Assembly: GCF_001418655.1 (NCBI RefSeq)
Contig: NZ_LIQZ01000008.1
Span: forward strand, 1-42,615
From: Streptomyces phaeochromogenes
GTDB lineage: Bacteria > Actinomycetota > Actinomycetes > Streptomycetales > Streptomycetaceae
DNA: 42,615 nucleotides
Direction of reading: 5' to 3'
Position 1 is the stretch's first letter; every line of letters starts with the position of its first letter. Below, piece after piece: positions 1 to 42,615 of this stretch. The notes under the pieces were generated by a model that saw only the letters and a list, made by a program, of their open reading frames with translations, was not told the DNA's origin and made no database searches. Both the position numbers and the translations under genes were made by a program.

Positions 1-318
1 CCTGGGAATGTTCATGATCCCCGAGATCGTCAGCCCGTTGGCCTCGTACGTGACCGCGTACTGGGTGTAGGCGTCGGTCCGCACGCGTACGTTCCCGAGC
101 CTGAGGTCGGAGCCCCGGTGCTCGCGCTGGATCAGCCCCGGGATCGACACGGGGTTGGCCGGAGTCGGGGTGGGGGTGGGCGTCGCGCTGGGGGTCTTGG
201 CGGAAGCGCGGGCCGACGTCGCCGGACCTGTGGGCTCGGCGTCGCCGTCCCCGGTGCAGCCGACAGCGGCCACCAGTACCAGCCCCGCGGCACCACAGGC
301 CACGCTCCGAAACCGCAT
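1..318 (-). CDS. Secreted lipoprotein, N-terminal part (C-terminus outside window)
   Basis: The first 106 residues of a lipoprotein whose remainder lies before base 1. An N-terminal hydrophobic stretch ends in a lipobox-like AAVGC, with the cysteine as predicted lipid anchor, so the protein should sit on the outer face of the membrane. An acidic and Thr/Pro-rich linker with a TPTPTPTP run follows, then a globular start rich in beta-type residues (LRLGNVRVRTDAYTQYAVTYEANG). That start faintly resembles lipoprotein alpha/beta-hydrolases of the prolyl-oligopeptidase group, but the catalytic part is not visible, so I do not assign a function. No Shine-Dalgarno precedes the ATG. Instead a -10-like GATACT (325-330, read on the minus strand) lies 6 nt upstream, which fits a leaderless transcript. 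Confidence 0.6.
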   Translation of the reverse strand, partial: MRFRSVACGAAGLVLVAAVGCTGDGDAEPTGPATSARASAKTPSATPTPTPTPANPVSIPGLIQREHRGSDLRLGNVRVRTDAYTQYAVTYEANGLTISGIMNIPR

Positions 319-412
319 ACGGCCAGTATCCCCCCGATCGGCCGCTACGAGAGGTGCCGTACGAGTTCTCGACTGCGGGACGGCCGGGAGGGCACGACCC
401 CGCGGCCGTCCA

Positions 413-724
413 TCACCCCGGGACGGCGGCCGCACCGCTGGAAGTGACCTGGCTCCCCGTGTCGGAGAAGATGACCCCGGGTTCGGAGGGCGCCTGGTTC
501 AGGACCCACAGACCGATCAGGGTGGCCAGCGTGAAGACGACCGCGATCAGGACCGCGAGCACGAGCCGACGACGCCGCTCGCGGCGCAGCCAGTCGCCGC
601 GGGCCGTGCGGTAGGCGTCAGGGGCCGGGTGCACCCCGCCGGCCAGCGCCTCCAGGGCCTCGCGCAGCTCTTGTTCCGTACGGTCCGGCTCGTGTTCCGT
701 ACGGTCCGGAGAGGTGTCGTTCAT
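413..724 (-). CDS. Single-span membrane protein following the sigma factor
   Basis: A 103-residue protein. Its N-terminal half is highly charged (DRTEHEPDRTEQELREAL) and presumably cytoplasmic. One strongly hydrophobic span follows at about residues 53-75 (LVLAVLIAVVFTLATLIGLWVL), then a short polar tail of about 28 residues that would be outside the cell. The ATG overlaps the sigma-factor stop as ATGA, so the two are translationally coupled. Size, topology and position suit a membrane partner or anti-sigma-like regulator of the sigma factor. No zinc-type anti-sigma motif (HxxxCxxC) is present, so this role is inferred from context only. The gene ends 94 nt before the start of the lipoprotein gene. 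Confidence 0.75.
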   Translation of the reverse strand: MNDTSPDRTEHEPDRTEQELREALEALAGGVHPAPDAYRTARGDWLRRERRRRLVLAVLIAVVFTLATLIGLWVLNQAPSEPGVIFSDTGSQVTSSGAAAVPG

Positions 725-1416
725 CGCCGGGCCTCCATCGCCTGGGTCAGGGCGGCGATGCCGCGTGCGGTGTGTGTCTTGACCGATCCGCAGGAGATTC
801 CCATCGCGGCGGCTATCTCGCTCTCCTTCAGGCCGAGCCAGTGGCGCAGCACGAGCGCCTCGCGCTGCCGCGCGGGCAGTTGCTGCAGCGCGTCGATCAG
901 TACGCGCTGGTCGTCGTGGAGCAGTGCGGTGCTCTCGGCGGAGGCCACGACGTCGCTCGGCGGGTTCTCGACGTGCTTGCGCGCGACCTGGAGGTGGCGT
1001 ATCCGCATCCGCGTCAGATTGCACACCGTGGACCGCAGATAGGCCTCCGCCGCCCCGGCGTCCCGCAGTCGGCGCCACTTCCGGTAGATCTGGTAGTACG
1101 CCTCGGCCACGACGTTCTCCGGATCGTCGGCGCCGAGCAGTACGGCCAGGCGCAGCATCGAGGAGTAGTGCACCTCGAAGAGCCGGGCCAGGGCGGCTTC
1201 CCGTTCCAGGTCGACCGGATCGCCGACCGCGGGGGACAGGGGTGTCGTCTCCTCGGACGCCCCTTCGCGTACGCCGTCGGGGCGGGACTCTTCATCGAGG
1301 CCGGGACGGCCCGCGCCCGGCGGCCGGGCCGTCGCCGCGCGCGGAACGCGTGGCTCGGGGACGGCGGGCGGAACAGCCTGCGCCACCGTCGAGCGGGTGT
1401 GCTGTCTGCGTCTCAC
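721..1416 (-). CDS. SigE-family RNA polymerase sigma factor
   Basis: A 231-residue sigma-70-type factor of the small SigE/ECF class. After a variable, proline-rich N-terminal extension of about 70 residues, region 2 is recognisable (LARLFEVHYSSMLRLAVLL ... AEAYYQIYRKW) and region 4 at the C-terminus has the expected helix-turn-helix (LPARQREALVLRHW ... ESEIAAAMGISCGSVKTH). The GTG start overlaps the upstream symporter stop as GTGA and is preceded by GGGAG, and the stop overlaps the next gene as ATGA. This makes a tightly coupled symporter, sigma factor and membrane protein operon. Reading frame remains open far upstream through the symporter gene, but that is antisense-free background, not coding. 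A regulatory link between transport and sigma activity is inferred. Confidence 0.9.
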   Translation of the reverse strand: MRRRQHTRSTVAQAVPPAVPEPRVPRAATARPPGAGRPGLDEESRPDGVREGASEETTPLSPAVGDPVDLEREAALARLFEVHYSSMLRLAVLLGADDPENVVAEAYYQIYRKWRRLRDAGAAEAYLRSTVCNLTRMRIRHLQVARKHVENPPSDVVASAESTALLHDDQRVLIDALQQLPARQREALVLRHWLGLKESEIAAAMGISCGSVKTHTARGIAALTQAMEARR

Positions 1417-2975
1417 GGGTTGGTGGCTCCCGTCTCGGGGCGTCGCCTGACGGTCAGGCGCGACGGTAGGTCGGTGACATCGGCGCCGCGTGGGACGCCG
1501 AGCCGTTCGAGGGCCGCGGTGCCGATCAGGGCGACGGCCAGATTGAGGACCAGGGCCGCGAGCCCGGCGTAGATCTCCAGTGGCCGGTCGGCGGAACCGA
1601 AGGCCACGATCGACGAGAACCCCTCGCGGACCACCAGGAACGTGCCGGCCGTCATGCCCACGGCCCACCCGGCGATCAGCGCCCGCGGATGCAACCGGCC
1701 GGTGAACAGCCCGACGGCCACGGCGGGGAAGATCTGCAGAATCCATACGCCGCCGAGCAGTTGGAGGTTGATCGCGTCCTGGTCGCGCAGCCCGAACACG
1801 AAGGCGACCGCCCCCACCTTCGCGGTGAGCGAGACCGCCTTGGCGATCCGCACCTGGCGTTTGGGTGTGGCGGTCGGCTGGACGTACTCGACGTACACAT
1901 TGCGTACGAAGCAGGTCGCGGCGGCGATCGACATCACGGCGGCCGGGACGAGCGCACCCACGACGATGGCGCCGAACACCAGCCCGGCCAGCGGCCCCGG
2001 CATCAACCGGTCGACCAGCATCGGCACGGCGGCCTCGGCGCCTCCCTCCGGGGCCTCGACGCCCGCCGCGAGGGCCGCGACGCCGAGGAAGCCGAAGAGC
2101 GCGAGCAGGCCCGTCCAGGCGGGCAGGGCCACGGCGACCTTGCGCAGGGTGCGCGGGCTGTCGGCGGCGAATCCGGCGGTGAGCACGTGCGGGTACATGA
2201 GCAGGGCCAGCGCGGAGCCCAGGGCGAGGGTGGCGTAGGCGGGCTGCTGCTCGGGGGAGAGGAGCAGGGCGGAGTGCGCCGTGTCCGTACCGCCGAGCCG
2301 TTGCGCGGCCCGGTCGAAGAGCGGGCCGGGGCCGCCCAGCCGGTCGAGGACCAGCCAGCAGACCGCGGTGAGCGAGACGAAGACGGCCACCGCCTTGAGC
2401 GCGGAGATGACCGCGGGCGCGCGCAGACCGTGCCGGTACGTCGCCACCGCGAGACCCGCGAAGAGCGCCACCATCACCAGATCGCCCGCCGCGCCGCGGG
2501 GATAGACGCCCCCCGCGGTGAGCACCGCTCGTATCCCCAGCAACTGCAGCGCCAGATACGGCATCGTCGCGAGGATCCCGGTGAGCGCGACGACCAGGGC
2601 CAGCGGCGGTGAACCGTACCGTCCCCGGACGAAGTCGCCCACGGTCACATAGCCGTGGCGGCGGGCCACCGCCCACAGGCGGGTCAGCAGGACGAAGGCC
2701 AGCGGACAGACGATCACCGTGTACGGGACCGCGAAGAAGGCGGGCGCCCCGTTGCCGTACGCCAGGCCGGGGACGGCGGTGAAGGTGTACGCGGTGAAGA
2801 TCGTGCCGCCCAGCAGCAGCCAGGTCCACACCGGGCCCAGGCTCCGGTCGGCCAGCGCCCAGCCCTCCAGGGACGGCAGCCGGTCGGTGGGGCGCAGACG
2901 GCGCGCCGTGACGGCGAGCAGCGACGCTCCGCCGATCACGGCGAGAAACGTCGCGGTCATGGCGACATCCGCCAT
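1413..2975 (-). CDS. Sodium:solute symporter (SSS family, MctP-like monocarboxylate permease)
   Basis: A 520-residue polytopic membrane protein with many hydrophobic spans, starting near residues 4-24. The N-terminal block GWALADRSLGPVWTWLLLGG and GGTIFTAYTFTAVPGLAY is typical of sodium:solute symporters, as are the length and the gating-helix region (VGDFVRGRYGSPPLALVVAL). The closest familiar type is the monocarboxylate (lactate, pyruvate, acetate) permease MctP, which is usually encoded next to a DUF3311 protein. Here that DUF3311 gene is divergent, 168 nt away, followed by cstA. Substrate is inferred from family and context. The ATG has an AAGGACGG Shine-Dalgarno. An ATG at 2960 is an alternative start. 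It heads the operon with the sigma factor. Confidence 0.88.
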   Translation of the reverse strand: MADVAMTATFLAVIGGASLLAVTARRLRPTDRLPSLEGWALADRSLGPVWTWLLLGGTIFTAYTFTAVPGLAYGNGAPAFFAVPYTVIVCPLAFVLLTRLWAVARRHGYVTVGDFVRGRYGSPPLALVVALTGILATMPYLALQLLGIRAVLTAGGVYPRGAAGDLVMVALFAGLAVATYRHGLRAPAVISALKAVAVFVSLTAVCWLVLDRLGGPGPLFDRAAQRLGGTDTAHSALLLSPEQQPAYATLALGSALALLMYPHVLTAGFAADSPRTLRKVAVALPAWTGLLALFGFLGVAALAAGVEAPEGGAEAAVPMLVDRLMPGPLAGLVFGAIVVGALVPAAVMSIAAATCFVRNVYVEYVQPTATPKRQVRIAKAVSLTAKVGAVAFVFGLRDQDAINLQLLGGVWILQIFPAVAVGLFTGRLHPRALIAGWAVGMTAGTFLVVREGFSSIVAFGSADRPLEIYAGLAALVLNLAVALIGTAALERLGVPRGADVTDLPSRLTVRRRPETGATNP

Positions 2976-3143
2976 GGGTCACCGTCCTTGGTGTGCCTGT
3001 GCCCTTGCCGGAGAGTTGCGCGGGCACCCCACTCGGAGGACAGGGAACCGGCGGGAAATCTTCTGGAAATTCGCTGTCAACCAGTTCCGGCCGGTGGGCA
3101 ACTCTTGCACAGACCGACAAGCACGGGGAGAGGAGCGCAGGTC
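2976..3143. promoter_or_regulatory. Divergent promoter region between symporter and DUF3311-cstA operons
   Basis: A 168-nt non-coding region that must hold the promoters of both transporter operons. A perfect -35 hexamer TTGACA lies on the minus strand at 3075-3080, but no convincing -10 stands 16-18 nt further on, so the minus-strand promoter may use an alternative sigma factor. An AT-enriched patch (3056-3080) is out of character with the surroundings. No long palindrome is evident. Confidence 0.35.
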
Positions 3144-3365
3144 ATGGCACCCACGGATCATCACCGGCTACGGCGCGTCGCGATCGCCGTACTGCTCCTC
3201 GCGCCCGCCGCCGGTCTGCTGTGGGTCCCCTGGTACGCCGGTGAGGGCCCACGGCTCGCCGGGACGCCCTTCTTCTACTGGTACCAGCTCGCCTGGGTGC
3301 CGGGCTGTGCCCTGTGCCTCCTGGCCGCGTACGCGCTGACCAGGCACGACCGCCACGACCCCTAG
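3144..3365 (+). CDS. DUF3311 small membrane protein
   Basis: A 73-residue protein with two hydrophobic spans (about residues 8-27 and 42-62). The family signature sits between them: PWYAGEGPRLAGTPFFYWYQLAWVP. DUF3311 proteins are small companions of SSS monocarboxylate permeases and are thought to form part of or stabilise the permease. Here the matching permease is on the opposite strand, while the downstream same-strand gene is cstA (81 nt gap), so the partner could be either one. The ATG has a strong GGGGAGAGGAG ribosome site. Too short for many gene callers, but family motif and ribosome site make it solid. Confidence 0.88.
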   Translation: MAPTDHHRLRRVAIAVLLLAPAAGLLWVPWYAGEGPRLAGTPFFYWYQLAWVPGCALCLLAAYALTRHDRHDP

Positions 3366-3446
3366 CTCGTACGCGCTCCGCAACCCGCACCGCCGACCCG
3401 TACGCATCCGTCCCACCACACATCACCGTAGAGGTGAGGAGCCGCC

Positions 3447-5615
3447 ATGCCCACGTCAGTCATGCCCGAATCCGGTCGCCCGGCGCCGGAAGAGCCGCCG
3501 CCCGCACGTTCCCGGATGACACCGCGGTCGATGCTCCTGTGGGCCGCGGTCGCCCTGGTCGGCGCGATCGGCTGGGGTGTCCTCGCGCTGGCCCGCGGTG
3601 AGGAGATCTCCGCGGTCTGGCTGGTGGTGGCCGCCCTCGGCTCGTACGCCATCGCCTACCGCTTCTACTCCCGCTTCGTAGCGCGGCGTGTACTGAAGCC
3701 CGACGACCGGCGGGCCACCCCCGCCGAACGCCTGGAGGACGGAGTCGACTTCCAGCCGACCGACCGCCGGGTACTGCTCGGCCATCACTTCGCGGCGATC
3801 GCCGGCGCCGGGCCGCTGGTGGGGCCGGTGCTCGCGGCCCAGATGGGGTACCTGCCCGGCACCCTGTGGATCGTCGCCGGAGTCATCTTCGCCGGGGCGG
3901 TGCAGGACATGGTCGTGCTGTTCCTGTCCATGCGGCGGGACGGCAAGTCGCTCGGGCAGATGGCCCGGGAGGAGATCGGCAGGGCGGGCGGGGCCGCGGC
4001 CCTGATCGCCGTCTTCGCCATCATGATCATCCTGCTCGGGGTGCTGGCCCTGGTCGTGGTCAACGCGCTCGCCCACTCCCCGTGGGGCACCTTCTCGGTC
4101 GCCATGACCGTCCCCATCGCCCTGTTCATGGGCTTCTGGCTGCACCGCATCCGGCCGGGCCGGGTCGTCGAGACCAGCCTGATCGGTGTGGCGCTGCTGC
4201 TTCTCGCCATCGTCGGCGGCAGCTGGGTCCAGGAATCCTCGCTGGCCGACACCTTCACCCTCAGCCCGACGACCCTCGTCTTCTGTCTCGTCGGCTACGG
4301 CTTCGTCGCCTCCGTGCTGCCCGTGTGGATGCTGCTCGCACCGCGCGACTACCTCTCGACCTTCATGAAGATCGGCACCATCGCACTGCTCGCGGTCGGT
4401 GTGATCGTGGCCGCGCCCGTGCTGCGGACCGACGCGGTCAGCGACTTCGCCTCCTCGGGCACGGGCCCGGTCTTCGCCGGATCCCTCTTCCCGTTCCTCT
4501 TCATCACCATCGCCTGCGGCGCGCTCTCCGGCTTCCACGCGCTGGTCGCCTCCGGGACGACCCCGAAACTGATCCAGAAGGAATCCCAGGTCCGCATGAT
4601 CGGCTACGGCGCCATGCTGATGGAGTCGTTCGTCGCGATCATGGCGCTGATCGCAGCCGCCACCCTGGAACCCGGCCTGTACTACGCGATGAACGCGCCC
4701 GCCGGGCTGCTCGGCACGACGGCCGAGTCCGCCTCCCAGGCGGTGGCGGGCCTCGGCTTCACCATCACCCCCGACCAACTGACGCAGGCGGCCAAGGCGG
4801 TGGAGGAACAGACCCTCATCGCCCGCTCGGGCGGAGCGCCCACCCTCGCGGTCGGCATGTCGGAGATCTTCTCCGGAGTCTTCGGCGGCAGCGCGATGAA
4901 GGCCTTCTGGTACCACTTCGCGATCATGTTCGAGGCACTGTTCATCCTGACCACGGTCGACGCCGGCACCCGTGTCGGACGCTTCATGCTCCAGGACATG
5001 CTCGGCAACGTCTGGAAGCCCATCGGCCGGGTCAACTGGAAGCCGGGCATCTGGCTGTGCAGCGCACTCGTCGTGGCGGCCTGGGGCTACTTCCTCCACT
5101 CCGGCGCCACCGACCCGCTCGGCGGAATCAACCAGCTCTTCCCGCTCTTCGGCATCGCCAACCAGCTCCTCGCCGCCATCGCCCTCACCGTCTGCACGAC
5201 CGTCCTCGTCAAGTCCGGGCGGCTGCGCTATGCCTGGGTCACCGGGGTCCCGCTGGCGTGGGTGGTCGCGATCACGTTCACCGCGGGCTGGCAGAAGATC
5301 TTCTCCGCTGACCCGCGCGTAGGCTTCTTCGCCCAGCGCGAGCGGTACGCCGACGGCATCGACGCCGGTCAGGTCCTGCCGCCCGCCAAGACCCTCGACG
5401 ACATGCACACCGTGGTCACCAACTCCACGGTCGACGGCGTCCTGATCGCCCTGTTCCTGCTCCTGGTCGCCGTGGTGATCGTCAACGCGGCCATCGTGTG
5501 CGTACGCGCCGTACGGTCGCCCGTCCCGCTGCCGACGACCGAGACGCCGTACGTCGAGTCCCGCATCGACCTCCCGGAGCAGTCCGCCGAACCCCTGGCG
5601 GGAGCCCGGACATGA
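3447..5615 (+). CDS. cstA: CstA carbon-starvation protein / pyruvate transporter
   Basis: A 722-residue polytopic membrane protein of the CstA family, which imports pyruvate and has been linked to peptide uptake during carbon starvation. Family blocks are clear: YRFYSRFVARRVLKPDDRRATPAERLEDG followed by DRRVLLGHHFAAIAGAGPLVGPVLAAQMGYLPG near residues 110-140, then GAVQDMVVLFLSMRRDGKS and, in the second half, GGINQLFPLFGIANQLLAA. Length agrees with the family. The start follows GAGGTGAGGAG. The stop overlaps a YbdD-type gene as ATGA, the same pairing seen in enterobacterial cstA-ybdD and btsT-yjiX. Together with the divergent monocarboxylate permease this suggests a local pyruvate/lactate uptake cluster. 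Substrate is family knowledge, not shown here. Confidence 0.95.
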   Translation: MPTSVMPESGRPAPEEPPPARSRMTPRSMLLWAAVALVGAIGWGVLALARGEEISAVWLVVAALGSYAIAYRFYSRFVARRVLKPDDRRATPAERLEDGVDFQPTDRRVLLGHHFAAIAGAGPLVGPVLAAQMGYLPGTLWIVAGVIFAGAVQDMVVLFLSMRRDGKSLGQMAREEIGRAGGAAALIAVFAIMIILLGVLALVVVNALAHSPWGTFSVAMTVPIALFMGFWLHRIRPGRVVETSLIGVALLLLAIVGGSWVQESSLADTFTLSPTTLVFCLVGYGFVASVLPVWMLLAPRDYLSTFMKIGTIALLAVGVIVAAPVLRTDAVSDFASSGTGPVFAGSLFPFLFITIACGALSGFHALVASGTTPKLIQKESQVRMIGYGAMLMESFVAIMALIAAATLEPGLYYAMNAPAGLLGTTAESASQAVAGLGFTITPDQLTQAAKAVEEQTLIARSGGAPTLAVGMSEIFSGVFGGSAMKAFWYHFAIMFEALFILTTVDAGTRVGRFMLQDMLGNVWKPIGRVNWKPGIWLCSALVVAAWGYFLHSGATDPLGGINQLFPLFGIANQLLAAIALTVCTTVLVKSGRLRYAWVTGVPLAWVVAITFTAGWQKIFSADPRVGFFAQRERYADGIDAGQVLPPAKTLDDMHTVVTNSTVDGVLIALFLLLVAVVIVNAAIVCVRAVRSPVPLPTTETPYVESRIDLPEQSAEPLAGART

Positions 5616-5800
5616 GCGTCCGGCGGTGGGCACGGGCCGTGCGCTGGTACCTGCGCGAGCTGACAGGAGAGGCGGAGTACGACCGCTACTGCGAGCGCCA
5701 TCTGCGCCACCACCCACTCGCCCCGGTACCGACACCACGTGAGTACCAGGCACTGCGAGCCCGGCACCGGGAGGACCATCCGCAGAGCCGCTGCTGCTGA
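5612..5800 (+). CDS. YbdD/YjiX-family small protein
   Basis: A 62-residue basic, hydrophilic protein. The core WYLRELTGEAEYDRYCERH and the PVPTPREYQALRARHRE tail match the YbdD/YjiX (DUF466) family, which is encoded with CstA-type pyruvate transporters and is needed for their activity in enterobacteria. ATG overlaps the cstA stop as ATGA, so translation is coupled. It ends in a double cysteine. It is followed within about 25 nt by a strong hairpin terminator. Confidence 0.88.
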   Translation: MSVRRWARAVRWYLRELTGEAEYDRYCERHLRHHPLAPVPTPREYQALRARHREDHPQSRCC

Positions 5801-5823
5801 CCCAGAGTTCACAGGAGGGCCGA

Positions 5824-5856
5824 GGCGGCCCGGAGTGCCAAGAACGCCGGGCCGCC
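5824..5856. terminator. Hairpin terminator between convergent cstA and ABC operons
   Basis: Perfect 10-bp inverted repeat, GGCGGCCCGG at 5824-5833 and CCGGGCCGCC at 5847-5856, with a 13-nt loop. It lies 23 nt after the YbdD-like stop and 40 nt from the convergent permease stop, so it can serve both directions. There is no clear U-tract, which is usual for actinobacterial terminators. Confidence 0.75.
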
Positions 5857-5895
5857 CTTCCAACTGCCGGTTTCACTTCCGGGCCGCCGAGGCCG

Positions 5896-8280
5896 CTACT
5901 CCGTACGCAGAGCCACAGCCGTACGGGCCTTGGCCGCCCAGCCCGCCGGGAGCAGGGCGCCCAGCATCGCGATCGCGATCCCGGCCAGTCCGAGCAGCAC
6001 CAACTGCCAAGGCACGTACACATCGAGGACCGAGGGCGGCAGATCGGTGCCCGCGGCATGTCCCATCACCGGCAGCACGATGCTGTGCAGCGCGAAGCCG
6101 GCGGGCACGCCGATCAGACCGCCGAGCACACCGATCCCGGCCACCGAGGCGAGTACGAGGCCCACGGTCTGCCGCGGCGACATGCCGAGCGCCTTGCAGA
6201 CGCCGAGGTCGTGGACGCGCTCCCGGGTGTCGATGACAACGGAGTTGAGCACACCGAGGCCGGCCACGGAGACCAGCATGAGGGTGAGCAGGGCCGCCAT
6301 CGACTGCAGGATGAGGGCGAAGTTGTCCTGTTCCGAAGGGGAGTTGGCCATGGCGTCGCCGCCGAGCGGTCGCACCACCTCGGCGAGTTTTTCGGCGTAG
6401 TCGGCGGGAGAGACACCCGACTTCACCTCGACGAGGAACGTCCGGGGTTCGGCCTTGGGGAAGTTGGCCATGCCCGCGTGGAGTCGCATGCCGTCGTCCT
6501 CCGTGTCGAAGGCCTCGCCGACGATCCGCAGGGTCCGGGTGTCTCCCTGGTGGGTTACCCGGACGGTGTCACCGACCTTGGTACCGGTCCGTTCCAGGAA
6601 GCCCGAGGCCACTACGACCTGCCCCGTACCGTCGATCCAGTGACCGGTGATCATCTCGTAGTTGCCGGGCCGGGAATCTCCCTCATAGAGGCTTATCGCG
6701 ACCGAGCCGGTGACCCCGGCCACGCTGACGTCCTCCTCCTGGGTCGTGGCGTAGTACGAAGCGGTGCTTTCCTGAGCCTCGACCGCGGCGCGTATCCGTG
6801 CCGGATCGGCGGGCGGGGCCTCGGAGTTGCCCTCGGCCGAGGCTCCGGGCTCGACCTCGACCGGCTGAGGGCCGGGGCCGCCAGCGAACACGGTGACCGC
6901 GGCGCGGTCCTCGGGATCCTGCGCCTCGCCGACCGCGGTGAGGGACGCGGTGAGCCCCACCGCGAAGGTCGCCGCGATCGTACCGAAGGCCACCGCGAGC
7001 AGCATCGCGACCGTGCGGACGGGATGCGCGAAGGGGCTCGCGAGGCCGTACGTCACCGCCCTCGGCAGCGGCAGCCGCCCCGCCGCCCGGTGTGCCCACT
7101 GGCCGCGACCGGTGCGCGGGGCCCGGCCGACCGCGATCGCCTCGACCGTACGCAGCCGCCCGGCCCGCAGCGCGGGAACCAGCGCGGCGGCCCCGACGAC
7201 CACCAGCGCGGCGACCGGCACCACGATGTCCACCCACCACGCCACCGTCAGCGAGGCGGTGCCGTACGCCTGCTCGGTGTCGTCGAGGAGCGGCACGGCC
7301 AGCAGGTTCCCCAGCACGACGCCCAGCGCGATACCGACGGCAGCCGGGATCAGCGCCTGGGCCACATAGGCCCGTACGACCTCGCGCGGCGTGAAGCCGA
7401 TGGCCTTGAGGATGCCGATCCTGCGCAGACTGGAGCCGACCGCGCCGCTGGTCACACTGCCGACGATGATCACCGACATCACGATGCCGAGGACTCCGAA
7501 GGCGATGAGGAAGGGGATGGTCGGGGCGGCGCCCTGGTCGGCGGCGCGCTTGGTGTCCAGATAGGACTGGCTGCCCAGCAGCGCACCGGACGGCACGGCC
7601 GCGGCGAGCGTCTTCCGGCCGTCGGTGATCTGTTTGTCCGTCCCGGCCGAGTCGAAGCGGTACAGCATCTGACTGGTGAGCGGGTTGTCCGCCGACGCGA
7701 GAGCCCTGGTCTGGGCGGGGGTTGCCCAGGCGTCGGCGGTCTTGCTGACCGACAGCGCGAGACCGACGACGGTCAGGGTCGAACTGCCCTCCGTGTCCGA
7801 GGTCCTGAGAGTGGAGCCGAGTTCGAAGGCTGGGCCGGCGAACGACTCGCTGAGCACGATCTCGCCCGTCTTCGTCGCCCACCGGCCGGACCTGAGGTCC
7901 AGATCGTCCACGTCGGCCTTCGGATCGGACCGTCCGACGAGCGTCAGTTTCGGCATCCGCCGGCCCTCCGAGTCCTCCGGCTGGATCGTCGTGGAGGGGT
8001 ACGGCCCCGCGCTCGCGGTGACGCCCGTCTGTTCTCGGGTGGCTTTGAGCTGCGCCGCACTCGCCTTGGCCGGATCGAACTGGGCGGTCAGATGGGCTCC
8101 TTGCTGTTTCGCGAAGGCGTGGTCGAAGGGCGCGTTCGCGGCGACGACGAGCGACCCGGCGACCACCGCCGAGGCCACGGCCATCATCGTGGCCACGGCG
8201 ATCACCACGGTCTGCACCCGGCGCCGCCCCACACCGGAACGTATGACCCGGCCGAGCGCACCGCCGCCGAAGCGGGTCAT
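5896..8280 (-). CDS. FtsX-family ABC transporter permease
   Basis: A 794-residue permease with two FtsX domains. One N-terminal membrane span (about residues 22-45) precedes a large extracytoplasmic domain, then the first FtsX core (ITSGAVGSSLRRIGILKAIGFTPREV around residue 300). A central cluster of spans, a second extracellular loop and the C-terminal FtsX core (RERVHDLGVCKALGMSPRQT) follow. The repeated LRRIGILKAIGF/VHDLGVCKALGM coupling helices identify the MacB/FtsX superfamily, typically exporters of lipids or antibiotics rather than importers. The ATG overlaps the ATPase stop as ATGA. Longer in-frame extension upstream to 8349 would overlap the ATPase and lacks support. The neighbouring two-component pair suggests an antimicrobial or envelope-stress response. 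Confidence 0.92.
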   Translation of the reverse strand: MTRFGGGALGRVIRSGVGRRRVQTVVIAVATMMAVASAVVAGSLVVAANAPFDHAFAKQQGAHLTAQFDPAKASAAQLKATREQTGVTASAGPYPSTTIQPEDSEGRRMPKLTLVGRSDPKADVDDLDLRSGRWATKTGEIVLSESFAGPAFELGSTLRTSDTEGSSTLTVVGLALSVSKTADAWATPAQTRALASADNPLTSQMLYRFDSAGTDKQITDGRKTLAAAVPSGALLGSQSYLDTKRAADQGAAPTIPFLIAFGVLGIVMSVIIVGSVTSGAVGSSLRRIGILKAIGFTPREVVRAYVAQALIPAAVGIALGVVLGNLLAVPLLDDTEQAYGTASLTVAWWVDIVVPVAALVVVGAAALVPALRAGRLRTVEAIAVGRAPRTGRGQWAHRAAGRLPLPRAVTYGLASPFAHPVRTVAMLLAVAFGTIAATFAVGLTASLTAVGEAQDPEDRAAVTVFAGGPGPQPVEVEPGASAEGNSEAPPADPARIRAAVEAQESTASYYATTQEEDVSVAGVTGSVAISLYEGDSRPGNYEMITGHWIDGTGQVVVASGFLERTGTKVGDTVRVTHQGDTRTLRIVGEAFDTEDDGMRLHAGMANFPKAEPRTFLVEVKSGVSPADYAEKLAEVVRPLGGDAMANSPSEQDNFALILQSMAALLTLMLVSVAGLGVLNSVVIDTRERVHDLGVCKALGMSPRQTVGLVLASVAGIGVLGGLIGVPAGFALHSIVLPVMGHAAGTDLPPSVLDVYVPWQLVLLGLAGIAIAMLGALLPAGWAAKARTAVALRTE

Positions 8281-8969
8281 CGGACGGCCTCCGCCCGCGT
8301 GTCGAGGGCGAGATGACCGTCGACCAGATGGATCGTCCGGCTCGCACACGCCTCGGCGAGCGCGAGGTCGTGCGTGACCAGCACGATGGTCTGGCCGCCG
8401 CGGTGCAGGTCCACCAGCAGCTCCCGTACGTCCTGGCCCGAGGCGGTGTCGAGGGCGCCGGTCGGCTCGTCGGCGAGCAGCAGCGCGGGCCGGTTGACCA
8501 GGGCCCGGGCGACCGCGACGCGTTGGCGTTCGCCGCCGGAGAGCCGGCCCGGGTAGGCGCGGGCGTGCTTCTGGATGCCGAGCACCTCCATGAGCTCATC
8601 GGCGCGGGCCGCCGTCTTGCGCCGTGCGGTGCCGGTCAGTTGGGCCGGGAGCTGGATGTTGTCGGCGACGGTGAGGTCGTCGAGCAGATTGAAGAACTGG
8701 AACACCATGCCGATCTGCTCGCGGCGGAACCGGGCCAGCGCGTGCTCGCTGAGATCGTTCAGCCGCCGGCCGCCCACGGACACGGTGCCCTCGGTCGGCT
8801 TGTCCAGGCCCGCGACGAGGTTCAGCAGCGTGGACTTGCCGCTGCCGGACGGGCCCGTCACGGCAAGGGCCTCACCCTTCTCGACGGAGAGCGTGAGAGG
8901 GCCCAGCGCCGGCGTGCCGACGCTGTCGTAGCGCTTGGCCACGCCCTCCAGTTGGATCACCTGAGTCAT
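8277..8969 (-). CDS. ABC transporter ATP-binding protein (LolD/MacB type)
   Basis: A 230-residue ATPase with Walker A GPSGSGKST at 39-47, Q-loop region VFQFFNLL near 89-96, signature LSGGERQRV at 143-151, Walker B LLLADEPTG at 163-171, and switch histidine in VTHD. It energises the FtsX permease encoded immediately downstream, with a 4-nt overlap. I chose the ATG at 8969 because GAAGGACGG stands 8-9 nt upstream; an in-frame ATG at 8996 would add nine residues and has no ribosome site. The gene is divergent from a histidine kinase and response regulator across a 278-nt gap. Confidence 0.95.
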   Translation of the reverse strand: MTQVIQLEGVAKRYDSVGTPALGPLTLSVEKGEALAVTGPSGSGKSTLLNLVAGLDKPTEGTVSVGGRRLNDLSEHALARFRREQIGMVFQFFNLLDDLTVADNIQLPAQLTGTARRKTAARADELMEVLGIQKHARAYPGRLSGGERQRVAVARALVNRPALLLADEPTGALDTASGQDVRELLVDLHRGGQTIVLVTHDLALAEACASRTIHLVDGHLALDTRAEAVR

Positions 8970-9153
8970 GGGAGTCGACCGTCCTTCGGATGGCATCGGT
9001 TCGCTTCGGGTGGGTTGGTCGGGCTGGGTCCGGCTCGGTCCGGTCGGGGCCGGTACATGAGGCGCGTTGCCGGGCTCAGCGAACCTAGGAGCGCGGGGTG
9101 TCGGGGCGCGTCGGCCGCGGCACCGACATCAGGACCTCCCAGCGAAGGACCCG

Positions 9154-9175
9154 GTCGCAAGGTCATCCCTGCGAC
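9154..9175. promoter_or_regulatory. Dyad-symmetric candidate operator between ABC exporter and two-component genes
   Basis: An interrupted inverted repeat: GTCGCA at 9154-9159, then A, GG, the four-base centre TCAT, CC, C, and TGCGAC at 9170-9175. Eight of nine arm positions pair. It lies in the 278-nt divergent gap (8970-9247), 79 nt before the kinase start codon. NarL-type response regulators bind such dyads, so it could be the autoregulatory site. Nothing else conspicuous is visible in the gap. Confidence 0.4.
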
Positions 9176-9247
9176 GTACACCTGCGGGACGGGACTCTGG
9201 TCGCGCAGACGGACGCGGACCGGGGCGGGGAGCCACACAATGAGCCG

Positions 9248-10630
9248 ATGGAGACGGAGGACCGCCGCGACAGGCTTCGGCAACTGCGCGACGCGCTAAG
9301 GCCGGAGGAGAAGCCCGCCCCGCTGTCGCGGTGGGCGGTACGCGCCGACGTGGTGCTGGCGATCGTGCTGACGGTCATCGCGCTGATCGTGGCGGCACAA
9401 TTTCCCGGTGACGGGCCGGCCCGCGTCTCGGCCGAGAGTGAGCAGCGGACCGAGCAACGGACCGACCACCGGACCGAGGTACCGCCCGTCCCGCCGGTCC
9501 CGCCGGTCCCGCCACGACCGCCCGTACCCGGCGTGGGAGTGGTGATGCCGGAGCCCCGCACCGTGCCGTGGCCGCTGGTCGTCCTGTCGGCGCTGCCTCT
9601 CGCGGCCAGGCGGCGGTATCCGCTGGTCACGTTCGGGATCGTGATGGGCGCGGCGCTCCCGATCGGCGACGACGCCTCCTGGATCAACGTGCTGACCTGC
9701 GTCATCGGCGCCTACAGCGCAGTCATGTACAGCCGCTACCAAGTGCGGGCCCTGGCCGGAATGGTGGTGGCCGCCGTGCTGGCCGGATTCGCCTTCCGGG
9801 AGACGGATCCCGTACTCCCGGGCTGGTCGAGCCCCGCGGTCGTCCTGCTGGTCGCCGGAGTGCTGGCCGGGCTCGTCCGCGTCGGCGGCCGACGTCTGAC
9901 CGCCAGCCGGGACCGGTTCACCCAGCTGCAGCGTGCCCAGGAAGAGGCCATGCGGAGGGCCGTCGAAGAGGAACGCGCCCGTATAGCCGCTGAGTTGCAC
10001 GACGTCGTGACCCACAATGTGAGCGTGATGGTGATCCAGGCGGGCGCGGCCCGCAAAGTGATGGACACGGCGCCCGAGCGGTCGAAAGAGGCACTGCTGG
10101 CGGTCGAGGCCGGGGGCCGGGCCGCCATGTCCGAACTCCGGCATGTGATGGGACTGCTCGCCGCCCCGGACACCGGCCGCCCCGACAGCCCCGCCGACGG
10201 GCTCGAACCGCAGCCCGGTCTCGGACACCTCGACGCCCTGATCGAACGCGTACGCGCCGCCGGGACACCGGTCGCCATCGCGGTGTCCCTGCCACCGGAG
10301 CCGCTGCCGCCCGGGGTCGACCTCGCGGCGTATCGCGTGGTGCAGGAGGCGCTGACCAACACGATCAAGCACGCGCCCGGCGCCGACGCCTCCGTCACGA
10401 TCGGCCACACCGACGACTGCTTGGAGATCGAGGTCATCGACACCGGAGCAGCCCATGACGCCCCGTCTACGGGAGCCAACGGCACAGGCGCTAGCACCGG
10501 CGGTGGCAACGGCCGCGGGCTGATCGGACTGCGCGAGCGGCTGACGGTCTACGGCGGCGAACTGACGGCCGGACCGACCCTCGCCGGCGGATACCGGATC
10601 AGAGCCCGAGTCCCGTGGCGGACCGCGTGA
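9248..10630 (+). CDS. NarL-type sensor histidine kinase
   Basis: A 460-residue membrane kinase. A span at about residues 33-50 is followed by an extracellular loop with a PPVPPVPPVPPRPPVP run, then several further spans up to about residue 212. The HisKA_3 dimerisation helix contains the phospho-acceptor His251 in ELHDVVTHNVSVMVIQAGAA, and the C-terminal ATPase domain shows VVQEALTNTIKHAPG (N box) and GRGLIGLRERL (G box). The ATG at 9248 is used because upstream in-frame sequence is not protein-like; GGGGAG at 9227-9232 is a somewhat distant ribosome site. The stop overlaps the response regulator as GTGA. The stimulus is unknown, and the adjacent exporter is the likely target. Confidence 0.9.
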   Translation: METEDRRDRLRQLRDALRPEEKPAPLSRWAVRADVVLAIVLTVIALIVAAQFPGDGPARVSAESEQRTEQRTDHRTEVPPVPPVPPVPPRPPVPGVGVVMPEPRTVPWPLVVLSALPLAARRRYPLVTFGIVMGAALPIGDDASWINVLTCVIGAYSAVMYSRYQVRALAGMVVAAVLAGFAFRETDPVLPGWSSPAVVLLVAGVLAGLVRVGGRRLTASRDRFTQLQRAQEEAMRRAVEEERARIAAELHDVVTHNVSVMVIQAGAARKVMDTAPERSKEALLAVEAGGRAAMSELRHVMGLLAAPDTGRPDSPADGLEPQPGLGHLDALIERVRAAGTPVAIAVSLPPEPLPPGVDLAAYRVVQEALTNTIKHAPGADASVTIGHTDDCLEIEVIDTGAAHDAPSTGANGTGASTGGGNGRGLIGLRERLTVYGGELTAGPTLAGGYRIRARVPWRTA

Positions 10631-11319
10631 ACGGGCCGTCCCTGCGCGCCGTCATAGCCGACGACCAGGCCCTGGTCCGTACGGGCTTCGGGATGATCCT
10701 CGCCGCCGACGGCATCGAGGTGACGGCGGAGGCGGCGGACGGGGCCGAAGCGGTCGCCGCCGTCCGGCGGACCCGCCCCGACGTCGTCCTCATGGACATC
10801 CGGATGCCGCGGATGGACGGCATCGAGGCGACCCGGCGGATCCTCGGAGACGAAGGCCCGGGCGACACCCGGGTCATCATCCTCACCACGTACGACCTCG
10901 ACCACTACGTCTACGCGGCACTCACCGCAGGCGCCAGCGGCTTCCTGCTCAAGGACGTCACGCCCGAGCACCTGGTCGCCGCAGTCCGCCTGGTGCGGTC
11001 CGGCGACGCGCTCCTCGCGCCCACCATCACCCGCCGCCTGATCGAACGCTTCGCCCACCGCGAGGAGCCCCGGCCGCCGACCCTCCACCGAGACCTGTCC
11101 GGCCTCACCCCACGCGAACTGGAGGTGCTCCGGCTCCTCGCGACCGGCCTCAGCAACGCCGAACTCGCGGACCGGCTCTTCCTCAGCCCCACCACGGTCA
11201 AGACGCACATCGGCCGCATCCTGTCGAAGCTGGACCTCCGCGACCGCGTCCAGGCGGTCGTGCTCGCCTACGAGACCGGCCTGATCGCTCCAGGAGACCC
11301 AACACCCGAGACAGGCTGA
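10627..11319 (+). CDS. LuxR/NarL-family response regulator
   Basis: A 230-residue two-domain regulator. The receiver domain has the acidic pair Asp12-Asp13, the phosphorylation site Asp57 in VVLMDIRMP, and the conserved Thr/Lys positions (ILTTYD, FLLKDV). The C-terminal helix-turn-helix of the GerE/LuxR type (LTPRELEVLRLLATGLSNAELADRLFLSPTTVKTHI) occupies about residues 158-200. It pairs with the preceding kinase through a 4-nt GTGA overlap; an in-frame GTG at 10615 is a possible longer start. Probable targets are the divergent ABC exporter and its own operon. Confidence 0.95.
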   Translation: MNGPSLRAVIADDQALVRTGFGMILAADGIEVTAEAADGAEAVAAVRRTRPDVVLMDIRMPRMDGIEATRRILGDEGPGDTRVIILTTYDLDHYVYAALTAGASGFLLKDVTPEHLVAAVRLVRSGDALLAPTITRRLIERFAHREEPRPPTLHRDLSGLTPRELEVLRLLATGLSNAELADRLFLSPTTVKTHIGRILSKLDLRDRVQAVVLAYETGLIAPGDPTPETG

Positions 11320-11363
11320 CGACGACGCAGCCCCAGACCGCCCTCACGACTCCCGGGGCTTGA

Positions 11364-12179
11364 TCACTTCCGAGGCTTGATGAATTCGGTGACAGGCCGC
11401 TCGAGCCGCTCCCCGTCGACCGTGATGTCGACGGCCTCGTTGAAGAAGGCCACACGGTCCTTGACCACACTCACGGCGGAAAGAGGATCGGGATAGCTCC
11501 AAGCGATGTTCGGCGGTACGTCCTCGCCGGGCCACGACCAGTATTCGGTCGCCACGCCCTTGTAGGGGCAGCGGGTAGTGAGGTCACTGGGCGTGAACAG
11601 ATCGAGGCGTACGTCCTCGCGCGGGATGTAGTACCGCACGGGCAGACCGGTCTCGAAGAGGAGGACCGGCGCGCGGGTGTCCGCGACGACCGTGCCGTCG
11701 ATCTCGACCTGGACATGCCGCGAACTGGGCAGCGCGTCCACCCGTTTGTGCGGGTCACGCGGATGGACGAAGATCTCCTCGTCCTCCTCGTACCAGTGGT
11801 CGAGCACCTCCCGCCCGAACCACTCGAACGAGATGTACGAGCCCAACTCCTCGCCGGGATACGTCCAGGCCGCGCCGGCGATGGTCTCACCGCCGATGTC
11901 GAGGTCATAGAAGCGCGTCGTCCCGGCGTGCGGCCGCCCGGCGGACTTCTCCGTCTCCCGCAACAGATCCGCACGCACATCCTCACGCGGAAACGCGTAC
12001 AACGGCACCGGCCGCCCGGGCTCCCACACCAGGACCGGCCGCCGACTGTCGACGACGGTGACATCACCCTTCGTGCCGCGCACCCAGCGCTCGCCGGGTT
12101 CCCAGAGGAGGCTGTCGGAGGGGGCAGGCGGGTGGCGCAGTACCGGGACATTCTCAGAGCTGTTGCCGGGGGAGTTCAT
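11364..12179 (-). CDS. Two-domain DUF427 protein
   Basis: A 271-residue protein built from two copies of the DUF427 fold. Each begins with an internal VWEPG/LFETG block (DSRRPVLVWEPGRPVPLYAFPREDV and DTRAPVLLFETGLPVRYYIPREDV, around residues 45-68 and 145-170), followed by a Trp-rich WTYPGE/YWSWPGE segment. DUF427 proteins are small beta-rich proteins of unknown function, common in actinobacteria. The ATG at 12179 has a perfect AAGGAGG site; an upstream ATG (12200) does not. It lies 73 nt downstream of the DeoR gene on the same strand, so they may share a transcript. Convergent with the response regulator. Confidence 0.88.
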   Translation of the reverse strand: MNSPGNSSENVPVLRHPPAPSDSLLWEPGERWVRGTKGDVTVVDSRRPVLVWEPGRPVPLYAFPREDVRADLLRETEKSAGRPHAGTTRFYDLDIGGETIAGAAWTYPGEELGSYISFEWFGREVLDHWYEEDEEIFVHPRDPHKRVDALPSSRHVQVEIDGTVVADTRAPVLLFETGLPVRYYIPREDVRLDLFTPSDLTTRCPYKGVATEYWSWPGEDVPPNIAWSYPDPLSAVSVVKDRVAFFNEAVDITVDGERLERPVTEFIKPRK

Positions 12180-12252
12180 GACTGCCTCCTTGCCGAACAC
12201 GGGGCGTCGAACGTGTGGCTCGGGCCGGGCACAGGGTGCCTCGGACAGCAGC

Positions 12253-13041
12253 CTAGACGCCGACCTCGGCCCAGCCGTCGACCGTCGACGGAGGTGTCGT
12301 GATCACTCTCACGCCCGCCTCGTGCAGGGTCGTGCAGGTCGTGTCGTCTGCCGACGCGGTGGTGATGAGCACGTCCAGGTCCTCCGGGCCGCAGATCTTC
12401 ACCATGCCGCTTCCGGGGAACTTGCTCCGGTCGGCCAGCAGCGCCACCTTGTCGCCGGCGGCGATCATGGCGCGCCTGGCGGGAACCTCGGCGACGGCGG
12501 TGTCCATGACCTGGCCGCCGGAGCGTACGCCGCAGGCGCCCATGAAGGTCCAGTCGGCGTGCACCTGGCGGAGGTTGTCCTCGGCCATGAAGCCGTCCAG
12601 CATGCGCGACTCGCGTATGACCATGCCGCCGAGCAGCATCAGGGCGATGTTCTCGTCCGCGGTGAGTTCCTCGTACACGGCCAGGCTGTTGGTGATCACG
12701 GTGAGCCGGCGCCCGTGCAGTCGGCGTGCCAGCCGGTGGACGGTCGTGCCGCTGTCGAGGATGACCGACTGGCCGTCCTCGATCAGCTCGGCCGCGCGGG
12801 CGGCTATCGCGTCCTTCTCGGCCACCTGGACCTCGGCGGCCTCGTCGAACGGCGCACGGTCCTCCTCGATGACCGCACCGCCGTGCACGCGGCTGAGCAG
12901 CCCGTCCCCTTCCAGCTTGAGGAGGTCGCGGCGGACGGTTGCCGCACTCACGTCCAGTTGCTCGGAGAGGTCGATCACGGAGGCGGTGCCGCCGGAACGC
13001 AGGGCCCGCAGGATGAGTTGGTGTCGTTGTTCAGCCAGCAC
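12253..13041 (-). CDS. DeoR-family transcriptional regulator
   Basis: A 262-residue regulator. The N-terminal winged helix-turn-helix matches DeoR (LAEQRHQLILRALRSGG ... IDLSEQLDVSAATVRRDLLKLEGDGLLSRVHGGAV). The C-terminal sugar-phosphate-sensing domain shows the family's DSGTTVHRLA, VITNS, LLGG and DKVALLADRSKF motifs. DeoR proteins usually repress sugar or nucleoside catabolism and respond to a phosphorylated sugar. The start is placed at GTG 13041, giving the canonical LAEQRHQ opening; a -10-like TAGTGT lies 8 nt upstream and no ribosome site is evident. GTG 13053 is the alternative. It sits 38-50 nt downstream of coxE on the same strand, so read-through from the CO dehydrogenase operon is possible. 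Confidence 0.93.
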   Translation of the reverse strand: MLAEQRHQLILRALRSGGTASVIDLSEQLDVSAATVRRDLLKLEGDGLLSRVHGGAVIEEDRAPFDEAAEVQVAEKDAIAARAAELIEDGQSVILDSGTTVHRLARRLHGRRLTVITNSLAVYEELTADENIALMLLGGMVIRESRMLDGFMAEDNLRQVHADWTFMGACGVRSGGQVMDTAVAEVPARRAMIAAGDKVALLADRSKFPGSGMVKICGPEDLDVLITTASADDTTCTTLHEAGVRVITTPPSTVDGWAEVGV

Positions 13042-13091
13042 GCGACGGAACACTACACACCATCACCAGGCGTAATCTGCCTACTTTCCGC

Positions 13092-14351
13092 TCACTTTCG
13101 GCCGACGTCGACGCGCTGCCGTACGGCCGTCTCGTTGCCCGCGATCGCCTCCACCACCTCCATGAGAGCCGCCAGGCTGTGGCCGCTGATGAACGCGTCG
13201 CAGTAGGGGAGTGCGGCGGTCATTCCGGCGGTGCGTGGGGTGTAGCCGGGGGCCGCTTTGCGGGGGTTGACCCAGATGATGCGGTGGGTGAGGCGTGAGA
13301 GGCGGGCCATTTCGCGGGCGACGGCCGCCGGGTCCTCGCCCTCCCAGCCGTCGGAGAAGATGACCACGACGGCGCCGCGTGCCATGCCCCGGCGGCCGAA
13401 GCGGTTGTTGAACTCGGCCAGTGCGTGGCCGATGCGGGTGCCGCCGGACCAGTCGGAGGCGGCGGCACCCGCTCGGCGCAGTGCCGCGTCCACGCCGGAC
13501 GGGCCGGTGTGCCGCAGGACGGGGGTCAGCCGGGTGAGGCGGGTGGCGAAGACGAACGCCTCCGCCGCCGCGCCGGCCGCCGCTCGTGGGAAGAGGCGGA
13601 GGTAGGCCCGTGTGTACGGCTCCATGGAGCGGGAGATGTCGCACAGCAGCACCAGTCGTCGCCGTCGTAGGCGGTGGCGGGTGCGGGCCAGCAGTACGGC
13701 CTCGCCGCCGGTGCGCTGGCCGGTGCGCAGGGTTCGGCGCAGGTCGATGCGGCGGCCCCGACGGTCGGTCTCCTGGCGGCGGCCACGGCGCAGTGGCGCC
13801 TTCAGCGTCAACAGGGCGAGGAGTCGGTTGAGTTCGGCCAGCTCGGCGGGGTCGAGGGCGGCGAAGTCCTTGTGGGAGAGGACTTCGGCCGTACTGCCCG
13901 CCGTCGGCACCTCCTCGGTCCGCCGGTCCTCGTCCGGGGGCTGTGCACGGTCGCGGTCCGATGCCTCGCCGAAGGCGCCGCCCGGCAGGGGAGCGCGGGT
14001 GGGATCCGGGCCGAGGCCGGAGAGCGGTGGGGGCCGACCTGGTTCGGGGGCGGTGCCTGGCGCCGGCTCGGAATCGGCACCGGCTCCGCGGACTGCCACC
14101 GAGCGCGGCCCGCCCACGAAGACCGCGTCGAAGACCCTCTCGAACAGCTCGATCTGCTCGCGATCCGTCACGAACGCCAGCCGCGCCGCCCAGTACAGCG
14201 CCGTACGGTCCACCGGCGGCAGCAGCACCAGCGTCTGAAGGAACCGCACCGACCGCTCCGGAGTCACCGCCACCCCGGCTCGCCGCAGCTCCGCGCCGAG
14301 CCGGCCCGCGAACTCGGCCCGGTCGAAGAGCGGAACCGCCGTCGCCGTCAC
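13092..14351 (-). CDS. coxE: CoxE-type VWA-domain protein
   Basis: A 419-residue protein. An N-terminal helical domain (residues 1-85) and a low-complexity Pro/Glu linker (90-160) precede a von Willebrand A domain whose metal-ion-dependent adhesion motif DISRS is at 238-242, with TRIGHALAEFNNRF and VVIFSDGWEGEDP further on. CoxE works with the AAA+ protein CoxD in inserting sulfur and copper into the CO dehydrogenase active site; that role is known from Oligotropha and inferred here. The GTG start overlaps the coxD stop as GTGA. It is the last gene of the recognisable cox operon. Confidence 0.9.
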   Translation of the reverse strand: MTATAVPLFDRAEFAGRLGAELRRAGVAVTPERSVRFLQTLVLLPPVDRTALYWAARLAFVTDREQIELFERVFDAVFVGGPRSVAVRGAGADSEPAPGTAPEPGRPPPLSGLGPDPTRAPLPGGAFGEASDRDRAQPPDEDRRTEEVPTAGSTAEVLSHKDFAALDPAELAELNRLLALLTLKAPLRRGRRQETDRRGRRIDLRRTLRTGQRTGGEAVLLARTRHRLRRRRLVLLCDISRSMEPYTRAYLRLFPRAAAGAAAEAFVFATRLTRLTPVLRHTGPSGVDAALRRAGAAASDWSGGTRIGHALAEFNNRFGRRGMARGAVVVIFSDGWEGEDPAAVAREMARLSRLTHRIIWVNPRKAAPGYTPRTAGMTAALPYCDAFISGHSLAALMEVVEAIAGNETAVRQRVDVGRK

Positions 14352-15247
14352 GGCTGTCGGCCCGCGACCAGCCAGTCCAGGCCGCGCTCCCGCACCAGCT
14401 CCTGGTCCTCGCGGTACTTCAGCAGAGAGCCGAGCGTGCGCCCGGCGATCTCGGCGTCGAGACGGGGCACGCCGAGCAGGTTCAGCGCGGAGATCCAGTC
14501 GATGGTCTCGGCGACGCCCGGTGCCTTCTGCACGTCCAGGGCCCGCAGCCGCCGAACCGCCGCCGACACCGCGACCGCCAGTTCCCGCGACGTCCCGGGT
14601 ACCCGGCGGCGGACGATCTCGACGATCCGTTCCGTGTCGGGATAGTCGATCCAGTGGTAGAGGCACCGGCGTTTGAGCGCGTCATGGAGGTCACGGGTGC
14701 GGTTGGAGGTGAGCAGCACGACGGGCGGCACGGCGGCCCGGATGGTGCCGATCTCCGGGATCGTCACTGCCGCCTCGGCCAGCACTTCTAGCAGGAACGC
14801 CTCGAAGTCGTCGTCGGCGCGGTCGATCTCGTCGATGAGCAGCACGGCGGGGGCCGGGCCGGGGTGGGTGAGCGCCGCGAGCACGGGCCGCCGCAGCAGG
14901 TACTCCTCGCTGAACAGATCGGCCTCACTGAGCTGCTCGTACCGGGACTCGGCCAGGCGGATCCCGAGCAGCTGGCGCGGATAGTTCCACTCGTACAGCG
15001 CCTCGGCCGCGTCCAGGCCGTCGTAGCACTGCAGCCGGATCAGCGGGCTGCCCAGGATCGCGGCCACCGCCTTGGCCGCCTCGGTCTTGCCGACGCCCGC
15101 CTCGCCCTCCAGGAGCAGCGGCTGCGGCAGGCGCAGGGCGAGGAAGAGCGCGGTGGCCAGACCGTCGTCGGCGAGATAGCCCAGCGAGTCCAGCGCGGCG
15201 CGCAGGCTCTCCACGCCCGGCAGACAGCGCTCGACGTACTCGCTCAC
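14348..15247 (-). CDS. coxD: CoxD-type MoxR AAA+ ATPase
   Basis: A 299-residue AAA+ ATPase of the MoxR/CoxD group: Walker A GEAGVGKT at 48-55, Walker B AVLLIDEIDRA at 134-144, sensor 1 LLTSNRTRDL near 175, and the family segment YEWNYPRQLL after the Walker A. CoxD is the unfoldase-like chaperone needed to mature the Mo-Cu centre of CO dehydrogenase. It pairs with the VWA protein encoded next (4-nt overlap), as MoxR proteins usually do. The GTG start overlaps the XdhC-YHS stop as GTGA. Confidence 0.92.
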   Translation of the reverse strand: MSEYVERCLPGVESLRAALDSLGYLADDGLATALFLALRLPQPLLLEGEAGVGKTEAAKAVAAILGSPLIRLQCYDGLDAAEALYEWNYPRQLLGIRLAESRYEQLSEADLFSEEYLLRRPVLAALTHPGPAPAVLLIDEIDRADDDFEAFLLEVLAEAAVTIPEIGTIRAAVPPVVLLTSNRTRDLHDALKRRCLYHWIDYPDTERIVEIVRRRVPGTSRELAVAVSAAVRRLRALDVQKAPGVAETIDWISALNLLGVPRLDAEIAGRTLGSLLKYREDQELVRERGLDWLVAGRQP

Positions 15248-16203
15248 GAGGCGTCGGCCTTCGCGTAGCGGGCGGGGTCCGTCTCGTACGCGGCACGACA
15301 ACCGGCACAGCAGAACCAGCGGCGCTCGTCGCCGCCCTCGTCGGAGTACGGGGTGCTGTCCGTGACGGAGACCGTCATCCCGCACACGGGGTCGACGGCG
15401 GTCACCGAGCCGGTCTCCGGAGACTCCGGAGGCGCCTCCACCTCCACTTCCACGGAGCGCCCCCTCACCGCCTGAATCACCTCCGCGAGGATCGACACCG
15501 CGATCTCGCCCGGCGTGCGGGCACCGATCCACAGACCGGCAGGCGTATGGATCCGCGCGAGCTCCTCGGCATCGAGTGGCAGGGCGTCCAGCACTGCCGC
15601 TCCGCGCCTGGGGCTGGCCACCAGCCCGATGTACGGCACCCCCGCGCGCACGGCCGAGACGAGTACCGGCTCCTCGCCCCGGCCGTGGGAGGCGATCACC
15701 AGCGCCTGGCTCCCGGCCAGGTCCTCCGGCGTGATCCCGTCCGCGCCGGACGCCTCCGTGATCTCGTAACCGAGCACCGGGCCGAAGGCCGCCAACGCGC
15801 GGGCGATGGGGGACTCACCCAGGACCACCACGCGCGGTGCGGGCCGCAACGGCTCCAGGAAGATCTCCAACTCGCCGCCGGACAGGCATGGATTGGCGAC
15901 GCTCACCGCGCCCTCCTCGACGACGGGTTCCCCTGTGCCGTCCGCCGTCTCCTCCGGCGAGATCCGCAGCAACAGCGACTCCCCGCTGCGCAGTGTCCGC
16001 AGCGCCTGCACCCGTACGGTGGCCTCCGCGCAGGCGCCCCCGACGAAGCCCTCGACCCGGCCGTCGGCGAGGACCAGCGCGGTGTCGCCCGGCCGCGCGC
16101 TCGCAGGGCGACGGGCGCGAACGACGGTGGCCTTCACGAACGGCACGTGGCGGCCCGTCAGTTCGGCCATGCGTGCCTCAAGTGGGGGTGCGGTGGGGCT
16201 CAT
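15244..16203 (-). CDS. XdhC/CoxI-family maturation factor fused to a C-terminal YHS domain
   Basis: A 319-residue protein. Residues 1-120 form the XdhC_CoxI domain (FVKATVVRARRPASARPGDTALV, EGFVGGACAEATVR, NPCLSGGELEIFLEP). Residues 124-245 form the Rossmann-like XdhC C-domain (RVVVLGESPIARALA, VIASHGRGEEPVL, YIGLVASPRR). XdhC proteins bind and protect molybdenum cofactor and deliver it to molybdo-hydroxylases after sulfuration. A linker leads to an added YHS/TRASH-like metal-binding domain at 270-316: DPVCGMTVSV, then RRWFCCAGCRAAYETDPARYA, with Cys274, 298, 299 and 302. A metal-binding module on the maturation factor of a Mo-Cu enzyme could handle copper; this is inference. Start and stop both overlap neighbours by 4 nt. 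Confidence 0.88.
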   Translation of the reverse strand: MSPTAPPLEARMAELTGRHVPFVKATVVRARRPASARPGDTALVLADGRVEGFVGGACAEATVRVQALRTLRSGESLLLRISPEETADGTGEPVVEEGAVSVANPCLSGGELEIFLEPLRPAPRVVVLGESPIARALAAFGPVLGYEITEASGADGITPEDLAGSQALVIASHGRGEEPVLVSAVRAGVPYIGLVASPRRGAAVLDALPLDAEELARIHTPAGLWIGARTPGEIAVSILAEVIQAVRGRSVEVEVEAPPESPETGSVTAVDPVCGMTVSVTDSTPYSDEGGDERRWFCCAGCRAAYETDPARYAKADAS

Positions 16204-18581
16204 TGCGGTGCCTCCACCTCGCCCCGGTGCAGCGCCTGCCACACCCGGCTCGGGGTCAGCGGCATGTCGGCGTGGCGTACGCCGATCGCGTCGAGGACCG
16301 CGTTGACGACGGCCGGCGGCGAACCGACCGTCGCCGACTCGCCGATGCCCTTCGCGCCGATCGGATGGTGAGGGGAGGGAGTGACGGTGTGGTCCAGCTC
16401 CCAGGCCGGGACCTCCAGCGCGGTCGGCAGCAGATAGTCCATGAAGGACCCGGACAGACAGTTGCCGTCCTCGTCGAAGCTGATCAGCTCCATCAGCGCC
16501 ATACCGACCCCGTCGGCCAGCCCGCCGTGCACCTGCCCCTCGATGATCATCGGGTTGATACGGGTCCCGCAGTCGTCCACCGCGATGAAGCGCCGCACCT
16601 TCACCGTGCCCGTCCCGGAATCGACGTCGACCACGCAGACGTACGCGCCGAACGGGTAGGTGAGATTGGGCGGGTTGTAGACGGTCGTCGCCTCCAGATG
16701 ACCCTCCACACCGTCCGGCAGCTCCAGCGACCCGTGCGCGGCGAGCGCGATCTCCTGGATCGTCTTCGTTATCGCCGGGTCACCCGCGACCGACCAGCGG
16801 CCCTTGGTCCATTCGAGGTCGTCGGGGGAGACCTCCAGCATGGCCCCGGCGATGATCCGCGCCTTGTCGCGCACCTTCCGCGCCACCACGGCAGCAGCCG
16901 CTCCCGACACGGGAGTCGACCGGCTTCCGTACGTACCCAGCCCGAACGGCGTCTGGTCGGTGTCGCCGTGCACGACGTCGATGTCCTCGGGCGGGATGCC
17001 CAGCTCCTCGGCGACGATCTGCGCGAACGTCGTCTCGTGGCCCTGCCCCTGCGTCTGCACGCTCAGCCGGACCACCGCCTTGCCGGTCGGATGGACGCGC
17101 AGCTCGCAGCCGTCGGCCATGCCGAGGCCGAGGATGTCCATGTGCTTGCGGGGCCCGGCGCCGACCGTCTCGGTGAAGAACGACAGCCCGATGCCCATGA
17201 GTTCGCCCCGGGCCCGCTTCTCGCTCTGCTCCTTGCGCAGTTCCTCGTACCCGGCCAGGTCCAACGCTTTGCGCAGACAGGCGGGGTAGTCGCCGGAGTC
17301 GTACGTCCAGCCGGTCTTGTTCTCGTAGGGGAACTGTTCCGGCCGCAGCAGGTTGCGCATCCTCAACTCGGCCGGGTCGGCGTCGAGTTCGGCCGCCAGG
17401 CAGTCCACCATCCGCTCGATCAGATAGACCGCCTCGGTGACCCGGAACGAACAGGCGTACGCGACTCCGCCCGGTGCCTTGTTGGTGTAGACGCCGGTGA
17501 CCGAGCAGTGCGCGGCTTCGATGTCGTACGAGCCGGTGAAGATGTGGAAGAAGCCGGCTGGGTACTTGGTGGGCTGCGCGGTGGAGTTGAAGGCGCCGTG
17601 ATCGGCGAGGACCTTGACCCGTACGGCCAGGATCTTGCCGTCCCGGGTCGCGGCGATCTCGCCGGTCATGTGGTAGTCGCGGGCGAAGGAGGTGCTCATC
17701 AGGTTCTCGGAGCGGTCCTCCATCCACTTCACGGGCCGCCCGGTGACGATCGAGCCGACGACCGCGCACACGTAACCCGGGTAGATCCCGACCTTGTTGC
17801 CGAATCCGCCGCCGATGTCGGGGGAGACGACCCGGATCTTGTGCTCGGGAATCCCGGCCACCATTGCGTAGAGGGTGCGGTGGGCGTGCGGGGCCTGGGT
17901 GGTGGAGTAGAGGGTGAGCTTGCCGTCGACCGGGTCCATCGAGGCGACCGCGCCGCACGTCTCCAGCGGGGCCGGGTGGACGCGCGGATAGAGCATGGTC
18001 TGCTCGACCACGACGTCGGCCCGCGCGAACACCTCGTCGGTGGCCGCGCTGTCGCCGGCCTCCCAGTCGAAGATGTGGTTGTCCGTACGGCCTTCCAGGT
18101 CGTCGCGGATGACGGGCGCGCCGGGGCCGAGGGCATGGCGGGCGTTGACCACCGGGTCCAGCGGTTCGTACTCGACGTCGATCAACTCGATGGCGTCGCG
18201 CGCCGCGTAGTGGTCCTCGGCCACCACGAACGCGACCTCCTGCCCCTGGAAACGCACCTTGTCGGTGGCGAGTACGGCCTGCGTGTCCATCGAGAGCGTC
18301 GGCATCCAGGCGAGTCCCAGGCCCGCGAGCGTCTCACCGGTGATCACCGCCTTGACCTTGGGGTGCGCCTCGGCGGCCGAGGTGTCGATGGAGACGATGC
18401 GCGCGTGCGCGAACGGACTGCGCAGCACAGCGCCGTGCAGCATGCCCGGCAGGTGGATGTCGTCGACGTAGCGGCCCTTGCCGCGTACGAAGCGGGGGTC
18501 CTCCTTGCGCTTCATCCGGCCGAAGCCGATGGGCCGTTCGTCCGGCGCGGGGGCGACTGGAGGTTCGTCGACGGCGGTCAT
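16200..18581 (-). CDS. coxL: Aerobic carbon monoxide dehydrogenase, large (molybdenum) subunit, form I
   Basis: A 793-residue molybdopterin-binding subunit. The active-site loop reads AYACSFR at residues 374-380, with Cys377 as the copper-ligating cysteine; AYxCSFR is the hallmark of true form I CO dehydrogenase and separates it from the AYRGAGR loop of form II and from xanthine dehydrogenases. Other expected blocks are SPDIGGGFGNK (253-263), QTQGQGHETTFAQI, and GAKGIGESATVG near the C-terminus, which carries the catalytic glutamate. The enzyme oxidises CO to CO2 and passes electrons to the respiratory chain, allowing atmospheric CO scavenging. ATG overlaps the coxS stop as ATGA; its stop overlaps the XdhC-YHS start. 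Confidence 0.97.
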   Translation of the reverse strand: MTAVDEPPVAPAPDERPIGFGRMKRKEDPRFVRGKGRYVDDIHLPGMLHGAVLRSPFAHARIVSIDTSAAEAHPKVKAVITGETLAGLGLAWMPTLSMDTQAVLATDKVRFQGQEVAFVVAEDHYAARDAIELIDVEYEPLDPVVNARHALGPGAPVIRDDLEGRTDNHIFDWEAGDSAATDEVFARADVVVEQTMLYPRVHPAPLETCGAVASMDPVDGKLTLYSTTQAPHAHRTLYAMVAGIPEHKIRVVSPDIGGGFGNKVGIYPGYVCAVVGSIVTGRPVKWMEDRSENLMSTSFARDYHMTGEIAATRDGKILAVRVKVLADHGAFNSTAQPTKYPAGFFHIFTGSYDIEAAHCSVTGVYTNKAPGGVAYACSFRVTEAVYLIERMVDCLAAELDADPAELRMRNLLRPEQFPYENKTGWTYDSGDYPACLRKALDLAGYEELRKEQSEKRARGELMGIGLSFFTETVGAGPRKHMDILGLGMADGCELRVHPTGKAVVRLSVQTQGQGHETTFAQIVAEELGIPPEDIDVVHGDTDQTPFGLGTYGSRSTPVSGAAAAVVARKVRDKARIIAGAMLEVSPDDLEWTKGRWSVAGDPAITKTIQEIALAAHGSLELPDGVEGHLEATTVYNPPNLTYPFGAYVCVVDVDSGTGTVKVRRFIAVDDCGTRINPMIIEGQVHGGLADGVGMALMELISFDEDGNCLSGSFMDYLLPTALEVPAWELDHTVTPSPHHPIGAKGIGESATVGSPPAVVNAVLDAIGVRHADMPLTPSRVWQALHRGEVEAPQ

Positions 18582-19078
18582 GTCTGGCTCCCCGCGGTCT
18601 CCGTGACTCCGTCGGCCTCGGCCCGGTTCCTCGCCGCCCACTGGATGGACTTGACGATGTTCAGATAGCCGGTGCACCGGCACAGCTGGCCGGAGATGGC
18701 CTCGCGGATCTCCTGCTCGGACGGATCCGGGTTGCGGTCCAGGAGCGCCCGGCCGGTGAGCATCATCCCCGGGGTGCAGAACCCGCACTGCAGACCGTGC
18801 TGCTCGATGAACCCCTGCTGAACGGGGTCGAGTTGGTCTCCGTCCGCCAGATCCTCGACCGTACGGATCTCGTGACCGGCCGCCATGACCGCCAGGACCG
18901 TACAGCTCTTGACGGGTTCCCCGTCCATCAGCACAACGCACGTTCCGCAGTTGCTCGTGTCGCAGCCCCAGTGGGTGCCGGTCAGTTCCAGGTCGTCGCG
19001 CAGGAAGCGCACGAGCAGATGCCGGGGCTCGACCTCCCGGGTGTGGTCGTCGCCGTTGACGTTGACGGTGATCCGCAT
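18578..19078 (-). CDS. coxS: Aerobic carbon monoxide dehydrogenase, small (iron-sulfur) subunit
   Basis: A 166-residue protein with two [2Fe-2S] clusters. The plant-ferredoxin-type cluster uses Cys39, 44, 47 and 59 (WGCDTSNCGTC ... KSC). The helical C-terminal domain uses Cys98, 101, 133 and 135 (QCGFCTPGM ... QLCRCTGY). It conducts electrons from the CoxL molybdenum site to FAD in CoxM. The ATG is preceded by GGGAGGCG, 5 nt after the coxM stop. Length and motifs are canonical. Confidence 0.97.
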   Translation of the reverse strand: MRITVNVNGDDHTREVEPRHLLVRFLRDDLELTGTHWGCDTSNCGTCVVLMDGEPVKSCTVLAVMAAGHEIRTVEDLADGDQLDPVQQGFIEQHGLQCGFCTPGMMLTGRALLDRNPDPSEQEIREAISGQLCRCTGYLNIVKSIQWAARNRAEADGVTETAGSQT

Positions 19079-19083
19079 GCGCC

Positions 19084-19977
19084 TCACGCCTCCCTTGCCG
19101 TGGACCCGATGGGCCGCCCGGCCCGGGCGACCGCCCGCCGCAGTGCCCGCCGGGTGAGTTCGCCGGCCAGATGCCGCTTGTACTCGGCGCTGCCCCGCCC
19201 GTCGGTGACCGGTGAGCAGCTGTCCGACGCCACCCGGCCCGCCTCCTCGTACAGGGCCTCGGACGGTTCGCTGCCGTTCAGCAGCGTCTGGACCGCGTGC
19301 AGGTTCAGCGCCCCGGCGCCGACCGCCGCCAGACCCACGCCCGCGTCGGCGATCCGCCCCTCGCGCAGCGTCAGGGCGACCCCGGCCGCGGCGACGGCCC
19401 AGTCCCCGGCCTTGCGCTCGACCTTCTCGTACGCGCTGCCCGCACCCGGCAGGACCGGCAGCCGCACCTCGGTCAGCATCTCGCCGACGCCCACGGCCGT
19501 TTCGTACGGGCCCTGGTGGAAGTCGGCCATGGAGACGATCCGTTCGCCGCCCGCCCCGCGGATGACGGCATGGGCGTGCAGCGCGCCGCACACCGCCGAG
19601 AGGTCCTCGGAAGGGTCGGCCTGGCAGAGGGAGCCGCCGATCGTGCCGCGGTTGCGGACCGGCGGGTCGGCGATCACCTTCTCCGCGTCGTGGACGATGG
19701 GAAAGTACCGGCCGACCAGCTCCGACTCCAGCAGTGTGCGGTGCCGGGTGAGGGCGCCGACGCGCAGTTCGTCGCCGACCAGGACGATGTGGTCGAGCTC
19801 GTGCAGGTCGTTGATGTCGACGAGGACCTCGGGGGCGGCCAGGCGCAGCTTCATCATCGGCAGCAGACTGTGTCCGCCGGCCACGACCCGGGCCTCCTCG
19901 CCGTAGCGCCGCAGCAGTTCCAGCGCCTCGTCCACGCTCTCGGCGCGCTGGTAGTCGAACGAAGCGGGTACCTGCAC
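19084..19977 (-). CDS. coxM: Aerobic carbon monoxide dehydrogenase, medium (FAD) subunit
   Basis: A 297-residue FAD-binding PCMH-type subunit. Both FAD motifs of the CO dehydrogenase medium subunit are present: AGGHSLLP at 33-40 and TIGGS at 112-116. The C-terminal domain (EKVERKAGDWAVAAAGVAL, ADAGVGLAAVGAGALN) is standard. FAD passes electrons on to the quinone pool. The GTG at 19977 gives the canonical VQVPASFDYQRAESVDEAL opening and follows a GGGAGGGAG ribosome site. It is first in the operon; a candidate promoter (20087-20115) gives a leader of about 100 nt. A longer in-frame reading to 20196 would cross the promoter and is rejected. Confidence 0.96.
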   Translation of the reverse strand: MQVPASFDYQRAESVDEALELLRRYGEEARVVAGGHSLLPMMKLRLAAPEVLVDINDLHELDHIVLVGDELRVGALTRHRTLLESELVGRYFPIVHDAEKVIADPPVRNRGTIGGSLCQADPSEDLSAVCGALHAHAVIRGAGGERIVSMADFHQGPYETAVGVGEMLTEVRLPVLPGAGSAYEKVERKAGDWAVAAAGVALTLREGRIADAGVGLAAVGAGALNLHAVQTLLNGSEPSEALYEEAGRVASDSCSPVTDGRGSAEYKRHLAGELTRRALRRAVARAGRPIGSTAREA

Positions 19978-20086
19978 GGCACGCTCCCTCCCGGACCGGG
20001 CCGCCCGGCACGCCCGGGCGAGGCAGCGCGCGCGGGGGAACCGTCCGTCGATTGGGGACCTGGCCGGTTTCCGGCGGTCCGGGGGA

Positions 20087-20115
20087 ACAATTGCGCGAAG
20101 GGATGGGGCGGTCAA
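20087..20115 (-). promoter_or_regulatory. Candidate coxM operon promoter
   Basis: On the minus strand, TTGACC (20110-20115) and AATTGT (20087-20092) are separated by exactly 17 nt. The -35 abuts and shares two bases with the 28-nt box at 20114-20141, the position expected for an activator contacting RNA polymerase. Predicted transcript start is near 20080. Confidence 0.5.
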
Positions 20116-20141
20116 CGGCGACTCAAGCGAATGCTTAAGAG
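20114..20141. promoter_or_regulatory. Candidate LysR-binding box 1 (coxM/lysR divergent region)
   Basis: A 28-nt element beginning AACGGCGACT and ending TTAAGAG on the plus strand. Its core is an imperfect palindrome, CTCAAGC-GAAT-GCTTAAG (20122-20139), one mismatch in seven base pairs. A second copy at 21199-21226 upstream of coxG matches at 23 of 28 positions. It lies between the divergent coxM and LysR genes. Confidence 0.65.
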
Positions 20142-20185
20142 ACCTGGGTACCGGAGGGGGTCCTACCGGTCGAACAGCCGTTGTA

Positions 20186-21154
20186 ATGGCGGACATGACG
20201 CTGACTCAGCTCCGCGCTTTCGTCACGGTGGCCCGTCTGGGCTCGGTCAAGGCCGCCGCGGGGTCGCTCGGCGTCACCGAGGCCGCGGTCTCCGGCGCGG
20301 TCGCCGCGCTCCGCCGTGAACTCGGTGACCTTCTTTTCATCCGGGCCGCCGGCGGGATCAGTCTCACCCCGGGCGGCAGACGCCTCGCCGCAGGGGCCGC
20401 CGAGATCGTCGGCCTCGCCGAGGAGACCCGCCACCGGGTCCGCCAGGCCGGCTCGGGCACCGCCCAACTGCGGGTGGCGTCCACCGAAGCCGGCGCCGAA
20501 CAGGTCCTCCCCGCCCTGCTCGCGGCCTTCGGGCGCCGCCAGCCCGACCTGGACGTCGACACCCTCGCCGTGCCGGTGGCGGTCTTCGGCGACCTGCTCC
20601 GTGACCGCCGAGCCGATGTCACGATCGGTCCTGCGCCCCGCCCCGAACCGGGTATCGAGTCGATCCCCTTCCTGCGCTTCCAACTGGTCGTCGTCGCGGC
20701 CCCGGACCACCCGCTCAGACACCGGAAGCGGCTGGCACCCACCCAACTGGCCCACGAGCCATGGATGTTGGGCCCGGCCGGACTGGACCCGGACACCCTC
20801 TCCGGCGCCTTTCTCGCCCATGCCGGAGTCGAAGCCGCCAAGGCCAAGGCGTTCCCCAGCGTCACGGCCTCTCTCAACGCGGTGGCAGGCGGGGCCGGGC
20901 TGTCCATAGCCTTCCTCCACGTCGTACGCGACGAGCTGCGCCGCGGGTCACTGGCCGTGCTCGACGTCTCCGGCGCCCGGCTCGGCGGCATGCTGTACGC
21001 GAGCGCGCTCAACGGGGAACGGCGCTCGACGACCGCCGCCGCGCTGTGCCGTTTCGTCACGACACCGGCTGCGACACAGGCGGTGCTGACCCGGTCCAAG
21101 GGCGTTCCGATGAACGAGTTCCGACCACCGGTCCACGTCACGATCTGGAGCTGA
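20186..21154 (+). CDS. LysR-family transcriptional regulator of the cox locus
   Basis: A 322-residue regulator. The N-terminal helix-turn-helix is typical LysR (LTQLRAFVTVARLGSVKAAAGSLGVTEAAVSGAVAALRRELGDLLF, about residues 6-50), followed by a periplasmic-binding-like effector domain (LRVASTEAGAEQVLPALLAAF, ADVTIGP, VVAAPDHPL). It is divergent from coxM and just upstream of coxG. A LysR protein (CutR) activates CO dehydrogenase genes in mycobacteria, so this is the obvious regulator of the locus. The effector may be CO-linked but is unknown. Start at ATG 20186; ATG 20195 (MTLTQLRAF) is equally plausible, and neither has a good ribosome site. The C-terminal 30 residues are unconserved-looking. 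Confidence 0.93.
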   Translation: MADMTLTQLRAFVTVARLGSVKAAAGSLGVTEAAVSGAVAALRRELGDLLFIRAAGGISLTPGGRRLAAGAAEIVGLAEETRHRVRQAGSGTAQLRVASTEAGAEQVLPALLAAFGRRQPDLDVDTLAVPVAVFGDLLRDRRADVTIGPAPRPEPGIESIPFLRFQLVVVAAPDHPLRHRKRLAPTQLAHEPWMLGPAGLDPDTLSGAFLAHAGVEAAKAKAFPSVTASLNAVAGGAGLSIAFLHVVRDELRRGSLAVLDVSGARLGGMLYASALNGERRSTTAAALCRFVTTPAATQAVLTRSKGVPMNEFRPPVHVTIWS

Positions 21155-21198
21155 CTGGCCTCGGGGAGCCGGCGGATCACGGGTTCCGGCGTCCTGGG

Positions 21199-21226
21199 AA
21201 CGGCGACTTAAGCAAACCCTGAAGAG
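21199..21226. promoter_or_regulatory. Candidate LysR-binding box 2 (upstream of coxG)
   Basis: The second copy of the 28-nt element, beginning AACGGCGACT and ending TGAAGAG, 23/28 identical to 20114-20141. The inverted-repeat core is CTTAAGC-AAAC-CCTGAAG. It ends 4 nt before the coxG -35 hexamer. Both copies lie in non-coding DNA, so coding constraint cannot explain the match. Confidence 0.65.
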
Positions 21227-21230
21227 CTCA

Positions 21231-21259
21231 TTGACGGTCCGGCCGCCCACGCCCATCGT
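21231..21259 (+). promoter_or_regulatory. Candidate coxG promoter
   Basis: TTGACG (21231-21236), a 17-nt spacer, and CATCGT (21254-21259). The predicted transcript start falls at about 21266-21269, coinciding with the coxG ATG, so the message is probably leaderless. No Shine-Dalgarno is present. Confidence 0.5.
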
Positions 21260-21268
21260 GTGTCCGTC

Positions 21269-22144
21269 ATGGACTTCACCAACGAGTTCCGAGTGAACCT
21301 GCCGCCCGACCAGGCCTGGTCCCTGCTGACCGACGTGGAGCGGATCGCCCCCTGTATGCCCGGCGCCCAGCTCACCGGCGTGGACGGCGACACCTACAAC
21401 GGCGTCGTCAAGGTGAAGGTCGGCCCCATGACCGTCCAGTACAAGGGCGTCGTCTCCTTCGAGGAGAAGGACGACGAAGCGCGTACGGCGGTACTCCACG
21501 CGCGCGGCCGTGACACCCGGGGCCAGGGAAACGCCGACGCCCGCGTCACCGCCCGGCTCGTCCCGGACGGCGACGGGACGCGGGTGACGGTGGACACCCA
21601 CCTCACCATCACCGGCAGGATCGCGCAGTTCGGCCGAGGTGTGATCGAGGAGGTCAGCGGGAAGCTCCTTGCCCAGTTCGTCGACAACCTGGAGGGGCAA
21701 CTCGCGACGGAGAAGGAGCAGGCGCAGGAATCGGTCGCACCGATGCCAGAGGCCGGGGTGACGGCCGTTGCTGGAGCTGGAGCTGGAGCTGGAGCCGAGC
21801 CCGAGGCCGGCGCCCGGATCGCATCGAGTGCCACGCCGGAACCCGCTTCCGCCGGAGGCGCCACCGTGGACAACGCCCCTGCCGCCGAAGCCCCGAGGAA
21901 GGCCGCTCCCAGCGCTCCAACCTCTTCAACCGCTCCAACTTCTCCAGCCGCTCCGGCCACCCCCGCCTCGAACGGCGTCCGCCCCGCGGAAGCGCCCGCC
22001 GTTTCCCGTACGCAGGCCCCGGCCGAACCCGAACCTCTGGACCTTATGAGCGTCGCACGCGGTGCCGTACTCAAACGCGCTCTTCCGGCGGCGATCGTCC
22101 TCGCCGTGGTCGTGGTCGTTCTTGTCGTCTGGCTCACGCGATGA
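21269..22144 (+). CDS. coxG: CoxG-like SRPBCC membrane-anchored protein
   Basis: A 291-residue protein. Residues 1-150 are the CoxG subfamily of the SRPBCC/START fold (FRVNLPPDQAWSLLTDVERIAPCMPGAQL, VGPMTVQYKGVVSFEEKD, NLEGQL). A 115-residue Ala/Pro/Glu-rich linker follows, then a C-terminal membrane span (about 272-289) ending in a single Arg. CoxG recruits CO dehydrogenase to the membrane and is reported to bind quinone to deliver electrons to the respiratory chain; the C-terminal anchor fits. ATG 21269 is preferred over GTG 21260 because it gives the usual MDFTNEF start and fits the mapped promoter. It is separated from the other cox genes by the LysR gene but shares the 28-nt box. Confidence 0.93.
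   Translation: MDFTNEFRVNLPPDQAWSLLTDVERIAPCMPGAQLTGVDGDTYNGVVKVKVGPMTVQYKGVVSFEEKDDEARTAVLHARGRDTRGQGNADARVTARLVPDGDGTRVTVDTHLTITGRIAQFGRGVIEEVSGKLLAQFVDNLEGQLATEKEQAQESVAPMPEAGVTAVAGAGAGAGAEPEAGARIASSATPEPASAGGATVDNAPAAEAPRKAAPSAPTSSTAPTSPAAPATPASNGVRPAEAPAVSRTQAPAEPEPLDLMSVARGAVLKRALPAAIVLAVVVVVLVVWLTR
21771..21794 (+). repeat. Four tandem CTGGAG hexamers inside coxG
   Basis: Four perfect 6-bp units, in frame, encoding an Ala-Gly run in the flexible linker of CoxG. Such a tract can change length by strand slippage in whole-codon steps, altering linker length without frameshift. Confidence 0.85.
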
Positions 22145-22151
22145 TGGGGGC

Positions 22152-22685
22152 ATGACCGAGATCCATACCCCCCGTCTTCTGCTGCGCCGCTGGCAGGACG
22201 ACGACCTCGTGCCCCTCTCCGAGATCCACGCCGACCCGACGGTGATGCGATGGGTCGGTGACGGCACGCCCCGCTCCCTGGAACAGACCGCCGAGGACAT
22301 CGAGGCCTGGGAGGAGGAGTGGGACGAGGAGGGCTTCGGGGTCTTCGCCGTCGAACTCCTCGGATCGGGGGAGCTGGCCGGGGCGGTCGGGCTGTACGTT
22401 CCTGATTCCCCGCCCGAGGTGGCGGGGCAGGTGGCGATCACCTGGCGGATGGCGCGTGTCTTCTGGGGCCAGGGCTATGCCTCGGAGGCGGCCCACGCCA
22501 CACTCGAATTCGCTCTGCAGGACCGCGGTATCGACCGGATCGTCGCCGTGTGCCGAACGGCCGACACCGCGTCGTCGAACGTGCTGGACAAGCTCGGCAT
22601 GCAGGCGGAAGGCGCGACAGTGGACCCGGCCTACGCGCACGACGTGCGGATCTACGGGATCGACCTGACGGAGTTCGAGGGCTGA
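22152..22685 (+). CDS. GNAT-family N-acetyltransferase (RimJ/RimL-like)
   Basis: A 177-residue acetyltransferase of the RimJ/RimL type: N-terminal ETPRLLLRRW-like opening (IHTPRLLLRRWQDDDL), acetyl-CoA-binding region VFWGQGYASEAAHATLEFAL near residues 100-120, and the ASSNVLDKLGMQAEG block near the end. It would transfer acetyl from acetyl-CoA to an amino group on an unknown substrate. The ATG follows GGGGG, 7 nt after the coxG stop; co-transcription with coxG is likely, though the function appears unrelated. Confidence 0.92.
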   Translation: MTEIHTPRLLLRRWQDDDLVPLSEIHADPTVMRWVGDGTPRSLEQTAEDIEAWEEEWDEEGFGVFAVELLGSGELAGAVGLYVPDSPPEVAGQVAITWRMARVFWGQGYASEAAHATLEFALQDRGIDRIVAVCRTADTASSNVLDKLGMQAEGATVDPAYAHDVRIYGIDLTEFEG

Positions 22686-22752
22686 CCGGTCCCTCGGTGG
22701 CGCGCCGAACGACCGGGCGGCCGACCGTGACCGGACCGCCATGGAGGCCATG

Positions 22753-23205
22753 ATGCAGATCCCTTCGCTGCCGTACCGCGATGAGCACACCACCGTCGTC
22801 GCGGCGGGAGCCGATGACGTCTGGCGCAGTCTGGGCGACACCCTGGACCGGTCCTTCTCGCGCCCCGGCGCGAGCCGCTACGCGCGGCTGGTCGGATGCG
22901 CGGACCGCACGGCGTCGGGTCCACGGCCGCTCGCCGAGGGCTCGACGTTTCCCGGGTTCCGGGTGGCCACCGCGGTCCCGGGGCGGGAGCTGATCCTCGG
23001 CGGGCGCCACCGCTTCTCGTCGTACGCGCTGATCTTTCGCCTGGAGCCCGCGGGTCCGGGCCGGTCACGGTTGACCGCCGAGACCCGGGCCACCTTCCCC
23101 GGCCCGGCCGGTGGCCTCTACCGGTTGCTCGTCCTCGGGACAGGAGGGCACGCGGTGGGCGTGCGGCGCCTGCTCGCGGCGGTCCGCCGCCGGGCCGAGA
23201 CCTGA
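22753..23205 (+). CDS. SRPBCC/polyketide-cyclase-like hypothetical protein
   Basis: A 150-residue protein with an SRPBCC-like pattern: an N-terminal strand, the helix DDVWRSLGDTLDRSF, a beta-rich middle (STFPGFRVATAVPGRELILGGRHRFSSYALIFRLEP) and a C-terminal amphipathic helix. Such proteins hold a hydrophobic ligand; none can be named. GGAGG at 22743-22747 fits ATG 22753; ATG 22750 and 22741 are alternatives. It ends 12 nt before the convergent phoD stop. Confidence 0.75.
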   Translation: MQIPSLPYRDEHTTVVAAGADDVWRSLGDTLDRSFSRPGASRYARLVGCADRTASGPRPLAEGSTFPGFRVATAVPGRELILGGRHRFSSYALIFRLEPAGPGRSRLTAETRATFPGPAGGLYRLLVLGTGGHAVGVRRLLAAVRRRAET

Positions 23206-23217
23206 GGGCTGCCGGTC

Positions 23218-24864
23218 TCAGGCGGGCTTGAGCCCCTGGGCGCCCGCTTCGGTGACGAAGGACGCGGCGGTCGTGATCGGAGCCCCGGGCGTGGTGACGG
23301 CGGAGACGGTCTTGAAGTCCGCCCGCGCCGCCTCCGGCGTCAGCCGCACCCTGACGTAGCCGCGTTGTCCGTTGTAGAACTTCAGGTGGGGGTTCGCGGA
23401 CAGATAGGTGGCCCAGTTCGTGGGTCTTACGATGCCGTCCCCTCCGCTCGCGATGGACGGGGTGACGATCTCCGTGCCCAGGGTTCTGGACGAGGGGTTG
23501 TCGAAGTCGTCCTTGATGTCGAAGGCGTACCCGACGTGGACGTCCCCGGTGAGCACCATGAGGTTGTCGATGCCCGCCGCCTTCGCCCCGGCCAGGACCC
23601 GGTCGCGCGAGGCACGGTAGCCGTCCCAGGCGTCCATGGACACCTTGGCGACAGGGCTGAGGTCCAGCTTCCGCTGGGAGAAGCAGACCTGTTGCGGCAT
23701 CACGTTCCACACGGCGTCGGAGGTGCGCCATCCGTCGAGCAGCCAGCGCTCCTGGGTGGCGCCGGTGATGGTGCGTGCCGGGTTGTCCGACTCCGGGCCG
23801 GGGATGTGCGGCCGGTCGCCGTAGGCCTGGTCGGAGCGGTACTGGCGGGTGTCGAGGACGTCGAACTGCGCCAGCGTTCCCCAGTGCAGACGGCGGTAGA
23901 GCTGGGCGTCGGGCCCGTTGGGCAGCTGGGAGGCGCGCAGCGGCTGGTTCTCCCAGTGGGCCCGGTAGGCGGCGGCGCGCCGCAGCAGGAACGCGGCCGG
24001 CGGGGTGCCGTTCTCGTCGCTGTCGGCCGCGTAGTTGTTCTCGGTCTCATGGTCGTCCCAGGTGACGACGAACGGGTGCATGGCGTGCACGGCCTGCAGG
24101 TCCGGGTCCCGGTGGTAGAGGGCGTAGCGCAGCCGGTAGTCCTCCAGCGTCACGGTCTCCCGGTTGAAGAGGTCGGGCAGAACACGGTCGGTGTACTTAC
24201 GGGCGCCGCCGGCCGCGTCGACCGCGTACTCGTAGAGGTAGTCGCCGAGGTGGAGGACCACGTCGACGTCGTCGCCCGCGAGATGCCGGTGGGCGGTGAA
24301 GTACCCCTCCTGGTAGGCCTGGCAGGACACGGCGGCGAAGGTGAGCGCGGAGGCGGGGCCGATGGCGGCGGGAGCGGTGCGCGTACGGCCCGTCGGGCTG
24401 ATCCAGGTGCCCGTCCTGAAGCGGTAGTAGTACACGCGACCGGGGGCGAGACCGTCCACCTCGACGTGCAGGGTGTGGTGGACCTCGGGATGGGCGATGG
24501 CGGCGCCGCGCCGGACGATCGTGCCGAACCGCTCGTCGTCGGCCACCTCCCATTCGACGACGACACGCTGCTGGGCCAGGCCGCCGTCGGCCTCGTACGG
24601 CTCGGGCGCGAGCCGTGTCCACAGCAGTACGGAGCCGGGCCACGGGTCACCGGAGGCGACGCCGAGTGTGAAGGGGTCGTCGGTGATCCTCGCCGCGTCG
24701 AGCTCGGCGGCGCTCGCGGCGCCCGTGGCGGGCAGATGTGTGCCGAAGGCGAGCGCGGCGGCTGCCGCGGTGACGGTCAGGAAGCGGCGGCGTGCGAGAT
24801 GGCGTGCTGCCGCACGCAGTTCGGGGGCGTGCTGCGACGACGGACTCTGGCGGCCCGGGGGCAT
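23218..24864 (-). CDS. phoD: PhoD-type secreted alkaline phosphatase/phosphodiesterase
   Basis: A 548-residue enzyme exported by the Tat route: RRRFLT at residues 25-30 before a hydrophobic Ala-rich segment and an Ala-x-Ala cleavage region near 52. The PhoD N-domain (DPFTLGVASGDP, SVLLWTRLAPEP) precedes the metallophosphatase core. Metal-site blocks are FAAVSCQAYQEGYFTAHRHLA, VVLHLGDYLYEY, VTWDDHETENNYA, WLLDGWRTSDAVWNVMPQQ and MVLTGDVHVGYAF. PhoD uses Ca/Fe to release phosphate from mono- and diesters outside the cell. The ATG follows GAGGGG. PhoP control is usual for this family, but I find no clear 11-bp PHO-box pair directly upstream. Confidence 0.95.
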   Translation of the reverse strand: MPPGRQSPSSQHAPELRAAARHLARRRFLTVTAAAAALAFGTHLPATGAASAAELDAARITDDPFTLGVASGDPWPGSVLLWTRLAPEPYEADGGLAQQRVVVEWEVADDERFGTIVRRGAAIAHPEVHHTLHVEVDGLAPGRVYYYRFRTGTWISPTGRTRTAPAAIGPASALTFAAVSCQAYQEGYFTAHRHLAGDDVDVVLHLGDYLYEYAVDAAGGARKYTDRVLPDLFNRETVTLEDYRLRYALYHRDPDLQAVHAMHPFVVTWDDHETENNYAADSDENGTPPAAFLLRRAAAYRAHWENQPLRASQLPNGPDAQLYRRLHWGTLAQFDVLDTRQYRSDQAYGDRPHIPGPESDNPARTITGATQERWLLDGWRTSDAVWNVMPQQVCFSQRKLDLSPVAKVSMDAWDGYRASRDRVLAGAKAAGIDNLMVLTGDVHVGYAFDIKDDFDNPSSRTLGTEIVTPSIASGGDGIVRPTNWATYLSANPHLKFYNGQRGYVRVRLTPEAARADFKTVSAVTTPGAPITTAASFVTEAGAQGLKPA

Positions 24865-25252
24865 GGCTCTATCCCCTCACGGTGATGGCGGCGGGGCAGC
24901 CCCGGCAACGGGTGCTGCGGGGCTTGTGAATGCTAATCAGATGAAGATCACGAACCCGGCAGGCGCGGCCTCTCGAAGCGCAGGCGGCGTAACGGTCGAC
25001 GCTCGCCGAGGGCCCACCGGCCCGCTGCGGCGCGCGGAGCGCCGACCCGGTACGCCCGGGGTATGCGACCGGATGGGCACGGTGTCCGGGACCCGGGACT
25101 TGAACGAGTAGCCCCGTGGCTCGGACGAAAGGTCCCTGTGGCTTGGAAGACAGCGAGGAATGGCCGGAGTTCGCCCTGGCTGCTTCCACCGGACGTACAT
25201 ACGATGCGACCGCTCCGGTCTTCACAGCTCCTTCACAGGGCCGGGGTTCATG

Positions 25253-25281
25253 CGGTCATGCGTTTGGCATGTGCATGACCG
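25253..25281. repeat. 9-bp inverted repeat upstream of DUF4360 gene
   Basis: CGGTCATGC (25253-25261) and GCATGACCG (25273-25281), perfect, 11-nt loop. Other CATG-containing words crowd the next 60 nt. Confidence 0.6.
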
Positions 25282-25293
25282 TTGCATGGCTGT

Positions 25294-25337
25294 GCTCGAT
25301 GTCCGATCCATGCCTGATCCATGTCTGATCCAACGCA
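25294..25337 (+). repeat. Four helically phased 11-bp direct repeats
   Basis: Units start at 25294, 25305, 25316 and 25327. The first is degenerate (GCTCGATGTCC). The next two are GATCCATGCCT and GATCCATGTCT, and the last begins GATCCA and then diverges. One helical turn per unit puts all copies on one DNA face, the design of cooperative activator sites such as those of OmpR/PhoP-type regulators. Confidence 0.65.
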
Positions 25338-25353
25338 CCTGGTCCGCGACGGC

Positions 25354-25371
25354 CCTTCGCGTACGCGAAGG
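25354..25371. promoter_or_regulatory. 18-bp perfect palindrome before the DUF4360 gene
   Basis: CCTTCGCGTACGCGAAGG, fully self-complementary, 71 nt before the ATG. It may be a dimer-binding operator or form a hairpin in the 5' leader. Confidence 0.55.
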
Positions 25372-25442
25372 CCGCACCCCCCAATTCGCGGCGGGACACA
25401 TTCGCCCGCCGCCGGAACACCGACGCAACGGATTGGAGCACC

Positions 25443-26093
25443 ATGGCTGGTGCGATGCTTCTGAGCGGTGCCATCGCCGCTCTCTTCGCCACCGCACTCC
25501 CCGCGCACGACCCGTCCACCGGGATCGTCGACCCGCCCCCGGACAAGATCGTCATCAAGGTCGCCACGGTGAACGGCTCCGGCTGCCCCCAGGGCACCGC
25601 CGCCATCGCCGTGTCCCCGGACAACACCGCGTTCACGGTCACCTACAGCGACTATCTCGCCCAGGTGGGAGGCAACTCGGATCCCACCGCGTTCCGCAAG
25701 AACTGCCAGCTCAACCTGACGGTCGCCGTGCCGGGGGGCTTCACGTACGCCATCGCCAGTGCGGACTACCGCGGCTTCGCCTCGCTCAAGGCGGGGGCGA
25801 CCAGCACCGAGAAGGCCTCGTACTACTTCCAGGGTTCGTCGAACACGGCCTCCATCACGCACCCCTTCAGAGGCCCCTACGACGACAACTGGCAGGCCAC
25901 GGACACGACGGAGTGGGCGCAGCTGGTCTGGGCGCCCTGCGGTGTGCAGCGGAACTTCAACATCAACACCGAACTCCGCGTGAACGCGGGCACATCCGCT
26001 CCCGGCACCACCAGCTTCATGACCATGGACTCGACCGACGGTGACATCAGCACCATCTACCACCTGGCCTGGAAGGAGTGCCCCAGCTCCTGA
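25443..26093 (+). CDS. Secreted DUF4360 protein
   Basis: A 216-residue exported protein. Residues 1-21 form a signal sequence (LLSGAIAALFATALPAHD) that lacks a long basic n-region. The mature part fits DUF4360: IVIKVATVNGSGCPQGTAAIAVSPDNTAFTVTYSDY, FRKNCQLNL, FTYAIASADYRGFASL, and the C-terminal WAPCGVQRNFNINTELRVN. Four cysteines (about 48, 88, 167 and 212) could form two disulfides. Function is unknown; members are small extracellular proteins of actinobacteria and fungi. GGAG stands before the ATG. The unusual upstream repeat array suggests strong regulation. Confidence 0.92.
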   Translation: MAGAMLLSGAIAALFATALPAHDPSTGIVDPPPDKIVIKVATVNGSGCPQGTAAIAVSPDNTAFTVTYSDYLAQVGGNSDPTAFRKNCQLNLTVAVPGGFTYAIASADYRGFASLKAGATSTEKASYYFQGSSNTASITHPFRGPYDDNWQATDTTEWAQLVWAPCGVQRNFNINTELRVNAGTSAPGTTSFMTMDSTDGDISTIYHLAWKECPSS

Positions 26094-26099
26094 CCCGAC

Positions 26100-26139
26100 C
26101 GCCTTGGCCGGCTCCACCGCACCGGAGTCGGCCAAGGCG
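26100..26139. terminator. Hairpin terminator after DUF4360 gene
   Basis: Perfect 11-bp stem, CGCCTTGGCCG (26100-26110) with CGGCCAAGGCG (26129-26139), beginning 7 nt after the stop codon. An inner CTCC/GGAG pair extends it. Confidence 0.85.
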
Positions 26140-26177
26140 CGGCCTCAGCACGTACGATCTTGTCGGCCTTCGTGGCC

Positions 26178-26282
26178 GCCGACAGGATGCGTCGTCCGGC
26201 CGACGAATGCATCGCCCGGTCCGGCGAATTCAGCGTCCGGGCCGACGGATACATCGTCTGGTCCGATGAGAACATGGCCCCG
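26178..26282. repeat. Degenerate 21-bp tandem repeat, five units
   Basis: Units start at 26178, 26199, 26220, 26241 and 26262, each opening GCCGA/TCCGR and most ending GTCCGG or similar. The period is seven codons. On the plus strand, in the frame of the preceding gene but after its stop, units read ADxxIxx-like heptads. On the minus strand one frame reads GPDDVSV/GPDAEFA/GPGDAFV. No start codon with ribosome site supports either, so this may be decayed coding sequence. Confidence 0.6.
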
Positions 26283-26364
26283 AACGAGGGGTGTGCGCTC
26301 GCTCGATCCGGTGCCCCTGGTGGGTGAGGGCGTACCACCGGCGCATGCGCCCCGTTGCACGGAC

Positions 26365-26625
26365 ATGGACAGCACATTCGCCACAACGGGGTCCTTCCTG
26401 GGCCGCGAGGGTCAGGACCGGCCGTCCGTCGAACTCGCCGGCGCCCACTGGACGGACCCGCCGATCTACGCGGCGCTGGTCGCCGACTGGCAGGCCCGCG
26501 GGCGCGTGGTGCCCCGGCGGCACGAGATGCGTCGGCCTGGCTTCGCCGCCCTGCGCGCCACCGACGTTCGCCTCCCCGGTCCCGGTCGGCGTCGAAGCGA
26601 CGGTCAGGGGGTGGGCGGATCCTGA
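26365..26625 (+). CDS. Small conserved-looking hypothetical protein
   Basis: A possible 86-residue protein. The central segment VELAGAHWTDPPIYAALVADWQARGRVVPRR has protein-like composition and strongly GC-biased third positions; I recall similar WTDPPxYAALVAxW stretches in short Streptomyces proteins. The N- and C-terminal ends are low-complexity and Arg-rich. The ribosome site (CACGGAC) is weak. If it is not a gene, the interval 26140-26683 is non-coding apart from the tandem repeat. It is convergent with the next gene, 58 nt away. Confidence 0.45.
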   Translation: MDSTFATTGSFLGREGQDRPSVELAGAHWTDPPIYAALVADWQARGRVVPRRHEMRRPGFAALRATDVRLPGPGRRRSDGQGVGGS

Positions 26626-26683
26626 GGGGCTCCGCCCGGCCACCGGCTCGGCCGGTCCGGCCGGCCCGGCCGCCTCTGGTGTC

Positions 26684-27205
26684 TCAGCCGAGTCGATCGG
26701 GACCCGGCCCGGGACGCACCGCGTTGCCGACGGGGCGTGCCCGTTCCCCGTTCACCAGGGCGGAGAGCATCTCGGCGGCCTGATGGAGCGCCACTTCCAG
26801 AGCGGTCGGGAGATGCAGGGCGCCCTGGCCGTCGGGCGGAACCAGCCAGCGCAGCGTGCCGCTTGTCCGGCGGGGCGAGGGCACCGCGATCCAGGATCCC
26901 TTCCCGGAGTAGCGGATGTCCTGCCCCACCCAGTAGCTCTCCGGGTCCGGGGGAAGGAAGAACCCGACCCGGTGGGCGCCGAAATCGGCGAGCGTGGGGC
27001 CGGGCATCGGCAGCGGGAGGCGCAGGAGGGCGTCCAGGGCGAACAGGCCGATCTCCTCCGGCACGCTGAGGACGTCCCAGAACCGGCCGGCCGGCAGCAG
27101 CGCGGCGCCGCTCGCCCCGTGTTCCCATTCGCGCTTGCAGGCCCGGGGGTCCACCGCGGCTGCTGCGAGCCACTCCACGGCTTGCTGGTGGGGAGCGCTT
27201 CTCAT
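26684..27205 (-). CDS. Hypothetical protein with primase-polymerase-like segment
   Basis: A 173-residue soluble protein. The order of motifs (EWLAAAAVDPRACKREWEHG, LPAGRFWDVLSVPEEIGLFALDALL, GPTLADFGAHRVGFFLPP, GTLRWLVPPDG) recalls the N-terminal fold of bifunctional DNA primase/polymerase domains found as stand-alone proteins in Streptomyces; no catalytic acidic triad can be claimed. GAGGAGAGAC before ATG 27205 fixes the start. Isolated gene with no informative partner. Confidence 0.75.
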   Translation of the reverse strand: MRSAPHQQAVEWLAAAAVDPRACKREWEHGASGAALLPAGRFWDVLSVPEEIGLFALDALLRLPLPMPGPTLADFGAHRVGFFLPPDPESYWVGQDIRYSGKGSWIAVPSPRRTSGTLRWLVPPDGQGALHLPTALEVALHQAAEMLSALVNGERARPVGNAVRPGPGPDRLG

Positions 27206-27309
27206 GTCTCTCCTCTTCGACCGCTGGTCCGGGTGAGCGGACAGTGATACCCCCTCCCCGGGCGCGGCTCCGTGTGCAATTCCCGAGGCGATGCCCAGAG
27301 TCATATTCG

Positions 27310-27321
27310 TAGATATATCTA
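27310..27321. promoter_or_regulatory. AT-rich 12-bp perfect palindrome
   Basis: TAGATATATCTA inside a 24-nt stretch that is almost free of G and C clusters, unusual in this genome. It lies 24 nt before a GTG start (27345) and 105 nt from the divergent hypothetical gene, a typical operator position. Confidence 0.5.
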
Positions 27322-27344
27322 TCCAGTGGAAGGGGTGGCGCGCC

Positions 27345-27641
27345 GTGGCGTTTGTCCGTAGAACACCCGAACTTCGGACGAGAGTGCGATCCGCGCGTAT
27401 GGCTGGGAGCGTCGTCGTGATGGCCGCGGTCTCCTGGCTGGTCCTGCTGGCGCGAACCTGCCGTCGAAGTCTCCCTCGACGCTTCGGATTTCCCCGCTTC
27501 CGATTAGCTCGCTTCGGGCTTCCCCGCTTTGCGCTTCCCCGCAGAGACCCGTTGGCGCCGCTGGTGAGAACCGCGCACAGCCTGAACTACGGCGCCGGGG
27601 AGTTCCTCGGCCCGGTCGACGCGGATGACGACGACGGCTGA
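27345..27641 (+). CDS. Possible small membrane protein with decapeptide repeat
   Basis: A possible 98-residue protein: a basic N-terminus, one hydrophobic span ([17 protein letters not shown], about 20-37), an Arg/Phe-rich section with two RFGxPRFxL repeats, and an acidic tail (DADDDDG). GGAAGGGG precedes the GTG by about 9 nt. The 3' end overlaps the convergent comB-like gene by 55 nt, which weakens the case. Confidence 0.35.
27480..27529 (+). repeat. Two 20-bp direct repeats, 30 bp apart
   Basis: CGCTTCGGATTTCCCCGCTT (27480-27499) and a copy at 27510-27529 with two substitutions. Spacing of 30 bp equals ten codons in the possible membrane-protein frame. A further partial copy (GCGCTTCCCCGC) follows. 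Confidence 0.7.
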
Positions 27642-28336
27642 CGGATGTGCGACCCCACGGCCGGGACCGCCCGCCCCCGCAGGACCATGAGTGAGTCTTC
27701 CAAGGTGGCCACCATGGCGAAGGGGAAGCGGTCGAGCTCAAGGCAGAGCCCGACGTCATCGGCATGGACTCCTTGGCGCACCCCCTGCGCCAGTTCGGCG
27801 GCGGCGCGTGACTGCGCGGCGCGGCGGAGGAACCCGGCAGCATCCGTCCCGGGCTCGGTGGCTCTCCGGGCGATGTACTGAGCACACGCCAGATCTTCGT
27901 CGGCCTGCCCGTCCTCGCCGGTGACCACGAACGTGACACTGTCACTCCCGCGCGCCCGCAGGAGCTGAGCCGTCGCCTCCGCCACCACGAAGCTCGCGCA
28001 CAGCACCAGCGGTGCATCCTTGACCGCCAGGGCGCCGACCGTCCCGGCCGTGGTCTTCTGCACAACGGTCCGTCCGCCGAGGTCGATCGACCGCAGCAGG
28101 CCGGGGGAGTTGACGGTGTCGAACCCGGGCGCGGGCGGACCGTCCTTGAGGGCCACCCAGTCCGGGTTGTCGGCCTTGAGCGCCAGGGCTTCGTCCAGCG
28201 ACCCGGCAAGAACGATCTTTTCCGCGCCCTGGGCAAAGGCCCAGGCGGCCACGGTGAATGCCCGCATGACGTCGACCACGACCGCCACGGACGGGGTGTC
28301 GACCAGCTCGGCGATGCCAAGGAAACGAGTGTCCAT
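27587..28336 (-). CDS. ComB-like 2-phosphosulfolactate phosphatase family protein
   Basis: A 249-residue member of the ComB family: [27 protein letters not shown], then [30 protein letters not shown] (characteristic QKTTAGT), [29 protein letters not shown] and [16 protein letters not shown]. Founding members dephosphorylate phosphosulfolactate in coenzyme M synthesis, which this organism should lack; the true substrate here is unknown. ATG 28336 (MDTRFLG) has a -10-like GATCAT 7 nt upstream and no ribosome site; ATG 28345 is the alternative. The last 20 residues are a low-complexity Ser/Pro tail overlapping a possible convergent frame. Confidence 0.88.
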
Positions 28337-28416
28337 TCGGATCATGATCGCGCATGGCCGATCCGAAGAACCCCGGGAGTGGTACGCGTCATATCGTCGG
28401 CCCCTCCGCGCGGAGC

Positions 28417-28466
28417 GGCCGGCCGGATCCAGGGGTGGATGGGGCCACTTCCGGAACCGGCCGGCC
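28417..28466. terminator. Hairpin terminator after the NlpC/P60 gene
   Basis: GGCCGGCCGG (28417-28426) pairs with CCGGCCGGCC (28457-28466), with inner ATCC/GGAT-type complementarity. It starts 14 nt beyond the stop on the minus strand. Confidence 0.55.
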
Positions 28467-28480
28467 TGGCTGTCGGTGGG

Positions 28481-29836
28481 TCAGAACCAGCCGGTGCACT
28501 CGATGGCGCCGCCCGGGCCGTTGGTGCCGCAGGCCCGCATGACGAGGCCGGAGTCGTTCCACTGGGTGGTGTACGCGTCGTTGCCCGAGGTGATGGTGGT
28601 GAAGCCGAGCATCGGGGACCAGGTCGCGCCCCCGTCGGCGCTGCGGTCGACCCAGATCTCGTCACCGGGCGCGCCACCGGTGATGCGACCCCAGGCGCAC
28701 TCGGTGGTGCCGTTGTAGCGAAGCTCCACGGTGCGGCCGAAGACGGTGGTCGACTTGGCCGTCCAGGCGCCCGTGGAGTTGGGCTCCGTACCGTCGCCGC
28801 AGGACGTGTTGTTCTCCGCGCCGGCCAGTGTGCCGCCGATCTCCGGGAAGTCACCGCAGGACGGCACATCCTTGAGCACGGCCGGACCCTGCACGAACAG
28901 GTTGCTGATCCAGCTGTGGTAGTCCGGCAGGAACGACCAGACGTTGTTCACCATGCCGTCGACCGTGGCCCGTTCGCCCACCCGCTGGCACAGCACCCGC
29001 GCTTGTACGGAGATGCCGTTGCCGTTGGTGAAGTTGATGCGGCTGCTCGTGTTCGAGTCCTGCCGCAGGTTGGGCTGGCCCCAGGTCTTGTGGTACGAGC
29101 CGCGGCCGTCCCAGGACCAGACCCCCGGCGTGACGTCGGCGTGCGGGCGGAACGCGCCCTGGTAGCGCTCCCAGCGGGCGCTGATGTTGTTGACCTGGAT
29201 CTGCGCGCCGGACTGCGGCGCCTCGACCATCTTGCCGTTGCCGAGATAGATCGCGACGTGCGTCGGGCCGAAGCCGGTCGGGCCGAAGTACATGATGTCG
29301 CCGGGCAGCAGGACACCCGACCCCTGCGACTTCAGGAACTTCGTGTGCGCGTATCCGGGCGCCGCGAAGGTCGCCTGCGTCGTGCGCTCGGTGATGAGGT
29401 CCCGGCCGGTCGCCTTGTACCAGGCCCAGCGCACCAGACCGATGCAGTCGAAGCTCCACAGCTCCGGGTCCGCGTACGAGGCGGGATCCGTGCGGTCGAT
29501 CTGGCCCTGGCTCGGACCGGGCATGCCCTGTGCGTGACCGCCACCCCAGGCGTACTGCTTGCCGACGTACCGGCACGCGACCTCGACGGCCGCCTCCGCC
29601 GCCGCGCTCGCACCGGACTGGAGCGGCGCGCACCCTGTGGCGGCGGTCGCCGGTGTGGCCGAGACGGCCGGCAGACCGAGGCTCACCACCGTCACGAGCG
29701 CGGCCACGAGGAGCCGCACCCGGCGCCCCCATGACCGCGCTCCCCACCCGGTTCGTCCGAACCCTGTTCTCCCGGAGTCCGTCCTTCCGGGCCCTGTTCT
29801 TCCGGTTCTTCGGATTCTGCGAACTCTGTTGATCAC
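28481..29836 (-). CDS. Secreted NlpC/P60 peptidase with C-terminal DUF2690 domain
   Basis: A 451-residue exported protein. A basic 39-residue N-terminus with repeated RTG units precedes a hydrophobic signal core (about 41-60) and an AATG cleavage area. The NlpC/P60 domain has Cys131 in FDCIGLVRWAWY and His193 in GPTHVAIYLGNG as catalytic pair, so it probably cuts peptidoglycan stem peptides. A middle section of about 120 residues is unassigned. The C-terminus (from CGDGTEPNSTGAW, with TVELRYNGTTECAWGRI and ending MRACGTNGPGGAIECTGWF) matches DUF2690. GTG 29836 has GGGGGAGGG; GTG 29719 would give a conventional short signal peptide. Confidence 0.9.
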   Translation of the reverse strand: MINRVRRIRRTGRTGPGRTDSGRTGFGRTGWGARSWGRRVRLLVAALVTVVSLGLPAVSATPATAATGCAPLQSGASAAAEAAVEVACRYVGKQYAWGGGHAQGMPGPSQGQIDRTDPASYADPELWSFDCIGLVRWAWYKATGRDLITERTTQATFAAPGYAHTKFLKSQGSGVLLPGDIMYFGPTGFGPTHVAIYLGNGKMVEAPQSGAQIQVNNISARWERYQGAFRPHADVTPGVWSWDGRGSYHKTWGQPNLRQDSNTSSRINFTNGNGISVQARVLCQRVGERATVDGMVNNVWSFLPDYHSWISNLFVQGPAVLKDVPSCGDFPEIGGTLAGAENNTSCGDGTEPNSTGAWTAKSTTVFGRTVELRYNGTTECAWGRITGGAPGDEIWVDRSADGGATWSPMLGFTTITSGNDAYTTQWNDSGLVMRACGTNGPGGAIECTGWF

Positions 29837-29959
29837 GGCACGCCCTCCCCCTGGTCTCGGTGGTCTCCCGTGAACGTACGGACTCCACCCGCCTGCCGGT
29901 CCCTGTCATCTGTCAGGGTGCGACCCGCCCGCTCCCCAACTGCGGGATCGGCGTGCCTC

Positions 29960-29988
29960 TTGACTTCACAAGACCCTCGCGCCAGATT
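29960..29988 (+). promoter_or_regulatory. Candidate promoter of the KstD-like gene
   Basis: TTGACT (29960-29965), 17-nt spacer, CAGATT (29983-29988). Located in the 245-nt divergent gap, giving a leader of roughly 85 nt. A short CCTG/CAGG hairpin lies at about 29903-29918. Confidence 0.45.
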
Positions 29989-30081
29989 CCTGACTCCGCA
30001 TCAGAACCGGGACCCCACAGGCTTGTTGCCTCCCGGGGCACAGCACGTCCTCGTCTTCCTTCGCCCTGTTGGAGTGCTGCC

Positions 30082-31914
30082 ATGTCGACAACCGCGGATC
30101 CTGCGAGACGTACCGAAGCTCCCTCACGACCCGGCCCCTCACAGCCCGGCCCTTCACATCCCGGCCCGTCGCGGCGCCGGGTGCTCGGCGCCGCGACGGC
30201 GGGCGGGCTCGCCCTCGCGGCCGGCCTCCCGAGCGCCGCCGACGCGGCCGAACTGCCCCTGCTCGGCACGTACGACGTCGTCGTGATCGGATCCGGAGCC
30301 GCCGGGATGACCGCCGCGCTGACGGCCGCGAAACAAGGACTGAGCTGCGTCGTCGTGGAGAAGGCGCCCACCTTCGGCGGTTCGGCCGCCCGCTCCGGCG
30401 CGGGAATCTGGATCCCGAACAACCCGGTGATCCTCGCCGCCGGGGTCCCCGACACCCCGGCGAAGGCCGCCACCTACCTGGCCGCGGTGGTCGGCCCTGA
30501 CGTCTCCGCGGAACGCCGGCAGGCCTTCCTCGGACAGGGCCCCGCCATGATCTCCTTCGTACTGGCCAACAGCCCGCTGCGCTTCCGCTGGATGGAGGGG
30601 TACAGCGACTACTACCCGGAGCTGCCCGGCGGGCTGCCCGGCGGCCGTTCCATCGAACCCGCCCAGCTCGACGGGAACATCCTCGGCGCCGAACTCGCCC
30701 GGCTGAACCCGCCGTACCTGACGGTGCCCAGCGGCATGGTCGTCTTCAGCGCCGACTACAAGTGGCTCGCGCTCTCCGCGGTCAGCCTGAAGGGCGCCGC
30801 CGTCGCCACCGAGTGCCTGGCCCGCGGCACCAGGGCGGCCCTCCTCGGCCAGAAGCCCCTGACCATGGGCCAGTCACTGGCGGCCGGCCTGCGCGCGGGA
30901 CTGCTCGCGGCCCAGGTGCCCCTCTGGCTGAACACCCCGCTCACCGACCTCTACACGGAGAACGGAACCACCGCGGGAGCGGTCGTCACGAAGAACGGCA
31001 CCCCGGGGCTGATCAGGGCCCGGCACGGAGTGATCGTCGGCTCCGGCGGCTTCGAGCACAACGCGGCCATGCGAGCCCAGTACCAGCAACAGCCCATCGG
31101 CACCGAGTGGACCGTGGGAGCCAAGGAGAACACCGGCGACGGAATCCAGGCAGGCCGCAGGGCCGGTGCCGCGCTCGACCTGATGGACGACGCCTGGTGG
31201 GGCCCGGCGATCCCCCTGCCCGACGAGCCCTACTTCTGCCTCGCCGAACGCACCCTGCCCGGCGGGCTCCTCGTCAACGCCGCCGGAGCCCGCTTCGTCA
31301 ACGAGGCGGCCCCGTACAGCGATGTCGTACACACCATGTACGAGCGCAACGCGACCGACCCTGACATCCCGGCCTGGCTGATCGTCGACCAGAACTACCG
31401 CAACCGCTACCTGTTCAGGGACATCGCACCGACGTTCACGTTCCCCGACGCCTGGTACACGTCCGGCGCCGCCCACAAGGCCTGGACCCTGGACGCCCTC
31501 GCCGCGGGAATCGGCGTACCCGCGGCAGCCCTGCGGGCCACGGTCAACCGCTTCAACGGCCTGGCCCGCAACGGCACGGACGCCGACTTCCACCGCGGCG
31601 ACAGCGCCTACGACCACTACTACACCGACCCCGCGATCCTCCCCAACTCCTGCCTTGCACCGCTGTGGTTGGCCCCCTACTACGCCTTCAAGATCGTCCC
31701 GGGTGACCTGGGCACCAAGGGCGGTCTGCGCACCGACGCCCGGGCCCGCGTGCTGCGCCCGGACGGATCCGTCATCCCCGGCCTGTACGCCGCCGGAAAC
31801 GCCAGCGCGGCGGTCATGGGCCACAGCTATGCCGGCGCGGGCTCGACGATCGGACCGGCGATGACCTTCGGCTACATCGCGGCACGGGACATCGCTGCAG
31901 CGGCCCGGGCCTGA
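30082..31914 (+). CDS. Tat-exported FAD-dependent 3-ketosteroid-dehydrogenase-like flavoprotein
   Basis: A 610-residue FAD enzyme. A Pro/Gly/Ser repeat (GPSQPGPSHPGPS) precedes a twin-arginine signal RRRVLG at 31-36 and an Ala-rich segment. FAD-binding GSGAAG follows at 70-75. The rest closely follows 3-ketosteroid-1-dehydrogenases: GYSDYYPELPGG, FVNEAAPYSDVV, and near the end PYYAFKIVPGDLGTKGG, IPGLYAAGNASAAVMGHSYAGAGSTIGPAMTFGY, which carry the family's tyrosines. It probably introduces a double bond into a steroid-like or other cyclic ketone; the substrate is inferred. GGAG stands 7 nt before the ATG. Export by Tat after FAD loading is unusual for steroid enzymes. Confidence 0.9.
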   Translation: MSTTADPARRTEAPSRPGPSQPGPSHPGPSRRRVLGAATAGGLALAAGLPSAADAAELPLLGTYDVVVIGSGAAGMTAALTAAKQGLSCVVVEKAPTFGGSAARSGAGIWIPNNPVILAAGVPDTPAKAATYLAAVVGPDVSAERRQAFLGQGPAMISFVLANSPLRFRWMEGYSDYYPELPGGLPGGRSIEPAQLDGNILGAELARLNPPYLTVPSGMVVFSADYKWLALSAVSLKGAAVATECLARGTRAALLGQKPLTMGQSLAAGLRAGLLAAQVPLWLNTPLTDLYTENGTTAGAVVTKNGTPGLIRARHGVIVGSGGFEHNAAMRAQYQQQPIGTEWTVGAKENTGDGIQAGRRAGAALDLMDDAWWGPAIPLPDEPYFCLAERTLPGGLLVNAAGARFVNEAAPYSDVVHTMYERNATDPDIPAWLIVDQNYRNRYLFRDIAPTFTFPDAWYTSGAAHKAWTLDALAAGIGVPAAALRATVNRFNGLARNGTDADFHRGDSAYDHYYTDPAILPNSCLAPLWLAPYYAFKIVPGDLGTKGGLRTDARARVLRPDGSVIPGLYAAGNASAAVMGHSYAGAGSTIGPAMTFGYIAARDIAAAARA

Positions 31915-31939
31915 AAGCGCGAGGGAGGGGTCCGTCGCG

Positions 31940-33226
31940 TCACGCGCAGATGTCTTCGGGCGGCCGGAACGAACGGTCGTCCGCAGACTCCTTGTCCACC
32001 TGGGCGCGTACTGTCTCCAACTGCCGCAACAGCGAGGCGAGATGCTTCTCCGCAGGGTCCCGAAAGAACTCCAGGACGGCGCGGTGGAAGGCGTCCCGGA
32101 GCTCGGGCGGCATCACGTCCGAGGCGTCGAAGCAGAGGGTACGGGCGCGTGAGTTGAGCAGGCCGTCGATCTCCTGCTCGACGGGGTTCGCGGGCGTGGT
32201 GGGCGGCAGACCGGTGGTGTTCGGGAACAGTGGGCGCACCGCCGGGTCCGCCTCCGCCTGCCAGCGCTCCCGGCCTGCCGGGCTCGACAGCCGCTCCACC
32301 AGTTCCTGGGCCGCCGGGTCGTCGCTGAAGACGGCGGCCATGTCGCCCGCGACCTCGTACGCGTCGCGGTACTCGGCCGACCCGCCCAGGAACCGGGCCG
32401 ACGGCTCCACCCGGACGTCGTCGCCCGTGTACACGTACCGGATGAAGGCACTCTGGTGCTCGTGTGTGCAGTCGAAGCCGGGGGAGGCCAGCAGTCCGAG
32501 GGGTTCGTCGGGCCCGGGCGTGCCCTCGTACGACGTGGTCAGGGACCGTTCGATCGACTTCGGTGAGCGGTTGCCGAGCAGCCCCGCCCAGGTCGTCCAG
32601 GCGCGTCGCACGGCCGGATCGCGCCAGCTGAGCCGGCTGGTGGCCCACTTCTCGTAGACGTCGGGGCCCGCCTGGTGGAGCAGGATGTCCTCGATCCAGT
32701 CGGTGCCGGGCCAGCCCGAGGTGGCCTGCGAGGCGAGCCCGACGCACCAGGTCGGATCGTCGCTGGACGTGCCCTCCTTGCTCCACACCAGGCTCTTCAG
32801 ATCGACCTTCAGCGGCACCCAGTAGGTGCGGCGCTTGTTGTCCACGAGGAGCGTCGGTGCCCAGGGCGCGTACGCGCGCTCGGCGGCCTCCTCGACGAGG
32901 GGCTTCAGCTTGTCGCGGCGCGCGTACTCGGTGAGTTCGCCGATGCTGTTGAGGATCGCCACGTCCGGCGGGGCGTCCGCCTCCAGCTGCGAGACGAGCG
33001 TCTCGCGCAGCGAGCGGGTGCCCTCGTAGGTGTACGTCCTGCCGGTCCCGTCGTCGAGCCGGTTCAGGGCCGCTTCGAAGGCCTTGCCCTCCTTGCCGGT
33101 CCAGGGGCCCAGCACGACGAGCGGGTCGGGGGTGTCCGACGTACAGCCGGGGACGAGGGCGAGCAGACAGACCGCGAGGAGGAAGCGGAGGCCACGGCTG
33201 ACGGCTCGGTTCACGGCTCCGTTCAC
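31940..33226 (-). CDS. Solute-binding lipoprotein of the PknG module (GlnH position)
   Basis: A 428-residue lipoprotein: hydrophobic signal, lipobox LVPGC with Cys28. The opening LVVLGPWTGKEGKAFEAALNRLDDGTG, with YEGTRSLRETLVSQLEADAPPDVAILNSIGEL, resembles family 1 (sugar/oligomer type) binding proteins rather than the small family 3 amino-acid binder GlnH. There is no permease or ATPase nearby. Instead it follows, by 4-nt GTGA overlap, a four-span sensor protein and a PknG-like kinase, so it is likely a ligand receptor feeding a signal to the kinase. GTG 33214 is an alternative start. Confidence 0.88.
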   Translation of the reverse strand: MNGAVNRAVSRGLRFLLAVCLLALVPGCTSDTPDPLVVLGPWTGKEGKAFEAALNRLDDGTGRTYTYEGTRSLRETLVSQLEADAPPDVAILNSIGELTEYARRDKLKPLVEEAAERAYAPWAPTLLVDNKRRTYWVPLKVDLKSLVWSKEGTSSDDPTWCVGLASQATSGWPGTDWIEDILLHQAGPDVYEKWATSRLSWRDPAVRRAWTTWAGLLGNRSPKSIERSLTTSYEGTPGPDEPLGLLASPGFDCTHEHQSAFIRYVYTGDDVRVEPSARFLGGSAEYRDAYEVAGDMAAVFSDDPAAQELVERLSSPAGRERWQAEADPAVRPLFPNTTGLPPTTPANPVEQEIDGLLNSRARTLCFDASDVMPPELRDAFHRAVLEFFRDPAEKHLASLLRQLETVRAQVDKESADDRSFRPPEDICA

Positions 33227-34437
33227 GACACGGCTCCCGGGCGGGCGACGACCAGATATTCGCGCCGGTACGCGTGCAGCGCGGCGCCGGCGACGACCGC
33301 GCCGACCAGGCCCGCGGGGAACACGAAGGGCGCGACCCCGTCCAGGAAGACGAGCCGACCGCTGGACAGCCCGTCGTCGATGCGCGCCTTCAGCACTTCG
33401 ATCGCCTGCGGATCAGGTCCGTCGAACGGGCGCTCCTCCGCGATCGTCTCCGTCCGGGGCGAGGTCCGTGTCGCGAGCGCGTCCGCCACGGGGACGGCCT
33501 CCTTCTGCGCGTGCCGCGCGAGCAGCGCGTCGGTTGTCAGGAGCGGTACGGCGAGCAATGGCAGGGCGGCGACCGCCAGCGGAACACTGAGCCGGATCCG
33601 GAAACGGCGCCGCAGGAACAGCACCGTGCGCCAGAGTCCGGCGGCGAGCAGCACCAGGGCGATTCCGCAGACCACGGCGGCGACGAGCACGGGCCCGCTC
33701 CAGGCGGCCCGGTCCGCGAGCCGCTCCCGCAACTGCCGTTCGAGCCCGGCGACCCGGTCCACGATGGAGGTCGCGGCGGAACCGACCGTGGGACTGCACG
33801 GCGGATAGCGGTCCTGCCGGTCCGCGGCGGCGACCGGCGTCGAACAGAGCATGCTGCGCGCGTACGTCAGCTCCGCGTCCCGCAGCACGGGATCGGCCAC
33901 GTGGTTCTGCGCCCGCCCGATCCAGCCCGTGTAGTCCACCACCAGGGCGGAGACGACGCGCAGTTCCTGTTCCTCGGCCACGGTCAGGGCTCCGCTGCGC
34001 GTGACCTGGTTCAGGCTCTGCGTGGCCCGCGCCACCCGCGTCCGGTACCGCTCGCTGAGCCCGCTCAGCTCGGAGGCCCGTCCCTCGGCGAGGTTCTCCT
34101 CGGCCTCGCCCTGTGCGATGAACAGCGACGCCTTGGCGTTCGCGAGACCGACCAGCGCGGGCGCCAGCCGGTCCCGCACATACGCGGAGTCGTCCCGCAC
34201 ACCCGAGTACGCCCACCCGAGAGTCCCGAACGCCACCACGGCGAGCAGCGGCAGCGCGACGAGCCGCTCCCGCAGATACGCGCGGTTGCGACGGCCGGCC
34301 GCCGACGGCCACACGTAGAGCCAGACCCGGCGGGCGAGCTCGGCCGCGACGAGACGTGCCGCCCGCGCGGCACGCAGGACCCGTGCGGGCGGTGCGGCAT
34401 CGTCCTCCGTGGGCTGCGGGCGCGCGGCTTCACTCAC
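33223..34437 (-). CDS. GlnX-like four-span membrane sensor protein
   Basis: A 404-residue membrane protein. One span at about 59-78 leads into a helical extracellular domain of about 165 residues (81-245) with two cysteines (198 and 214). Three further spans follow at about 248-268, 283-305 and 370-389, with another extracellular loop between the last two. This is the layout of mycobacterial GlnX, which links the binding protein GlnH to kinase PknG. The GTG start overlaps the kinase stop as GTGA; ATG 34569 would overlap the kinase gene by 136 nt and give a low-complexity Thr-rich N-terminus. Identification rests on topology and gene order, not on clear sequence motifs. Confidence 0.82.
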   Translation of the reverse strand: MSEAARPQPTEDDAAPPARVLRAARAARLVAAELARRVWLYVWPSAAGRRNRAYLRERLVALPLLAVVAFGTLGWAYSGVRDDSAYVRDRLAPALVGLANAKASLFIAQGEAEENLAEGRASELSGLSERYRTRVARATQSLNQVTRSGALTVAEEQELRVVSALVVDYTGWIGRAQNHVADPVLRDAELTYARSMLCSTPVAAADRQDRYPPCSPTVGSAATSIVDRVAGLERQLRERLADRAAWSGPVLVAAVVCGIALVLLAAGLWRTVLFLRRRFRIRLSVPLAVAALPLLAVPLLTTDALLARHAQKEAVPVADALATRTSPRTETIAEERPFDGPDPQAIEVLKARIDDGLSSGRLVFLDGVAPFVFPAGLVGAVVAGAALHAYRREYLVVARPGAVS

Positions 34438-36782
34438 TCGCGGGCCGCCCGAGCGCTCTCCCCGGGTGGCGGCACCGAGGTCGGTCCCGGTGGTGGTGCC
34501 GGTGGCGGTGGAGGTGTCGGCGTACGTGCGATCGTCCGGAGCCAGGTCGTGACTCTCTTTCCGAGCCATGGGCTGTCCCTGTGGTGTCGGAAGGCGAGCG
34601 GACGGACCTCGTAGGCGCGGTCCAGGAGTGTTTCGGCGACGGCCGCGTCCTCGGGCGAGGCGGAACGGGCGGCTTGGTGGGCGAGGGTGAGATAGAGGCG
34701 GGAGAGGGCCTTGCGCAGACCTGGCCCGTCGGACGGGAGGCCGAGCCGTTCGTCGGCGCCGGCGGCCAGCGCGGCCAGGCCCGCGGCGTCGACGGCACCG
34801 CGGGCGAGTGCGCCCTGTACGGCCTCCCACACCTCCGCCGTCATACGGACCCGGGCCTGCTCGTCCGTCAGCCCGTGCGCGTGGAAGAGCCGGGTCAGCC
34901 GCTCCAGCACCTCGCGGAGCCGCTCGGTCACCTCGTCGGGGCGCTCGGCGGTCCGCACATGCTCGACGCAGACGCGAACGGCGGCCGTACGCGCGGCGGT
35001 TCGGTGCCGGGAATGCTGCGGCACCACGTCCAGGGCCCGCACCGCGTCGTCCCACGCCCGCTCACCGCCCAGTGCCAGACGCGCCCGTACGGCGCCGAAC
35101 GCCGCACTGCCCAGCGACGGATTGCGCAGCCGTACGGCCTCGTAGAACGTCAGCGCCTCCTGCCACCGGCCGAGCCGTTCGGCGCAGTAGCCGAGCGCGA
35201 GTTTCGGCGCGTACTCGCCCGGGATCGCCGCGAACACCTCGTCGAAGTGCCGCCGGGCCGCGGCCACTTGGTCCCGGCCGAGCGCGAGCAGCCCGCGGTG
35301 CCAGCCGAGCCGCCAGTCGTGAGGAGCGCGCTCGGCACCGATCAGCGTCTCGGCGGACCGCAGTTCACTCTCGGCGGCAGCTGTCCCGCCCCCGGCACCG
35401 CGCAACCGCAGCCGGCAGCGCAGCAGATGCACCTCCGGCGAGTCGCGCCAGTCCCCGGTGTGCTGCAGCAGCGCCTCCGGCGCGGCATCGGCCAGCCTGC
35501 TCAACTGCGCGTGGTGGTAGTCGTGCCGGTCGGGCCGCGGTACGGGCAGCCGCTGCGCGGCCTCGGAGGGAGACGGCGGCGCGTACGGGGCGGAAGCGTT
35601 CGGGGTGGCCCACCGGGCCAGGGGCGGCGCGGAGCCGAGGGCCGCGTCCAGCGCGTACGACGACTGGAGGAAGAGCGGTGACGGTTCGAAGGTCTCCAGG
35701 CCGGTCCGCAGCGACCGTAACTCCCGGAATACGCCCCGCAGTTGCTCCTCCATCTCCCGTGCGGTGGCGAACCGCTCGGCCGGCTCGCTCCGGGTCGCGC
35801 GGTGCAGCACCCGGGCGAGCGACACCAGACCGAGCCCCACGGGAGGGGGTGCCGTTATCGGATACGTCTGCGCGGTCTCGGTCTCGCCGCCCTGTGCGCC
35901 GAGCCCGCCGATCACGTCCAGATGGCCGAGCTCCGCCAGATCGTCCGGCGATCCGCCGAGCCCGCTCAGCCGCCGCAGTGTCTCGCCCAGGCTGAACAGG
36001 TCGTCCTGGCCGGTGGATTCACCGCTGCGGCCGACGGTCGGGGCGCGGTACCTCTCCGTGGTGTGGCCGGGCAGACCGACCATGCGGACACTTCCCACAT
36101 CGATGATCTTCGTGGTGGTGCCGTCGTGCATGACGTTGTCCGGTTTGAGGTCGCCGTAGACCTTGCCGGGCCAGTCGCCGTGCAGATACCCGAGCGCGGC
36201 CAGCAGACGTATCCCGTAGGCGAGTACGAACTCGTGGAAACGGCCGCCACCGAATTCCGCCGGGTTCACCTGCGCCCGCGCCCGCACCTCCTCCAGGGTG
36301 AGCCCGTCCACGTACTGGAGGACGAGGAAGTCCCCGATCTCGGGATGGTGCCCGTAGTTGAAGACACGGATGATGTCGTCGTGGCTGAGGTCGACCAGCG
36401 CCCGCCGTTCCTGGGCCAGGGCATCCGCCGCGGCTGCCGCCTGCTCCCCGCGCAGGACCTTGATCGCCACCTCGCGGTTGTCGACCTTGGTGTCGAGCGC
36501 GAGGTACACCTCGCCCATACCGCCGTAGCCGAGGGGGCGCATCATCCGGTACTGCCCCGCGAGCATGTGCGGCGGCGGCAGTGGCAGCCCCTCCGGGTCG
36601 CTCCCACGGGAGGCGGCGCGCTCCAGCAGCGTGATCGAGGGCAGCAGGACGGGATCGGGACTCTCCTCGGGCAACTCGACGCGCGCGGCCCGCAGAATCA
36701 CCGATTGCTGTGGCGCGATGAAGAACGGCTCGCTGGATTCCGGCAGTTCACCGGTCGCACCTCTGCCCGCAGCCCCGTCCAT
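34434..36782 (-). CDS. pknG: PknG-like Ser/Thr protein kinase with TPR-like C-terminus
   Basis: A 782-residue soluble kinase. After a 75-residue N-terminus, the kinase domain shows the glycine loop GYGGMGEVY (85-93), the ATP lysine Lys108, the catalytic GDLKPDN with Asp211, and DVG (228-230) in place of DFG. From about residue 400 to 720 the chain is helical with TPR-like repeats (HLLRCRLRLRGAGG, PKLALGYCAERLGRWQEALTFYEAVRL), as in PknG. The N-terminal rubredoxin-like cysteine motif of mycobacterial PknG is absent; no cysteine occurs before the kinase domain. The C-terminus has a seven-proline run. GAGGAC before the ATG. PknG controls central nitrogen/2-oxoglutarate metabolism in relatives. 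Confidence 0.92.
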   Translation of the reverse strand: MDGAAGRGATGELPESSEPFFIAPQQSVILRAARVELPEESPDPVLLPSITLLERAASRGSDPEGLPLPPPHMLAGQYRMMRPLGYGGMGEVYLALDTKVDNREVAIKVLRGEQAAAAADALAQERRALVDLSHDDIIRVFNYGHHPEIGDFLVLQYVDGLTLEEVRARAQVNPAEFGGGRFHEFVLAYGIRLLAALGYLHGDWPGKVYGDLKPDNVMHDGTTTKIIDVGSVRMVGLPGHTTERYRAPTVGRSGESTGQDDLFSLGETLRRLSGLGGSPDDLAELGHLDVIGGLGAQGGETETAQTYPITAPPPVGLGLVSLARVLHRATRSEPAERFATAREMEEQLRGVFRELRSLRTGLETFEPSPLFLQSSYALDAALGSAPPLARWATPNASAPYAPPSPSEAAQRLPVPRPDRHDYHHAQLSRLADAAPEALLQHTGDWRDSPEVHLLRCRLRLRGAGGGTAAAESELRSAETLIGAERAPHDWRLGWHRGLLALGRDQVAAARRHFDEVFAAIPGEYAPKLALGYCAERLGRWQEALTFYEAVRLRNPSLGSAAFGAVRARLALGGERAWDDAVRALDVVPQHSRHRTAARTAAVRVCVEHVRTAERPDEVTERLREVLERLTRLFHAHGLTDEQARVRMTAEVWEAVQGALARGAVDAAGLAALAAGADERLGLPSDGPGLRKALSRLYLTLAHQAARSASPEDAAVAETLLDRAYEVRPLAFRHHRDSPWLGKRVTTWLRTIARTPTPPPPPAPPPGPTSVPPPGESARAARE

Positions 36783-37008
36783 GCGTCCTCAGAATAGACG
36801 CGGGCGCCCTGAATGGCCCCGGGCCGAGGCGAAGATGATGTGCGGAAGTGGCCGAGGAGACGACCCACCGACCCGGACCCGCGGAGGAGTCCCGGTGTCT
36901 CGGGCCGACGGAGGCTTCCCAGCGTCTCCGCAAGTCGGGGATTCTGTGCGTCATCGCGGGCGGGTTGGCACCCCTACGAGTCGACGGGGCGCCCACCGGC
37001 CCGTTGGA

Positions 37009-37374
37009 TCAGCCTTCCTTGGCCTTCGCGTACTCCTGCGCCATGCCTCCGGCGAAGTCGAACACCACGGTGGGTTCGTCCCCCACGACCCAGGCGTCGT
37101 GACCGGGAGGACAGACGAAGACGTCACCGGGGCCGACCTCGCTCTCGGCGCCGTCGTCCATACGGATCCGCATCCGGCCCTCGACGACGTAGCCGTTGTG
37201 ATGGACCTGGCAGCTCTCGGTGCCCGCGATCGGAGCCACGGACTCGGACCAGCGCCAGCCCGGTTCGAACGTCGCCACGGCGAAGTCGAGCCCGGTGAGG
37301 TGGACCGCTTCGAGGTGGCCACGAGGGAAATCGCGTCGCTCGTCCGGCTTTTCGACCGCCTTGACCTCGATCAT
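37009..37374 (-). CDS. Cupin-domain protein
   Basis: A 121-residue single-domain cupin_2 protein. The first motif is partly present (CQVHHNGYVVEGRMRIRMDDG) and the second reads VGPGDVFVCPPGHDAWVVGDEP; His residues suitable for metal binding are in both. Substrate unknown. GGAAGGAG before ATG 37374 fixes the start. Upstream, 37375-37541, is a short gap to the metallophosphatase stop. Downstream, 36783-37008 holds no credible gene. Confidence 0.9.
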   Translation of the reverse strand: MIEVKAVEKPDERRDFPRGHLEAVHLTGLDFAVATFEPGWRWSESVAPIAGTESCQVHHNGYVVEGRMRIRMDDGAESEVGPGDVFVCPPGHDAWVVGDEPTVVFDFAGGMAQEYAKAKEG

Positions 37375-37541
37375 GACGGCTCCTTCCCATCTGGCCTTGC
37401 CCAGCATTGGCGGGCGGTCGGTCACCGCCTCGCGACGACCCGGCCGAACCCCTCCCCTCCATCGTCTGCCCGCGCGCCCGGCTCCGCCATTCGGGGGACG
37501 GAAGCCCGGCGGGAGGCAGAGGCGGGGAGACGCAGTCGCCC

Positions 37542-39038
37542 CTACAGGGAGATGGTCACCTCGTCCTCGACCGGCGGGTCGATTTCCTGCTGGAGATTGC
37601 CCGTCGCCGAGAAGCAGCGCAACCGGACCGAGTCAGGAGTGACGTCAAGCCGCAGGAAACACTTGAAGAACGGCGGGCTGTACGTCGCCGAGCCCGGGGA
37701 CAGCAGCTGCGTGTACGCCTTGCGCACGGGGAGCCGGAATCGGGAGGTGCGGTCCGGACGACCGCCGGCGCCCAGCAGACTCGCGACCAGGCGGGTACGC
37801 AGGGTGACGCGCGCGGGCGAGACCTGAGCGCGGGTCGGGCGCATACCGAGCCGCTTCGCGATGACGGCGGTGGCCTCGGCCTCGGTGAGGGTGAAGAAGC
37901 GCCGCATGCGCAGCCGGCGTCCGTAGAGCCTGCTGTAGAAGGCGAGCGAGTCGCCGCGCAGCGGGTAGCAGCGGAAGTCGTCCTCGGAGACACCGGCGAC
38001 GGAGACGCGCGGGACGGTGTGCGTGGCGTGCATGAAGGCTCCGCCGCCACCGGCGACCACGTACTGGATGGTGCGGCCGTCCACCGTCACCGGATAACGC
38101 TGGTAGTTGTGGATGTCACCGCCTATCGCGGCCACGTAGTGATGGTCCGGGTCGCGCACGATGTCGTCGACGGTTCCGCCGCCGTCGATCAGGCAGGGGT
38201 GGTGCTCGGCGTCCACGTACAAGGGGGAGCCGGTGATGAGGATCTTCGGGGTGTCACCCTTGGACACCTCGCGGAGCCAGCGGCCCTGCTCGGCGTCGAC
38301 GGTCCCCAGCAGACCGGTGTCGATGCCTATGATGCGCACCGGCCCGGCGTCGACGGCCCAGTACGGGCCGGGCTGGACCGCCTGTTGGGCGGGTGCCGAG
38401 CGCAACTTCCGTGCCTCGGCGAGGCGCTGCTCGTCGGTGGTACGCGGCTTGTGCCAGAGCAGCGACCGCAGCCAGGCGGGCGTCAGCGGGCGCGGAGTGG
38501 CTTCCGGCGTGAGCGGCGGGGCCTCGCAGAAGACCCGCATGAAGCCCTGCAGGTCCTCGTACCAGTCGTGGTTGCCGGGTATCGCGTAGATGGGTGCCTG
38601 GTAGTCCTGGTACGGGCGATGGAACTTCGTGCCGTAGTCGTCGGCGGTGCCGACCGGATAGACCACATCGCTGGCGAGTACGGCGAACCGTGTGTCCTGA
38701 CTGACCTTCAGAAAGCCTGGGACGACGGCGTATTGGGGGTCGTCGCCCTCTCCCGTGTCCCCGATGACCATGAAGGAGAAGTGGTCCGGATCGTCGCGCC
38801 GGACCACCTTGTCGGCGGGTGCCCCGGCGACTGTCCGCTGCTCCACCCAGCGGCTGCGGGTCCGGCCGGTGGGGTCGCCGAACCAGGAGGCCAGTACGCC
38901 GTTGCGGGCGGGCCAGAGCGTCTTCGGGTTGAGCCAGGAGAGCTTCTCGACCCGGTGCGGCATCAGTTGCTTGTAGTCGCCGCGTTCCGCGGTGCCCCAG
39001 CCGGCGCCCTCGGCGGTGTCGCGTGAAGAGTGTGACAT
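37542..39038 (-). CDS. Calcineurin-like metallophosphatase family protein
   Basis: A 498-residue protein. Metal-site blocks are FMVIGDTGEGD (89-99), ASDVVYPVG (122-130), AIPGNHDWYED (152-162) and AAIGGDIHNYQRY near 292-303. The region after about 400 is a separate helical/beta segment ending in a beta-rich tail. Substrate unknown. The start at ATG 39038 has no Shine-Dalgarno but a -10-like TACCGT exactly 6 nt upstream, indicating a leaderless transcript. It is divergent from the LLM oxidoreductase gene. A longer in-frame reading to 39437 runs antisense to that gene and is rejected. Confidence 0.9.
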   Translation of the reverse strand: MSHSSRDTAEGAGWGTAERGDYKQLMPHRVEKLSWLNPKTLWPARNGVLASWFGDPTGRTRSRWVEQRTVAGAPADKVVRRDDPDHFSFMVIGDTGEGDDPQYAVVPGFLKVSQDTRFAVLASDVVYPVGTADDYGTKFHRPYQDYQAPIYAIPGNHDWYEDLQGFMRVFCEAPPLTPEATPRPLTPAWLRSLLWHKPRTTDEQRLAEARKLRSAPAQQAVQPGPYWAVDAGPVRIIGIDTGLLGTVDAEQGRWLREVSKGDTPKILITGSPLYVDAEHHPCLIDGGGTVDDIVRDPDHHYVAAIGGDIHNYQRYPVTVDGRTIQYVVAGGGGAFMHATHTVPRVSVAGVSEDDFRCYPLRGDSLAFYSRLYGRRLRMRRFFTLTEAEATAVIAKRLGMRPTRAQVSPARVTLRTRLVASLLGAGGRPDRTSRFRLPVRKAYTQLLSPGSATYSPPFFKCFLRLDVTPDSVRLRCFSATGNLQQEIDPPVEDEVTISL

Positions 39039-39044
39039 CGGTGC

Positions 39045-39050
39045 ACGGTA
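39045..39050 (-). promoter_or_regulatory. -10-like TACCGT for leaderless metallophosphatase mRNA
   Basis: TACCGT followed by GCACCG and then the ATG at 39038. Mirrors the element at 39107-39112 on the other strand. Confidence 0.5.
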
Positions 39051-39106
39051 ACAACGCCCTCGTCCGGTGATCCAAGTGGGGCCGTCGGGGGAGGGCGGGC
39101 ACCAAC

Positions 39107-39112
39107 TACCGT
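39107..39112 (+). promoter_or_regulatory. -10-like TACCGT for leaderless LLM oxidoreductase mRNA
   Basis: TACCGT followed by GATGCCG and then ATG 39120. The nearest purine-rich ribosome-like site (39088-39095) is too far from any start codon. Confidence 0.5.
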
Positions 39113-39119
39113 GATGCCG

Positions 39120-40085
39120 ATGGACATCAGCGTGGTTGCCGCGGCACGAGAGGACGACAGCCCGGTCGACGAGCCGTTGCGGGTGGCCGCGGTGGCCGAC
39201 CGGCTCGGGTACCGCGAGGTGTGGGCCGGTGAGGGGCCCACCTGGGACGCGTTCGTGCTCGCCACGGCGATCGGGCTCGCCACCGAGCGCGTCACGTTGA
39301 CCGCCGGGCCGGTTCCCGTCTCCGTACGAGACCCGTTGACGATCGCCAGAGGCGCGGCGTCGGCCGCCGCGGTGATCGGCCGCCCGGTCGGGGTGGCGCT
39401 GGGGACGTCCAGCAAACGGGTGGTCGAGGGCGTCCACGGCCGGCCCCGCACTCGGCCCGCCGCCGCACTGGCGCAGTCAGCCGAGGCGGTACGCGGTCTC
39501 ATGCACGGCGAACCCGGCCAAGCGATCGTGCCCGGAAGCACCTTCCGCCGACGTCAGCAGCCGCCCGGAGGCCCGCTCACCGTGGCGGCGTTCGGAGACC
39601 GCGCGATCGCCGTGGCCGCCGCGCACGCCGACCGCATGCTCCTCGACGTCGTCTCCCCGGAGCAAGTCCGCACCCTGCGCGCCAAGTTGACCGCCGCCGC
39701 GGAACTCGCCGGCCGGACGCCGCCGCGACTGGCCGCCTGGCTGCCCGCGGCCGTCGACCCCGAACCCGAGTCCCTCCGGCAGATCCTGCGGAGCATCGTC
39801 GGCTACCTGACGGTCCCGGGATACAGCGACGTGTTCACCGCGGCCGGCTTCGGCGAGGCGGTCGGCCTCGCCCGCTCCGAGGCCACTCCGGAAACCCTCC
39901 TCGCAGCAGTCCCACCCGAGGCCGCCAACACGCTCGCCCTGGTGGGAGACGCCCCCACCGTCCGCGCCCGCATCGACGCGTACGCCGACGCCGGCCTCGA
40001 CGAGATCGCCGTGGTCCCGGCCACGGCGGGCGACCCGGCGGGGGAGCGGACGCTGACGGCGTTGGCGGACCTGGTGTCCGGGTGA
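39120..40085 (+). CDS. LLM-class (F420-dependent-type) oxidoreductase
   Basis: A 321-residue TIM-barrel flavin/F420 enzyme of the luciferase-like family: DISVVAAAREDDS, ADRLGYREVWAGEGPTWDAFVLATAIGLATERVTLTAGPVPVSVRDPLTIARGAA, VGVALGTSS, VAAFGDRAIAVAAAHADRMLLDVVSPEQV and the C-terminal ALVGDAPTVRARIDAYADAGLDEIAVVP. Probably uses F420, common in actinobacteria; substrate unknown. ATG 39120 is chosen because of the leaderless promoter; in-frame ATG 39114 and GTG 39111 lie within or beside the -10. Confidence 0.9.
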   Translation: MDISVVAAAREDDSPVDEPLRVAAVADRLGYREVWAGEGPTWDAFVLATAIGLATERVTLTAGPVPVSVRDPLTIARGAASAAAVIGRPVGVALGTSSKRVVEGVHGRPRTRPAAALAQSAEAVRGLMHGEPGQAIVPGSTFRRRQQPPGGPLTVAAFGDRAIAVAAAHADRMLLDVVSPEQVRTLRAKLTAAAELAGRTPPRLAAWLPAAVDPEPESLRQILRSIVGYLTVPGYSDVFTAAGFGEAVGLARSEATPETLLAAVPPEAANTLALVGDAPTVRARIDAYADAGLDEIAVVPATAGDPAGERTLTALADLVSG

Positions 40086-40123
40086 GGGAGACGGACGAGG
40101 CCCGCCCCCTGCATCATGGCCGG

Positions 40124-40642
40124 ATGAGTGATCGTGAGGAACTGCCGACGGCGGTCGACGCGGAGGCGCTGCTCGCGCTGGCCGAGGGGCACCACGCGCG
40201 CGGGACACGGGCGTTGGGCACCCGCGAGGCCAGTGGTCATCTGGTGAAGGTGTACGCGATCGAGGCGCCCGGGCGCGTCGTGACGGATCGGGACGGGGCG
40301 GCGGCGCTGCGGATCGCCGGAGCGCATCTGGCGCTCGGGCGTGCCCGTGGGTCGCTGGGGCTCGCCGTACTGCTCGTGCACGCGGGAGGCGACGGGGACT
40401 ATGTCCTCGTCAGCAACTGGATCGAGGGATACATGTCCGACCTGGCGGTCTTCACCGGCCCGGCCGGGCAGCCCGAACTGCTGCGGCCCGGGCGGGTGGG
40501 GCTCGCGCCCTGCGTCTGGGAAGCCGCCGTCCTGGCCCATGAGCGCGACGCGTTCACGCGGCACGTCCTCGACGGCAGTGGCCCGGTGGCGGACCGGCTG
40601 GCCGCGTGGGGCGCGGACACCATGGCCGGGGACGTCCGATGA
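40124..40642 (+). CDS. Conserved hypothetical protein
   Basis: A 172-residue soluble protein that I cannot assign. It has an N-terminal helix (AVDAEALLALAEGHHARGTRAL), a central segment HLVKVYAIEAPGRVVTD, a mixed region ending DYVLVSNWIEGYMSDLAVF, and a C-terminal helix with a VWEAAVLAHERDAFTRHVLDG block. ATG 40124 is preceded by CATCAT-GGCCGG, a leaderless-type arrangement; a GTG at 40082 overlaps the previous stop and would add 14 residues. Its stop overlaps the next acetyltransferase as ATGA. Confidence 0.8.
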   Translation: MSDREELPTAVDAEALLALAEGHHARGTRALGTREASGHLVKVYAIEAPGRVVTDRDGAAALRIAGAHLALGRARGSLGLAVLLVHAGGDGDYVLVSNWIEGYMSDLAVFTGPAGQPELLRPGRVGLAPCVWEAAVLAHERDAFTRHVLDGSGPVADRLAAWGADTMAGDVR

Positions 40643-41106
40643 CGGGCGCTCCACGTGTGAGGCACGCACGCCCCGCCGACCTGCCGCGTGTCGCCGAACT
40701 GGCTGCGGAGCACGCCTCGTACGAGAAGTCCGCACCGCCGGTCCCCGACCTCGCCGAACGGCTCGAAGTCCTTCTCTTCGGCACGCCGGCACCGCGGTTG
40801 AGGTGCCTCGTGGCGGAGTCGCCGGACGGCGAGGTCGTCGGCTACGCCACCTGTGCGCCCGAACTCTCCACCTGGGAGGGCCGCGAGTACCTCACCATGG
40901 ACTGTCTCTTCCTTCGCGACGGCAACCGGGGCCTGGGCCTCGGCGCCGCGCTGATGGACGCCGTGGTGGCCGAGGCGCTGGACCTCGGTCTGACCGAGGT
41001 CCAGTGGCAGACCCCCGCATGGAACGAGGGCGCGATCCGCTTCTACGACCGCCTCGGCGCACGCGCCAAGGAGAAACTCCGCTACTTCCTGCCGGTGCAG
41101 GGCTGA
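40639..41106 (+). CDS. GNAT-family N-acetyltransferase
   Basis: A 155-residue acetyltransferase: RHARPADLPRVAELAAEHASYEKS at the N-terminus, the strand GEVVGYATCAPELSTWEGREYLTMDCLFL, the acetyl-CoA loop DGNRGLGLGAALMDAVV, and WQTPAWNEGAIRFYDRLGARAKEKLRYFL. This pattern resembles spermidine/diamine-type acetyltransferases, but the substrate is not certain. GGGGA precedes the ATG; 4-nt overlap with the upstream gene suggests joint expression. Confidence 0.93.
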   Translation: MTGAPRVRHARPADLPRVAELAAEHASYEKSAPPVPDLAERLEVLLFGTPAPRLRCLVAESPDGEVVGYATCAPELSTWEGREYLTMDCLFLRDGNRGLGLGAALMDAVVAEALDLGLTEVQWQTPAWNEGAIRFYDRLGARAKEKLRYFLPVQG

Positions 41107-41125
41107 GCCGCCGAGTCGCCGAAGC

Positions 41126-41152
41126 GTCCGTCCGCGCCCGCCGCGGGCGGAC
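41126..41152. terminator. Hairpin terminator between GNAT and LacI genes
   Basis: Stem of 11 bp with one G-U pair: GTCCGTCCGCG (41126-41136), loop of 5 nt, CGCGGGCGGAC (41142-41152). It sits between two convergent stops (41106 and 41162). Confidence 0.75.
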
Positions 41153-41161
41153 TCTTCCTGC

Positions 41162-42190
41162 TCAGGACAGAGGCGCCGTCGACCCCCTGATGACCACCCT
41201 GCAGGGCAGGGTCTCGACCCCCGAGCGCTGCGCCCCGGCGATCGCGGTGAACAGCGCGTGCGCGGCGGCACGGCCCACCTGTTCCAGGTTCATGTCGACG
41301 CTCGTCAGGGGCGGTCGGGACGCGGAGGTCAGGACCTGCCAGTTGTCGAAGCCCATGACCGCCACCTCCTCCGGCACACGGTGGCCGCGCTCGCGCAGTA
41401 CGTCCATGACACCGCGCGCGATCTGATCGCTTCCGCACAGGACGGCGTCCACGTCAGGGTGCTGGTCGAGCAGCATCGCGGTGGCCGCCCGGCCCCAGCC
41501 CTCCGACCACACCCCGAACCGAGGCTCGCCGACGAGGGCGAGGCCGGCGTCGGCGAGTGCGGCCAGGGCACCCTCGGACCGCTCCTGCGAGGCGAGGTAC
41601 CCGGGGTCACCGGTGATGTGCGCGATCCGCGTACGACCGCAGGCGAGCAGATGCTCCACCGCGATCCGCCCGGCGCCCACACTGTCCGGGACGATCGACA
41701 GATCCGCGGGATCCTCGGACGGCGCGTACGCGTAGACGACGGGGACGGGCAGTTCGCGGCCCAGTGACGGACGCGGATCGGTCCGGCTGCCCACCACGAT
41801 GAGACCGTCGACCCGGCGGCCGAGCAGCGCGCGGACATGGTGCTGCTCACGGATCGCGTCACCACGGGCGTCGCAGAGGAACACGGCGACCTCGCCGGCG
41901 CCGAACGCGTCCTCGGCACCCATGAGGATCGGGATGCTGAACCGGCCCTCCAGGTCGCTGGTGAGCAGCCCGACCGTGCCCGTCCGCCCGGCCAGCAGAC
42001 CACGCGCCACCTGATTGGGTCGGAACGACAACCGCTCGGCCGCCTCGATCACCCGCTGTCTCGTCTCCGCCCGCACCTGGCTGCGGCCGTTGAGGGCCTT
42101 GGAAGCGGTGGCGATGGACACGCCCGCCAGCCTCGCGACGTCGCTGAGCGTGGCGGGCTGCGAACGAGAGGGGCCGGTGGCCTGTGCCAT
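41162..42190 (-). CDS. LacI-family transcriptional regulator
   Basis: A 342-residue repressor. The helix-turn-helix is textbook (TLSDVARLAGVSIATASKALNGRSQVRAETRQRVIEAAERLSFRPNQVARGL, about residues 14-63). The periplasmic-binding-like sensor domain shows TVGLLTSDL, GRRVDGLIVVGS, VPVVYAY, GRIAVEHLLACGRTRIAHITGDP, AVLCGSDQIARGVMDVL and VAVMGFDNWQVLTSASRPPLTSVDMNLEQVGRAA. It should bind a sugar and control the divergent lipoprotein gene. CAGGAG precedes ATG 42190. Two matching operators lie in the divergent gap. Confidence 0.96.
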   Translation of the reverse strand: MAQATGPSRSQPATLSDVARLAGVSIATASKALNGRSQVRAETRQRVIEAAERLSFRPNQVARGLLAGRTGTVGLLTSDLEGRFSIPILMGAEDAFGAGEVAVFLCDARGDAIREQHHVRALLGRRVDGLIVVGSRTDPRPSLGRELPVPVVYAYAPSEDPADLSIVPDSVGAGRIAVEHLLACGRTRIAHITGDPGYLASQERSEGALAALADAGLALVGEPRFGVWSEGWGRAATAMLLDQHPDVDAVLCGSDQIARGVMDVLRERGHRVPEEVAVMGFDNWQVLTSASRPPLTSVDMNLEQVGRAAAHALFTAIAGAQRSGVETLPCRVVIRGSTAPLS

Positions 42191-42259
42191 GGGGGTTACT
42201 CCTGTCTCGCGTCACGTGCCGACGCCGTTGAGGGTGCACGCCGCCCGGAAAACAGTACG

Positions 42260-42274
42260 CGAAACCGTTTCGGT
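42260..42274. promoter_or_regulatory. LacI-type operator 1
   Basis: CGAAACCGTTTCG (42260-42272) is a perfect palindrome around a central C. With the next two bases it contains AAACCGTTTCGGT, which recurs as AAACCTTTTCGGT in operator 2. It lies 70 nt upstream of the LacI start, suited to autoregulation. Confidence 0.65.
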
Positions 42275-42328
42275 CCCGATGCTTCCCCGGGTTTGACGAA
42301 TCCCCATAAGCCGTTACTTGCAAGGGGA

Positions 42329-42357
42329 TTGACGGGTCGTGAGTCGCGTCCTAGCGT
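42329..42357 (+). promoter_or_regulatory. Promoter of the LacI-controlled lipoprotein gene
   Basis: TTGACG (42329-42334), 17-nt spacer, TAGCGT (42352-42357): the best vegetative-type promoter in the window. Transcription should start near 42363, leaving a leader of about 117 nt. Confidence 0.7.
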
Positions 42358-42362
42358 CGCAG

Positions 42363-42379
42363 AAAACCTTTTCGGTTTT
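42363..42379. promoter_or_regulatory. LacI-type operator 2 over the transcription start
   Basis: AAAACC-TTTTC-GGTTTT, an interrupted palindrome sharing 12 of 13 core bases with operator 1. It covers the predicted +1 of the divergent gene, a classical position for repression. Confidence 0.7.
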
Positions 42380-42479
42380 GTTTCCTTCACGGGGTTCTTC
42401 GCAGAGTTCAGTGCCACCACATCCATCGTCCCGACCGGCCGGCCCGCCCTGGGCCCGCCGCACACGAGGGGGATCGACC

Positions 42480-42615
42480 ATGGGGAGCACGGCCGGACCG
42501 CTTGGACACACACGCCGCCTCGTCACCGGTGCCGTCGCACTGCTTGCCGCCGCGAGCCTGGTCACCGCATGCGGATCGGGGGAAGACGACTCGGGCGGCG
42601 GCAAGCAGTGCGACG
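42480..42615 (+). CDS. Lipoprotein, probable solute-binding protein, N-terminal part
   Basis: The first 45 codons of a gene that continues beyond the window. A basic start, a hydrophobic core (LVTGAVALLAAASLVTA) and lipobox LVTAC are followed by the flexible acidic/Gly linker typical of actinobacterial ABC-transporter binding lipoproteins. GAGGGGG precedes the ATG. Position beside a LacI regulator with operators suggests the first gene of a sugar (or other small solute) uptake operon; the ligand cannot be read from this fragment. Confidence 0.8.
   Translation, partial: MGSTAGPLGHTRRLVTGAVALLAAASLVTACGSGEDDSGGGKQCD

Follow-up and report, generated by a model that had tools for sequence, protein, structure and literature searches.

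Genes and palindromic boxes of the cox locus

The stretch analysed here, called the window, comprises 42,615 nucleotides of contig NZ_LIQZ01000008.1 from Streptomyces phaeochromogenes and carries a CO dehydrogenase locus. The unit coxM-S-L-I-D-E lies on the minus strand and is headed by coxM (19084..19977), which starts with GTG. It is followed by coxS (18578..19078, start placed by similarity), with Fer2 and Fer2_2 domains, and by coxL (16200..18572), whose product scores 1387 bits against TIGR02416 at a cut-off of 991 and is thus a form I CO dehydrogenase large subunit. Frames for coxI (XdhC family), coxD (AAA+) and coxE (VWA) were assigned by Pfam within 13092..16242, with approximate starts. 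On the plus strand lie lysR (20186..21154, for which the in-frame ATG at 20195 may be the start) and coxG (21269..22144; Pfam COXG PF06240, E 7.8e-23), the latter a unit placed apart from coxM-S-L-I-D-E. Both HTH_1 and LysR_substrate are above cut-off in the lysR product, which is therefore a LysR-type regulator. The first-pass annotation had placed two 28-nt boxes on either side of a LysR gene within a CO dehydrogenase locus, and these domain and family assignments bear out that description.

Box 1 is located between coxM and the divergent lysR, and box 2 between lysR and coxG; both are non-coding given the starts of coxM at 19977, lysR at 20186 and coxG at 21269. The two 28-nt stretches, 20114-20141 and 21199-21226, are identical at 23 of 28 positions, as claimed earlier, and the runner-up 28-mer matches anywhere in the window reach only 16-17 of 28. 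Shuffling the two intergenic stretches 200 times by mononucleotides gave best common 28-mers with a mean of 17.2 and a maximum of 21 matches. Each box holds a palindrome with one mismatch to TTAAG-n6-CTTAA, the form of the CutR operator discussed below. The 16-nt core is TTAAGCATTCGCTTGA in box 1 (20123..20138, minus strand, read towards coxM) and TTAAGCAAACCCTGAA in box 2 (21208..21223, plus strand).

Each core is followed by a predicted promoter. On the coxM side the -35 element TTGACC (20110..20115, minus strand) and a weak -10 element AATTGT (20087..20092), the latter partly conserved in nine loci, are separated by a 17-nt spacer. On the coxG side TTGACG (21231..21236, plus strand) is followed, again after 17 nt, by a weak CATCGT (21254..21259) ending 9 nt before the ATG. 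Read in the promoter direction, the two arrangements are TTAAGCATTCGCTTGA-gtcgccg-TTGACC and TTAAGCAAACCCTGAA-gagctca-TTGACG, so that the gap from core to TTGAC is exactly 7 nt at both. Of the earlier description, the two -35/-10 pairs with 17-nt spacers and the inverted-repeat core stand, but the -10 elements are weak, the constant unit is a core at 7 nt from the -35 element, and the 28-nt extent is too long for a conserved unit of 16 nt. The match had been drawn with both boxes on the plus strand and is real in that alignment, but the two promoters are oppositely oriented, so the flank AACGGCGA common to both 28-nt boxes lies on the -35 side at box 1 and on the far side at box 2 and is not equivalent. 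Among nine coxM and eight coxG upstream regions from close relatives, including the window, the AACGGCGA flank of box 2 changes from orthologue to orthologue while core and -35 element hold. The 28-nt stretch was rejected as the conserved unit on this ground.

The genome search for further copies that had been proposed with the boxes was run on the 10.9-Mb assembly (702 contigs). A degenerate 25-nt box pattern at up to three mismatches found exclusively boxes 1 and 2. The core TTAAG-n6-CTTAA at up to one mismatch occurs at five places, boxes 1 and 2 included, compared with 34 for its reversed control. A chance origin of the boxes was rejected on these genome-wide counts. The three other cores, on contigs C249, C289 and C304, were viewed with their surroundings as ORF lists; none remains within one mismatch once TTGAC at 7 nt is required, C289 then having two mismatches and C304 three.

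Relation of the LysR protein to CutR

The best solved relative of the window LysR is CutR (PDB 9VVT and 9VVU; E 9e-54, residues 4-322 aligned to 1-320), and the same search of the PDB returned nothing else below 1e-20. In Mycobacterium sp. JC1, CutR is described as a LysR-type protein that activates the CO dehydrogenase genes, and its operator TTAAG-n6-CTTAA precedes cutB (IR1) and cutR (IR2); CutR bound IR1 and IR2 in gel shifts, and they were needed for expression of a cutB reporter (PMC12609908). The DNA-contacting Arg-40 of CutR, reported to be required for IR1 binding (PMC12609908), corresponds to Arg-43 of the window protein and is kept in all 49 rows of our LysR alignment. The palindrome itself is therefore already known as the JC1 operator. 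As far as the JC1 system is described (PMC12609908; 9VVT, 9VVU), the window shares with it a LysR-type regulator with Arg-40, a form I CO dehydrogenase and a single TTAAG-n6-CTTAA palindrome (T-n12-A) per promoter near the -35 element of the medium-subunit gene. The tetrameric LysR systems BenM and CbnR likewise have the LysR domains and a divergent regulator gene, but their sites are given as T-n11-A (PMC12609908), whereas the window cores are T-n12-A and neither promoter has a paired second palindrome.

Three features set the window apart from JC1. Its LysR belongs to a separate clade, the putative CutR ligand-site residues Ser-97, Tyr-164, Glu-204 and Trp-269 are replaced by Thr, Phe, Leu and Leu, and a second putative operator is found at a separate coxG. 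A tree was built from 49 LysR rows; it is midpoint-rooted, and the program flagged long branches in it. In this tree the 14 LysR proteins from loci with the gene order of the window (layout A; the window and 13 others) form one clade with support of 100/98. JC1 CutR clusters with eight loci at 100/100, and a 100/100 branch separates the layout-A clade from the JC1 CutR rows. The position of Trp-269 is occupied by Leu in all 14 layout-A rows and by Trp in the remaining 35 of 35. The other three ligand-site positions vary outside layout A as well (Thr at position 97 in 8 of 35 rows, Glu-204 widely), leaving W269L as the sole ligand-site change exclusive to the layout-A clade.

The window LysR thus lies outside CutR sensu stricto both by its ligand-site residues and by its placement outside the JC1 CutR clade. 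Because of this separate clade and the changed putative ligand-site residues, we classify it, as far as sequence comparison goes, as a CutR-family regulator and not as CutR. The altered residues suggest that the layout-A LysR proteins bind another ligand, or none, and the window LysR and mycobacterial CutR may have different inducers. What appears to be new is that the CutR operator code would extend to Streptomyces via a deep sister clade of CutR, that coxG would have its own putative operator, and that the layout-A clade has lost a putative-pocket tryptophan kept by 35 of 35 other relatives.

Conservation and distribution of the box

A class-wide search for the LysR at E ≤ 1e-35 found it in 30 of 394 genomes. 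Together with named Streptomycetaceae loci, the loci so obtained supplied 46 distinct coxM upstream regions of 350 nt (row L015 was left out, its contig being identical to that of L027). The core is present at up to two mismatches in 41 of the 46, so the comparison of cox loci put forward in the first-pass annotation as the refuting check found the box conserved. The best core has no mismatch in 4, one in 23, two in 14, three in 3 and four in 2 upstream regions; the five poorest, with three to four mismatches, are L073, L086, L090, L095 and L097. In 39 of the 46, a core with three mismatches or fewer has TTGAC 7 nt away. Elsewhere in the same loci, among 1,656,766 strand positions that exclude 450 nt around the coxM and coxG starts, cores number 0 at up to one mismatch and 22 at up to two.

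Control loci were chosen by a coxL of at least 70% identity in genomes without the LysR. A core at up to two mismatches precedes coxM in 42 of 47 loci with the LysR compared with 1 of 21 cox loci lacking it (Fisher 1e-11). Two loci lacking a coxM start in the first fetch (L019 and L021) were left out; their replacements were L153, which entered the 47-locus comparison, and L230, which entered no count. Twenty of the controls come from genomes in which no LysR was found, and one, L152, was retained despite the LysR at another cox locus of its genome (G255). Excluded were L129 (contig beginning inside coxM), L151 (a LysR gene cut off by the end of the contig), L150 (lacking coxM, with the LysR elsewhere in its genome) and genomes G203 and G278 (coxL fragments). 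Control upstream regions were 350 nt long, except for L140 (282 nt) and L131 (116 nt). In tblastn searches of the fetched control loci at 1e-4 with seven LysR queries, no LysR was detected besides the cut gene in L151. When corrected for descent, the comparison is reduced to four independent contrasts, a number too small for a formal test, in which the box changed the same way as the LysR in 2.4 and the opposite way in 0.1 on average.

The palindrome could in principle be read by another protein accompanying form I cox loci rather than by the window LysR. Such a reading would account for a box in a control locus where no LysR was found (L131) and for looser palindromes of the same spacing with no LysR nearby in L134, L136 and L137, but the motif is the same as the CutR operator, the box marks 42 of the 47 cox loci that have the LysR but a single one of the 21 that lack it, and box and LysR occur in the same Streptomyces genomes (see below). 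We regard it as highly improbable, and the CutR-family LysR remains the favoured reader of the box.

The box in L131 (positions 30-45, genome G220) is ATAAGCGTTCGCTTAT, 7 nt before TTGACC. Its short contig begins 29 nt before the box, and the genome is 80% complete and yielded no CutR-family LysR in the search; the LysR may be unassembled. The palindromes in L134, L136 and L137 (three mismatches, e.g. TCGAGCAAATGCTTGA) stand 7 nt before TTGTCC upstream of coxM, with no LysR beside the cox locus, and perhaps represent the same geometry used by another regulator. A one-mismatch core distant from coxM in a further cox locus without the LysR (L147:13774-13789) is probably due to chance.

Among 199 Streptomyces genomes, the CutR-family LysR is found in 10 at E ≤ 1e-50. 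The box followed at 7 nt by TTGAC (box-N7-TTGAC), at up to one mismatch, occurs in the identical 10 genomes, at 15 sites that all lie in a cox locus; it is absent from the other 189 genomes and has no extra sites in the ten. The reversed control matched at 11 sites spread over 10 genomes, of which one belongs to the LysR ten. The probability of identical genome sets by chance is 5e-17 under independence of the genomes, an assumption that does not hold. Loci from most of the ten genomes had gone into designing the pattern, and the limit of one mismatch was set after a run at two. Only three observations are independent of this design: the other 189 genomes lack the pattern, the ten have no sites beyond those counted, and in genome G022 the pattern located the box before coxM was recognised beside it. 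The threshold of two mismatches was discarded as too loose, with matches in 105 of 199 Streptomyces and 125 of 394 genomes of the class. One such two-mismatch match, TGAAATGATGTCTTAACAAAGTATTGAC (e.g. G000:C135:2424-2451), is nearly unchanged in many of the 199 genomes and is presumably a conserved site with another function.

Box 1 might also serve mainly for autoregulation of lysR, its nearness to coxM being a by-product of the divergent layout. Its core ends 47 nt before lysR, autoregulation is common among LysR genes, and JC1 is reported to have IR2 before cutR (PMC12609908). However, in the 18 loci where lysR is not divergent from coxM, a core at up to two mismatches precedes coxM in 16, whereas the best core before lysR has four to five mismatches in all 18. 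In S. apricus (L026), the box remains at coxM with lysR about 700 nt away. At box 1 of the window, the conserved TTGAC stands at 7 nt on the coxM side and is absent from that place towards lysR, and autoregulation leaves box 2 unexplained. Autoregulation as the main role was rejected because loci with lysR elsewhere lack a good core before it, and we consider it improbable. From these rearranged loci, the box stays with coxM and coxG and not with lysR.

At coxG, the box is present in 9 of the 14 layout-A loci and missing in L024 and L028-L031; in an Actinacidiphila locus (L032), a box of its own precedes a coxG that is some 2 kb away from lysR. Upstream of coxG in 24 loci of other layouts, no core has fewer than four mismatches. 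A gain of the coxG box inside Streptomycetaceae followed by one loss would fit the LysR tree. A second Streptomyces layout, coxM-S-L-I-D-G-E with a convergent lysR (L016-L018 and L020), has the same box, 7-nt spacing and CutR-family LysR, but its coxG lies inside the operon without a box, and its lysR, at the far end, keeps Trp-269. One genome (G002, L020:1228-1312) carries a back-to-back pair of perfect boxes, both followed by TTGAC after 7 nt; one of them is directed towards coxM and the other towards a divergent XdhC-family gene, possibly a third target unit.

Predicted joint control of the CO dehydrogenase operon and coxG

The first-pass annotation had read the boxes as a binding site through which one LysR protein serves two cox transcripts, and the CutR motif, the occurrence in the same 10 of 199 genomes and the movement of the box with coxM and coxG support such a shared site. 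We consider it very probable that the CutR-family LysR binds cores 1 and 2 before the predicted promoters and co-activates coxM-S-L-I-D-E and coxG. Binding is deduced from the operator reported for CutR and from the conservation of Arg-40; activation from the position of the core about 51 nt upstream, the weak -10 elements and the activator role of JC1 CutR. One LysR dimer would occupy the single palindrome at each promoter, centred about 51 nt upstream of a transcription start assumed to lie 7 nt after the -10 element. Bound LysR would assist RNA polymerase at promoters whose -35 element is good but whose -10 element is poor, expression of the enzyme operon and of coxG would increase in parallel, and a signal linked to CO use would presumably gate the action of LysR.

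Some LysR proteins act as repressors, and the putative ligand-site residues are unlike those of CutR, so the response of the window protein may differ; it could bind both boxes and repress the cox units until a signal comes. Yet each core lies upstream of the -35 element at a fixed distance without overlapping the hexamer, the -10 elements are weak, and JC1 CutR is described as activating at the same motif (PMC12609908). Repression thus seems unlikely to us, and activation of both units is retained as the preferred reading.

Much atmospheric CO is removed by aerobic CO-burning bacteria. CoxG handles quinone, a point on which no conclusion here relies. Joint control of coxG and the enzyme is sensible because loss of coxG in Oligotropha is reported to leave a regular CO dehydrogenase but to slow growth on CO (PMC4240915). 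The arrangement suggests joint production of CoxG and the enzyme even in loci whose coxG stands apart. Our literature searches, judged from their listings, turned up no paper on cox gene control in Streptomyces. The present analysis offers a named regulator, two exact operator candidates and a pattern that picks the LysR's own 10 of 199 Streptomyces genomes. With two clades, one operator and differing pockets, what CutR-type proteins sense becomes testable.

A broader proposal is made tentatively, as one that could well fail. The Streptomycetaceae sister clade would have preserved both operator code and DNA contact while remodelling its effector pocket, so that CO oxidation in these soil bacteria answers a different signal or none, and each cox-related unit that comes to be transcribed on its own (coxG; the XdhC-family gene of G002) would acquire its own box-N7-TTGAC promoter.

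The predicted -10 element of coxG ends 9 nt from the ATG, and the coxG ATG follows the core by 45 nt in all but one of the nine distinct loci that have box 2, the exception being L032 with 93 nt; the coxG mRNA is therefore likely to be nearly leaderless. Window positions 21254-21269 hold no clear ribosome-binding site before coxG. In S. apricus, two overlapping cores precede coxG (L026:10989-11016), as if a half-site had been duplicated, and the distance to the ATG was measured there from the second of the two.
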